Below are positions 1-41,230 of a DNA stretch of 41,230 bases, one piece after another. How positions within the stretch are numbered: the stretch's first letter is position 1; each line of letters begins with the position of its first letter. The position numbers and the translations under genes were made by a program. The stretch comes from Candidatus Eisenbacteria bacterium (GTDB taxonomy: Bacteria; Eisenbacteria; RBG-16-71-46; JASEGR01): the NCBI GenBank assembly GCA_030017955.1, contig JASEGR010000019.1, positions 1 to 41,230 of the forward strand. Direction: 5' to 3'. The notes beneath the pieces are model-generated. The model was given only the letters and a program-made list of their open reading frames with translations. It searched no databases and was not told where the DNA came from.

Positions 1-38
1 AATCAACGACTTGGACAGTCTACCAACACCCAATCAAA

Positions 39-78
39 CGGGAATTCTAATTGTCGTTACCGGGAATTCTAATTGTCG
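39..78. repeat. Two 18-bp direct repeats at the window edge
   Basis: The sequence CGGGAATTCTAATTGTCG occurs at 39-56 and again, identically, at 61-78. The second copy covers the last codons and the stop of the brnA reading frame. Closely spaced repeats of this kind, with an AATTCTAATTGTCG core, resemble the multiple terminal repeats of IS21-family elements, so this may be the end of an element lying to the left of the window. That identification is from memory of the family style and is not proven here. Confidence 0.5.
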
Positions 79-290
79 CTGAACACCCATTTCAAGGCGA
101 GGCGCCGGCGTGAGGCAGCACAGTCGCGCAGGTACAAGTTAATAAGGGTTTGATAAGGAACATTCATGTCACTGGCAAGTTTCTTGAAGTAGGCGATGGT
201 CGTTTCATCCACGCGAATAGTGACCTGTTTCTTTATGCGTCTGGCGTATGGATTCTTGATCGCCTTGGAAAAATCGTATTCCTTTCTCAT
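69..290 (-). CDS. brnA: BrnA-family antitoxin
   Basis: This is a 73-residue antitoxin of a BrnT/BrnA type II toxin-antitoxin module. BrnA proteins bind and neutralise the BrnT ribonuclease and repress their own promoter. The protein has the typical basic N-terminal stretch followed by a ribbon-helix-helix-like C-terminal half (QVTIRVDETTIAYFKKLA, then TLINLYL). The start at 290 is chosen because its ATG overlaps the stop of the toxin gene in an ATGA, so the two are translationally coupled. A longer frame running upstream would overlap the toxin by about 100 bp and is unlikely. The C-terminus ends inside an 18-bp direct repeat, so the last few residues may have been altered by insertion of an element at the left edge. 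The family call is confident; whether the C-terminus is original is uncertain. Confidence 0.85.
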   Translation of the reverse strand: MRKEYDFSKAIKNPYARRIKKQVTIRVDETTIAYFKKLASDMNVPYQTLINLYLRDCAASRRRLALKWVFSDN

Positions 291-583
291 GATCTTATCC
301 TCCGCACGTATTGAGATTCCTCTGATTTCGTTGCCTTCCATACGGAAATTATGCGTATCGTGTCCGATGCTTCTCGGTAGCAATGACACACGACAAGCAT
401 TCGAGCAATTGCACTCATGCCGAGTAACAGAAAGCGGTCTTCATCCTGTGAATGGTCTGGGTCGTGCATCAAGAGGGCGTTGTCGTCCGAGAATACCGTC
501 TCGCCCTCCTCGAAGGAAACGCCATGTTTCCTCTTGTTTATCGTGTTTTTTCTTTCGTCCCATACGAAACGCAAGGTGTTCAT
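287..583 (-). CDS. brnT: BrnT-family ribonuclease toxin
   Basis: This 98-residue protein matches BrnT toxins over its full length. It shows the N-terminal FVWDERKNTINKRKHGVSFE block, a DPDHSQDEDR segment, a central beta-strand core (RMLVVCHCYRE) and the closing RIISVWKATKSEESQY segment. Known BrnT proteins are RelE-fold ribonucleases that block translation, neutralised by BrnA. The pair is transcribed toxin first, as is normal for this family, and the antitoxin start overlaps its stop. No Shine-Dalgarno is visible before the ATG at 583, and the predicted -10 box ends only six bases upstream, so the transcript may be leaderless. In the usual RIISARKAT motif the Ala-Arg is Val-Trp here, an unusual substitution near the active-site region. 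Confidence 0.88.
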   Translation of the reverse strand: MNTLRFVWDERKNTINKRKHGVSFEEGETVFSDDNALLMHDPDHSQDEDRFLLLGMSAIARMLVVCHCYREASDTIRIISVWKATKSEESQYVRRIRS

Positions 584-589
584 ACGTAC

Positions 590-618
590 AATGTAATGAT
601 ATCGTAGTTACATGTCAA
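590..618 (-). promoter_or_regulatory. brnTA promoter with overlapping inverted repeat
   Basis: On the minus strand a perfect -35 (TTGACA, 618-613) is followed after 17 bp by TACATT (595-590). An inverted repeat ATGTAA...TTACAT (arms 591-596 and 608-613, 11-bp spacer) fills the space between the boxes and is a plausible BrnA operator, in line with the known autoregulation of brnTA. The start codon is so close to the -10 that the mRNA would begin at or near the ATG. Confidence 0.55.
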
Positions 619-714
619 GTTTTTCTTTTTCAGGCCGTGTAGCGGATGCGCGTTAACTAAGCCAACCATACAGGAACTATGCAACTTGGAGCTTCAAGCT
701 AATCCTGCGAATCT

Positions 715-784
715 GTAACTTCTTATTTTTCAATGTGCGCCGTGGAGGAGTCGAACCTTCGACCTACTGATTAAGAGGTAGCTC
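715..784 (-). repeat. tRNA-Lys 3'-half fragment A (att-like scar)
   Basis: Positions 735-777 match the intact tRNA-Lys at 8425-8497 from the anticodon loop to the 3' end with one mismatch, in the T stem. The 5' half of the tRNA is absent. The match continues outside the tRNA into sequence shared with fragment B: GTAAC..CTTATTTTTCAA before it and GAGGTAGCTC after it. This is the form expected of an attR-type scar left when a tyrosine-recombinase element inserts at the 3' end of a tRNA gene. It is the outermost of three such fragments. Confidence 0.8.
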
Positions 785-804
785 CTTTCGGGCGCTCAAA
801 GCTG

Positions 805-879
805 CTACATCCTTCTAAATCCTACTATTTGGTGAGCGAAAACCGCGCCCGACCTACTATATCCTTCTATATCTTACTA
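805..879. repeat. Pair of 23-bp direct repeats beside fragment A
   Basis: CTACATCCTTCTAAATCCTACTA-like sequence at 805-827 recurs at 857-879 with a few changes, a 52-bp spacing. About 10 bp further on comes GTGCACAAAAAGAGCACAG (from 889), which is also found beyond fragments B and C. Paired direct repeats next to an att core are typical of integrase arm-binding sites; that role is inferred. The rest of 619-974 shows no gene. Confidence 0.45.
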
Positions 880-974
880 AGTACGAAGTGCACAAAAAGA
901 GCACAGTTGGCTTGACCGAGTTGAGCCAAACCAAGCACCGAGCGAGAATGCAGTGCTGTGACATTCCAGCCGTG

Positions 975-2978
975 TCATTTTAGGATGAGCATCTTCTTTA
1001 CACTCACAAAGGGCTTATCTCCACTTGCGGCATCCGGCGCCACCGAGAACCGGTATGTATAGATTCCGCTCGGAAGATTGCCAGCGTCAAACTGCACAGA
1101 TTTCACTCCAGCGCTTTCGATCCCATCGACAAGAGTTGCAACCTCATGGCCAAGAATGTCGAAAACTCTCAGCGTGACATGCTGTCTTGCGGGGAGCGCA
1201 TAACTTATCACTGTGCTTCGCCCAAATGGATTGGGGCGGTTTTGGCAAATGATATTGTCTGAAGCTTCAATCTTTCGCACGGCGACGAAACCTGCCGTCG
1301 ATTCCTGGCCGTTCAGGTCCACTGCGTCCAATCTGTAATCTACAAACGACTCGCTGCCGGGCCACCTATCATAGTACTGATATTCAGTGCCGTCCTTTTC
1401 AATCTTTGCCACAAACTTCCAACTGCTCTCGCCATACCTCCTTGAATACAATCTGAAAGCTGCCAACTTATCAACATAGTGAATACTCCAACTGATAACG
1501 GCGCGACCTTCGAGATATTCACCATGGAAGTCCACAACTGTCACCGGTGACGTACCGCCTACGATGGCGCACACATCCTGAGCATAGATGTCACAGTTTG
1601 CCCCGCTCCGGTAGTCCTCCCACGCTATGACGGCGCCCGTTGAACCATCGCTGACAATAGCCGGATTCGTCTGGGTGTTTGCTGCAGTGGAGATGGCGAC
1701 GCCGTTTGCAGCCCACTGGACAACCCCGGATGCGTCGATGCGCTGAGCATAGATGTCGTAGTTTGTTCCGCTCCGGTAGTCTTCCCACGTGATAACAGCG
1801 CCTCCGGATCCATCGCAAATAATGGCCGGCACATCCTGTTCGTTTCCGGCTGTTGAAACAGGAGCACCGTCTGCCGTCCATTGCACAACGCCTGATGAAT
1901 CAATGCGCTGGGCGTAGATGTCCGAGTAGACCGCCCCGGACCCGGCTCGAAGGTCTGCCCACGTGACGATTGCGCCTCCCGAACCATCACTGACGATAGC
2001 CTGGCCGGACTGGCTATTTTGTGCTGTTGAGACAGCGACGCCGTCGGTAGCCCACTTGGCACCGCCCGATCCACTGACGCGCTGCGCAAAGATATCCTCG
2101 TCTGTGTTCCGGGTGTCCCGCCATGTGATGATAGCGCCGTCCGAGCCATCCCTCACGATTACTGGGTCGTACTGGCCGCCCGCTGCTGTCGTGACGGCGA
2201 CGCCGTTTGCAGTCCATTGGACTGCGCCCGATGCATCGATGCGCTGCGCATAGATATCCATGTTTCCGTTCCGGGAGTCCCGCCATGCGATGATTACTCC
2301 TCCTAAGCCGTCACTCACAGGTGCGGGATCGTACCGGTCGTTCGCCCCTGTCGTGATGGCAACTCCGTCGGCGGTCCACTGCACAGCGCCCAATGCGTCA
2401 ATATGCTGAACATAGATTTGTGTGTTTGGCAGGCTGCGATAGTCATACCAAGTGATGATGGCGCCGCCCGCCCCATCGGCGGCAATGGCTGGCTTCCACT
2501 GGCTGTCTGCAGCAATGGAGATAGGGACGCCGTTTGCAGTCCATTGGACAACGCCTGACGAATTGATGCGCTGTGCATAAATATCCCAGCTTGCGTTCCG
2601 GAAATCCCGCCATGCGATGACGGCGCCTCCTGAGCCATCGTTCACGAGCACAGGATCGTACTGGTCGAATGCGGCTGTTGAGATGGCGACGCCGTTTGCA
2701 GTCCACAGGGCGACACCTGACTCATCAACACGCTGGGCATAAATATCGTAGTCCGCGCCGCTCCGGTAGTCACGCCACACAATGATGGCGCCCCCGGAAC
2801 CATCGCTGACTATCGCTGGTTTGCGCTGCTCCTGGGTAGCCGTGCACACCGCAACATTCACGGCAGGGTCTCCAGGCCACTGAGCCAGAGATTCATGCGG
2901 CACAAGGAGAACGGAGAAAAGCAGAAATCCCGCTGAACGGCGATGGCCGAATGCGAGGCGAGGAACGATTCGTCTCAT
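975..2978 (-). CDS. Secreted eight-repeat protein with FlgD/T9SS-type C-terminal domain
   Basis: The start at 2978 is chosen because a strong AAAGGAGG lies 7 bp upstream; a longer frame has no such signal. The 667-residue product opens with a signal peptide (basic, then GFLLFSVLLVPHESLAQ). It then has eight repeats of about 54 residues built on P-x-I-V-x-DGSGGAII-x-W-x-D-x-R...DIYAQRI-D-x-SG-x-VQW-x-A-x-GV, resembling beta-propeller blades. A fibronectin-III-like segment follows. The last 90 residues are a FlgD-like or type IX sorting domain: QNRPNPFGRSTVISYALP, then VTLRVFDILGHEVATL, LPSGIYTYRF and a basic KKMLILK end. It is probably exported and anchored at or released from the outer membrane; ligand unknown. 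A broken relative lies divergently at 3581-5476 on the other side of tRNA fragment B. Repeat architecture and export are confident; function is unknown. Confidence 0.85.
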   Translation of the reverse strand: MRRIVPRLAFGHRRSAGFLLFSVLLVPHESLAQWPGDPAVNVAVCTATQEQRKPAIVSDGSGGAIIVWRDYRSGADYDIYAQRVDESGVALWTANGVAISTAAFDQYDPVLVNDGSGGAVIAWRDFRNASWDIYAQRINSSGVVQWTANGVPISIAADSQWKPAIAADGAGGAIITWYDYRSLPNTQIYVQHIDALGAVQWTADGVAITTGANDRYDPAPVSDGLGGVIIAWRDSRNGNMDIYAQRIDASGAVQWTANGVAVTTAAGGQYDPVIVRDGSDGAIITWRDTRNTDEDIFAQRVSGSGGAKWATDGVAVSTAQNSQSGQAIVSDGSGGAIVTWADLRAGSGAVYSDIYAQRIDSSGVVQWTADGAPVSTAGNEQDVPAIICDGSGGAVITWEDYRSGTNYDIYAQRIDASGVVQWAANGVAISTAANTQTNPAIVSDGSTGAVIAWEDYRSGANCDIYAQDVCAIVGGTSPVTVVDFHGEYLEGRAVISWSIHYVDKLAAFRLYSRRYGESSWKFVAKIEKDGTEYQYYDRWPGSESFVDYRLDAVDLNGQESTAGFVAVRKIEASDNIICQNRPNPFGRSTVISYALPARQHVTLRVFDILGHEVATLVDGIESAGVKSVQFDAGNLPSGIYTYRFSVAPDAASGDKPFVSVKKMLILK

Positions 2979-3258
2979 TGTTTGGCCTCCTTTGGATGAA
3001 GAGAAAAAACTACTTCGAGAACTCGTTACGATGAGAATGCGCAACCTCCACCATGCGAGAGGAGGAGCCAGCTAACAGCGTAGCACAGCAAAGTGTTATC
3101 TGAGAATCAATAGAATTGGCTGCTCAGTCTTCTTGACTTTCGGGCGGAAGGTTTGGCTCAGCGCGAGAAATCCAGAAAGGCTACCTTCAGCATACTCCTA
3201 CCGATACAAGGTGCACAAAAAGTACACATTCTCGGGCAGCTTGGGGATTGGCGACTCC

Positions 3259-3328
3259 GTAACCACTTATTTTTCAAACTGCGCCGTGGAGGAGTCGAAC
3301 CTCCGACCTACTGACTAGGAGGTAGCTC
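3259..3328 (-). repeat. tRNA-Lys 3'-half fragment B (att-like scar)
   Basis: Positions 3280-3321 repeat the tRNA-Lys 3' half (T arm intact, two changes in the anticodon-loop region). The flanks match fragment A: GTAACCACTTATTTTTCAA before, GAGGTAGCTC after, then a CCACAAAAAGAGCACAGT stretch. An extra GGTGCACAAAAAGTACACA copy lies just to the left, near 3209. It separates two divergently oriented secreted-repeat genes. The rest of 2979-3580 holds only this scar and a promoter. Confidence 0.8.
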
Positions 3329-3382
3329 ACACAAGTCCACAAAAAGAGCACAGTGGGAACGCTCCTCACCTGCAGTGCACAA

Positions 3383-3411
3383 TTGACAATTGACTCTATT
3401 TGTGCTATGTT
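3383..3411 (+). promoter_or_regulatory. Promoter for the broken repeat-protein gene
   Basis: TTGACA at 3383-3388 and TATGTT at 3406-3411 are separated by 17 bp, with a TGC extended -10 immediately before the second box. Transcription would start near 3418, giving a leader of about 160 nt before the ATG at 3581. It lies between tRNA fragment B and the gene, so the cassette carries its own promoter. Confidence 0.5.
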
Positions 3412-3580
3412 TTTCAAGCACTTAAGCCGCCATGGTTTCTAGCGCAGACCAGAGATGAGGGCAAGTCGCATTAGCCGCGGTTTCTTCTCGCCGTGCCTGC
3501 CTTAGGTCCACGACGATCTTTTCAGTCCAGAAAAGGCCATTCTTCACCAGTTGGAGAATTCTGTGAAAGGAGAAGGAGTC

Positions 3581-5476
3581 ATGACACATTTCTCGTTTGC
3601 TTCCCAGATTCGCACCATCACCCTCTTCACATTTGCTGCAGCGTTCCTTGTGATTGGCACCGTGTCTCAATCCTATGGCGAATGGTCAGGTAGTCCAAAC
3701 GTCAATACGCCGATCTGTACTGCTTCGGGCGGTCAGACCGACCCAAAAATCATTGGTGACGGCGCTGGCGGCGCCATCATCACGTGGTATGACAACCGCA
3801 GCGGAAGCTATGACATCTACGCCCAACGCATCAACGCTTCAGGCATTGTCCAGTGGACCGCAAACGGCGTCGTAATTTGTACAGCAGCGACCTACCAATT
3901 CAACCCGACCATCGCCAGCGACGGCTCAGGCGGAGCCATTATCACCTGATCGGACGGACGGAACGGAAACTACGACATCTACGCCCAACGCATCAACGCC
4001 TCTGGCACTGTCCAATGGACTGCCAACGGAGTCGCCATCTCAACCGCCGCAGGAGAACAATCGTACCCTATCGTCGTCAGCGACGGCTCTGGCGGCGCTA
4101 TCATCACCTGGCAGGACTCCCGCAGCGGAACAAACTGGGACATCTACGCGCAGCGCATCAATGCATCAGGCACTGTCCAATGGACTGCCAACGGAGTGGC
4201 CATCTCAACCGCCGCAGGAAGCCAGTTGAACCCGATCATCGCCAGCGACGGCTCAGGGGGCGCCATCATCACCTGGTATGACGCGCGCAACGGAACAAAC
4301 TGGGACATCTACGCGCAGCGCGTAAACTCATCCGGCACTGTCCAGTGGACTGCAAACGGAGTGGCCATCTCAACCGCCACAGGAAATCAACAGTACCCCA
4401 CCATCGCGAGCGACGGTCAGGAAGGAGCAATCATTACCTGGTATGACTACCGCAACGGAAATGACGACATTTACGCACAGAGAGCGGACAAGTATGGGAA
4501 CTTGAATCCCAACCCGCACATCTTATCCGTCAAAGATGTGACAAACGATCAGGGCGGGAAAGTAAGGCTGACATTTCAAAGAGGGGTTGACGACACATTG
4601 ACATCCGCAAGACCGATCGTGTCGTATGGAGTGTGGAGAAAAATACCACCGGCGCTCGCGGCACAACGCGCAAAAACGGAATTCCGGGCGCCCGCGAATG
4701 ACACGCTTGGAGTGTTATATGATTTCATCGTCAGTGTCCCGGCTGTGCAGTCTCCGAAATACAACGTGGTCGCTCCCACGTTTGAAGACTCAAGTTCATC
4801 CGGAATCCACAGACTCACATTCCTCGTTACGGCTCACACAGCCACTCCAAGCATATTCTACATATCCCCTGCCGAGAGCGGCTATTCGGTTGACAATTTG
4901 CCGCCGCTTCCACCTGCAAACCTTGCAGGAAGTCTCGCCTCTGGGAATTTCGTCCTCCATTGGAATCCCAACCCAGAAGATGACCTCGCAGGCTATGAAG
5001 TCTTTCGAAGCTTTGTGCCCGGGTTCAACCCTGACACTATGATTGCGCTTGGATCGACTCGGGACACTTCATTCACTGATGAGGACCTGGCAGAGGGTAA
5101 AATATACTACTACGCGCTCAGGGCCTCAGACATACACGGGAACATAAGTCTCAAGAGCAGCGAACTGCAGTTCATAGCGGGGTCCACGAGTGTTGACAAG
5201 ATAAAGAAGTCTACACGGTTTGCCGTCTATCAGAACCATCCAAACCCGTCCAGCTCTGGGACAGTGATAAAGTACGAACTACCAGGGATCGAGCACGTGA
5301 GTGTCAGGGTGTACGATATGGCCGGGCGGCTCGTGGCGACTCTTGTGGATGAAGAGCAGGATGCCGGAGTCAAGCTGCTCGAGGTCAACACTGGCAATCT
5401 GCCGAGCGGCATCTACTCGTATCGCTTGATTGCGGGGCAAAACGTCAGCGTGAAGAAGATGGTGGTCCTACGATGA
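3581..5476 (+). pseudogene. Secreted five-repeat protein interrupted by one TGA
   Basis: The reading frame is open from the ATG at 3581 (GGAG about 5 bp upstream) to 5476 except for one TGA at 3947-3949. That codon sits exactly where the conserved Trp of the repeat motif GGAIITW belongs, so a TGG has become TGA. Read through, it would give 631 residues: a signal peptide, five repeats of about 54 residues closely related to those of the 975-2978 gene, two fibronectin-III-like domains, and a FlgD/T9SS-type C-terminus (YQNHPNPSSSGTVIKYELP, LPSGIYSYRL, KKMVVLR). The repeats are nearly identical at DNA level, suggesting recent internal duplication. Other genes here end in TGA, so the codon is a normal stop. 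The product is therefore truncated after about 120 residues unless read-through or a sequencing error is involved. Confidence 0.85.
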
Positions 5477-5647
5477 AGTATTAGCAGGTCAATCGCCATG
5501 GCTCGGTCCGGCCCGGCAAACAGTCACAAGCTGGCAACTGACACGTGAGGTCGTTCAAGGTGATATGGGCACCACCATGGTCCGGCATTATGTCCGTAGC
5601 AGGATCCGGAATACTTATGTTCACCCTCTCGCAGAAGGAGGCATGTG

Positions 5648-6619
5648 ATGAAACTCAGTACCGCTCTTGTCGCCCTGGCCATTATTCTAGTGGCTTCGGT
5701 TTCGGCTGATGCCGGCACCTGGCGCATAAAGCCTGATGGAACCGGCGATGCTCCGACAATTCAGGCGGGGATTGACCTGGCGGCTCCGGGTGACATTGTC
5801 CTGCTCGCGGATGGAGTGTACGAGGGTGACGGCAACAGGAACATTGACTATCACGGCAAGCCGATCACTGTCCGCTCAGAGAGTGGAGATCCGTCGACCT
5901 GTGTTATTTCGGTGAATGGGGCCGGAACTGGATTCCTGTTCTATTCTGGAGAAGGTGCTGGATCGGTACTCAAGGAAGTAACGATCCAGGACGGACTCCT
6001 CACCTGGGGTGGAGGGATCCTCTGCCAGAACTCCTCGCCTTCCATAGTAGGCTGCGCGTTTTACCGGAACATGGCCAACGCGGGCGGAGCGATTTTCTGC
6101 ATGGGATCGGCCCCAACTGTGACAGGTTGTACGTTTATCGGAAACTGGGCTCAGCTGGCTGGCGCGATATTTTTCGCGGGCCCGAGCCCTGCAGTCTCTA
6201 CCGTGACGGGCTGTACGTTCTCAGAAAACCACAGTGACGCGGGGGGAGCAATACACTGCGAGGGTATCGCCCTGACACTTGAGAAGACGGTCATTGCGTT
6301 TGGCAGTGCGGAAGGCATCAGTTGCGGATCCGGCGGCAGCGCCGCGCTTACATGCTGCGACGTATTCGGAAATGCCGGAGGCGACTGGGTCGGCTGCATC
6401 GCGGATCAGAACAACATCAACGGCAACTTCTCGGCTGATCCCATGTTCTGCAGACGCACGTATGGCGACGTCTGCGTAAACTACGTTTCCCCCTGCGCAC
6501 CCGGCTATCATCCCTACGGATATGACTGCGGCGTCATCGGCTCTCACGGAGTCGGCTGCGACCATCCCACAAATGCTTTCCCAAAAACCTGGGGAGCGAT
6601 TAAAGCAATGTACAAGTAG
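5648..6619 (+). CDS. Secreted Pmp-like right-handed beta-helix protein
   Basis: The ATG at 5648 lies 6 bp after AAGGAGG; a GTG one codon earlier is too close to it. The 323-residue product has a signal peptide (LSTALVALAIILVASVSADA), then an IQAGIDLAAPGDIVLLADGVY segment typical of pectate-lyase-fold proteins. Parallel beta-helix coils follow that carry paired GGAI/GGGI and FxxN motifs (FYRN, FIGN, FSEN), the signature of chlamydial-type polymorphic membrane protein repeats. The C-terminal 100 residues are cysteine-rich. The very end, TWGAIKAMYK, closely matches the end of the unrelated lamin-tail protein at 17977-18900. It belongs to the same cassette as the broken repeat gene. Likely a cell-surface or released protein; substrate unknown. 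Confidence 0.8.
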   Translation: MKLSTALVALAIILVASVSADAGTWRIKPDGTGDAPTIQAGIDLAAPGDIVLLADGVYEGDGNRNIDYHGKPITVRSESGDPSTCVISVNGAGTGFLFYSGEGAGSVLKEVTIQDGLLTWGGGILCQNSSPSIVGCAFYRNMANAGGAIFCMGSAPTVTGCTFIGNWAQLAGAIFFAGPSPAVSTVTGCTFSENHSDAGGAIHCEGIALTLEKTVIAFGSAEGISCGSGGSAALTCCDVFGNAGGDWVGCIADQNNINGNFSADPMFCRRTYGDVCVNYVSPCAPGYHPYGYDCGVIGSHGVGCDHPTNAFPKTWGAIKAMYK

Positions 6620-6652
6620 TCGGCGATTCTACAAGGTAGAAGAGTCGAGCTT

Positions 6653-6699
6653 GGGCAGCAGTTCGAGGAGGCCTTTTCCCGAATCGCTGCCCTTTGTCT
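6653..6699 (+). terminator. Rho-independent terminator after the beta-helix gene
   Basis: GGGCAGC at 6653-6659 pairs with GCTGCCC at 6686-6692, and the stem extends inward to about 13 bp with two mismatches. It is followed by TTTGTCT. It lies 34 bp after the stop of the beta-helix gene. Confidence 0.6.
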
Positions 6700-6734
6700 G
6701 ATGTCAGGTTTGTTGTGATGCGCGGTATGTCTTT

Positions 6735-6807
6735 TGCGCCGTGGAGGAGTCGAACCCCCGACCTACTGATTGAGAGGTAGCTGCTTTGAAGTGCACAAAA
6801 GGAGCAT
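6735..6807 (-). repeat. tRNA-Lys 3'-half fragment C (att-like scar)
   Basis: Positions 6735-6776 match the tRNA-Lys 3' half with a change in the T stem and one in the anticodon loop. Beyond it the sequence continues GAGGTAGCTGCTTTGAAGTGCACAAAAGGAGCATAG, paralleling the outer flank of fragments A and B (split here only for description: GAGGTAGCT, then GTGCACAAAA, then GAGCA). It marks the boundary between the beta-helix cassette and the ATPase cassette. No gene is visible between 6808 and the promoter at 7067. Confidence 0.75.
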
Positions 6808-7066
6808 AGCGGGGCTGACCGCGTACGGTCAGACCGGGCGGCGCATGCGATGTCCCTGGGCCGGCCGGGATTGCCTCTCCGGGACACCAGGCCCAGTTCA
6901 ACCAGCCCGGTCAATTTCCACTACTTCGCGGCTACGCAGTAGCAGACCCGCCACGAAATAGTGGCCTCATGAACCCGGGTCGATGTGAGATCTGCTGTGG
7001 TTTCCCCCACAACTGTCGCTGTTCGATTCCCAAACATTCTAAGGAAACGTATCCTGAGAATTGATC

Positions 7067-7095
7067 TTGACAGTCCAACACGTGTCATGTAAACT
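7067..7095 (+). promoter_or_regulatory. Promoter of the ATPase gene
   Basis: TTGACA (7067-7072), a 17-bp spacer containing the palindrome ACACGTGT, then TAAACT (7090-7095). It lies 33 bp before the GTG start of the ATPase gene, so this cassette also carries its own promoter. Confidence 0.5.
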
Positions 7096-7128
7096 GAATT
7101 TCTGAAATTCAATTATCCAGGAGGGTGA

Positions 7129-8325
7129 GTGATTAGAAGAACACTGGCAAGGAAACTTCGTGAAGCGTCTGCGCGATTTCCCGTGGTGTCGGTGACGGGA
7201 CCGAGGCAATCAGGCAAAACAACGCTTGTAAGAGCCGAGTTCAAAAGTCATGCCTACGTTTCTCTTGAACTCCCAGACCAGAGAGCGTTCGCTCTCGAGG
7301 ATCCAGAAGGTTTCCTGAAACGATTTGATGGCCCTGTTATTCTTGATGAAGTGCAAAGAGCTCCCGAATTGTTCTCCTACATCCAGGTAGTTGTGGATGA
7401 GCGAGATGCACCCGGCCAGTTTATTCTCACTGGCTCGCATAACTTCCTTCTGTTGCAGAGTATTTCTCAGTCGCTGGCGGGCAGGTGCGCGGTGCTCAAC
7501 CTGCTGCCTTTCTCTCTTGCCGAACTTCAGGGGAGACCACCCATCGCGCTTACGAATTTCGGCCGGGGAGTACCAAAGAGGACGAAAATCCCCTCGCGCA
7601 GTCTTGTCGAGTACCTTTTCACCGGGTTCTATCCGAGAATACACGACAAGAATCTGCCGCCTCGTGACTGGCTGGGGAGCTATTATCAGACTTATCTTGA
7701 ACGTGACGTTAGAAATGTGCTGAAAGTCGGAGACCTCGAGACGTTTGGGAGATTTATCCGGCTCTGTGCGGGCAGAAACGGACAGTTGGTCAATCTTACG
7801 GGTCTGGCTTCTGACTGCGGAATTACGCACACCACCGCAAGACGCTGGATTTCGGTCCTTGAGGCGAGTTTCATTATTCTTCTACTCAGACCGCATTTCA
7901 AGAACTTCGGCAAGAGGCTCATCAAGAGTCCAAAACTCTTCTTCTTGGACACAGGCCTGCTGTGTTTTCTGTTGCGGATTCAATCGGCAGAAGAACTGCA
8001 CCACCATTCGGCCAGGGGAGCAGTATTTGAGAGCTTCGTGTTGTCTGAGCTCTATAAGAATTTTGTGCATCGCGGTGAGCAAGCCGCGCTCTATTTCTGG
8101 CGGGATGCAGGCGGTCACAAGGTTGACATGCTGATTGACGTTGGAAAGGACTTGATTCCGGTCGAAGTGAAGTCTGCCCAAACCGTTGCATCTGATTTCT
8201 TCCGAAGCCTCAAGTTCTGGCGTGAAATCAGCGGCTCGGTTGATAATCCCGCGGCACTTGTTTACGGGGGAGAACAGGCCTTCAAGCGCTCGGGCGTTGC
8301 AGTTTATCCATGGTCCATTCTGTAG
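7129..8325 (+). CDS. AAA-family ATPase with DUF4143 C-terminal domain
   Basis: The GTG start at 7129 follows AGGAGG. The 398-residue protein has a Walker A motif GPRQSGKTT (residues 24-32), a Walker B VILDEVQ (70-76), a sensor-like FILTGSHN (about 97-104) and the YLERDVRN segment opening the DUF4143 domain. A winged-helix-like region (LASDCGITHTTARRWISVLE) and a restriction-endonuclease-like end (PVEVKSAQ) follow. Length and order match the widespread ATP-binding/DUF4143 family, common in accessory DNA and of unproven function. It fills a 1.7-kb cassette between tRNA fragment C and the intact tRNA-Lys. Family assignment is secure; biological role is unknown. Confidence 0.9.
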   Translation: MIRRTLARKLREASARFPVVSVTGPRQSGKTTLVRAEFKSHAYVSLELPDQRAFALEDPEGFLKRFDGPVILDEVQRAPELFSYIQVVVDERDAPGQFILTGSHNFLLLQSISQSLAGRCAVLNLLPFSLAELQGRPPIALTNFGRGVPKRTKIPSRSLVEYLFTGFYPRIHDKNLPPRDWLGSYYQTYLERDVRNVLKVGDLETFGRFIRLCAGRNGQLVNLTGLASDCGITHTTARRWISVLEASFIILLLRPHFKNFGKRLIKSPKLFFLDTGLLCFLLRIQSAEELHHHSARGAVFESFVLSELYKNFVHRGEQAALYFWRDAGGHKVDMLIDVGKDLIPVEVKSAQTVASDFFRSLKFWREISGSVDNPAALVYGGEQAFKRSGVAVYPWSIL

Positions 8326-8424
8326 CGGTGAGTAAAATTAATCAAGGCACTGAGTAATTTGTTGCCTCTGCAGATGAGCCTATCCGGCTGGTCTTGAATC
8401 GAGCGCTAACATTCATCTTCAAAG

Positions 8425-8497
8425 TGCGCCGTGGAGGAGTCGAACCTCCGACCTACTGATTAAGAGTCAGTTGCTCTACCAATTGAGCTAACGGCGC
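8425..8497 (-). tRNA. tRNA-Lys (anticodon CTT)
   Basis: A complete 73-nt cloverleaf: acceptor GCGCCGT/ACGGCGC, D arm GCTC/GAGC, anticodon stem ACTGA/TCAGT with loop CTCTTAA, T arm GGAGG/CCTCC, discriminator A. CCA is not encoded, unlike the other three tRNAs in the window. Three copies of its 3' half lie downstream in the same orientation (A, B, C), which makes this the probable attachment site of the island. Confidence 0.95.
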
Positions 8498-8573
8498 ATA
8501 TCGCTGCGGGGCAGCCGCGGGCTGACAGCAGAGCTGTTTGCCCGTCGATCTGCAGTCGCTAGTTATGCAAAAG

Positions 8574-8840
8574 CTACCGAGGTAACTTCTCTCGAAGCTT
8601 TTCTTGTAACCACAGATTTATCAACGTACCCGAAGAGACTCCACGCTTCCTCGCTAGGACCCTAAGTCGTTCCAGTAGAGAACTATCAATCGCGAAGTAG
8701 GTGGCCTCAGATTCAATCTCAACATCAAACCGCGCAGGGCTTGTCTTCGACCAAACCCGAGAGAGATCATGGTCATCCCAATACTCGGCAGTCTCACGAT
8801 ACGACGATGCCCTCGAGAGACTCACGCTATTTCTCTTCAT
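8574..8840 (-). CDS. BrnA-like (CopG-type) antitoxin
   Basis: An 88-residue protein whose second half (YFAIDSSLLERLRVLARKRG, then TLINLWLQEKL) has the ribbon-helix-helix form of BrnA/CopG antitoxins and shares the TLINL[YW]L signature with the BrnA at 69-290. The ATG at 8840 is preceded by GAGG at good spacing; an upstream GTG at 8858 is possible. It overlaps the end of the toxin gene by 14 bp. Expected role: neutralise the adjacent toxin and repress the operon. It lies just upstream (5' side) of tRNA-Lys. Confidence 0.75.
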   Translation of the reverse strand: MKRNSVSLSRASSYRETAEYWDDHDLSRVWSKTSPARFDVEIESEATYFAIDSSLLERLRVLARKRGVSSGTLINLWLQEKLREKLPR

Positions 8841-9120
8841 ATCGCTTCCTCTCACCACGCGTCATATCACGCGCGGACAGAATCAACGCCTGCCTGCCCC
8901 CTTTGTACACAAAGAAAACGATGAGATAGCGTCCAGGCCCAGTTCGTCCCAAAGCAGCGTACACATTCTCTCCCGGCCTGTGACCCTTCTCAACATACCT
9001 GAACCTCGGCGAACCATTCAGAACTTCCCTCACCTCTTCCTGTGTAACCTTGTGTCGCGCGAGCAGCTTCTCCGCTATGTCCCCAAGCCACACAACGGTT
9101 GAAATCTTCATTCCAGCCAT
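8827..9120 (-). CDS. BrnT-like toxin
   Basis: A 97-residue protein of the broader BrnT group: WLGDIAEKLLARHKVTQEEV at the N-terminus, a central RPGENVYAALGRT strand pair, GRYLIVFFVYKGG, and the closing LILSARDMTRGERKRYEEK, which matches the (S/T)ARDMT-x3-RRY end of the family. It is only distantly similar to the other BrnT at 287-583, so the pair is not a recent local duplication. It precedes and overlaps its antitoxin. The start at 9120 has a TGGGGA close upstream; a Met three codons later is possible. Confidence 0.75.
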   Translation of the reverse strand: MAGMKISTVVWLGDIAEKLLARHKVTQEEVREVLNGSPRFRYVEKGHRPGENVYAALGRTGPGRYLIVFFVYKGGRQALILSARDMTRGERKRYEEK

Positions 9121-9256
9121 TCCCCATCAGAATATATGTTACCACACACCTACGTGCGCTGCAGCTTCCATACCCAGCCCGAAAGACCCTCGGATGAGGT
9201 TTGGGTTGAATCGAAATCACCGACGGGAGTTATCTCAGCACGAGGGAGCGGCGCAA

Positions 9257-9688
9257 TCAGAACGGAATGTCGTCGTCTCCCACTGCCTGCAGCTCTTCCA
9301 CATTGTACTCCTCTGCAGGCGGACTCTCCTGCCGCGCTTCTCCCGCGCCGGCCATGTCCGGACGTCCGAGCATCTGCAGAGTAGTCGCAGTTATCTCAGT
9401 CGTATAGCGCTTGACGCCTTGACTATCCTGCCACGAACGCGTTTGAAGCCTTCCCTCGAGATAAACTTGCTTTCCCTTGCTCAGATACTGACTGCATATA
9501 TCGGCGAGTTTTCCCCATGCGACTATTCTGTGCCATTCAGTCCGCTGCCCCTTCTCGCCGTTCTTCGAAGTCCAGGTCTCGTTAGTCGCAATCCTGAAAC
9601 TTGCCACTGCAGTGCCTGCCGGAGTGCGTCTGAGCTCCGGGTCGCTTCCCAGATTCCCTACGAGAATCACTTTATTAACGCTCGCCAC
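9257..9688 (-). CDS. ssb: Single-stranded DNA-binding protein
   Basis: This 143-residue SSB binds single-stranded DNA during replication, recombination and repair. The OB fold is complete: [16 protein letters not shown] at the N-terminus, [16 protein letters not shown] in the middle and [10 protein letters not shown] later. A short acidic tail ends in DDDIPF, the conserved tip that recruits partner proteins. The start is a GTG at 9688 with GGAGG about 9 bp upstream. It stands alone here, divergent from the tRNA cluster. The usual rpsF/rpsR neighbours are absent, so it may be a second copy. Confidence 0.95.
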
Positions 9689-9758
9689 CGATCACCTCCG
9701 CGCAATAGATGTGAATCCCCACTTCTCGGCCTGTAATGTTCTCTTCCAGATTGGATTG

Positions 9759-9787
9759 TTGACTTCATTACAACGAGCTATTAACAT
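9759..9787 (+). promoter_or_regulatory. Possible promoter for the tRNA cluster
   Basis: TTGACT (9759-9764) and TAACAT (9782-9787) with a 17-bp spacer, about 60 bp before tRNA-Pro. It may drive tRNA-Pro, -Arg and -His together. Match quality is moderate. Confidence 0.35.
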
Positions 9788-9849
9788 AGACTAAAGTAGA
9801 GTCTTGTTTCAAGTCCAGAAATCTTTCTTTCGATGGACTTTTCCTCCGA

Positions 9850-9927
<78 letters not shown>

Positions 9928-10015
9928 GTTAATTGAGAGTCATCACACGACAGTCGCTGGATGTGTGAAATTCCGGGTTGAATCGCGCGTCCTCATGAAT
10001 GAGACTGTCAAACAC

Positions 10016-10093
10016 GCGCCTGTAGCTCAGTCTGGATAGAGCAACGGATTTCTAATCCGTTGGTCCGGGGTTCGAATCCCTGCAGGCGCGCCA
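10016..10093 (+). tRNA. tRNA-Arg (anticodon TCT)
   Basis: Cloverleaf with acceptor GCGCCTG/CAGGCGC, anticodon stem ACGGA/TCCGT with loop TTTCTAA, T loop TTCGAAT, discriminator G and encoded CCA. Confidence 0.95.
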
Positions 10094-10113
10094 AGTACGA
10101 ACATAGCGTAGGC

Positions 10114-10190
10114 GGTGGACGTAGCTCAATTGGTAGAGCACTGGACTGTGGCTCCAGGCGTCGCGGGTTCGACTCCCGTCGTCCACCCCA
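10114..10190 (+). tRNA. tRNA-His (anticodon GTG)
   Basis: Acceptor GTGGACG/CGTCCAC with the encoded extra G at -1 opposite C73 (the histidine identity pair), anticodon stem CTGGA/TCCAG with loop CTGTGGC, T loop TTCGACT and encoded CCA. Its last 19 bases are repeated at 10310-10328. Confidence 0.95.
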
Positions 10191-10328
10191 AATGTCTTTT
10201 CGCTGTCTGAGCATGCAGGGAGTTGAAGCCGACCCGAGCGCCTCCGGTGGAGGATGAAGCGAGGGCGGCCGGCTTCGGCGGAGAACTCGGCAGAGTTCGG
10301 GGGAGAAGAACTCCCGTCGTCCACCCCA
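10172..10328 (+). repeat. Duplicated 3' end of tRNA-His flanking a 119-bp insert
   Basis: ACTCCCGTCGTCCACCCCA, the 3' end of tRNA-His including CCA (10172-10190), recurs exactly at 10310-10328. The 119 bp between the copies is GC-rich, has no gene, and contains several CCGAG/CTCGG and GCC/GGC inversions. This is the footprint of an insertion at the tRNA 3' end or of a small tandem duplication, just upstream of the HEPN/MNT pair. Confidence 0.75.
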
Positions 10329-10379
10329 GGTATTTTGTGAGAATGATGACCGTTATTTTGAGATCGGTGGAGGGTCACA

Positions 10380-10778
10380 ATGAGGAAAGAGGCGAAGCGA
10401 TGGCTGAGACAGGGCGAAGCAGACCTGAAAGCAGCCAGGGATAGCCTGAAGGACAAGAACTACGAATGGTGTTGTTTTCAGTCACAACAGAGCGCAGAGA
10501 AGTCTCTCAAGGCCTTCCTCTATGACCTGGGCTACACCTCTCTCACGACGCACTCCATAAAGATGCTTGTTAGAGAATGCGAAAAGAGACAAAAGGGATT
10601 CTCCGGACTGATGGAGGCTGCGAGAATTCTTGACACGTACTACATTCCTACGCGTTATCCCAATGGGCTTGATGAGGACATCGCGCCGGTAGATTACTAT
10701 GATCACGAGGATGCCAGGAGATGCCTAGACTTCGCAACATTGATATTGAGAACGGTGAGAAAGTATTTGAAAAGCTAG
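10380..10778 (+). CDS. HEPN-domain protein (COG2250 type)
   Basis: A 132-residue all-helical HEPN protein: AKRWLRQGEADLKAARDSL, CCFQSQQSAEKSLKAFLYDL, LDTYYIPTRYPNG and a C-terminal helix. In HEPN/MNT modules the HEPN partner is typically a toxin RNase that the nucleotidyltransferase modifies and silences. I do not see the RX4-6H ribonuclease motif here, so this subgroup may instead act on, or bind, a nucleotide. GGAGG precedes the ATG at 10380. The gene overlaps the MNT gene by 58 bp, so both are co-translated. Family confident, activity open. Confidence 0.9.
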   Translation: MRKEAKRWLRQGEADLKAARDSLKDKNYEWCCFQSQQSAEKSLKAFLYDLGYTSLTTHSIKMLVRECEKRQKGFSGLMEAARILDTYYIPTRYPNGLDEDIAPVDYYDHEDARRCLDFATLILRTVRKYLKS

Positions 10779-11050
10779 ATGTGTTCACCCGCAAGCTCAG
10801 GAAGAAATTCTCGATAAGGGCAGTCTATCTCTACGGCTCGCTTGCCAAGGGGGAAATGCACGAGGGGAGTGACATTGACCTCATGATTGTGGGAGATTTC
10901 AAAGGCAGGATTTTTCAGAGGATAACCGAAGTTCTGAAGCTCACGGATCTACCAATAGAACCTTTGGTTTACACAAACGAAGAGTTTCGACGGATGAAGA
11001 AGACAAATTCTTTCGTCAAAGAAGCACTAAGAACAGCTCAGGAACTTTGA
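10721..11050 (+). CDS. MNT-type nucleotidyltransferase, partner of the HEPN protein
   Basis: A 109-residue minimal nucleotidyltransferase with the polymerase-beta motif GSLAKGEMHEGSDIDLMIV, giving the GS and D-x-D metal ligands at about residues 44-58. Such proteins pair with HEPN partners, and the studied MntA adds AMP to HepT to block it. The ATG at 10721 lies inside the HEPN gene with GAGG about 10 bp upstream. A GTG at 10781, just after the HEPN stop, is an alternative but lacks a ribosome site. Confidence 0.88.
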   Translation: MPRLRNIDIENGEKVFEKLDVFTRKLRKKFSIRAVYLYGSLAKGEMHEGSDIDLMIVGDFKGRIFQRITEVLKLTDLPIEPLVYTNEEFRRMKKTNSFVKEALRTAQEL

Positions 11051-11232
11051 GTCTGAGTGCCATGCCAGCCACGTCCTCGGCGCCTGAGCTACTTCTCCCC
11101 ATGGCTTATTGAGTTCTCCTCACCGAAGCCAAGCTTCGCACCGCGGCGTCAAAAGAAGTATTGCAAACCGGTGGCATCGTTGTACAATTCACAACAATTG
11201 ATGTAATTGAAACAACAATAGAGGCGAACGTT

Positions 11233-11817
11233 ATGTCAGTTCTGCTCAATACGAAATTGAGAAGGAAGCTGCTTACCTATTCTTTCACCCACTGCGATGA
11301 GGAGTACTATGTGCGTGAACTCTCTAGTCTTATTGACGAAGATCCCGGGAACCTCTCGAGAGAACTCCGAAGACTTGAGACAGAGGGGCTCTATACATCG
11401 TTCACAAAGGGAAAATTGAGATTTTATTCTCTCAACAAGCGTTATCCTTTGTTCAAGGAACTCAAGGAGGTCATTTTCAAGACTGAAGGAGTAGAGGGAA
11501 GCCTCAGGGAATTGGTTCTGAAATACAAAGGCATTGCACTTGCTCTTATCTTCGGGTCATATGCAAAGAATCGGGAGAAAGCCACTTCTGATGTTGATTT
11601 GCTCATCGTGGGCGAATTGAACGAAAATCGTTTTACCAGAGACGTGCGCGATCTGGAATCGCGATTGAATCGGGAGATCAACTTCACCATCTACACCGAA
11701 GAAGAGTTCAACGAAAAGAAGAAGAAAGAGGGTTGTTTTCTCAATTTCGTCATCAAAGACAAAATCATAATACTGAAAGGGAAGCTCAGTGCTAGGCGTG
11801 TTACTCACAAAGTCTGA
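11233..11817 (+). CDS. Winged-helix DNA-binding protein fused to a nucleotidyltransferase
   Basis: A 194-residue protein. Residues 1-80 form a winged helix (VRELSSLIDEDPGNLSRELR as recognition region, then a KGKLRFYSLN wing). Residues about 95-190 are a minimal nucleotidyltransferase with GSYAKNREKATSDVDLLIV. This fusion is found in bacterial and archaeal accessory regions, where it is thought to regulate or act as the antitoxin of HEPN-like partners. The ATG at 11233 is chosen for a GAGG about 8 bp upstream; an upstream ATG at 11161 would give 218 residues. No HEPN gene follows; only two short frames (11789-11926, 11952-12074) do. Confidence 0.85.
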   Translation: MSVLLNTKLRRKLLTYSFTHCDEEYYVRELSSLIDEDPGNLSRELRRLETEGLYTSFTKGKLRFYSLNKRYPLFKELKEVIFKTEGVEGSLRELVLKYKGIALALIFGSYAKNREKATSDVDLLIVGELNENRFTRDVRDLESRLNREINFTIYTEEEFNEKKKKEGCFLNFVIKDKIIILKGKLSARRVTHKV

Positions 11818-11926
11818 ATCAGAAAAGGCTTTCATGAACGCTATCGGTCTAGTAAAAGGTGCATTGCTCGAGGCGAGATCACTGAATCCTCAGTTGGAAA
11901 TCAAGTTCGATATCCGCGAAGGGTAG
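11789..11926 (+). CDS. Short hypothetical frame after the winged-helix NTase
   Basis: A 45-codon frame from a GTG at 11789 (a Met at 11834 could also start it), overlapping the end of the NTase gene. Composition looks protein-like (LTKSESEKAFMNAIGLVKGA, then LEIKFDIREG), resembling the first helix of a HEPN-like partner that has been cut off. No family is recognised; it may be a remnant. Confidence 0.35.
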   Translation: MLGVLLTKSESEKAFMNAIGLVKGALLEARSLNPQLEIKFDIREG

Positions 11927-11951
11927 TCTTCCGGATAGTGGGGTTGTGACC

Positions 11952-12074
11952 ATGAACTATGAACACATAGTCGAGCCGAAATCAGATAGATTTGGAACCT
12001 GGCTTGTAATGGGCCGCGAAAACCATTGGGACATCGCTTTCTCTCAACGGCGGCGAGGTTTAAACGATCTGTGA
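11952..12074 (+). CDS. Short hypothetical frame converging on the helicase gene
   Basis: A 40-codon frame (MNYEHIVEPKSDRFGTWLVM at its start) from the ATG at 11952. It runs into the end of the opposing helicase gene (12044) and stops there, so it may be the 5' remnant of a longer gene cut at this boundary. No family recognised. Confidence 0.3.
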   Translation: MNYEHIVEPKSDRFGTWLVMGRENHWDIAFSQRRRGLNDL

Positions 12075-13297
12075 GTGTGATGCCGTTTCAGGTTCGTTCG
12101 CGAACCTTCATGCCAGGATTTAAGAAACTCTTCAGGAGGAAGCTCGGGGTGCTTTGATACGGGAAGTGTTAACCTGATGAGTTTTTCAATACCCTGAACA
12201 TCGCGGTTCTGCTCGGGCGTGGCAAAAGAAATCGCATGTCCGCCAGACCCCGCCCGCGCAGTGCGGCCGATGCGGTGCACATAATTTCCTGCATCGTCCG
12301 GAAGATCATAGTTAAGCACCAGCTCGATTCCGATCACATCAATGCCCCTGGCAGCAATATCGGTAGCGACAAGCACCTTATACTTGCCGCACTTAAAACC
12401 CTCAAGCGCTTCGCGGCGCTGTCCCAGATTACGGTTAGAATGTATCTCTGCCGCGCTATATCCCATGCCCCGGATCGACGTCATAATCTTGTGCGCATTA
12501 TGCTTTGTGCGGGAGAACAGAAGAACTGAGCCGTGATATTGCGCGAGTAGTTTACCGAGGAGCCGCGGCTTTGCTTCTTTCTTGACGATGAACAATTCCT
12601 GGGTTACGCGTTCCACCAAAGTCCCTGACGGGGCAATCTCAACTGAGACGGGGAGTTTCATGTACGCGGCGGCAATTTCCACAATTTCTTTGGGAATCGT
12701 CGCGGAAAAAAGCATGGTTTGCCTGTCTTTCGGTACGAAACGCAGGATCTTTTTGATCTGCGGGGCAAACCCCATATCCAGCATACGGTCGGCCTCATCA
12801 AGCACGAGCATCGTCGCGTTATTCAGCAGGAAATTCTTTTGGCCGAGATGGTCAAGGAGTCTGCCGGGAGTGGCGATGACAATGCGGGGATTCTTGCGCA
12901 GCGCCTGTATCTGAGCAGCTATTGGAGCGCCGCCGATAAGGCAGGCGGTCTTCATCCCAAATGGGCGGGCAATTATCTGCAATGCCTCGTCAATCTGGAT
13001 GGCCAATTCGCGCACGGGCGCAAGGACCAAACCAATCCCATCTCTCTGCGCAAGGCGCTGCACCATGGGAATGGCAAAAGCCAGAGTCTTGCCGGTGCCG
13101 GTCTGCGCAACACCGATAACATCTTTACCTTCAATCGCAGGGGGAATCGCCTTGAACTGGATAGGAGTGGGAATCCTAAACTTTGTGTGCGCGAGGATAT
13201 CGAGGATCTTCGGGGCTATGCCCAGCCCGAAGAAACCTCTTTCTGATTGACTATTCCCCTGCAAGGACCTGCTTACATTCGTCGTTTTGTGTATCAT
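12044..13297 (-). CDS. DEAD-box ATP-dependent RNA helicase (RhlE-like)
   Basis: A 417-residue DEAD-box helicase that unwinds RNA secondary structure with ATP. All core motifs are visible: Q motif region (FRIPTPIQFKAIP), motif I AQTGTGKT, Ia APVRELA, Ib ATPGRLLDH, II DEAD, III SAT, V ATDIAARGID and VI HRIGRTARAG. It ends in a short basic tail (HTHRSFKPRRR) like RhlE. Its start overlaps the rdgB stop in an ATGA, making it the last gene of the smpB-to-helicase operon. Closest role by size is RhlE-type ribosome assembly or cold-shock RNA remodelling. Confidence 0.93.
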   Translation of the reverse strand: MIHKTTNVSRSLQGNSQSERGFFGLGIAPKILDILAHTKFRIPTPIQFKAIPPAIEGKDVIGVAQTGTGKTLAFAIPMVQRLAQRDGIGLVLAPVRELAIQIDEALQIIARPFGMKTACLIGGAPIAAQIQALRKNPRIVIATPGRLLDHLGQKNFLLNNATMLVLDEADRMLDMGFAPQIKKILRFVPKDRQTMLFSATIPKEIVEIAAAYMKLPVSVEIAPSGTLVERVTQELFIVKKEAKPRLLGKLLAQYHGSVLLFSRTKHNAHKIMTSIRGMGYSAAEIHSNRNLGQRREALEGFKCGKYKVLVATDIAARGIDVIGIELVLNYDLPDDAGNYVHRIGRTARAGSGGHAISFATPEQNRDVQGIEKLIRLTLPVSKHPELPPEEFLKSWHEGSRTNLKRHHTHRSFKPRRR

Positions 13298-13914
13298 CGT
13301 GAGTCACGCCCCCTCTCGGCAAGCAACCACTTCTTGACCGCCTGGAACGCCTTTCCTCTGTGGCTTATTAAGTTTTTCTCATTGGGGTCTAGCTCGGCCA
13401 TTGTCTTTCCCTTTTCTGGAATGAAGAAAACCGGATCATAACCGAAGCCGCCTATGCCTCTCGGGGCCTCCAGAATCTCCCCGTGGCAGGTCCCTTGAAA
13501 CGTCAGTTCAACTCCGTTCGGAAGACAGAGCGCCAGAACGCACACGAATCTCGCTTTCCTATGATCGCGAGGAACATCTGACAGCATCGATAGGAGTTTC
13601 TTCGTGTTGTCTTCGTAGGAAACCCGTTCACCTGCAAATCTGGAAGACCTGACTCCCGGGCTGCCCTGAAGTGCATCGACCTCAAGTCCCGAATCATCGC
13701 CAAGCGCTGAAATTCCGGTCTGAGCCAGGACGCAGCGCGCTTTGATGAGAGCATTTTCCCGGAAACTCTCGCCAGTTTCTGGAGGAAGAACAATCTGCGG
13801 AAAAGCTTCGAGGGACCTGACATTCATGTCCATCCCCTCAAGCAGCAAAACTATTTCTTTCAGCTTGTCCTTGTTTCTTGAGGCAACGATAAGCTCGCCA
13901 ATACTGGGATTCAA
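13294..13914 (-). CDS. rdgB: dITP/XTP pyrophosphatase (RdgB/HAM1)
   Basis: This enzyme hydrolyses dITP, XTP and related non-canonical purine triphosphates to monophosphates, preventing their incorporation. Conserved parts are visible: ELIVASRNKDKLKEI, ETGESFRENALIKA, ALGDDSGLEVDAL, GVRSSRFAGE, GFGYDPVFFIPE and SHRGKAFQ. The TTG at 13914 (AGGA upstream, 10 bp after the rph stop) gives 206 residues, the family's normal length. A frame extended to an ATG at 14016 would add 34 unmatched residues overlapping rph. It follows rph, a common bacterial gene order, and couples to the helicase by ATGA. Confidence 0.93.
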   Translation of the reverse strand: MNPSIGELIVASRNKDKLKEIVLLLEGMDMNVRSLEAFPQIVLPPETGESFRENALIKARCVLAQTGISALGDDSGLEVDALQGSPGVRSSRFAGERVSYEDNTKKLLSMLSDVPRDHRKARFVCVLALCLPNGVELTFQGTCHGEILEAPRGIGGFGYDPVFFIPEKGKTMAELDPNEKNLISHRGKAFQAVKKWLLAERGRDSR

Positions 13915-13924
13915 CTTTTGTTTC

Positions 13925-14689
13925 CTATACGGAGAGGGCTTTCCCTTTACTCTGCCCGGGAAGTCCGAGACTCTTCTTCTGGGCCTTAATGAGTTTCTGA
14001 ATTCCGGATGAACCAAGCTTCAACATTGCGTTCATTTCTTCCCACCGGAAAGGCAGTCCTTCAGCGGTGCCCTGCACTTCAACGAAGTGTCCGCTTCCAG
14101 TCATCACGACATTCATATCAACCTGGGCAGTACTGTCCTCGGCGTAGTTGAGGTCAAGCAGGAACTCCCCTTTGACTTTGCCGACACTGATGGCCGCAAC
14201 AAAATCCCTCACCGGAATGTACTTGATCAGTTTCTTATTGACCATGAACTTGAAGGCCTCGTGGAGAGCCACAAAAGCACCTGTTATCGAAGCGGTCCTC
14301 GTTCCCCCATCCGCCTCCAGCACGTCACAGTCGAGCAGGATTGTCCTTTCACCGAGCGCATCGAGCTCGGTCACAGCCCTCAGGCTTCTTCCAATAAGGC
14401 GCTGGATTTCCTGTGTCCTACCGCTGACTTTTCCCTTCACAGATTCCCTTTGAATTCTCTCATGTGAACTCCTGGGCAGCATTCCATATTCTGCGGTGAC
14501 CCATCCATGCCCTTTGGCCTTCAGAAAGTACGGGACCTTATTCTCCAGAGTGGCCGAGCACATCACACGCGTGTTTCCCATCTCGATAAGACAAGAGCCT
14601 TCGGCGTGCCGCAAAACCCCAACTTTAATCTTTATCTTTCTTAGATCGCCGGCTCTTCTTCCGTCTAACCTTCTTCCGGGAATTTTCAA
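13925..14689 (-). CDS. rph: Ribonuclease PH
   Basis: RNase PH trims tRNA 3' ends phosphorolytically, which matters here because tRNA-Lys has no encoded CCA. Visible signatures: [65 protein letters not shown] and DLNYAEDS. The start is a TTG at 14689 with AGGAGG 5 bp upstream, giving 254 residues. The longer ATG frame (14761) would add sequence before the conserved N-terminus. The first 20 or so codons overlap the 3' end of murI by 65 bp in another frame. Confidence 0.93.
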
Positions 14690-15524
14690 TTCTCCCTCCT
14701 TCTCGGAACCAAGTGCTTGAGGACTGGTCGACAAGATGAACTCTTCCAACCTCAGAACCAAGGAACCTTCTTGCGATGTCTCTGAATCTGGCCGGGATGT
14801 CGCTCACGCAGAAAAGATTCGCCGGGCGGGCGGTTCCTCTTCTTGAAAGACCCTCTTTACGAAGAATTTCTCTGACGACCTTCGCCGTCTCCTCACCGGA
14901 GTCAATCAGCACAATGTGATCACCCATGACTTCGGAAATAACTCCTGCGAGAAGAGGATAATGAGTGCAGCCGAGTATCAGCGTATCAATGCCTCTCGCG
15001 CGGAGCGGGGCCAGATACTCCTCTGCAACGGCTTTCGTCACTTCGTGGTCAGTCCACCCTTCTTCAGCAAGAGGCACAAAGAGCGGGCACGCCGCGGAGA
15101 AGATGCTCAATTCTCCGTTCTTCTTCCTGAGCATTTTCTCGTACGCTTTGCTCCCAATGGTGCCGAGTGTGCCAATCACACCTACTTTTCCGCTGATCGT
15201 AGCCTTCGAAGCGGCGAACACTCCCGGTTGAATAACGCCCACTACCGGAACCGGGACGGACTTGCGCAAGACCGGCAGTGCAAAGGCGGACGCGGTATTG
15301 CATGCCACCACGATCATCTTGACCCCGGCTCGAAGAAGAAATTTTGCATTCTCAACGGAGAACCTGGTGACTGCCTTCCTGGATTTCGAACCGTACGGGA
15401 CTCTCGCGGTGTCACCGAAATAGACGATTCCCTCGCCCGGCAGAGAGCGCATGAGTTCTCTCACTACGGTGAGTCCGCCGACACCTGAATCAAAGACACC
15501 AATTCTGCTTTCGCTGGTTTTCAT
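14625..15524 (-). CDS. murI: Glutamate racemase
   Basis: MurI makes D-glutamate for peptidoglycan. The 299-residue protein has the [10 protein letters not shown] start (catalytic Asp near residue 12), the first catalytic cysteine in VACNTAS (Cys75) and the second in LGCTHYPLL (Cys186). Family members are usually about 260-270 residues. The extra tail, very rich in Lys and Arg ([16 protein letters not shown]), is encoded in the stretch shared with the start of rph. The start ATG overlaps the stop of the GerMN gene (ATGA). It sits in a cell-wall group with the amidase. Confidence 0.95.
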
Positions 15525-16039
15525 TTCATGCCACCCCGTCTTCCTGCTGAAAGGATATCATCCAGAGTGAGTCCCTCTGTCAAGTCAACATGGCCGGTAA
15601 GAGTGGCAGCAGGTTTCCCATCAACCAGGAATACTACTTTCTTCACGCGTTCCACATTCTCAAGGACGGTTCGCGCAATTGACGAGGCGAGAAGCCACTC
15701 GAACAGGATTCCTCCCTGGGATGTGACTCTGATCGAGCCGGAGAAGTCGATGAAAACCGTTCCCCTTTCGTCTATGAAGGTGTGGCGGAGCACCGCGTTG
15801 GCCGGCATGAGCCTCACCCCGGTCCTCCTGGGACCACCAGTAAGCTCTGAGATAAGAAGAGAAAGAGATCCCTCCCTGTTTTCAGTTACAAGCATCTCCC
15901 TCTCTTCAGTCAGAAGTTCCTTGCCGTCTTTCGATCCAAAATACAGCGAGACTGAGCGCGTGGCCTGTGCCAATTCTGCGCACCAGGACTGTGACGCCAG
16001 AAGGCCGGCGGCTATCGCCGCAAGGACAAGTGAGCGCAA
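15521..16039 (-). CDS. GerMN-domain exported protein
   Basis: A 172-residue protein with a signal peptide (LVLAAIAAGLLASQSWCAE; the Cys may allow lipidation, though the lipobox is poor) and one GerMN domain (SLLISELTGGPRRTGVRLMP, HTFIDERGTVFIDFSGSI, FLVDGKPAATLTGHVDL). GerMN domains are found in GerM and LpqB and are associated with the cell wall or envelope. In many bacteria a GerM gene lies between an amidase and rph/rdgB, as here. The start is a TTG at 16039 directly after the amidase stop, with AGGGGG upstream. The biochemical role is unknown. Confidence 0.85.
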   Translation of the reverse strand: MRSLVLAAIAAGLLASQSWCAELAQATRSVSLYFGSKDGKELLTEEREMLVTENREGSLSLLISELTGGPRRTGVRLMPANAVLRHTFIDERGTVFIDFSGSIRVTSQGGILFEWLLASSIARTVLENVERVKKVVFLVDGKPAATLTGHVDLTEGLTLDDILSAGRRGGMK

Positions 16040-16040
16040 T

Positions 16041-17390
16041 TCATCCCCCTGCCTGCAGGTTTACAAATTCGATGACTCCTTTTCCTATCGCAATCCCGAG
16101 CTCTTTCCTTAAGTCCGGATCTTCCAGCAAGTCCTCGTCCACCGGGCTTGTGAGGAACCCGCAATCGATGACTACCCCCTTGGTGTCGGAGCTCTTTAGG
16201 AGTCTGATCGGGACGAACATCAGGCCGTTGTCTTGAGCGCCCACAACAGAAGAGAAAGAGTCGAGGATAATCCTTCCAAGAAGACGCAGTCTGAGATCGC
16301 CTCCGCCGTCAGGTACCACAACATAGATGCCTCTTGCCTCCTCAGAAGGATAACCCTCTGCATGCAGACTCAGCACCATGTCCGGCCGGACGTTCTTTAA
16401 GAACTCTATCCGTTCATCCTGTCTGACTGTCATGTCCTCGGTCCTTGTCAGAAGCACAGACAGGGAACTGTTACGTTCAAGAAACTCTTTCACACTCGCA
16501 GCAATGTCAAGCGTTATGTCCTTCTCTTTCGAGCCCCCTATTCCCTCAACTCCTGCGTCACTTCCGCCGTGCCCCGGATCAATCACTATTTTTCTGACTC
16601 GCTTCGCCTCACGCGCGAGAAGTTTCTCAAGAAAAGCGTTCCCGGCATTCGGATTTTTCGTAAATCTCAACTCGACTCCGTCCGGCTGCATGGAGACGAG
16701 ATAGCTTTCTGCTTCACTCGTGAGTCTGATAGAAAGCGTCACGCCTCCACCTTCCCTGACAAAAGATAGTCTTTCGACCAGACCTAGTCCCTCATTCGGA
16801 AAAAGGTACCCCTTCCCGGGCTCGCACTTCGCGATTCTGAAGTCGAACTCTCTCCTTGATGGAAAAATCACCTCTCCGGAAATGGTTGAGTCGGCGAGAA
16901 TTTTGAGCACGGTATCAGTGCTATCCTCGTAGAGATCCATTCCAAGCAGCTTCACAAGTGTCTCGACCGGCACGAGTCTCCGCTGCCTCCCGTCCCATGT
17001 GAATTTCTGTGCCAGAACTTTGTTGAGGACTTTCTCGACAAAGTCCAAAGGAATTGCGACCTGGCCATCCACGAAAACAGCCGGACCGCTCATCATGTAC
17101 GAGTCTCCGCCAATCAAGACGAGCCTGCTTCCCACGACTGTCTTTATCGCCTTCCCGGGAATCTCCAGTGTCATCCTTCTTGTTTCGGGATACCAGAGCT
17201 TGGTGGCATGATGCATCCTCGCAATTTCACTCAGCGGAACGTAGGGAACCTCGAGACAAAATGCCTTCCCGCAGAATCCGCCGGGACTCAGGGCAGATTC
17301 GAAACCGGGAAGCATAATGACAAGATTCGTCTCGGGAAGGAAAAAAACTGCACTCAAGATTGCAAGGAGAGCGATTCCCTTTATCCTCAC
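16041..17390 (-). CDS. N-acetylmuramoyl-L-alanine amidase (Amidase_3)
   Basis: A secreted cell-wall hydrolase that cuts the amide between muramic acid and the stem peptide. N-terminal hydrophobic signal (GIALLAILSAVFFLP), then a copper-amine-oxidase-N-like domain with two copies of the pattern (VPLSEIARMHH..., AIPLDFVEKVLNKV...). The catalytic domain runs from about residue 260: VIDPGHGGSDAG (zinc His), GSKEKDITLDIA (zinc Glu) and SLHAEG (second zinc His). At the usual catalytic Glu position (VEIGFLSNP in the family) this protein reads VIDCGFLTSP, with Asp instead. GTG start at 17390 overlaps the smpB stop. 449 residues. Confidence 0.92.
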   Translation of the reverse strand: MRIKGIALLAILSAVFFLPETNLVIMLPGFESALSPGGFCGKAFCLEVPYVPLSEIARMHHATKLWYPETRRMTLEIPGKAIKTVVGSRLVLIGGDSYMMSGPAVFVDGQVAIPLDFVEKVLNKVLAQKFTWDGRQRRLVPVETLVKLLGMDLYEDSTDTVLKILADSTISGEVIFPSRREFDFRIAKCEPGKGYLFPNEGLGLVERLSFVREGGGVTLSIRLTSEAESYLVSMQPDGVELRFTKNPNAGNAFLEKLLAREAKRVRKIVIDPGHGGSDAGVEGIGGSKEKDITLDIAASVKEFLERNSSLSVLLTRTEDMTVRQDERIEFLKNVRPDMVLSLHAEGYPSEEARGIYVVVPDGGGDLRLRLLGRIILDSFSSVVGAQDNGLMFVPIRLLKSSDTKGVVIDCGFLTSPVDEDLLEDPDLRKELGIAIGKGVIEFVNLQAGG

Positions 17391-17854
17391 CTTTTTCCTC
17401 TATAGGTTCGTCTCATTTCTCGTTCCATATCCTTCTTTTTTATCTCTTCCCTCCTGTCGTAGAGTTTTTTCCCTCTTGCAAGGGCAAGCCCTATCTTTGC
17501 GTAGCCTTTCTTGAAATAGAGCGACATCGGAATCAGAGTAAGACCTTTTTCAGAAACCTTTCCGATGAGTCTTCTTATCTGCGACTTGTGAAGGAGCAGT
17601 TTTCTTCTCCGCGTAGGGTCAAGGTTGAACCGGTTTCCAAACTCGTAGGGATTGATGTGCAGATTGTAGAGGAAAACCTCTCCGTCCCGGATCGTTGCGT
17701 AGCTCTGCTTCAAATTCACCCTGCCCTGGCGGATTGACTTGACTTCAGTTCCGCTCAGGACAATTCCAGCTTCAAAGGTATCGATTACAAGAAAATCCTT
17801 CCTTGCGCGCCGGTTTGAAGAGATGATTTTGACTTCGCTCTCAGCCATCTTCAT
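17387..17854 (-). CDS. smpB: SsrA-binding protein SmpB
   Basis: SmpB binds tmRNA and delivers it to stalled ribosomes. The protein matches throughout: NRRARKDFLVIDTFEAGIVL, SGTEVKSIRQGRVNLKQSY, LHINPYE, LDPTRRRKLLLHK, GLTLIPMSLYFKKGYAKIGL, ARGKKLYDRREEIKKKD. The ATG at 17854 is preferred (weak AAGTGA upstream); one at 17848 is also possible. A longer frame would run into the inverted repeat. It is the first gene of the minus-strand operon, and a 22-bp inverted repeat lies 18 bp before its start. The tmRNA gene itself is not in the window. Confidence 0.95.
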   Translation of the reverse strand: MKMAESEVKIISSNRRARKDFLVIDTFEAGIVLSGTEVKSIRQGRVNLKQSYATIRDGEVFLYNLHINPYEFGNRFNLDPTRRRKLLLHKSQIRRLIGKVSEKGLTLIPMSLYFKKGYAKIGLALARGKKLYDRREEIKKKDMEREMRRTYRGKR

Positions 17855-17871
17855 CGTCACTTTACTAAAGA

Positions 17872-17921
17872 AATTAGTGACAGTCACCTATTTTCCAGGA
17901 AATAGGTGACTGTCACTAATT
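17872..17921. repeat. Perfect 22-bp inverted repeat in the smpB leader
   Basis: Arms 17872-17893 and 17900-17921 are exact reverse complements with a 6-base loop (TCCAGG). Each arm contains its own smaller palindrome (GTGACAGTCAC left, GTGACTGTCAC right), so GTGAC occurs four times in alternating orientation. Its outer end lies 17 bp before the smpB ATG. It could be a REP/MITE-type mobile palindrome or a leader hairpin controlling smpB; sequence alone does not decide. Confidence 0.9.
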
Positions 17922-17922
17922 A

Positions 17923-17954
17923 AACGGCCACCCCGGTAAGCCAGGGTGGCCGTT
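17923..17954 (-). terminator. Terminator of the lamin-tail protein gene
   Basis: AACGGCCACCC (17923-17933) and GGGTGGCCGTT (17944-17954) form a perfect 11-bp stem with a 10-nt loop. On the minus strand it is followed by TAATT, and on the plus strand by CTTTA. It lies 22 bp beyond the stop of the gene at 17977-18900. Confidence 0.75.
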
Positions 17955-17976
17955 CTTTATGATGAGTTACTCGGTA

Positions 17977-18900
17977 TTACCGATAGATTGCCTTAATCGT
18001 ACCCCAAGTGCTGTTCTCGACAGCAGTAGGTCCACCGGCTATACAGCCATTGCCACTAACAAGAGTCTCGGCACCTTCTGCCCCAACTCTCTGGCGAGTG
18101 CCGGCACCGCTTGCGGGGACAACAAATCCCTGGGTGAGCGGGCCAACGTCATTGTTGTAGCATGACGCAACCACATCTGCATCCGGCCCATCCTGACAGG
18201 TCGCGGTTGTCTTCAGCACCGGCCAGTTGGAACCTGAACCGGAGCCCCAGTAAACCAGGTCAACATCACAGACGAGGTCCGAGATTTGATCCCAGTAGAA
18301 CAGCCACACGAACTCTGCCGTATTGGTATATGAGCCATAAGTCGGATAAGGCGCAGGCTTGTTTCTGGCCACGTCCACCATCGGGATGGCGGTAGTAGGG
18401 CCACCAGCATTGAAGAACATGAAGTCAGCATCTACACCAGCGCAGCGCTTGAACCTGCCGCCGTCCACAGCTATTGTCTTGTAGGCGCCGGGCAGTATGA
18501 TTGCGCCATTCGGGAACCGCATGGCAAAGTCTGACCCGGTCAGAAATATGTCTATGGTTCCCAGCACAGGCAGAGTGTAATACGTATTGACGTCTGACAA
18601 ATAGTAATTGGACAGGTCAACGGGCTCCGAGGTCGGGTTGTAGATCTCAACGAACTCTGTCGAATCTGCGCACGTCGCGCTGTTGAGACCACGATAACCA
18701 ATCTCGCTTAGAAGAAGATGGGCGCCAGCCAAAACAGGACCTGTGCTCGGTGTGGCGGGTGCTGCGGCCGCCCACTGAGCGCCCTTGTGATTCTCGGTCG
18801 TCTCATCGTGCCCGCCGATAATCTGCTGTGCCACTGCGGGTGCCGCGAGAGCAAACACCAGTCCTACAATCGCCAATGATGTCATAAGAAACTTATGCAT
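17977..18900 (-). CDS. Secreted lamin-tail-domain protein
   Basis: A 307-residue exported protein. The ATG at 18900 is chosen for GGGAGG upstream and the clear signal peptide that follows (FLMTSLAIVGLVFALAAPAVAQ). Residues about 60-190 form a lamin-tail domain (LLLSEIGYRG, ADSTEFVEIYNPTSEPVDLS, NYYLSDV, ILPGAYKTIAVDGG). LTD domains in bacteria are beta-sandwich modules on secreted nucleases and surface proteins. No catalytic domain is present. The extreme C-terminus, STWGTIKAIYR, is nearly the same as that of the beta-helix protein at 5648-6619, which suggests a shared C-terminal targeting tag. Single-gene unit with its own terminator. Confidence 0.85.
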   Translation of the reverse strand: MHKFLMTSLAIVGLVFALAAPAVAQQIIGGHDETTENHKGAQWAAAAPATPSTGPVLAGAHLLLSEIGYRGLNSATCADSTEFVEIYNPTSEPVDLSNYYLSDVNTYYTLPVLGTIDIFLTGSDFAMRFPNGAIILPGAYKTIAVDGGRFKRCAGVDADFMFFNAGGPTTAIPMVDVARNKPAPYPTYGSYTNTAEFVWLFYWDQISDLVCDVDLVYWGSGSGSNWPVLKTTATCQDGPDADVVASCYNNDVGPLTQGFVVPASGAGTRQRVGAEGAETLVSGNGCIAGGPTAVENSTWGTIKAIYR

Positions 18901-19265
18901 TTTCAATTCCTCCCTCCGATGACAGAATCTAAGAAACTTCCAGCTACACTGCCTTAACGACAAACGCGCTGTTGTCATCACCTCCTGTCCACATTGAATA
19001 GAAATAGCGCCGCGCGTCCCTATGCCATACGCATGTTTCCCTAACTACCAGATACTACCATAGATAAGGGCCTTGTGTCAAGCGCTAGCTTGCTGGCGAG
19101 CTTGCAGTTTCCGGGGAGATACTGGCTTTGCTTGGGCAGAGTAAGTGTCCGCTCAGTCTGGCTGAATTGCCACAGGTACTCAACTTCTCTCAAGCCATTC
19201 CCCAGAAATGACGATTAAACTGTAAGAACCTCTTGCGAAGTCGGGTAGTCTGAGGCGTCAGGCTT

Positions 19266-19440
19266 CCCCTCACCTTGATCCTCTCCCCAGAGGGGAGAGG
19301 TTACATGAAGAATCATCAGTGACCCTCTCCCATGAAGGAGAGGTTACATGAAGAATCATCAGTGACCTTCTCCCATGAAGGAGAGGTTACGAGCAGCGCC
19401 GTCCGTGACCTCTTCCGTGGGGAGAGGATTGTGAGGGGCT
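19266..19440. repeat. CCTCTCCCC palindrome and 43-bp tandem repeats
   Basis: CCCCTCACC...CCTCTCCCC...GGGGAGAGG opens at 19266. The segment GAGAGGTTACATGAAGAATC...CTCCCATGAAG then repeats with a 43-bp period from 19295, 19338 and (partly) 19381, and a degenerate GGGGAGAGGATTGTGAGGGG closes it. Related palindromes occur at 26454 and 30643. The rest of the 680-bp gap 18901-19583 shows no gene or clear promoter. Confidence 0.75.
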
Positions 19441-19583
19441 CTTCGTCCCCATGAATGCGGCGGACACGAGCTATGCCCCAAACTCGGGTTGTAGCGCTTC
19501 TCGAATGATGCTACCCTAAGCCTCAGCAGGTTCGGACAGTAGATTCCGGACAGACTCTGGAGAGAATTCTCAAAAACAGGCAT

Positions 19584-21548
19584 ATGGCGCCAAATAACCA
19601 GAAAATCCTTGTCGCAGACGACGAAGCCTACATACGGGAGCTGGTCAGGGCAAAACTCGAAAATGTGGGCTACGATGTGGAAGAAGCTTCGACCGGAAGA
19701 GAAGCCATCGAGCTCGCAAAAAACTCTCCACCCGACCTAATCCTGCTCGACATAATGATGCCTGACTTTGATGGATTTGAAACCTGCCGGTACCTGAGGG
19801 AGGATGAGAGGACAAAAACAATACCTGTAATCTTTCTCTCCCAGAAAAGGCAGGAGCAGGACATCGTGCGGGGCCTTGAGCTTGGAGCGGTGGATTATCT
19901 CACGAAACCGTTCTCGCCACGGGAGCTCGCCGCCAGAGTCAGAATCTTCCTTTCGGGCAAGGGAGTTGGGGCACAGACTATTTCTCCGCAGGAGGTCAAG
20001 ACCCCCGAAGGGGACCTCGCCTCTGTCCTCCAGATAAGCAAAGTTCTTCTGTCGCCGCTAAAGCTTCGCGACAAGCTTGCAGTGATCGTCAACATGGCTT
20101 CGCGGTTCCTGGGAGCAAACATACTTTCTTTGAGGACAACCGATCCCGAGACGGGCGAGTTCAAGCTTGGGGCATCACTGGGGTTAAGCGATGAGTATTT
20201 GAAAACCGAAGTGGAAGAAGTTGTGCGGGTCGTCGGGGGCAGAGCTCTCAACGAAAAAAAACCGGTAGCCATATCGAATGCGCAGGAGGATGCGGCCACA
20301 AGCAATTTCCAGAGTCTCAAGCTGGAGAGATTGAACTCCGTTCTGTGCCTTCCGGTTCTCGCCCCGGACAAGCTTCTCGGAATCTTCACTGTGTACGGGA
20401 AGACGGCTTACATATTCTCAGAGAGAGAAATCAAGCTCTTCTCTCTTCTTGCAGACCAGGCTGCCCTTGCCATCGAAACCGATTCCCTCCACGACTCTCT
20501 GATAAGTGCGAATAGAAAACTCTCAATGTTCCTCTCGAATGCACCATCGGCGATTCTGGTCGGTAACCTTCTTGGAATTGTCCAGTTTTCGAGCCTGATA
20601 GCGTCCAGGATTGTAGGCAAGGAGGAGAACGAACTAATAGGCATGAAGCTTGAGGATCTTGAGGTCATAAAAGAGATCTTCCCCGAAAAAGAGGTATTCT
20701 CGAAAGTCTTTGAAGAGGTGAAGGCGGGCGGCAGTTTCTCCCGAATCATGAGGATTGGAGGAAACGAATACGAACTTCTGTTGAAAGCTCTTCAGGAAAA
20801 AGGTGCATCGATCGGCTTCATTTGCATTCTTTTCAGCGTCTCGGACCAGAGAAGAAGAGAAAGAGCAGAAGAAGAGTTCATTTTCTCGATTGCCCACGAG
20901 ATGCAGATTCCGATGACGGCGCTCAAGGGATTCAGCGAGATCCTGCTTGAAGAGAAGCTCGATGAGGCAAGCATCAAGAGATACCTTGACATCATAAATA
21001 AGGAAACGACCAGGCTGGCGAATCTGATAAACGACCTTTCACAGAGCACGAGGCTTTCGGCAGGAACCGAGCGCCTGCGCTTGAGCCCGACGGACCTCTC
21101 ATCCGTCCTTCAGGACGTGATTGTCCTGCTCAAAGGGAGGCTCGGCACGATTAGGTTTGAAACCTCAATTCCTCCAAACCTTGCACGTCTGATAGCTGAC
21201 AAGGAGAAGATGAAGGAGGTCTTCACGAACATTCTCGACAATGCGATCAAATACACTCTCCCGGGTGGAAGAATTCTTGTTTCGATGACGGAGCAGCCCG
21301 AGGAAATCCTCGTGACTTTTGAGGATTCCGGAGTCGGAATGACGGGAGAGGAACAGGCAAGAATCTTTGACAGATTCTACAGAGCTGAAAAGCCCGGTTT
21401 TCCCGAGACAAAAGGTACTGGGCTCGGCTTAACAATAGCGAAACAGCTCGTCGAACTGCACAAGGGAAGAATATGGGCTGAGAGTGAACCCGGAAAGGGT
21501 TCAAAGTTCTTCGTCGCGCTGCCGAAAGTCCACACCCACCAGGCCTGA
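19584..21548 (+). CDS. Hybrid response regulator-GAF-histidine kinase
   Basis: A 654-residue cytoplasmic signalling protein. Order: N-terminal receiver domain (ILVADDEAYIRELV, phospho-acceptor Asp56 in LLDIMMPD, Lys in LTKPFSPREL); GAF domain about residues 150-300 (LGIFTVYGKTAYIFSEREIK); a PAS-like segment about 315-425; HisKA with the phosphorylated His438 in AHEMQIPMTALKGFSE; HATPase with NILDNAIKY, FEDSGVGM and GTGLGLTIAKQLVELHKG. The H box is atypical (HEMQIP rather than HELRTP). No membrane segment or output domain. It heads the operon with the HEAT, glycosyltransferase and TPR-barrel genes (next start 2 bp after its stop) and probably controls their synthesis or activity. Confidence 0.92.
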   Translation: MAPNNQKILVADDEAYIRELVRAKLENVGYDVEEASTGREAIELAKNSPPDLILLDIMMPDFDGFETCRYLREDERTKTIPVIFLSQKRQEQDIVRGLELGAVDYLTKPFSPRELAARVRIFLSGKGVGAQTISPQEVKTPEGDLASVLQISKVLLSPLKLRDKLAVIVNMASRFLGANILSLRTTDPETGEFKLGASLGLSDEYLKTEVEEVVRVVGGRALNEKKPVAISNAQEDAATSNFQSLKLERLNSVLCLPVLAPDKLLGIFTVYGKTAYIFSEREIKLFSLLADQAALAIETDSLHDSLISANRKLSMFLSNAPSAILVGNLLGIVQFSSLIASRIVGKEENELIGMKLEDLEVIKEIFPEKEVFSKVFEEVKAGGSFSRIMRIGGNEYELLLKALQEKGASIGFICILFSVSDQRRRERAEEEFIFSIAHEMQIPMTALKGFSEILLEEKLDEASIKRYLDIINKETTRLANLINDLSQSTRLSAGTERLRLSPTDLSSVLQDVIVLLKGRLGTIRFETSIPPNLARLIADKEKMKEVFTNILDNAIKYTLPGGRILVSMTEQPEEILVTFEDSGVGMTGEEQARIFDRFYRAEKPGFPETKGTGLGLTIAKQLVELHKGRIWAESEPGKGSKFFVALPKVHTHQA

Positions 21549-21549
21549 T

Positions 21550-23064
21550 ATGTGGGTCGCCATAGTTGCAGCAAATCTCCTACTTTTCCTCATCGTCGTG
21601 TTCCTTGCCATTCTTCTCGGCGGCAGAACGTTTAGAGCCAAGCTGAGGCAGAGAGCCATAACACGCAGGGAAAAATTGTATTCAAAGCTGGTTGACGAGA
21701 CCGTGGCCGGAACCCCTCTCAAGGAAATCAAGATTCCCAGGAAAAAGGCAATAGACAGGGAAGTTCTGGAGAAGATTCTCAAGGGGAAACTATTCTTCAT
21801 AAAAGGAGAGGAAAGGGAAAGGGTAACAAGGATTCTTGATGAAAAGGGTTTCGTGGACGATTACATCCGGGAATTGAGCTCCCAAGACATGCGAGTCAGA
21901 GCGAGGGCGTGCGAAGTGCTGGGCGAGCTCAGACTCCTCAAGGCCGCCGACCCTCTGCGAGATCTCCTGAGCGACGAGAACGAGGAAGTCTCGGAGACCG
22001 CTTCGAGAGCGCTGGGAAAAATAATGGAAAGCTCAAGAGCCCTTGCAGAAACGCTCATTGAAAACCTCGTCAGGGAGCTCAAGTCACCAAACAGGTGGAT
22101 GCTTCTTAACACTGCCCAGGTCATAAAAAGTCTCGGAGAAATGGCAGTCGATGAGCTCATTGTCCTTCTTCGCTCATCCGAGCCGCGGGAAAGATACCAC
22201 ACTGCGCTCATACTAGGAGAGCTGAAGAACTACCGGACGGTCGAGCCGCTGATGAGGGCGCTTGCGGACATCGAGCCAAAGGTAAGAAGCGCAGCAGCAG
22301 AAGCCCTGGGAAAGATAGGAGACCTGCGGGCAGTGGCCGAGATTGCGGGACTTCTTGAAGATGATCATCCGTCTGTCAGGGTCAGAGCAGCAGAAGCATT
22401 GGGGAGATTGGGCGACACAAGGGCGGTTGATGCGCTGAAAGAAGCTGCGAGGGGTGCGGAGACACAGGTCAAGTGGGAGGCGGTGAGGGCGCTCCATCTT
22501 CTGGATGGCACTGGGGGAATAAGAGCTCTCGAAGACCTTGCGCTTCTGGAAGAAGATTCCATACGGGAGCAGGTTGCTGAAGCATTTGAGATGAGCGGCC
22601 TGATGGACCAATACCTGAAACAGATAGGGTTATCTGAAACGGAAAAATCGGAGCGTGCCGAGAAGATCATTACGAAGCTTGCAGAGGCCGGAGTTCTGAG
22701 TCCGATCGAATCGGGTCTCGCCATCAGCGATCCAGGTACCAGGAAAAAGATAGCCGGGATTCTCGGGGACACCCTCGAGCTTCTTCTAAAGACATTTCAG
22801 AGTGGAAAGAGAGAGGAGGTCGTCAAGGCAGTTGAGATCCTCCTCAGAATGGCACACCTGGACCTTGTCACAAAACTCAACGAACTTCTCAGGGAATCAA
22901 AAGGTGAGTTCGCCCTTCTGGTTGCGGAAGCATGCCACACTCTCGTTCTCATCCTCGATTCACTCACGGAGCTCGCGGAAACTGAAACTGACGAAAACGT
23001 GGCAAGGAAGATGAATGAGACTGTCGCCGCCCTGAGGTCAAAACTTCTTGGAGGCCAGGGATGA
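21550..23064 (+). CDS. Membrane-anchored HEAT-repeat protein
   Basis: A 504-residue protein with one N-terminal membrane helix (VAIVAANLLLFLIVVFLAIL) and a basic linker. A cytoplasmic array of about seven HEAT repeats covers residues 110-350 (typical units VRARACEVLGELRLLKAADP, VRSAAAEALGKIGDLRAVAE, VRVRAAEALGRLGDTRAVDA). A helical C-terminal region follows. HEAT arrays are protein-binding scaffolds. The ATG at 21550 comes 1 bp after the kinase stop with little ribosome-site sequence, so it is probably translated by coupling. Between a kinase and a processive glycosyltransferase, a role linking signal and synthase at the inner membrane is a reasonable guess. Confidence 0.85.
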   Translation: MWVAIVAANLLLFLIVVFLAILLGGRTFRAKLRQRAITRREKLYSKLVDETVAGTPLKEIKIPRKKAIDREVLEKILKGKLFFIKGEERERVTRILDEKGFVDDYIRELSSQDMRVRARACEVLGELRLLKAADPLRDLLSDENEEVSETASRALGKIMESSRALAETLIENLVRELKSPNRWMLLNTAQVIKSLGEMAVDELIVLLRSSEPRERYHTALILGELKNYRTVEPLMRALADIEPKVRSAAAEALGKIGDLRAVAEIAGLLEDDHPSVRVRAAEALGRLGDTRAVDALKEAARGAETQVKWEAVRALHLLDGTGGIRALEDLALLEEDSIREQVAEAFEMSGLMDQYLKQIGLSETEKSERAEKIITKLAEAGVLSPIESGLAISDPGTRKKIAGILGDTLELLLKTFQSGKREEVVKAVEILLRMAHLDLVTKLNELLRESKGEFALLVAEACHTLVLILDSLTELAETETDENVARKMNETVAALRSKLLGGQG

Positions 23065-23099
23065 CCCGCGGTTCATGCGGATCCCGGTGATCCACTCTC

Positions 23100-24659
23100 A
23101 TGTTTAGAGACTTCATAGTATTCACATCCGTACTCGTCCTTGTCTATTACCTGACACTGATGGCCATCTATCTCTACTGCCTGCTTATTTCGAGACGGGG
23201 ACTCATCGCTTATTTCAAGAGCCGGTACTTCGGAGGGGAAAGGGAGATTTTCGAAAGCAACCTTACCCCTCTCATCTCAATCATTGTCCCCGCACACAAT
23301 GAGGAGAAGTCAATAGTCGAATCGGTGAATTCGCTGAGAAAGCTCCAGTACGCCCACTCGGAAGTGATAGTCGTGAACGACGGCTCAGCGGACCGGACGC
23401 TTGAAGTTCTCATAAAGAGTTTTGGCCTGGTCAAGGTTGACAGAATGTTGAGAAGTCCAAGAGATGCCGAAGGAAAAGAGCTCATAACCACCATGCCGGT
23501 AAGGGGCATCTATGTATCAAGAGACAGTTCGGATGTGCACGATTTGATTGTTGTCGACAAGGTAAATGGCGGAAAGTCGGACGCTCTCAATGCCGGCATA
23601 CTGGCGTCGCGGCATTCATTGATCTGCACTGTTGATGCTGATTCCATATTGGAGCGGAATGCCATCGTCAAGGCAGTCAAACCATTCTTAAAGGATCCGG
23701 AAGGCACCATAGGCGTGGGCGGCGTGATAAGACTCGCAAACGGATGTGTATTCTCCGGAGGAAAGGTCAGCGAGGTGAGACTCCCAGGCGACTTCCTCCC
23801 GGCTTTTCAAACCGTGGAATACTTGCGCTCTTTTCTCGGGTCCAGATTCGGCCTGAGCCAGCTCAACGGTCTTCTCATCGTGTCAGGCGTCTTCGCAATG
23901 CTGAGAAAGGATCTCGTCCTTGAAGTCGGCGGCTACAATGTGAATTCGCTCTCCGAGGACATGGAGATAATTGTCAGGGTTACTGAGCACGAGCTCAAGA
24001 AAGGGAAGAAACGAAGGGTCGTGTTTGTTCCGGATCCGATTGCGTGGACAGAAGCGCCAACTGATATGGCGACACTTTCCAGGCAGAGAAACAGATGGCA
24101 GAGAGGACTCATCCAGACTCTCTTCTCATTCAAACACATGCTCTTTAACCCGTCGTACGGATCCGTCGGCCTTCTTGCGATTCCTTTTCTGTACCTGGAA
24201 ATGATAGGCCCGGTGGTTGAAATCTACGGTTTTGCGACGATCCCACTCTTCTACTTCACGGGGAGACTCGAAGAGAGCTTTTTTGTGCTTTTTCTCTTCT
24301 CTGCGGTGCTCTTCGGAATTCTTCTTTCAACGCTTGGAATTCTCTTGCAGGAGTTCAGCGAATATCCGTTCACGCGGTTCCGTGATGTCGCGGGACTTTT
24401 CTCGCTCGGCGTGCTTGAAAACTTCGGCTATCGTCACCTCACTCTTCTCTGGAGACTGCGGGCGTTCTACGATTACTTCAGAAGAAGAAAGGAGTGGGGA
24501 GTGATGGAGCGGACCGGTTTTGGTGAAACGCGGAAACCTGCCAAGAACATATGGAGGGGCTTTGTAACGCTGGCGATTCTTGCGCTTCTCGTTGCTTTCC
24601 TCCTTGCTGCCGCAACGAGGCTGATTCTTGCGCATGCTGCGGGGCTTATCGGGAGATGA
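23100..24659 (+). CDS. Processive GT2 glycosyltransferase (PgaC/BcsA-like)
   Basis: A 519-residue membrane glycosyltransferase that should build a polysaccharide from a nucleotide sugar and pass it through the inner membrane. An N-terminal membrane helix is followed by the GT-A domain: SIIVPAHNEEKSI, VVNDGSADRT (first Asp), CTVDADS (D-x-D near residue 178), SLSEDMEI (catalytic acid near 285) and QRNRWQRG (near 329), the Q-x-x-R-W motif of processive synthases. Four to five C-terminal membrane helices follow. There is no PilZ domain. The stop overlaps the start of the TPR-barrel gene (ATGA). The polymer cannot be told from sequence; poly-beta-1,6-GlcNAc or cellulose-like is likely from family resemblance. 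Confidence 0.9.
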   Translation: MFRDFIVFTSVLVLVYYLTLMAIYLYCLLISRRGLIAYFKSRYFGGEREIFESNLTPLISIIVPAHNEEKSIVESVNSLRKLQYAHSEVIVVNDGSADRTLEVLIKSFGLVKVDRMLRSPRDAEGKELITTMPVRGIYVSRDSSDVHDLIVVDKVNGGKSDALNAGILASRHSLICTVDADSILERNAIVKAVKPFLKDPEGTIGVGGVIRLANGCVFSGGKVSEVRLPGDFLPAFQTVEYLRSFLGSRFGLSQLNGLLIVSGVFAMLRKDLVLEVGGYNVNSLSEDMEIIVRVTEHELKKGKKRRVVFVPDPIAWTEAPTDMATLSRQRNRWQRGLIQTLFSFKHMLFNPSYGSVGLLAIPFLYLEMIGPVVEIYGFATIPLFYFTGRLEESFFVLFLFSAVLFGILLSTLGILLQEFSEYPFTRFRDVAGLFSLGVLENFGYRHLTLLWRLRAFYDYFRRRKEWGVMERTGFGETRKPAKNIWRGFVTLAILALLVAFLLAAATRLILAHAAGLIGR

Positions 24660-26422
24660 AACTCCTGCCGCTTTTTGCATCGCTCTGTATCCTACTTTGG
24701 ATGACTGTTTCTGCCGTCTCGCAGGAGAATGTTTCCACTTCCAGCGAGAGCTACGAAAGGGGCATCAAGCTTCTTGAAGAAAAGCGTTTTGCGGAAGCAT
24801 CGGGTGTGCTCAAGGAAGCGCTAGCCAATGGCGCGGACTCAAGCAAAGTCGCGAGGCCGCTTGCAGAGGCGCTCAGGTATTCAGGAGACATCGACGGCGC
24901 TTTCCAGCTTTACGGCTTTCTCGCTGCACGGGACTCAACTGACATGGACTCCCGCTTTTGGGTTGCGACTTTCCTAAGATGGGAAAGCAAGTTTGACCTT
25001 TCGATTCCGGAATATGAGAAGCTCCTCAAAGCAATGCCCACCCACGGCGATGCTCTCTTTGGAGTGGCCCTTGCCCTTAACGCCACAGGGAGGAACGATG
25101 AGGCGATTCGAAGACTTGAAGAGCTGAAGCGTTCTGTTCCCAAGTACCTTGACGCAAGGATGGCCCTGGCGCGCTTCTACAGAGAAAAGGGCAGAGACGT
25201 CGATGCGATGAAGGAATACACGGAAATTCTGAGCATCTCCACAACCTATGCTCCCGCAAGAGACGAGCTTGGTCAGCTCAGGCGCGAATTATCCCCGGCA
25301 TTTGAACAGAACCTACTTGTCTCGGAGTACCGCACAATCGAGGGCAGACAGGATCCCAGAAGCTACAAAATCAGGTACTTTCTTTCAGAAGCGCGAACAA
25401 CAGGAACATATCCAATCAACAGCCGCACGAAGATCAGGGCGGAAACAAAAAGAGGAAGCCTGAGTCAGGAGAATCCTACATTTGGATTCACCTACTATGA
25501 TTTGAGCAGCGCTGAAAACGTTCTTGGATTCGAGACAAAGGTTCGGAAACTTGGCTCGATCCAGGCAAAGGCATCTATCATCGAATACACGAACAGAGGA
25601 AGCGCTGCATCGCTCTCCGGAAAAAAGAGTTTTGGCACGTTCAACGTTGATTTGAGGTCGGACGGCGGCCGCTTTTCCGCCTCAGCAGAGGGAAAACCGA
25701 TTCTGGTCCGGGGGGCCAGGAACGATGCCTACTGGGGAATCTACAGAATCAGAACTTTCAAAGCATCAACCATGACCCCGTATCCAAAAGGCAGGTTTGA
25801 TCTCTCAGGCATGTTCTCGAAATACTCGGACAAGAACCAGATCGGAAGCGGATCAATCTCCGCCGAGCTCGGCCAGAAGAATTACTGGATCAGGGGTCTG
25901 ATTTCCAGATGGCCTCTCGAACTCAGAGGGCTCCAGGACAAGAGAATGCGATTTGGATACGTGACAACAACTGAGGCGAGGTCAAGGTACGGATTCGCCA
26001 GGGGTGTGAATCTGTGGACGACTCTTTGGCTGAACAGTTATTGTGACGCAAACAGGGAGGCAGGCGCATTCATCGAATTGAACCGCGAGTTTTTCTCGAG
26101 TGCCCTGGTCGTGAAAGCAAGATTCAAGAAGACTTCCTACACGAAAATCGCTTCAGACTATATGGCAATTGGCGAAACGACCGGCTCTCTTTCCGTCGAA
26201 TCGAGGGGAAAATTGCATTCGATTGTCGCTTACTATGTCGAGGTCGAAGAATTCCTGAGGAAGGACGTGATAACCTCCTCTTCAAGGGGAGAGAATGTGT
26301 ACTTTGAGTTCAAACCTGTCGGCAAGTCGCGATTAGACTTTCGCCTTGGCGGTACGGGTTCTTCAAACACGATTGGAGAGAGAGGCGGCCGGGTCGAAGG
26401 GTTTGTGGGAATAGTTTTCTGA
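24656..26422 (+). CDS. TPR protein with outer-membrane beta-barrel (YaiO/PgaA-like)
   Basis: A 588-residue exported protein. Signal peptide (LLPLFASLCILLWMTVSAVSQ), then about six TPR units to residue 215 (SYERGIKLLEEKRFAEASGV, ALRYSGDIDGAFQLYGFL, ALALNATGRNDEAIRRLEEL). A long beta-rich region follows with alternating strands (NYWIRGLISRWPLELRG, VEGFVGIVF). The last residue is Phe, as expected of a Bam-inserted barrel. TPR followed by a barrel is the plan of the poly-GlcNAc exporter PgaA, and YaiO-type barrels have the same order. The start at 24656 overlaps the glycosyltransferase stop, so synthase and exporter are coupled. An export pore for the polymer is the likely role. Confidence 0.85.
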   Translation: MKLLPLFASLCILLWMTVSAVSQENVSTSSESYERGIKLLEEKRFAEASGVLKEALANGADSSKVARPLAEALRYSGDIDGAFQLYGFLAARDSTDMDSRFWVATFLRWESKFDLSIPEYEKLLKAMPTHGDALFGVALALNATGRNDEAIRRLEELKRSVPKYLDARMALARFYREKGRDVDAMKEYTEILSISTTYAPARDELGQLRRELSPAFEQNLLVSEYRTIEGRQDPRSYKIRYFLSEARTTGTYPINSRTKIRAETKRGSLSQENPTFGFTYYDLSSAENVLGFETKVRKLGSIQAKASIIEYTNRGSAASLSGKKSFGTFNVDLRSDGGRFSASAEGKPILVRGARNDAYWGIYRIRTFKASTMTPYPKGRFDLSGMFSKYSDKNQIGSGSISAELGQKNYWIRGLISRWPLELRGLQDKRMRFGYVTTTEARSRYGFARGVNLWTTLWLNSYCDANREAGAFIELNREFFSSALVVKARFKKTSYTKIASDYMAIGETTGSLSVESRGKLHSIVAYYVEVEEFLRKDVITSSSRGENVYFEFKPVGKSRLDFRLGGTGSSNTIGERGGRVEGFVGIVF

Positions 26423-26453
26423 TGCAGGTCCGTTATGGAAATGTGCAGTCTCT

Positions 26454-26488
26454 CCTCTCCCCTCTGGGGAGAGGGAGGGGTGAGGGGG
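26454..26488. repeat. CCTCTCCCC/GGGGAGAGG palindrome
   Basis: CCTCTCCCCTCTGGGGAGAGG followed by GAGGGGTGAGGGGG, a second copy of the palindrome family at 19266 and 30643. It lies 32 bp after the TPR-barrel stop, where it may also act as an operon-end hairpin. Confidence 0.7.
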
Positions 26489-26499
26489 AAAGGCACCGA

Positions 26500-26750
26500 A
26501 TGAAACGTTTGAACTGGCAAGTTGTCCTGGGGATATGCCTGGTCGGGCTCTCGGCAATTTTCTACATTCTTCAGATCGCAATATTCGAGAGGCCGAGCGA
26601 CACGCTCTTCTATTTCTTCCAGGATCTCGCCTTCTGATCCATGAATGGCTGGCCTACATGAAGCACCTGAAGAGCAGCTATCCATACCTCTTCTCCCTTG
26701 CCGTGAGAATCAATCCATTCGATCCCAATGCATCGGCGGAGATGAAATAG
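26500..26750 (+). pseudogene. Remnant of a small membrane protein with its middle deleted
   Basis: The first 45 codons (MKRLNWQVVLGICLVGLSAI, then IFERPSDTLFYFFQDLAF) look like the N-terminus of a common bacterial membrane protein of about 220 residues that goes on from the Asp-Leu-Ala-Phe into further membrane helices. Here a TGA follows at once. In another frame the sequence continues as HEWLAYMKHLKSSYPYLFSL and AVRINPFDPNASAEMK, stopping at 26750, which looks like the C-terminus of the same family. About 130 codons therefore appear to be missing and the ends fused out of frame. The family is recalled from memory and has no function name. Confidence 0.6.
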
Positions 26751-26993
26751 GAGGCTTGGGGCTGATGGCGGCTTTATCCTCCCCAATCTCTCCGTGCCAC
26801 CAAATAGTCACTGTTTCTGGTTGTCCCTGTGTCAAGCGGCTGCAGGAGAAATCTCTACCGGCTCCAGGCACATGGATCTCTTATGTCCCTAACTGCAGTA
26901 ATTTCAAGTTGTTGTAGGTTGAATATGTGCAATTTCTTTTTCGAGCTAACTTTCCAGAAAGAGAAACTCTGGTCAACAAGGAAACTTTTCTTC

Positions 26994-27022
26994 TTGACAC
27001 TATTTTTCTCCTTTGAGAAAAT
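26994..27022 (+). promoter_or_regulatory. Promoter of the AbiE-type operon
   Basis: A perfect TTGACA (26994-26999), a 17-bp pyrimidine-rich spacer and GAAAAT (27017-27022), 48 bp before the ATG at 27071. The region 26751-27070 is otherwise AT-rich with no gene. Confidence 0.4.
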
Positions 27023-27070
27023 AGTTCCAGTCGAAATCAAACAAGGCGAGACGCAATAGGAACATAGTCC

Positions 27071-28195
27071 ATGACTGAACAAGAGATCGTCCGGAAACTC
27101 AGACAAGGGATACCCTTTCAGGGGTTGAGCGACATTCAACTGGTCGAAGCACGACCAGACAAGGCGCCGACCACTGTACAGGATAACCGGCGCCGACCTG
27201 ACATCGTTCTGACACTCAATGTCGGAGAGACTCAGGTGACGGTCTACTGCGAAATCAGATCACAGGTAACCCCCAAACTTCTGGAACAAATCGCCCCGTG
27301 GTTGACAAGGATCAAGGCCGTTAGGCCTGAAGGCACGTGTGCACTGGTGTGTCCTTTCCTATCGCCAGCAAGCCAGAAGTACTGCCAACTGAACGGAATT
27401 GATTTCATAGACCTGTGTGGAAATGTGTTGCTTCGAATCCCGGGCAAGATATTCATTGAGCGGGTGGGGCGGCCAAACATCTATCGAGAAAGGCAGACGC
27501 TCCGCAATCCGTTTCGCGGTGCGTCATCGCGTGTTCTCAGAGTCCTGCTACAATCTCCCAAGCGAGTATGGACCGTCACGACCATTGCGAAGGAGCTAGA
27601 GCAGGAATCTGAGAGACAAAATCGAAAGAAGGCCTTCGTACTCAGTGTATCCTCTATCTCAAAGACCATCCAGACATTGGAGCAAGAACTTCTGGTTCGG
27701 CGCGACGAGCAGCGAATTGTCGTCCCTGAACCCCGGCAATTGCTCTTTCGTTGGGTGGACAAGTACAAGGAGCAGTACAAGAGGATACAGCAAAGTGGTC
27801 GTACATGCAGGAATCCGTTTGGGTTCAATATTGAATCTTCGGTGACTGGTTTACTGTCTCGTTTCAAAGATATGGATATTGTGGTCACAGGCTCCGCAGC
27901 CGCAGGCACGATCGCTCCCGTCGTCAATGTAGATAGAATAGACGTGTTCGTCTTGCGCGACATGCCAGACGATATTCTATCTGCTCTTGATCGCGGACAA
28001 AGTGTTGGACCAGATTTCTTGTTCATTTATCCATACGATGCTGGAGTTTTCATGTATTCCCGCAATGTGGACGGACTGCCGGTTGTTTCAGACATTCAAA
28101 CTTGGTTGGACTGTTACGCACGTGGCGGGCGTGATGTAAACCAAGCGTCTTATCTTCTCTCAAGCGTAATCGAGAAACGATGGAACAAACCGTAA
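27071..28195 (+). CDS. AbiEi-like antitoxin of a type IV toxin-antitoxin system
   Basis: A 374-residue protein. Residues 1-145 resemble a restriction-endonuclease-like fold (RRPDIVLTLNVGETQVTVYC, then EIRSQVTPKLLEQI and GIDFIDLCGNVLLRIPGKIF). A winged helix follows (residues about 150-225: VWTVTTIAKELEQESE, VSSISKTIQTLEQELLVRR), then the AbiEi-type C-terminal domain ending DGLPVVSDIQTWLDCYARGG. In AbiE systems AbiEi represses the operon and counters the AbiEii nucleotidyltransferase toxin. The next gene starts 16 bp inside this one and is such a nucleotidyltransferase. Phage-defence function is inferred from the family. Confidence 0.8.
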   Translation: MTEQEIVRKLRQGIPFQGLSDIQLVEARPDKAPTTVQDNRRRPDIVLTLNVGETQVTVYCEIRSQVTPKLLEQIAPWLTRIKAVRPEGTCALVCPFLSPASQKYCQLNGIDFIDLCGNVLLRIPGKIFIERVGRPNIYRERQTLRNPFRGASSRVLRVLLQSPKRVWTVTTIAKELEQESERQNRKKAFVLSVSSISKTIQTLEQELLVRRDEQRIVVPEPRQLLFRWVDKYKEQYKRIQQSGRTCRNPFGFNIESSVTGLLSRFKDMDIVVTGSAAAGTIAPVVNVDRIDVFVLRDMPDDILSALDRGQSVGPDFLFIYPYDAGVFMYSRNVDGLPVVSDIQTWLDCYARGGRDVNQASYLLSSVIEKRWNKP

Positions 28196-29051
28196 TTCGG
28201 GAACCACAGCTACCCTATTTACTGGAGCTTCTTACGGAGCTCGGCGACGCTGCCAATGATTTCATCCTGGCGGGCGCTCAAGCGATGCGCCTCGCTATTG
28301 GTGAAACGCGGGATACGCGAGATTTTGACTTTGTCCTGGACGTGGTCTCACTCCGAGAAGCCACCCAGTCGATAGGAGATACTCTGACAAAACTGGGTTA
28401 CGAGGTCGATCCAAAGGCTATGAGACTTCAATTCACCAAGGACATCCCCAACAGTCGGGAAACTATGCGCATTGAATTTCTTGCCCCCGAAAGGGAGAAA
28501 CGACAAAATCCAAAAGAAATTCGAGTCGATGTTCAACCGGGCCTTCACGCGCGAGCGTGTAAGGGGCAGAAATCCTGTTGAAGGAATCCGACCGCGTGAT
28601 GATCATAGGGAAGCTCCCCAGCGGAGACCTTGCCCGGGCTTCACTTCGCGTCGCACGTCCGCACGCGCTGGCAATGCCAAAACTGTTCGCGACCGACGAC
28701 AGGTACAGAAACATTAGGGGGCCGGAAGAAGCAGAGCACGACAGGAACAAGGCCAGGATCCATGGAGCAGACTTTGTGTTCATCGTCCGCGCCAATATTG
28801 AGAGGCCAGACTTCCGAGTGTCATTTCGCTCTCAGTTTGGTGACGATCTTGATTTGAGAGATGAAGCTCTCGGTATTATTTCGACATATTTCGCGAATTC
28901 GGTTGCACCTGGCATCCTGCTTTATGCCGAGTTCTGCCAGATGCAAGGTCTGGGCAACGACAGGACCGCAGAAGAACGTGCCCTGCGGGAAATCAGGCTG
29001 TTACTATCTGAACCTGTGGATTCGCAGTCGGGTTCACGGGAACAGACGTGA
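28180..29051 (+). pseudogene. AbiEii-like nucleotidyltransferase toxin, frameshifted
   Basis: The first part (28180-28581) reads as an AbiEii/AbiGii nucleotidyltransferase: DFILAGAQAMRLAIGETRDT then RDFDFVLD, the D-x-D site. It stops shortly after VQPGLHARACKG. The next frame continues without a gap as AEILLKESDRVMIIGKLPSG and runs to 29051. The switch falls on a run of four G at 28563-28566: one more G would restore a single frame of about 290 residues. So either the toxin is inactivated by a one-base deletion or the assembly is short by one base in a homopolymer. The antitoxin gene upstream is intact, as expected if toxin loss is tolerated. Confidence 0.75.
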
Positions 29052-29052
29052 C

Positions 29053-29342
29053 CTAGTTCTGCAGTTTCTTCTGAACCGCCTCACTCGTCAACTCTCGAAT
29101 TGCGTCTGAGGCAATCCATTTTGCGCTTCTTGAGTCGAGCTTCTGAATTTCTTTCGCAATCTTGATTGCAGCTTTGTTCAGCGCGCGATTCTCCTCAGGT
29201 CAGGGACTGATACGCCGTATGTCTTCTCTGAACTGATCCCGAACCTGGCCATCCCGGCAACCGCCTCTGGATCTGAAAGTGACTTCAGTCTTCTCATGAC
29301 TTCGGCATATTCCACTCTGTGACCGCCGCTCCTCTTTTTCAT
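29053..29342 (-). pseudogene. AlkD-like DNA alkylation repair gene, internal deletion
   Basis: On the minus strand an ATG at 29342 with AGGAGA upstream begins a frame reading EYAEVMRRLKSLSDPEAVAG then MARFGISSEKTYGVSVPDLR, typical of the N-terminus of the AlkD/DNA alkylation repair family, and stops after about 57 codons. In another frame the end of such a protein follows directly (NKAAIKIAKEIQKLDSRSAK, then WIASDAIRELTSEAVQKK), stopping at 29053. The family is about 230 residues, so roughly 130-150 codons are missing. Like 26500-26750 it is a fused N- and C-terminal remnant. Confidence 0.7.
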
Positions 29343-29434
29343 TGATGGTCTCCTGTTTCTATTAGTTTGGTTGTTTCACGATTGGCACTTTGGTTGTGAC
29401 ACCGGACAGAGGTCTACTCGATGTCGTCTGACAC

Positions 29435-30586
29435 TTAACGCGTGAAGCCGAACTTAATCGAGCCGTGGGTGCAGGCCTTAAGGCATTCACCGCAGGAAGT
29501 ACAATCGGGGAGACGAAACGCACTTACACCATCGCGCAGCGGTTTGATAGTTGGGCAGGGGCTTTTCGAGATACAGTCGTCGCACTTCTCACATTTGGAA
29601 CGGTTGACAGAAATTTTCCCGGGTGCAATCTTCTCCAGGAGCCAGCTCAGCGCCCCGACCGGGCAGATGGCATAGCAGAAGGGGCGGTACAGCATCAAGC
29701 TCAAAATCACCAGAGCCGCCATCATGATCCACCACAGCGTGTCGATGTTCCAGTGCAAGAGCTCAAAGAAGTTAACCGGCTCATAGACGCTGTACGCGGA
29801 ATAAGCCCTCCAGATTCCCTGCGAGATGTCGCCTCCAACCTCATGACCGAGCCCCGCAATCTGACTCTTCACTCTGAAGAAAGTGAGCACAAACATGATC
29901 AAGAGTGCAAAACGGATTGCATTGAAAATGGCAAAATTGAACTGTTTCCAGCGCGGCTTGAAGGGAATCTTATTGACCAATTCCTGCAGCGCTCCAAGTG
30001 GACATACCCATCCGCAAAAGAGCTTCCGGCCCACAATGCTCGGGATGAAGATGGCAAGGAAAATCACAAGAAAACCTGCAAGAAACCTACCGGTAGTGAA
30101 CTTGAACATGAAGAGTTTGGTGACCCCGCACACTGGGCTGGGATGGAGCGGGAAGACATAGTCGAGGCCGAACAAAACGAAGACCAGGGCGAGGACCCCG
30201 ATGCGGATCCAGCGATTGATTGCTTTTAGGAAGAGAAGCACGATGCCCAGCGCTATGATGGCAAAGGATGTAAGATACTTGGGGATCAGCAGGGAATTGA
30301 GGAGGGTCGGCGGCTTCATCGGCTCTTCACCTTTCGCCTCGCCTTTTTCGCCGCCTGCAGCCGCGGCAGTTCCTGCTGACTTGAGGCTCTCCGCAGCCGC
30401 ATCCCCGTGGAGGTGACGGCTGGAGTCGCCTTGAGCCATCCCCGTCCCAGCTCCTCGCGGCGATTCTGCACACGCAGGATTGTGGCCGACCCACGGCAGG
30501 AAAAGGAATGCGACAGCGCATGATACCGTTAGAGCAGTGAGAAAAGAGGCGTGTCTCGCAAGTGGTTGCACGATGGCAGTATGCAC
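29435..30586 (-). CDS. NapH-like polytopic [4Fe-4S] membrane protein
   Basis: A 383-residue inner-membrane electron-transfer protein. Hydrophobic N-terminus, an Ala/Gly/Glu-rich linker (residues about 40-88), then six or so membrane helices. Two NapH/NosR-type cysteine motifs are present, CGWVCPLGAL and CYAICPVGALSW. The C-terminal tail has two [4Fe-4S] sites, CEKCDDCISKSPCP and CTSCGECLKACTHG. Proteins of this type move electrons between quinol and a periplasmic or cytoplasmic reductase. No partner gene is adjacent, so the acceptor is unknown. The GTG start at 30586 lacks a strong ribosome site; a start further in is possible. Confidence 0.85.
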   Translation of the reverse strand: MHTAIVQPLARHASFLTALTVSCAVAFLFLPWVGHNPACAESPRGAGTGMAQGDSSRHLHGDAAAESLKSAGTAAAAGGEKGEAKGEEPMKPPTLLNSLLIPKYLTSFAIIALGIVLLFLKAINRWIRIGVLALVFVLFGLDYVFPLHPSPVCGVTKLFMFKFTTGRFLAGFLVIFLAIFIPSIVGRKLFCGWVCPLGALQELVNKIPFKPRWKQFNFAIFNAIRFALLIMFVLTFFRVKSQIAGLGHEVGGDISQGIWRAYSAYSVYEPVNFFELLHWNIDTLWWIMMAALVILSLMLYRPFCYAICPVGALSWLLEKIAPGKISVNRSKCEKCDDCISKSPCPTIKPLRDGVSAFRLPDCTSCGECLKACTHGSIKFGFTR

Positions 30587-30642
30587 GTCTGTGGGCTCTC
30601 TGTCAATGTCTGCGAGGCTCGAACAGGTAGGCTTGGAGATGT

Positions 30643-30688
30643 CCCCTCACCTGAATCCTCTCCCCATGGGGGAGAGGTTGGTGAGGGG
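30643..30688. repeat. CCTCTCCCC/GGGGGAGAGG palindrome, best copy
   Basis: A nested palindrome: CCCCTCACC..CCTCTCCCC-ATG-GGGGAGAGG..GTGAGGGG. Third copy of the family also seen at 19266 and 26454, here in the gap between the divergent iron-sulfur and Kelch genes. Confidence 0.75.
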
Positions 30689-30702
30689 TCAGATTTCGCT
30701 TC

Positions 30703-30731
30703 TTGACTCAGACATAAAAGATTGGTAGAAT
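30703..30731 (+). promoter_or_regulatory. Promoter of the first Kelch gene
   Basis: TTGACT (30703-30708), a 17-bp spacer and TAGAAT (30726-30731), both one base from consensus. The start codon is 52 bp downstream. The second Kelch gene has a parallel arrangement. Confidence 0.6.
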
Positions 30732-30753
30732 CATGTCAGGATTATACAAAATA

Positions 30754-30772
30754 GGGAGCCATGGTAGCTCCC
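30754..30772 (+). promoter_or_regulatory. Leader hairpin before the first Kelch gene
   Basis: GGGAGC (30754-30759) pairs with GCTCCC (30767-30772) around a 7-base loop, ending 11 bases before the ATG and directly next to the GGGAGAG ribosome-binding sequence. A hairpin in the same place precedes the second Kelch gene, so it may influence translation or mRNA stability. Confidence 0.45.
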
Positions 30773-30783
30773 GGGAGAGACCA

Positions 30784-32934
30784 ATGACAAAAGCCAACTT
30801 GCTTGACAACGGGAACTTACGAACTCTTCCGAGTTTCAGGCTCCCGCTTCTGGGCCTGATCGCAATTGCTGTTTCCCTGATTTTTCAGCTCACTCCAGCT
30901 GCACAGATTCCATGTCTTGCCGCGCAAGTGAACCCCTCTGCTCCAGTCGTTCAAGTCCAGACTGGAAATATTGGTCAGTCATTTGTCTGGTCAGCCCTTC
31001 CTTCCGTTTCACCAGACGCGAGAAATCTCCACACGCTCACTTTCGCAGACGGGATTTCAAAAGCGATAGTTTTTGGCGGCTGGGACGGGAACGCTCTTTT
31101 GGATGATGTCTGGAGCCTTGATCCTGTAACCGGCGCATGGAAAAGGTTGTATCCAGGAGGGGAAATAGTGCCCGGACGAAGAGGGCACGCAGCGGCATAC
31201 GACCCTGACACCAACAGAGTCATTGTTTTTGGTGGATTCCGCGGGGCTTTCCTCAATGATGTGTGGGCGCTTAGTCTCAATCCCTTGTCGTGGCAGGAGC
31301 TTCGTCCCTCGGGAACCCCTCCTCCCGGACGGAACGGTCATGCTGTCGTCTATGATACGAAGAACAGAAGGCTCCTGGTATTGGGAGGAATTGGTGAAAC
31401 TACTCTGGGAGATGTGTGGGCGCTTGACTTCGGTACACTTAAGTGGAGGGAGCTTAAGACCGCCGGGGATGTCCCTTTGCCGCTCATTGACTGCTCGGCA
31501 GTCTGGGATCCGCTCAAAGGGAGAGTCGTTGTCTTTGGCGGAAACGACGGAAGCTCGCCGAAAAATGATCTCTGGATCCTCGATGCAGGGACTCTCAGAT
31601 GGCAGAAGGTTACCGCTCGCGGGGCTCTGCCTGAAGCAAGGTCTGCCCACTGTGCAATATTCGACGTACCTCACGGAAAGATGCTGGTGTTTGGCGGAAT
31701 CGGAACCAAGTACTTGAATGATCTCTGGAGTTTCGATGTTGAGACGCTCACTTGGACCGAGATTTCCCTGTCCACTGTTCCTGCTTGTTCCAACGGAACA
31801 CTGGTCTATGACTCCTTGCGGGAACAGGCGCTTCTTTTTGGCGGCTGGAATGGAGCGTTTCTGAATGATACCCGGAAGCTTGATCTCAATAGTTTCGCCT
31901 GGACTCAAGTCATTCCTTCTGCTTCGGCTCCGACGATGAGAAGAGGTGCGTCGTTTGTTCGCGATGAAAGGGGAAGCCAGATTTTCATGTTTGGCGGTTT
32001 CGATGGAGCAAAGTGCGTTGATGAAGTCTGGAGACTTGATCTGGCTAGCCTTTCCTGGGAACTACTCGCGACTTCCGGAACATCGCCCTCAGGAAGAGAG
32101 CGTCACGCTGCCCTACTGGATCCGAAGAGAAATCGCATGATCGTCTATGGAGGCACGAGCGGAGCAGCTTACTATGATGACATGTGGACACTCGACGTTT
32201 CAACCCTTGCATGGCAGAAACTCACGCAGACTGCCCGTCCCGCGGGGAGAGCGAGCCTTACTCTTGTATATGACAGCATGACGGGCAACCTTGTCCTATT
32301 TGGTGGAGAAGGCAGTTCGGGCGTCGTTGGAGACCTTTGGGTCGGTCGGCCTGTAGAAAACGCCATAACCTGGGAGAAGAAGCCCCAAACGCTTCCACGC
32401 CCGCAAGCGAGAACCGGGCAATGCGGGACCTATATCACTTCCGCAAATTCGCTCGTCGTCTTTGGCGGTTCGGATGGTGTCAACCTCCTCAATGACTTGT
32501 GGTCACTCAACATGACCAATTTCACCTGGCAGCGGATTGCGGCTTCAGGACCGGTGCCGCCAGAGAGGTCGGGGCACGTCGGAGCCCTTACAGAATCAGG
32601 GAGCGACTTTCTCGTCTTTGGGGGATGGACAGGCAGCTATGCAAATGACCTCTGGCTTTTCAATATGCGGAACAAGACATGGAAAAAACTCGAAGCCTCT
32701 GGAGATATCCCGGGCGGCGTCCAGTTCGCATCTTTTGCGTACGACACTTTGACAGAAAGAGGTTACCTTTTCGGCGGATTCAACGGCTCAGTTACTGGCA
32801 GCGTGTACACGATCTACTCATTCTCTCCTCCGCCAAAAGCTCTCCGTTCGACGAGCGGTTCGAGTGTTAAAGAACCCAGTCCCGCGAGCCGTCGCACCAG
32901 GGCAGTCGCAAGCTGGCCGGTTCCCCGTCGATAA
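30784..32934 (+). CDS. Secreted Kelch-repeat protein, first of a tandem pair
   Basis: A 716-residue exported protein. The ATG at 30784 follows GGGAGAG. Signal or anchor helix (LPLLGLIAIAVSLIFQLTPA), then twelve Kelch motifs of 50-55 residues (typical VFGGFRGAFLNDVWAL and LFGGWNGAFLNDT), enough for two six-bladed beta-propellers. It is closely related along its whole length to the gene at 33070. However, it ends soon after the last blade with an Arg-rich tail (PASRRTRAVASWPVPRR) and lacks the Ig-like and FlgD-type C-terminal region of that paralogue. Either the 3' end was lost and replaced by chance frame, or the protein is released by another route. Kelch propellers bind proteins or glycans; the ligand is unknown. 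Confidence 0.88.
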   Translation: MTKANLLDNGNLRTLPSFRLPLLGLIAIAVSLIFQLTPAAQIPCLAAQVNPSAPVVQVQTGNIGQSFVWSALPSVSPDARNLHTLTFADGISKAIVFGGWDGNALLDDVWSLDPVTGAWKRLYPGGEIVPGRRGHAAAYDPDTNRVIVFGGFRGAFLNDVWALSLNPLSWQELRPSGTPPPGRNGHAVVYDTKNRRLLVLGGIGETTLGDVWALDFGTLKWRELKTAGDVPLPLIDCSAVWDPLKGRVVVFGGNDGSSPKNDLWILDAGTLRWQKVTARGALPEARSAHCAIFDVPHGKMLVFGGIGTKYLNDLWSFDVETLTWTEISLSTVPACSNGTLVYDSLREQALLFGGWNGAFLNDTRKLDLNSFAWTQVIPSASAPTMRRGASFVRDERGSQIFMFGGFDGAKCVDEVWRLDLASLSWELLATSGTSPSGRERHAALLDPKRNRMIVYGGTSGAAYYDDMWTLDVSTLAWQKLTQTARPAGRASLTLVYDSMTGNLVLFGGEGSSGVVGDLWVGRPVENAITWEKKPQTLPRPQARTGQCGTYITSANSLVVFGGSDGVNLLNDLWSLNMTNFTWQRIAASGPVPPERSGHVGALTESGSDFLVFGGWTGSYANDLWLFNMRNKTWKKLEASGDIPGGVQFASFAYDTLTERGYLFGGFNGSVTGSVYTIYSFSPPPKALRSTSGSSVKEPSPASRRTRAVASWPVPRR

Positions 32935-32982
32935 GAGACGTGGGTGACGGTGGACCCGGAGCATCATAACGCCCGCTGGTTC

Positions 32983-33062
32983 TTGACCAGAACGTGAGGT
33001 ATTGATAGAGTTAGAATGAAACTAGTGAATCCGAGGAGCTCACACCGGCTCTCAGAAGAGCC
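32983..33062 (+). promoter_or_regulatory. Promoter and leader hairpin of the second Kelch gene
   Basis: TTGACC (32983-32988), 17 bp, TAGAGT (33006-33011). The transcript should begin near 33018, after the ATG at 33016, so the ATG at 33070 is the better start. A hairpin GGCTCT-CAGA-AGAGCC (33047-33062) ends 7 bases before that ATG, mirroring the first Kelch gene. Confidence 0.5.
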
Positions 33063-33069
33063 CCAAAGA

Positions 33070-36000
33070 ATGTTTGGCAACTTGTCCATGCACGGGAAGC
33101 TGCAGGGTCTTCCGAGATTGAGACTCCCCTCCCTGAATCTCGTCGCAGTCTCCATTCTTCTTGCTTTCCAGCTCATCGCGCCTGGATTCGCCCTATCTTC
33201 CGAGAGTCAGGACGAACTTCCTGCCCTGACCCCTGAGGAGGTGAGCGGGAAGACTGTCGAATCTTTCGTCTGGTCGGCCCTTCCCTTCGCTTCGCCTGAT
33301 GCCAGGAATCTCCACACTCTTACCTTCGCTCAAGGGATGTCGAAGGCAATACTTTTCGGCGGCTGGAATGGAAGCACTCTGCTGGACGATGTCTGGAGCC
33401 TCGATCCCGTCAGTGGAGCGTGGAAGAGGCTATTCTGCGGAGGAGCAATCCCCGGCAGGAGAAGCCATGGCACCATATACGACCCCGATAGTAATCGAGT
33501 GATTGTGTTCGGCGGGTTCCGGGGCACTTACCTGAACGATGTGTGGGCGCTCGATTTGAATTCACAATCGTGGCGCGAGCTCCTCCCTTCAGGCACCCTC
33601 CCTCCTGCCCGAAGTAATCATGCCGTTGTTTACGACACCGAAAGAAAGCGTCTCATAACGTTTGGAGGTTTCGGCGGGACGATTCTCGGGAATGTGTGGG
33701 CGCTCGATCTCGGCTCTCTCACGTGGAAAAAGCTTGTTGCGACCGGGGATGCTCCCCCGCCTCTCTTTGGCTGTTCGGCAGTCTGGGACCCATTGGAAGG
33801 AAGAGTCCTTGTCTTCGGCGGAGATGACGGAACTTCTCCCGGAAACGACATCTGGTCACTCGATACAGAGACACTGAGCTGGCACCGGATCATCGCTCGC
33901 GGGACTCTGCCCGAGGCCAGGTCCACCCACACTGCGATATTTGACCTGGTTCACGGTAAGATGCTGGTTGCCGGCGGATTCGGATCGTGGTACCTGAACG
34001 ATGTCTGGAGCTTCGATGTAAAGAGACTTACCTGGCAAGAGATTTCTCCATCTCCTCTTCCCATGTGCGCAGATGCAGCGTTTGTCTATGATCCTCTGAG
34101 GGAACAGGCGCTTCTCTTCGGCGGCTGGAATGGAGCATTCCTGGACGATACGTGGAAGCTTGATCTCAACAATCTCACGTGGTCTCAGGTTTTTCCCTCT
34201 GCTTCGTTTCCGACAGCAAGGAGAGGTGCCTCATTTGTCCGCAATGAAGAAGGAAAAAGAATCTTCATGTTCGGTGGATTCGATGGAACGACCTATTTCG
34301 ATGAACTCTGGAAGTTCAATCTCGAAGATCTCTCGTGGGAGCTTCTCATTCCGTCCGGGACACCGCCCTCCGGAAGGGAACGCCATGCTGTGCTCTTGGA
34401 CCGGAACAGAAATCGCATGGTTGTTCAGGGTGGTTATGACGGCGCGACCTACCTTGACGATATTTGGATTCTGGATCTTTCGACTTATGCATGGAGGGAG
34501 CTTGCACAGACAGCCCGTCCATCGGGGAGAGCCGGTCATACCCTTGTGTATGACAATCTCACCGGAAGCTTTGTGCTCTTTGGAGGAGAAGACGGCGCGG
34601 GGTTCCTGGGAGACCTCTCGGTCGGGTGGCCTTCAGAATACGAGATAACGTGGGAATCCAAGACTCAGACGCTTCCCTATCCCGGTGCGAGAACCGGACA
34701 ATTCGGAACTTATGTTCCGTCAACGAATTCTGTTCTTATCTTCGGCGGCAGGGACGGCATGCGGCTTTTCAATGATCTCTGGTCGCTCAATATGGCCAAT
34801 TTCACCTGGCACCAAATCACGTCTTCAGGATCTGTGCCGCCGAAGAGGTCGGGGCATGCCGGCGCTCTCACCGAGTCGGAAAATGAGCTTCTTGTTTTTG
34901 GCGGATGGGCAGGCGCTCACGTGAATGACCTCTGGAGCTTCGACATCCAGAATGAGACATGGAGTGAAGTCGGGGCTTCAGGAGATATCCCGCCGGGTTC
35001 GGAGTTTGTGTCCTTCGTCTCCGACACCTCGGCAAGAAGATGCTACCTTTTTGGCGGATTCAACGGATGGTTTCTCGGAGACGGATACATGCTTTATCAG
35101 TTTTCTCCTTCTCCCACTCCGCTTTACCCTGCGGATGGCTCGAAGATAGGCAGCAGGGCTCCATCTCTCACGGTTCTCAACTCGCCTTCTGACGGAAAAA
35201 CCCTGGCCTATTTCTTCGAACTGGATGCGGTTTCTGAGTTCGATTCGCCTCAGGTTCTCAAGTCACCCGGAATCTACCAGGGACTTTTCGGGAGAACCTC
35301 ATGGACTGTTTCGTCGCCTCTGTCTTACAACGCCACGTACTACTTCAGAGTAAGAAGCTATGACGGTGCGAGTTTCTCGGGATGGACTGCGCCTATCCGG
35401 TTTTCTGTTGTTACATCCGATACCACTCTCTCCCCGACCACGCCCAGGCCGGCAGGTCCGACCGAGCTTTCAATCGTGTATCAGACTTTTCCTGATTTGA
35501 GGGTCCTTAACTCAAGAGACTCGGAAGACAGTATCATTTCCTACTTCTTTGAGCTGGATGCAACCGATGAGTTCTCGACTCCGCTTCTGCAGGTGTCGCC
35601 CGGCATGGCCCAGGGACTGCTGCAGACTTCCTGGAAAGTGGAAAAGAGACTCACAAGGAATGGCTGGTACTACTGGCGCGCGCGCGCATTCGACGGTGAG
35701 TACTTCAGCGATTGGATGGACCCAACGAGATTTCTCGTCTTCTGGGGAGCTACTCCCGCTCCCGACGTTTCCTTCTTCAGCAACAGAAATAGGAATGGCA
35801 TCGAGCTTTCCTGGGATCCAAAATCATTCCCGCAAGGAACAAGCTTTGACGTTTACAGATCTGAGTCTGAAGCAGGAGAATTCACTAAGCTGAGCTCAGT
35901 TTCTGTGCGCGGGAGCTCAACCGGCGAACGCTTGAGTTTCCTTGACGGCGCCCCGCTGTCATCACAGAGCTTCTATCTTCTTCTCGTGAAGAATCCATCC

Positions 36001-36321
36001 GGCGAATTGTCGCTCTACGGCCCTGTCGCAGAGTCACCTGTCCGGTATGTTGACTCTCTTGAGCTTTCACCGAGCCCGTTCAGCGAGACTGTGACGATTA
36101 CGTTTGCAGTTTCGAAGGAGACCCGCGCCTCGGTCCGTATCTACGACGTTCGGGGAAGGCTGGTAAAAACAGTTCTTGACGAGAAACTCTCTCCTTCGTC
36201 AAAGTCTGTCACCTGGGACGGAAGAGATGCTTCGGGAGTGAGAGTTGGTTCCGGCATCTACATTTGTTCTCTCAAGACGGACAACGTTTCGCTATCCCGC
36301 AAGCTCGTCTTCGTCAGATAG
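33070..36321 (+). CDS. Secreted Kelch-repeat protein with Ig-like modules and FlgD-type C-terminus
   Basis: A 1083-residue exported protein. The ATG at 33070 is chosen because its N-terminus lines up with that of the first Kelch protein and the predicted promoter leaves no room for the ATG at 33016. Signal helix (LNLVAVSILLAFQLIAPGFA), twelve Kelch motifs (two six-bladed propellers, to about residue 690), two fibronectin/Ig-like modules each with an ...YFFELDA... strand, a third FnIII-like module, and a FlgD-like C-terminal domain (LELSPSPFSETVTITFAVSK, VRIYDVRGRLVKTV, WDGRDASG, LSRKLVFVR). The last domain is used for export or surface attachment in FCB-group bacteria. Tandem paralogue of 30784-32934. 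Confidence 0.9.
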   Translation: MFGNLSMHGKLQGLPRLRLPSLNLVAVSILLAFQLIAPGFALSSESQDELPALTPEEVSGKTVESFVWSALPFASPDARNLHTLTFAQGMSKAILFGGWNGSTLLDDVWSLDPVSGAWKRLFCGGAIPGRRSHGTIYDPDSNRVIVFGGFRGTYLNDVWALDLNSQSWRELLPSGTLPPARSNHAVVYDTERKRLITFGGFGGTILGNVWALDLGSLTWKKLVATGDAPPPLFGCSAVWDPLEGRVLVFGGDDGTSPGNDIWSLDTETLSWHRIIARGTLPEARSTHTAIFDLVHGKMLVAGGFGSWYLNDVWSFDVKRLTWQEISPSPLPMCADAAFVYDPLREQALLFGGWNGAFLDDTWKLDLNNLTWSQVFPSASFPTARRGASFVRNEEGKRIFMFGGFDGTTYFDELWKFNLEDLSWELLIPSGTPPSGRERHAVLLDRNRNRMVVQGGYDGATYLDDIWILDLSTYAWRELAQTARPSGRAGHTLVYDNLTGSFVLFGGEDGAGFLGDLSVGWPSEYEITWESKTQTLPYPGARTGQFGTYVPSTNSVLIFGGRDGMRLFNDLWSLNMANFTWHQITSSGSVPPKRSGHAGALTESENELLVFGGWAGAHVNDLWSFDIQNETWSEVGASGDIPPGSEFVSFVSDTSARRCYLFGGFNGWFLGDGYMLYQFSPSPTPLYPADGSKIGSRAPSLTVLNSPSDGKTLAYFFELDAVSEFDSPQVLKSPGIYQGLFGRTSWTVSSPLSYNATYYFRVRSYDGASFSGWTAPIRFSVVTSDTTLSPTTPRPAGPTELSIVYQTFPDLRVLNSRDSEDSIISYFFELDATDEFSTPLLQVSPGMAQGLLQTSWKVEKRLTRNGWYYWRARAFDGEYFSDWMDPTRFLVFWGATPAPDVSFFSNRNRNGIELSWDPKSFPQGTSFDVYRSESEAGEFTKLSSVSVRGSSTGERLSFLDGAPLSSQSFYLLLVKNPSGELSLYGPVAESPVRYVDSLELSPSPFSETVTITFAVSKETRASVRIYDVRGRLVKTVLDEKLSPSSKSVTWDGRDASGVRVGSGIYICSLKTDNVSLSRKLVFVR

Positions 36322-36364
36322 CAGGTTCCTGACAGACACTTTCCACCGGTAACACACTGGACCA

Positions 36365-37534
36365 TTGGCGTCTGGACAAATCTATCCGAGTCTGCGAGTA
36401 AGAAGAAAAGAAGGAAGATGGTTCAGGCTCTTCCCGCTTTTTTTTGCAGCGTTTCTTCTTCTTTCCACCCTTGTCTTCTACCATGTTTTATGGGTCAAGC
36501 TGCCCTGGCTTCCCATGAACATTCTCATAGTCGATAAGACCGTCCCGCTGAAAAACTTCAACGAGCACAACGCCATCGTCTGGATTCTCAAGCACTACAA
36601 GGCAGGGCCAAGGGAAGGGAAATTTCTCTCGAACAATGACTTCCTTGGGTACCACCCAAATGAAAGAAGGTGTGAGACTCTGCTTTCCACTGATATCTCC
36701 CGCTATGATCTCATCTACCTTGCCGACACGTACGGAACATACGACTACAAAATGGGCTTCAAGGAATACGAAGCGAATCTCCCGCGAAAGAATCTGGACG
36801 TTTCTCTGGTCTGCGGCGGATTGGACAGAAAAGAAGCGCAGATGCTTCTCACAAGCACCAAGCAGGCCGCGACAATAATTGGCGAGTTCAACATCCTTGG
36901 CTTTCCCACATCTCTAGACCCCGAAGCTCTTCAGACTCTGGAGAAAGTCTTCAAGATCAAATGGACCGGATGGTACGGAAAGCACTACGACAATCTTTCC
37001 TCGACTCCCAAATGGGTCAAGGACCTGTATGAAGCCGTCTATGGCGAAGATTGGGGCTTCGCCGGGCCCGGGACTGTCATGGTCAAGAAAAGCGAGATGG
37101 TTGGAATTGAACCCGACGTGATGATTTTCAAAGATCCTCGCGGGTACATTCGCCCCTTCGCCATTTTTGTCAAAAAGACTCCGCTGACCGAGGGCATTGA
37201 CTCACCGCTGACCTACGACGGATGGTTTGAGGTTGTGAAACCGGAGAAGGGAACTGAAACGATTGCCTATTATCACATGGCGGAAACTCCCGCTCATCTT
37301 GCAGAGCTCCGCGAGCGCGGCCTCAAGCCCATCTTCCCTGCAATCGTCGTCAACAGGACGAGAGCGAAAGCAATCTACTTTGCCGGAGATTTCGCCGATA
37401 ACAAATTTCTCGCTTTGTCCCCCACCTTCTTCGGGACAGAGTATGCGATGAAGGCGCTTTCGCGCGCGAACCGGACGGACAATTTCTTCTGGAGGTTCTA
37501 CGTCCCGCTCATGAGAAATGTGCTATATTGGTAG
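36365..37534 (+). CDS. Membrane-anchored protein of unknown function
   Basis: A 389-residue protein with a basic N-terminus, one membrane helix (LFPLFFAAFLLLSTLVFYHV) and a large domain outside the membrane beginning LPMNILIVDKTVPLKNFNEH. Further distinctive pieces are IVWILKHYKAGPREGKFLSN, DLIYLADTYGTYDY and IGEFNILGFPTSLDP. I recall similar ILIVDKTVP... hypothetical proteins in several phyla, with a class I amidotransferase-like feel, but no named family. The start is a TTG at 36365 without a clear ribosome site; no other start is in frame before the membrane helix. It lies between the Kelch gene and a GT-C glycosyltransferase, so a role in surface glycan work is possible but unproven. Confidence 0.7.
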   Translation: MASGQIYPSLRVRRKEGRWFRLFPLFFAAFLLLSTLVFYHVLWVKLPWLPMNILIVDKTVPLKNFNEHNAIVWILKHYKAGPREGKFLSNNDFLGYHPNERRCETLLSTDISRYDLIYLADTYGTYDYKMGFKEYEANLPRKNLDVSLVCGGLDRKEAQMLLTSTKQAATIIGEFNILGFPTSLDPEALQTLEKVFKIKWTGWYGKHYDNLSSTPKWVKDLYEAVYGEDWGFAGPGTVMVKKSEMVGIEPDVMIFKDPRGYIRPFAIFVKKTPLTEGIDSPLTYDGWFEVVKPEKGTETIAYYHMAETPAHLAELRERGLKPIFPAIVVNRTRAKAIYFAGDFADNKFLALSPTFFGTEYAMKALSRANRTDNFFWRFYVPLMRNVLYW

Positions 37535-37545
37535 CGGCCTTGAGC

Positions 37546-37727
37546 GCGGCTCGGGTGCAGATTTGTGATGCCGACTGAGCCGCGAGCTGGCTTTCGCGGG
37601 AGGGATGGGAACCCATCTTGGCGAGCAAGGTGGGGATACCCAGCCCTTTAGAGGCTGGGAGGGGCAGGGATTCCCCGCCTAGCGAGCCGGTAGATGGGTC
37701 ATCCCGAAGCGGAGCCACCAACGGCTC
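37546..37727 (+). other. GC-rich block of consecutive hairpins
   Basis: In the 296-bp gap between two genes, at least four perfect stems occur in series: GCGGCTC/GAGCCGC (37546-37552, 37577-37583), GATGGG/CCCATC (37604-37617), CCCAGCC/GGCTGGG with loop CTTTAGA (37639-37659) and GAGCC/GGCTC (37712-37727). A GGGG..CCCC pair (37661-37676) lies between the last two. No protein-coding signal is seen on either strand. It may be a structured RNA, a long leader for the small membrane protein gene, or the end of a lost IS200/IS605-type element, whose ends often carry a hairpin of the third kind. Confidence 0.45.
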
Positions 37728-37830
37728 AGTCGCCATCACGCATCATCGGCGCACGAGTAGGGTCCGGCCCGGTTCGACTCCGAGAAGGCCGCGTCATCGT
37801 TCCTGGCCAGAAGCAGGCGAAGGACAAGTC

Positions 37831-37977
37831 GTGACCAACCAAGAGTACAGACTCCCATCGGGTGTGTCGGCAGTCGTCGTGCTCTTACTTCTCGCGGGCT
37901 TTGTCGCCTACCTGGCCTATCACTTTGAGCTTTTCGGTCTGATGCGGGATTTCGTAGGAGCGCTGAGAGGGCAATAG
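37831..37977 (+). CDS. 48-residue single-pass membrane protein
   Basis: A GTG at 37831 with AAGGA six bases upstream begins a 48-residue frame: a short polar N-terminus (TNQEYRLPSG), one membrane helix (VSAVVVLLLLAGFVAYLAYH) and a short amphipathic tail (MRDFVGALRGQ). It ends 28 bp before the GT-C gene and is probably co-transcribed with it. Small single-helix proteins beside glycosyltransferases often act as partners or stabilisers; that role is a guess. An upstream extension of the frame lies in the hairpin block and is unlikely to be translated. Confidence 0.6.
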   Translation: MTNQEYRLPSGVSAVVVLLLLAGFVAYLAYHFELFGLMRDFVGALRGQ

Positions 37978-38005
37978 AAAACTCGCGGACTTTCTGGAGA
38001 GCAAC

Positions 38006-40381
38006 GTGCATCTGATTTCTCTCCTGGTAACCTCAGCCGTAATCTTCCTGTCGTTCCTTCCTTATTGTGCCAGAATCTTTCCACTGTGGTCAGAGCGAAT
38101 CATGTCCAGTGCAGCTCTTGCCACCATCGATGTCATCGTCGTCGAAACCATTCTCGGCATCTCTGGCAATCTGACGAGACCTCTCACAGTCGGCGGTTCG
38201 GTCCTTCTTTCTCTTGTTTTCCTTTCCTTTTCACTTCTCAGGATAAGAAAGCAGCCTCCGCCTCCCCCAAGAAGCGCAAAGAAGAATGGGGGCTTCGCCC
38301 CCGGGCTTGTCCTTTGCTTCGTGTCGCTTGGATTTGCGTACCTCCTCATTCTGCTGCTCGCTGCTATCACGCCGCCATACTCCTGGGATTCTCTCACCTA
38401 TCACCTCACGGCAGTCTTTGCCTGGATTTCTGAAAGAAGGCTCATGGTTCCTCATTTTCCGGGCGCACCGATGTGGTATCCGATGAACGGTGAGCTCCTC
38501 ACGCTCTGGACGTTTGTCGCAGGCGGTGCAAAGGCAGTAAACTTTTCTCAGCTTCCCTTCTCTTTCCTTGGCGGGCTTGCATGCTACAGTATCTCGAGGA
38601 AATTCAGCGCCGGCAGCTACTCCTTCTACTCATTCATTCTTTTCTCTGCAACGCCGGTCATCATGATTCAGTCACTCACCCAATACAACGATGTGGTCTA
38701 TGCCTGCTTCTTTCTCCTTTCACTCGCCTTCCTTGTCGGATTTCTCAAGGCCGGTGCCAGGCAGTACTTGTTCTTCTCTGCGATCTCATTCGGGCTCTTC
38801 CTCGGAACGAAGGCAACGGCGCTTTACTCATGGATTCCACTTGCCCTGATTCTCATTGCCGGTGTTGCAGGAAGAAAGGAACTTGCGCGCGTCTTCATAA
38901 GAACACTGCCATTCCTTCTAATCATTGTGATCATATGCGGAGGGTTTTTCTATCTGAGGAACCTGGTCCTCACCGGGAATATTGTTTTTCCGGTAACGGT
39001 GAAGTTTCTGGGAAAGACTGTCATGCCGGGGCTCGTCGAGAACATATCAGGCGAGCTCCAGGAATCGTGGTTCGTCAAGAGGTCATTCGACTGGATTCTC
39101 TATCCGCTTTTTGAGACTTTTCACGGGAAGCGCGTTTACGGCGTAGAGAATGGATTCGGCATCCAGTTCCTGCTTGGTCTTATCTCTCTTCCGTTCGCTC
39201 TCTTTGTATCGCTCAAGAAAAAAGACATCGTTCTCTCCACACTCTTTGTCACCGCAATTCCAGTAGCAGTACTGGTGTGGCTTACCATCCATCCATACAG
39301 AGAGCCAAGATATTTAATCAGCCTTTGCGGGATTTCCGCAATCTCTATTGTCTATCTCGCTTCGGCAATGACCGGCTGGGCAGGAAAAGTTGTCACGGTG
39401 CTCATGGTGTTTGCCACTCTTGCCTCGACTCTTCTTACTCTTCCGCAGCTTGTCCCGCGGCAAACCGAAGTTCTTTCACAATTGACAAGGTCGGGGGTCC
39501 TTGCGGTCTATGACTACTATAAAGCCGAATATGGAGACCTTGGCGAAGGATGGAAGTGGATCGATGAGCACACAAAAGATGGAGACCTTATTGCCGTGAC
39601 CTATAGCGAGCTGACGTCGCCGCTCTTCGGCGAATCCGGGATGAGGCGGGTGAAGTATTTCCCGACTGAAAGAACTGCTTTTCCGAACCTCGAGTCCAGT
39701 ACTTCGCCTGACAGATGGCCGGCACTCCTGTTCGAAAAAGGAGTGAAGTATCTCTTTTTGTGGGAGCCATCCTTCTCTGGCGGTTCGCGAATGGAGAGAA
39801 CGATTGCCGATAAGAATCCCAGCGTTCTCAGAAAAGAAATCTCGTGGGAGAAGACTGCCTTCGGCGATCTGACGATTTTCTCGGTCGGAAAGCCCGAACC
39901 TCCCGAATCAAGGACAGAGGAAATCCACACGGTGGGAACGGAGGGCATCTGGTATCCGGTTCCAACTGAGCATGGGACAATCTCAATAAATCGTGAGCCG
40001 CTCCCGGAGACCTGCGAAGTGCGCTACAGGTTCGCAAGACAGACTCCGGGAGACTATGTCGAGATGGAGAGAATGCTCACAGAGACCGATATGTCTCCAT
40101 TCAAGACGCTCTCCTTCGAGATTGACAGAGGCGATTCGCGGGATCTCCTCCAGGTCTATCTGAAGGGCAGCGATCCAAGACAGCAACAGCGGCACAACAT
40201 AAATCTTTTTCAACTCGGACCGGCATGGAACGAAGTGAGTCTGGATCTGAGGCAGCCGAGCTTCGAGACAAAGAAGTTTGCGCTTGAGAACGTAAGGTCG
40301 CTGAGCTTTGTCTTCGTCCAGTCCACAGTCACCGGGCCCCAGGAAAGGCGGATCCGCATCAAAAACCTGCACTTCAGGTGA
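38006..40381 (+). CDS. GT-C type membrane glycosyltransferase (ArnT/PMT-like)
   Basis: A 791-residue polytopic protein. GTG start at 38006 with GGAG upstream. About twelve membrane helices fill the first 490 residues. The first large periplasmic loop has PPYSWDSLTYHL, the acidic catalytic motif region of lipid-linked sugar transferases (GT39/GT83-like), followed by PGAPMWYPMNGEL. The C-terminal 300 residues are soluble; the last 150 (TLSFEIDRGDSRDLLQVYLK, LGPAWNEVSLDLRQPS) look like a CIA30/carbohydrate-binding jelly-roll. Such enzymes add a sugar from a polyprenyl phosphate donor to protein or glycan outside the inner membrane. The acceptor is unknown; the neighbouring surface proteins are candidates. 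Confidence 0.82.
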   Translation: MHLISLLVTSAVIFLSFLPYCARIFPLWSERIMSSAALATIDVIVVETILGISGNLTRPLTVGGSVLLSLVFLSFSLLRIRKQPPPPPRSAKKNGGFAPGLVLCFVSLGFAYLLILLLAAITPPYSWDSLTYHLTAVFAWISERRLMVPHFPGAPMWYPMNGELLTLWTFVAGGAKAVNFSQLPFSFLGGLACYSISRKFSAGSYSFYSFILFSATPVIMIQSLTQYNDVVYACFFLLSLAFLVGFLKAGARQYLFFSAISFGLFLGTKATALYSWIPLALILIAGVAGRKELARVFIRTLPFLLIIVIICGGFFYLRNLVLTGNIVFPVTVKFLGKTVMPGLVENISGELQESWFVKRSFDWILYPLFETFHGKRVYGVENGFGIQFLLGLISLPFALFVSLKKKDIVLSTLFVTAIPVAVLVWLTIHPYREPRYLISLCGISAISIVYLASAMTGWAGKVVTVLMVFATLASTLLTLPQLVPRQTEVLSQLTRSGVLAVYDYYKAEYGDLGEGWKWIDEHTKDGDLIAVTYSELTSPLFGESGMRRVKYFPTERTAFPNLESSTSPDRWPALLFEKGVKYLFLWEPSFSGGSRMERTIADKNPSVLRKEISWEKTAFGDLTIFSVGKPEPPESRTEEIHTVGTEGIWYPVPTEHGTISINREPLPETCEVRYRFARQTPGDYVEMERMLTETDMSPFKTLSFEIDRGDSRDLLQVYLKGSDPRQQQRHNINLFQLGPAWNEVSLDLRQPSFETKKFALENVRSLSFVFVQSTVTGPQERRIRIKNLHFR

Positions 40382-40388
40382 TAATTGG

Positions 40389-40410
40389 GACACCCATAAC
40401 CATGGGTGTC
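40389..40410 (+). terminator. Palindrome after the GT-C gene
   Basis: GACACCCAT-AACC-ATGGGTGTC is a perfect 9-bp stem with a 4-base loop, 8 bp after the stop. There is no T-run, so it may be a REP-like palindrome rather than an intrinsic terminator. From here to 40659 no gene is seen. Confidence 0.45.
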
Positions 40411-40659
40411 AAGGGTCCTTGCAGCATGACGTCACATCACTTAACTATGTGAGCAGGCTGGGATAGGATCTCTGCCATTCACAAGGTGTTCTCGCACGGA
40501 ATCCTGCACTTCAAAAACCAGGTGACGTGTTGGAGAATTCTGAACGGCGGAATTCGTTGACGGACGAGCCCTATTTCAGTATGTTTCGTGAGAACCACAT
40601 CTATGACCAGGTTGGGTTTTATCTTTCACCATCAACTCCTAGCCAAGGAGGTCAGGCAC

Positions 40660-40770
40660 ATGAGATCGTCACGGTCCTTAAGTCTGAGAGCGATATCCGG
40701 CTTCGCGCTTCTCCTTTTCTTCGTCATTGTTGCAGCCTCAGCGTACTCCCAGGAGAAAAGCCTAGTGTAG
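40660..40770 (+). pseudogene. 5' end of a secreted-protein gene cut by IS630
   Basis: An ATG at 40660, 7-8 bp after AAGGAGG, starts a perfect signal peptide (SLRAISGFALLLFFVIVAAS, then AYSQEKSLV). The frame stops at 40768-40770, where the IS630-family element begins. Only 36 codons remain, so the mature part of the protein is unknown and may continue on the far side of the element, beyond the window. Confidence 0.7.
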
Positions 40771-40785
40771 TGCGTCATTAATATC

Positions 40786-40814
40786 TTGACATATAGACGT
40801 GCCTGCTGTATGCT
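40786..40814 (+). promoter_or_regulatory. Transposase promoter in the IS end
   Basis: TTGACA (40786-40791), 17-bp spacer, TATGCT (40809-40814). The -10 nearly touches the start of the transposase gene, so the message is leaderless or very short-leadered. Confidence 0.5.
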
Positions 40815-40815
40815 G

Positions 40816-41230
40816 ATGATCGTGAGCAGAACAGCAGCACCTATACTGTTGTCTCCTGAAGAGCGTGCCACCTTGGATGGTTGGGCACGTGGAAGAAGCC
40901 TTCCTCTGCGACTGGTTGAGCGGGCGAAGATTATAGGGATGGCGGCAGAGGGCATGCAGAGTCAGGACATTGCGCACGAGCTGGGGGTTTCCCGGCCTAC
41001 GGTACAGCTGTGGCGGCAGCGCTTTCTTGCTCTTCGGCTGGAGGGTCTTAGGAAAGATGCACCGCGTCCCGGACGAATACCCCGGATTTCTCGAAAGAAA
41101 GTTCAGGCAGTTATTGAGGCCACACTGCACACGAAACCATCCAATGCCACGCACTGGAGTACGCGCACGATGGCGAGAGCCCAGGGGCTCAGCGAGGCCA
41201 CCATACGGCGCATATGGAGGAGCCATAACC
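40816..41230 (+). CDS. IS630-family transposase, N-terminal part
   Basis: The frame is open to the window edge, giving 138 residues of a transposase normally about 340-350 long. An N-terminal LSPEERATLDGWARG leads into a helix-turn-helix (SQDIAHELGVSRPTVQLWRQ) and a second DNA-binding helix set (GLRKDAPRPGR, then WSTRTMARAQGLSEATIRRI), the usual N-terminal half of IS630/Tc1 transposases. The catalytic DDE region lies beyond the edge. Start could be the ATG at 40816 or the GTG at 40822; an ATG at 40810 lies inside the -10 box. Confidence 0.88.
   Translation, partial: MIVSRTAAPILLSPEERATLDGWARGRSLPLRLVERAKIIGMAAEGMQSQDIAHELGVSRPTVQLWRQRFLALRLEGLRKDAPRPGRIPRISRKKVQAVIEATLHTKPSNATHWSTRTMARAQGLSEATIRRIWRSHN

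Follow-up and report, generated by a model that had tools for sequence, protein, structure and literature searches.

The collection of single-gene cassettes at a fixed site in bacteria is typified by integrons, and the Tycheposons of Prochlorococcus are small tRNA-linked mobile elements with variable cargo that typically encode a tyrosine recombinase. Cis-mobilizable elements (CIMEs, as in ICESt1/CIME) are free of integration and transfer genes, keep attL and attR and stack in tandem; they represent degenerate relatives of integrative elements, as a rule lie in tandem with an integrase-bearing one, and include tRNA-Lys(CTT) among their known targets, in Streptococcus agalactiae (PMC5704250). 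The ssrA islands of Dehalococcoides likewise lie several in tandem, with short repeats of a single RNA gene as their boundaries; they use the 3' end of ssrA and a serine recombinase, and their cargo includes many reductive dehalogenases. Of these islands, 15 are without the integration module and many keep it (PMC3146451).

We analysed a stretch of 41,230 nucleotides from a Candidatus Eisenbacteria bacterium (hereafter the window), in which an array of cassettes adjoins a tRNA-Lys(CTT) gene. The array is a variant of the cis-mobilizable-element type, and its layout resembles that of an integron. It resembles CIMEs in being att-bounded, tandem, without integration genes and located at tRNA-Lys(CTT), but differs from them in that no cassette examined carries an integrase, that sizes go down to 0.6–0.8 kb and that the arrangement is found in several genera and involves three types of attachment site. 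The Dehalococcoides islands are likewise tandem at one RNA gene, their target being ssrA rather than tRNA-Lys. By contrast with Tycheposons, no cassette of our array has a recombinase. As in integron arrays and CALINs (PMC11389934), cargo-only cassettes with toxin-antitoxin and defence-type genes are collected at one fixed site, possibly by a recombinase acting in trans, whereas there is no attC, the boundaries are double-stranded tRNA-Lys halves with arms, the array has no intI, and cassette genes lie in both orientations. The new family of cassettes suggested in the preliminary description is only partly borne out, since integrase-less att-bounded arrays are already known as CIMEs; small size, cross-genus recurrence and recurrent cargo make the array a distinct variant.

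Tandem halves of tRNA-Lys(CTT)

ARAGORN and BLAST agree with the preliminary description in placing three tRNA-Lys 3' halves in the orientation of the intact gene and on its 3' side.

8424..8497, reverse strand: intact tRNA-Lys(CTT) (ARAGORN; 77 bits against Rfam tRNA)
8460..8466, reverse strand: anticodon loop CTCTTAA, the inferred 7-bp crossover, where identity between tRNA and fragments stops
6735..6776, reverse strand: tRNA-Lys fragment 3, loop CTCTCAA (BLAST 37 nt, 6735-6771, 97.3%; alignment)
3280..3321, reverse strand: tRNA-Lys fragment 2, loop CTCCTAG (BLAST 35 nt, 3280-3314, 100%; alignment)
735..777, reverse strand: tRNA-Lys fragment 1, an old attR (BLAST 41 nt, 735-775, 97.6%; alignment)
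1..91, no strand assigned: terminal stretch of an IS21-like insertion sequence, as far as 85, with the 6-bp duplication CCCATT (86-91), from sequence reading

The duplication CCCATT at 86-91 matches positions 3012-3017 of contig C150, which adjoins the left end of the window across the IS21-like insertion. Because a fourth 3'-half copy was found there with the 3' half as BLAST query (C150:2806-2846, 41 nt, 95%), the count of three holds for the window and the total is at least four. The matches are too long to have arisen by chance in a 3.1 Mb genome, and among 44 tRNAs scanned in the genome, the only other one with a fragment longer than 22 nt was tRNA-Glu. The break point was in the anticodon loop, at the same position, in all four fragments.

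Anatomy of the attachment sites

In tRNA-Lys the CTCTTAA break is flanked by ACTGA and TCAGT, which form a symmetric anticodon stem, so that the layout is the one expected of an anticodon-loop site, with a 7-bp crossover between symmetric stem halves. The fragments had been described as tRNA 3' halves, which they are, but their similarity continues into shared attachment-site sequence: the alignment revealed GGTAGCT beyond the break in the fragments and not in the intact tRNA-Lys, followed by arm regions.

778..911, reverse strand: long arm region of cassette C, with GGTAGCTC and direct repeats of the TCCTTCTA type, followed by palindrome GTGCACAAAAAGAGCAC (888-904)
3322..3357, reverse strand: short arm region of cassette B, which includes a copy of the palindrome (3335-3351)
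6777..6813, reverse strand: short arm region of cassette A, which includes a copy of the palindrome (6791-6807)
3211..3227, reverse strand: extra arm palindrome GTGCACAAAAAGTACAC, close to the tRNA-proximal end of cassette C
707..734, reverse strand: tRNA-proximal end of cassette D, GTAAC..CTTATTTTTCAATG, a block repeated at 3251-3278

The arm-like palindrome GTGCACAAAARGAGCAC has five genomic copies with one mismatch allowed, all of them inside the array, and no copy was found in 46 related genomes; within the phylum, the palindrome of the long arm region (888-904) was likewise seen in this array only. The long arm region is 77% identical to C150:2839-2988, and the block at the end of cassette D belongs to a repeat family (D4) with 88% identity over 78 nt, fragment included. 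The common loop break, the shared GGTAGCT and the array-restricted palindrome identify the fragments as attachment sites. As in CIMEs, attL/attR-type sites thus lie at both ends of each element, the intact tRNA-Lys(CTT) being the presumed insertion target, remade as attL at each insertion. The extra palindrome at 3211..3227 may be an older, eroded site. Judging from the altered crossover bases and shortened arms of fragments 2 and 3 and from a broken gene in cassette B, part of the array may be dead.

Near-identical repeats could also be produced by segmental duplication or by homologous recombination via the tRNA repeat, with no site-specific recombinase, and in one related genus (g16) the repeat does take in the tRNA terminator. 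This explanation is very improbable, given that the break falls invariably in the anticodon loop, that a non-tRNA arm common to the fragments comes next, and that the DNA between fragments is unrelated from one cassette to another, paralogous cargo excepted.

Cassettes and their cargo

The array comprises at least five cassettes of about 0.8–3.5 kb each, with genes oriented both ways.

6777..8423, forward strand: cassette A, AAA_14/DUF4143 ATPase, CDS 7129-8325 (forward strand)
3322..6734, forward strand: cassette B, encoding a secreted beta-propeller that ends in a Por_Secre tail (3581-5476) and a beta-helix protein (5645-6619), from Pfam and tblastn
778..3279, reverse strand: cassette C, encoding a secreted beta-propeller whose tail is of the T9SS type, CDS 975-2990 (reverse strand)
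86..734, reverse strand: window portion of cassette D, BrnT toxin (287-583) and BrnA antitoxin (69-389), the rest being on C150

The cassette A ATPase matched Pfam DUF4143 (E 8.9e-46) and PADLOC PDC-S01 (E 9.3e-111). As a correction to the preliminary description, the copy of the beta-propeller gene in cassette B is broken by one in-frame TGA at 3947-3949. The cassette C propeller, whose tail matched NCBIfam Por_Secre_tail above the cut-off, is 55% identical to the cassette B protein, against 33% over a comparable stretch for the next in the genome. Cassette D (Pfam BrnT, E 6.7e-26; BrnA, E 1.5e-8) is only about 0.8 kb long once C150 is joined to the window and, with its toxin-antitoxin pair, is too small for a hidden eroded integrase.

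Arrays and empty sites in related genomes

Elsewhere in the phylum, fragments of tRNA-Lys(CTT) were found in six or more genomes, from five genera and two families; fragment-bounded segments with the same break point occur in G027, G020, G038, G032, G034 and G045. These fragments are mostly 45–46 nt long and bound segments of 0.6–6.3 kb, the smallest (0.6–1.1 kb, in G020) having intact genes. The arrays show two attachment-site types (X and Y) besides that of our array, the type X flank being conserved across genera. At least seven sites share the conserved flank GCGACAATCGCTTCGTG, most of them with the palindrome AAACGGGACNNNTGGTCCCGTTT as well, about 117–152 bp from the break. Cargo in the relatives is often a secreted beta-propeller protein, and this recurrence suggests that the system diversifies cell-surface proteins. 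Stacks at the same tRNA in other genera also suggest a shared insertion hotspot with the enzyme encoded elsewhere. The G032 and G038 arrays are syntenic on their upstream side, but at only 37–47% identity between cassette proteins, their homology does not prove an insertion order and was rejected as proof of stepwise stacking.

In eight genomes of the phylum, tRNA-Lys lies 15–226 bp from the tmRNA gene with no room for a cassette, which is probably the ancestral, empty state. Relatives with an empty site, for which the preliminary description proposed a search, do exist, and with eight of them cassette-free, the same fragments are not at the same places in all relatives.

Identities of 95–100% between fragments and tRNA persist in several genomes, as might be expected had the fragments been kept as regulatory or processing signals and not as insertion scars. 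That reading is scarcely credible: all four fragments of our array differ from tRNA-Lys at one or two positions within the half, fragment and arms together fit attachment-site anatomy, and no orthologous fragment position was seen among the relatives.

Absence of integrases and a proposed mechanism

A six-frame search of the whole genome placed no tyrosine integrase domain (Phage_integrase) on C19 or C150, nor were integrase remnants found in the array, in keeping with the earlier statement that no integrase is present; Pfam scans of the cassette genes yielded no serine recombinase. As in CIMEs, the six-frame search and the Pfam assignments of the cargo gave no integration or transfer genes. 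A profile search of the relatives' loci (L206-L225) was also negative for integrases, and no integrase-bearing element stands in tandem in the assembled part of our array, whose far end is unassembled.

The main rival to trans action is that elements with an integrase of their own, be they integrative mobilizable elements, satellites or prophages, stacked at tRNA-Lys and later lost their integrase and mobility genes by deletion, leaving classical cis-mobilizable elements. Such decay is the accepted origin of CIMEs (PMC5704250), and it would suit the two fragments with shortened arms, the broken cargo gene and the presence in this genome of one tRNA-Glu element that has an integrase and is interrupted by an insertion sequence. 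We nevertheless regard it as unlikely, because every cassette examined, here and in relatives, is without an integrase even at about 0.8 kb (here) or 0.6–1.1 kb (G020) with intact genes, and because a long arm region kept in two of our cassettes and a type X flank conserved across genera are unexpected for random leftovers.

We consider it fairly likely that the locus arose by site-specific tandem accretion of integrase-less cassettes served by a tyrosine integrase in trans. The sequential insertion at the tRNA 3' end proposed in the preliminary description is strongly supported by the common break point, shared arms, differing cargo, empty relatives and parallel arrays; these, like the geometry and the lack of an integrase, were observed directly, and site-specific recombination at tRNA-Lys is well supported. 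A cassette would enter the anticodon loop of tRNA-Lys(CTT) by recombination of the tyrosine-integrase type and supply its own tRNA 3' half, restoring the tRNA gene. Each new cassette would displace the earlier ones, whose tRNA halves would stay as scars, the newest presumably being nearest tRNA-Lys. The cassettes would hold only an attachment site and cargo such as beta-propellers, toxin-antitoxin pairs and DUF4143 ATPases. The recombinase, probably of the tyrosine-integrase class, most likely acted in trans, encoded by a helper element or by a gene not linked to the array.

Possibly, though more doubtfully, this is a tRNA-anchored integron-like system of the phylum, in which circles consisting of cargo alone are captured by a dedicated tyrosine integrase encoded at an unlinked locus, tRNA-Lys(CTT) corresponding to attI and the tRNA half plus arm to attC, and which mainly exchanges secreted surface proteins, toxin-antitoxin pairs and defence genes. 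Several genera of this poorly known phylum show an integron-like layout on a tRNA gene with conventional attachment sites, the smallest cassettes measuring 0.6 kb. If a trans-acting integrase is indeed responsible, gene capture by elements without a recombinase of their own would be more widespread than has been supposed, and the interval between tRNA-Lys and tmRNA would offer a simple marker for locating such arrays.

Far end of the array and candidate helpers

An integrase could lie in unassembled DNA past the far end of the array, since C150 ends in a repeat with at least 40 copies and its left neighbour was not found. The tmRNA gene was considered as a far-end marker and rejected, as it sits on contig C119 and has no tRNA fragment less than 3.5 kb away, and the ancestral gene order around the array was consequently not recovered in this genome.

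Mobilisation in trans, as put forward in the preliminary description, is plausible, although the search of this genome turned up no helper integrase whose site matches. Its tRNA-linked integrases are at tRNA-Glu (C110), in an element whose arms differ from those of the tRNA-Lys array, and adjoining tRNA-Thr (C20). No integron integrase is linked to the array on C19 or C150; a decayed piece of one is on C123, a contig unrelated to the array. An integrase match in G007 was discarded because it is located at the tmRNA 3' end and not in a tRNA-Lys array.

The attachment-site patterns found no carrier in IMG/VR. Broader patterns gave matches without a tRNA-Lys fragment that look like chance in coding DNA or unrelated repeats, and when phage and plasmid collections were searched by BLAST with the fragment region, the matches were mainly tRNA genes. 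A single scan of wider genome contigs for the arm palindrome returned 11 apparent chance matches. One of these, next to a tRNA-Val on a contig of the Nitrospiraceae, is possibly a related arm.

The tRNA-Lys array in the source genome

The source genome is a 3.1-Mb draft of 248 contigs, of which the window is contig C19. As the preliminary description had it, the 3' half of tRNA-Lys(CTT) recurs at 735, 3280 and 6735 in a single orientation, that of the tRNA, and on the 3' side of the intact gene; we found one further copy at position 2806 of contig C150. When the 44 tRNAs of the genome were compared, only tRNA-Glu also had a long fragment. C150 ends with TTTCCCATT followed directly by TGTTGAAC...; at the start of the window stands ...GCTGAACA, followed directly by CCCATTTC. 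These read as opposite ends of one IS21-like element with a 6-bp duplication (CCCATT), which places C150 next to the window and gives the following order of cassettes, the segments between fragments.

Order of cassettes towards the intact tRNA
Cassette E: C150, at least 2.7 kb; a DUF4143 ATPase, a SocA/HTH protein and a small ORF; then the C150 fragment
Cassette D: ~0.8 kb once the insertion sequence is discounted; BrnT/BrnA; then fragment 735
Cassette C: 2.5 kb; beta-propeller; then fragment 3280
Cassette B: 3.5 kb; beta-propeller interrupted by one stop codon, and a beta-helix protein; then fragment 6735
Cassette A: 1.7 kb; DUF4143 ATPase; then tRNA-Lys
Intact tRNA-Lys(CTT): 8424-8497, minus strand

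The far end of C150 lies in a repeat present in at least 40 copies, and the array may therefore extend further. A dispersed MITE-like repeat, TGCCTTATGAAACGCCCTGCATTTCGTAAAGTTATTTCTGGGACGGCACACTAG, was seen at the left end of C150 and in at least 39 other places, often contig ends.

Identity between fragments and tRNA ends in the anticodon loop, CTCTTAA, beyond which the fragments have in common GGTAGCT, absent from the tRNA. At 735 and on C150 there follows a long arm region (77% identical) containing TCCTTCTA direct repeats, at 3280 and 6735 a shortened one; both forms terminate in the palindrome GTGCACAAAARGAGCAC. With one mismatch allowed, the genome has five occurrences of this palindrome, every one inside the array; the 46 related genomes have none. 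The tRNA-proximal ends of cassettes D and C match each other. This anatomy is that of an integrase attachment site using the tRNA anticodon loop, and we infer an enzyme of the tyrosine class. Site-specific accretion at tRNA-Lys is well supported.

Empty sites in related genomes

Empty tRNA-Lys(CTT) sites, which the preliminary description proposed to look for, were present in eight related genomes from several families (G001, G005, G007, G009, G013, G015, G021 and G026), in which tRNA-Lys precedes tmRNA by 15-226 bp on the same strand. In another relative, G023, a 6.8-kb insert without a detectable tRNA fragment separates the two genes. Within genus g16, synteny holds upstream of tRNA-Lys, and what lies downstream is different in every genome. 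Together, these observations point to an integration hotspot.

On the other side of tRNA-Lys, the interval to tRNA-Pro contains, in the window (8574-9688), an ssb gene together with another toxin-antitoxin pair (CopG/BrnT); in some relatives (G005 and G013) it spans only ~220-250 bp.

Integrases and the origin of the cassettes

A six-frame search of the whole source genome gave nine Phage_integrase matches, none on C19 or C150, bearing out the earlier statement that the array has no integrase.

Phage_integrase matches in the source genome
C8 and, by score, C71: Xer-like genes
C133 (locus L028, 3.8-kb contig): three tandem tyrosine recombinases, resembling a recombinase-in-trio element
C20: integrase adjoining tRNA-Thr
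C110: integrase at tRNA-Glu, in an element with the arm motif TGTCCAAATAGTGACTAT at both ends, which differs from that of the array
C140 and C123: partial integrases

A profile built from these integrases, sensitive enough for the decayed C123 copy, found none in the relatives' loci L206-L225. Its sole match among later relatives' loci, an integrase at the tmRNA 3' end of G007, shows that it works in relatives. Among 20 ORFs from around the relatives' arrays, Pfam scans revealed no recombinase.

The cassettes could have once carried an integrase and later lost it, but every cassette is without one, the smallest are too small to hold remnants and the arms were retained. For these reasons we favour the arrival of the cassettes without an integrase and their mobilisation in trans, as first proposed, although less firmly than accretion itself; no helper for the array was identified among the source genome's integrases.

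The tRNA-Glu site was seen to be composite (G000:C110 (L027) 1-870 and C138 (L162) 1-1992). An integrase gene split by the IS21-like element is followed by a 42-nt tRNA-Glu fragment, and then by a segment that encodes a 364-aa protein and ends in an 18-nt tRNA-Glu fragment.

Arrays in relatives

The comparison set comprised 47 genomes of the phylum, all from one class, in which the source genome has no genus or family relatives. Relatives were scanned with a profile of the four fragments, and hits were compared against each genome's own tRNA-Lys.

tRNA-Lys 3'-half fragments in relatives
G027: five
G020: three, including one at 87.5%
G038: two
G034: two, including one of just 26 nt
G032: one; contigs C68 and C410 overlap in the fragment
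G045: one

These represent five genera in two families, not counting the source genome; G039 and G035 had doubtful fragments and G014 a 22-nt match only. The segments are 0.6-6.3 kb long, and no fragments of other tRNAs were found at these loci. In the tRNA sense, the flank before the fragment is of two types. In type X (G027, G038, G032, G034 and G045; degenerate in G035), GCGACAATCGCTTCGTG adjoins the fragment and most copies have a palindrome, AAACGGGACNNNTGGTCCCGTTT, ~117-152 bp from the break, a distance similar to that of the distal palindrome of the source genome's long arm (roughly 110-140 bp, from coordinates). Type Y (G027 and G020) carries CCCCGATTCGTCCCGGTTCG. There are thus at least three site types, all with one target and similar in layout.

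Secreted proteins bearing FlgD_ig or Por_Secre tails are recurrent cargo in G038, G032, G027, G034 and the source genome; further cargo includes a carbonic anhydrase (G020), a carboxylesterase (G034) and an AraC/PocR regulator (G027). The cassette C protein appears closer to a G027 array protein (46% over ~500 aligned positions) than to its best match elsewhere in its own genome (33% over ~390 residues), which is only suggestive because both are repeat proteins.

Comparison with known systems and other elements

The closest known class is that of CIME (cis-mobilizable element) arrays (PMC5704250), and the Dehalococcoides ssrA islands (PMC3146451) are a precedent for tandem islands without an integrase. 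The array works somewhat like an integron (PMC11389934) but has neither attC nor a linked intI, and is not one. Elsewhere in the source genome, G000:C123 (L030) carries what is probably a decayed integron, judging from two 154-nt attC-like repeats (288-441 and 3116-3269, 99% identical) beside a partial integron-integrase match at 3360-3848 (TIGR02249, 61.8 bits, far below the cut-off).

A second tRNA-linked element consists of ~95-120-bp islets lying immediately 3' of tRNA-His, tRNA-Thr and two tRNA-Ser genes (window 10191-10328; G000:C3:43560-43653; C28:23289-23386 and 25449-25546), with half copies at C20:36855 and C65:14648. The body is conserved (GAAGCCGACCCGAGCGCC...GAGGGYGGCCGGC) and the final 18-20 nt exactly repeat the 3' end of the respective host tRNA, much like a target duplication. 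The islets were restricted to the source genome (1 of 47), and the window copy had no Rfam match.

Finally, the C-terminal motif (S/T)WGxIKAxY(K/R), possibly a sorting tail, stands at the end of seven ORFs within 413 kb of the source genome (window 17977-18981 and 5645-6619; C119, C110 (two), C20 and C5), including apparently secreted proteins.

Follow-up and report, generated by a model that had tools for sequence, protein, structure and literature searches.

A palindromic intergenic repeat family, probably a non-autonomous mobile element, in a Candidatus Eisenbacteria genome

Results

The locus and the window copy

The window analysed here is the whole 41,230-nucleotide stretch of contig JASEGR010000019.1 (GenBank assembly GCA_030017955.1, Candidatus Eisenbacteria bacterium), in which a first-pass annotation had marked a dense block of hairpins without coding sequence at positions 37546 to 37727. 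At this site we find one copy of a repeat, hereafter element A, located after the stop codon of one ORF and before the next gene, with the following features:

36365 to 37534, + strand: upstream neighbour, 389-aa ORF, no Pfam match
37561 to 37742, + strand (the best-folding strand): element A, repeat element, from the covariance model, the fold and BLAST copies
37560 to 37582, + strand: left arm of the basal stem, terminal inverted repeat, 87% complementary to 37722 to 37744
37639 to 37659, + strand: apical stem-loop CCCAGCC-CTTTAGA-GGCTGGG, read in the sequence and paired in the fold
37722 to 37744, + strand: right arm of the basal stem, terminal inverted repeat, 87% complementary to 37560 to 37582
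37831 to 37977, + strand: possible small downstream ORF (predicted), 48 aa, GTG start, one hydrophobic stretch
38006 to 40381, + strand: next gene downstream, encoding a 791-aa membrane protein that matches PMT_2 weakly (28.2 bits, cut-off 26.1)

On the + strand, 37561-37743 folds best as one long hairpin of -113.3 kcal/mol, which none of 200 shuffles equalled (mean -72.98, sd 4.87, z -8.28). The two 23-nt arms are 87% complementary with 139 nt between them, and the element therefore passes the 3' end of the marked block by 15-17 bases and begins ~15 bases inside its 5' end. The closely packed perfect stems reported there are real, but all are segments of this one hairpin rather than separate hairpins. 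The CCCAGCC-CTTTAGA-GGCTGGG hairpin is likewise present, and in three copies of the family (C6, C30, and C40) its arms have changed in step to CCCACCC/GGGTGGG. The minus strand of the window copy also folds strongly (-107.4 kcal/mol, z -9.39), so folding leaves the strand undecided for that copy alone, while a covariance model whose training copies include this one scores it at 185.2 bits on the + strand and 49.6 bits on the minus strand. No promoter-like or terminator-like sites were found at the window copy. Separate hairpins acting as terminators were considered and dropped, as none were found in 37400-37900.

The description of the block as lying between two genes is fair, and its freedom from coding sequence is qualified by a mechanical 119-aa ORF (37618-37977, no Pfam match) that starts inside the element; translation from the in-frame GTG at 37831 would yield 48 aa and lie wholly outside the element. 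That predicted ORF, directly after element A, possibly encodes a membrane peptide. Elsewhere in the window, 33016-36321 encodes a protein of 1101 aa that combines Kelch repeats with a sorting or FlgD-like domain at its C-terminus, and an ORF with HTH_29, HTH_23, and HTH_32 helix-turn-helix domains starts at 40786-41229, at the contig end. Proteins with such domains are often IS630-type transposases.

A repeat family of 28 places in one genome

We searched the organism's own genome (3.1 Mb, 248 contigs, 97.3% complete) for further copies, whose existence the first-pass annotation had proposed as a check, and these are present. BLAST gave 28 matches, one of which is the window copy against its own opposite strand, leaving 27 places; 23 of these are full or nearly full and were aligned (alignment A1), while the remaining four are a copy with an internal deletion (C30), one cut short close to the end of a contig (C40), and two fragments of the right-hand part (C13 and C36). 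A covariance model built from A1, which scored 150 of 877 first-look candidates in this genome, returned 47 matches (26 in element orientation, the other 21 being the reverse strand of those places) and contributed one diverged copy (L069, C31:26433-26586, 75.7 bits), bringing element A to 28 places in total. This diverged copy still forms one long hairpin from mostly other letters (-98.2 kcal/mol, z -7.80). When this copy was built into a second covariance model, the search at E up to 1 added only the already known fragment at C13. All pair counts below use the 23 rows of A1, from which the four incomplete copies (L036, L037, L039, and L040) and the diverged L069 are absent.

The element is ~178-182 bp long with a GC content of 0.59-0.67, and core identity among the 23 full copies has a median of 0.908 (range 0.809-0.967). 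Three copies (C69, C4b, and C35) carry an extra hairpin at the tip, which in C4b still pairs despite different letters. For 24 of 27 places (all but L037 and the fragments L039 and L040) mechanical ORFs allowed a neighbour gene to be assigned on each side, the two running along the element at 7, against it at 12, and in mixed directions at 5. By Pfam check of two sites, one copy is situated between two Proton_antipo_M genes for proton-pumping NADH dehydrogenase subunits (both PF00361, one also PF00662), and another between FTSW_RODA_SPOVE (FtsW/RodA-type) and LGT genes. At 17 of 27 places a mechanical ORF overlaps the element; the majority of these ORFs are short, and the longer ones at L021, L022, L028, and L040 simply have their start within it. 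GC skew in element orientation is positive at 11 and negative at 16 of 27 copies, and says nothing on replication-strand bias because skew here follows the coding strand.

Searches beyond this genome returned no match in a DNA search of 58 other genomes (46 of the same class), with the covariance model in 46 other genomes of the class/phylum set (stricter filters, 57 candidates scored per genome), or in phage and plasmid collections by distant blastn. Viral contigs and genome contigs, in collections that may omit this or a very near genome, held no exact match to one 23-mer and one 21-mer, an exact k-mer search that leaves room for diverged copies. The element matched no Rfam family at the gathering score, and relaxing the limit to E 1 gave only two matches, both far below threshold, on the other strand and to unrelated families. 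Thus, element A appears lineage-specific as far as the compared genomes go.

Compensatory changes keep the pairing

Compensatory changes keep the pairing of the element, mainly in its basal stem. Across A1, 95.9% of cells are standard pairs (94.0% in shuffles), and both sides have changed in 13 of 59 consensus pairs where shuffles gave 5.0 (sd 1.3); the number of such cells is 28 against 8.4, and not one of 500 shuffles reached either value, in a control that ignores the relatedness of the copies. Controls with slid pairings gave 5 to 9 pairs with both-side changes. The covariation analysis that had been suggested for this block thus comes out positive, while the covariation term of RNAalifold on A1 is only -1.09 of -81.95 kcal/mol. 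The basal helix (helix 1) holds the most compensatory pairs, four of five, and the terminal inverted repeats pair in 82.6% (helix 1) and 91.3% (helix 2) of cells over the 23 copies.

A tree of the copies places these changes in time. On inner branches, pair-keeping changes outnumber pair-breaking ones 12:2, and on the tips they are nearly balanced (50:45; Fisher p 0.022), with the caution that this is a FastTree tree of short, similar sequences and that the inner-branch result is 14 events. We infer from this excess that selection on structure was stronger in source copies than in inserted ones; it is in the copies that went on to multiply that the fold seems to have counted most.

An alternative reading of these counts is that basal-stem covariation arose without selection, by replication template switching, a known mutational process for imperfect palindromes in which one arm is copied onto the other. 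In its favor, double changes cluster in a few copies (of 15 on tips, three each in C7, C108, and C2) and in the outermost helices. Such switching leaves unexplained the inner-branch excess of pair-keeping changes, and also a strand bias described below, though that bias is weak in a neutral test. We consider template switching a possible but rather unlikely source of the covariation.

Strand preference is suggestive

In all 23 copies of A1 the fold is more stable on the element strand than on the complement (mean -109.2 versus -94.5 kcal/mol). Where the commonest pair is Watson-Crick, G-U exceeds A-C by 48:16 when cells, which are non-independent, are counted (p 8e-5), by 41:16 as tree events (p 0.0013), and by 22:14 when counted by pair columns (p 0.24). 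When the count is limited to the 39 pairs that the folds of the two strands share, the excess shrinks to 19:9 in cells (p 0.09) and to 18:9 in events (p 0.12), and since it is non-significant under this strand-neutral choice of pairs, the bias of G-U over A-C is suggestive only. A structure picked on the opposite strand gives 12 G-U and 19 A-C in that strand's own letters, and the ratio of G-U to A-C is independent of the direction of the neighbours (16:7 along, 20:7 against).

These observations could be read as pointing to a family of structured RNAs that are transcribed, act from the best-folding strand and serve the cell, each copy being a functional locus. Compensatory pairs, better folding of the same strand in all 23 full copies, the G-U excess in cells and tree events, and the long hairpin kept by the diverged copy L069 all speak for such RNAs. 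Against them stand the loss of significance under strand-neutral pair choice and in the column count, the reversed balance of G-U and A-C when the structure is picked on the opposite strand, the lack of any promoter- or terminator-like site at the window copy and of conserved sequence upstream, and a G-U to A-C ratio that is unrelated to neighbour direction. On balance, a cellular RNA family appears unlikely.

Equally doubtful to us is a mobile hairpin that carries nothing but its fold, that is, a strand-specific ~180-nt RNA or single-stranded DNA multiplied by a fold-reading enzyme, in which the letters of the basal stem would drift in compensated pairs and the tip would accept alternative hairpins, as in C69, C4b, and C35. 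Selection on such a transposable element would act more on its shape than on its sequence.

Ends, insertion sites, and a second repeat family

Counted from the TGAGC...GCTCA anchors, conservation fades after ~15 bases on the left and ~8 bases on the right, and nothing upstream of these ends of element A is conserved. Sequence information is at background there, which argues that no promoter is carried along. In the left flanks, whose consensus is GAGTTGTG, 9 of 25 copies have GAGTT or GAGTC at exactly position -15, while the motif is absent from the 35 other offsets examined; the remaining 16 of 25 copies are without this GAGTY tag. Target-site duplications were not detected, the longest direct flank repeat averaging 4.75 within copies and 4.59 across copies (24 copies), a value not above background, and for this reason we do not file element A as a classical DDE-type MITE. 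A pattern search of the genome for the ends, with up to two mismatches, matched 27 places against 7 for a reversed control; this search, confined to the ends themselves, pointed by itself to no element with the same ends and a transposase gene.

Pairing extends a few bases past the conserved ends. At flank positions 1-20, the arms of a copy pair better with each other than with those of different copies (0 of 20,000 permutations as good, n=23), as they do at positions 6-20 (p 0.00025) and no longer at 9-24 (p 0.95). This preference for own arms makes the basal stem the clearest case of structure kept beyond sequence. A preference for short dyads at insertion sites is possible. Insertion into pre-existing long palindromes was set aside, as own-arm pairing is gone beyond about position 8.

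A second palindromic repeat family, element B, with ends GAGATGTCC...GGACATCTC, occurs in the same genome (L074-L103, e.g., G000:C57:7445-7631), with 39 matches, some of which are pieces of one copy. At C63, a 178-bp copy of element A (L016 3331-3508) is nested within element B, which resumes on the far side; relative to the reference at C57, B is split into positions 31-136 and 140-209, with 3 bases unaccounted for. The nested site shares CGAGT with element B, so the GAGTY tag may be partly host sequence. Joints between the two families recur elsewhere: at C43, C8, and C69 the right part of element B follows element A with B's left part absent, and at C13 and C36 a full element B is followed by the right part of element A. 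A remnant of element B to the right of the window copy was also considered and dropped (best BLAST E 0.03 to 4.7). Separately, the flanks of copies at C63 (second), C38, and C4 (first) hold GGTGATGTGTCCCCGAATT-type sequences or their complement, perhaps a short palindromic repeat family.

No support for a link to IS200/IS605 elements, and one Y1 gene with different repeats

The first-pass annotation had likened the apical hairpin to those at the ends of IS200/IS605 elements and their guide-like RNAs, and this link finds no support here. The tnpB families PF07282 and PF01385 have no matches in this genome, while the same searches match 6 of 14 and 7 of 14 control genomes, respectively. An IscB-type search (PF14239, RRXRR) also found nothing, but as it matched 0 of 14 control genomes it shows nothing on IscB; neither HEARO nor any other Rfam family was matched. 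The search for copies beside tnpA or tnpB turned up only one Y1_Tnp gene in the genome, a 229-aa ORF (E 7.8e-13), which carries a different repeat family, namely four copies of the 23-nt palindrome AAATAGGTGACTGTCACTATTTT and its variants, unrelated to element A. They are arranged as a RAYT-like unit (L042:3515-4410, G000:C43:21014-21909), with two AAATAGGTGACTGTCACTATTTT-type palindromes on each side of the ORF, and the covariance model found no match to element A at this locus at E 1e-12. The AAATAGGTGACTGTCACTATTTT-type motif also occurs in the flanks of element A copies at C69 and C6.

We also weighed whether a Y1 (HUH) transposase of RAYT/IS200 type might act on element A, in the form of a single-stranded hairpin whose 5' side bears a short unpaired tag, GAGTT or GAGTC. 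The genome does have a Y1_Tnp gene, folding is strand-specific, target duplications are lacking, and the tag sits at a fixed offset in 9 of 25 left flanks, which resembles the unpaired tetranucleotide tag at one end of REPs as described in PMC3733652. However, that gene is flanked by the other palindrome, likely its own partner; element A has ~180 bp and 59 consensus pairs where REPs have 20-40 bp with stems of 5-13 bp (PMC3733652); and the tag is neither GTAG nor CGTC, is missing from 16 of 25 copies, and at the nested copy lies in GAGT that also belongs to element B, so that the signal may be partly host. That element A is such a substrate is quite improbable on these grounds.

A guide RNA, either a fossil or one acting in trans, from an IS200/IS605-type element with tnpB or IscB is very improbable: it has in its favor a short GC-rich hairpin with a TTTAGA loop, presumably of the kind seen in hairpins of such elements, and against it the absence of PF07282 and PF01385 matches, the lack of an Rfam match at gathering score with two sub-threshold hits on the other strand to unrelated families, and a single symmetrical hairpin without the conserved one-sided boundary that would mark a guide.

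Discussion

Element A is probably a non-autonomous, palindromic, intergenic, genome-specific mobile repeat. This reading draws together its dispersed copies, the one long hairpin that each of them forms, the compensatory pairing, and the nested insertion, with mobility itself resting on dispersal and the one nested copy. With MITEs in the broad sense it shares many dispersed copies (28 places), apparently without genes to judge by the lack of a Pfam match in the one ORF that overlaps the window copy, and terminal inverted repeats. In the mechanism we propose, a few source copies would have been multiplied by a transposase or other machinery recognising the folded hairpin, with pairing kept by selection in the source lineages, while inserted copies would decay and lose pairing faster than before insertion. 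Where neighbour genes are transcribed through a copy, their RNA would carry a long hairpin, on which a double-strand ribonuclease or a change of stability could act, by analogy with NEMIS and ERIC; any such effect would be a by-product or secondary.

Together, these results explain the flagged block as a member of a family, and they remove a tempting but unsupported guide-RNA reading. With 23 full copies in one genome and compensated pairs among them, the family offers an unusually good opportunity to learn which strand of a bacterial palindromic repeat is selected for its structure, and whether this happens in source copies or in inserted ones. Elements A and B also form a second layer of mosaic repeats in this genome, which can confuse assembly and annotation.

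Comparison with known repeat systems

In anatomy, element A appears closest to YPAL and ERIC. As described in PMC2229807, YPAL/RU-2 of Yersinia is ~168 bp long, intergenic and palindromic, is GC-balanced rather than A+T-rich, lacks TA termini, and targets sites beside or spanning dyad symmetry. In anatomy, element A is alike in its ~180 bp, its GC content of 0.59-0.67, and flank pairing that extends a few bases past the conserved ends. The two differ in that YPAL has target duplications of 3-26 bp and internal repeats (PMC2229807), whereas element A has no duplication above background and arms that reach its ends. ERIC/IRU and NEMIS/Correia are described there as small dispersed non-coding palindromes whose RNA forms long stem-loops that can affect the neighbouring mRNA (PMC2229807), and element A shares with them, as far as that description goes, its small size, dispersal, lack of coding sequence, palindromic build, and long stem-loop. 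In contrast, ERIC and NEMIS have TA termini and target duplications in that account (PMC2229807), neither of which element A shows on inspection of its ends and in the flank comparison, and element A is larger, GC-rich, and from another organism group.

REP/BIME sequences and REPINs with RAYT also resemble element A in being palindromic, intergenic, and marked by mosaic joints, element A being joined to the second repeat at C63, C43, C8, C69, C13, and C36. Yet its hairpin is ten-fold longer than that of a REP, a 20-40 bp palindrome with a GTAG or CGTC tag; the ~180-bp element A has neither that size nor that tag, and the RAYT gene of its genome carries other repeats. Element A also belongs beside the families of a genome-by-genome survey of structured repeats, which in the passages drawn on here counts 92 families, 67 of them then new (PMC2267715), and like them it is intergenic, shares a stem-loop, and occurs in one genome or genus. 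Those passages make no mention of covariation or compensatory changes (PMC2267715), while for element A covariation was tested. Element A is a new family of a known kind, with its absence elsewhere holding for the sequence collections searched rather than for print at large.
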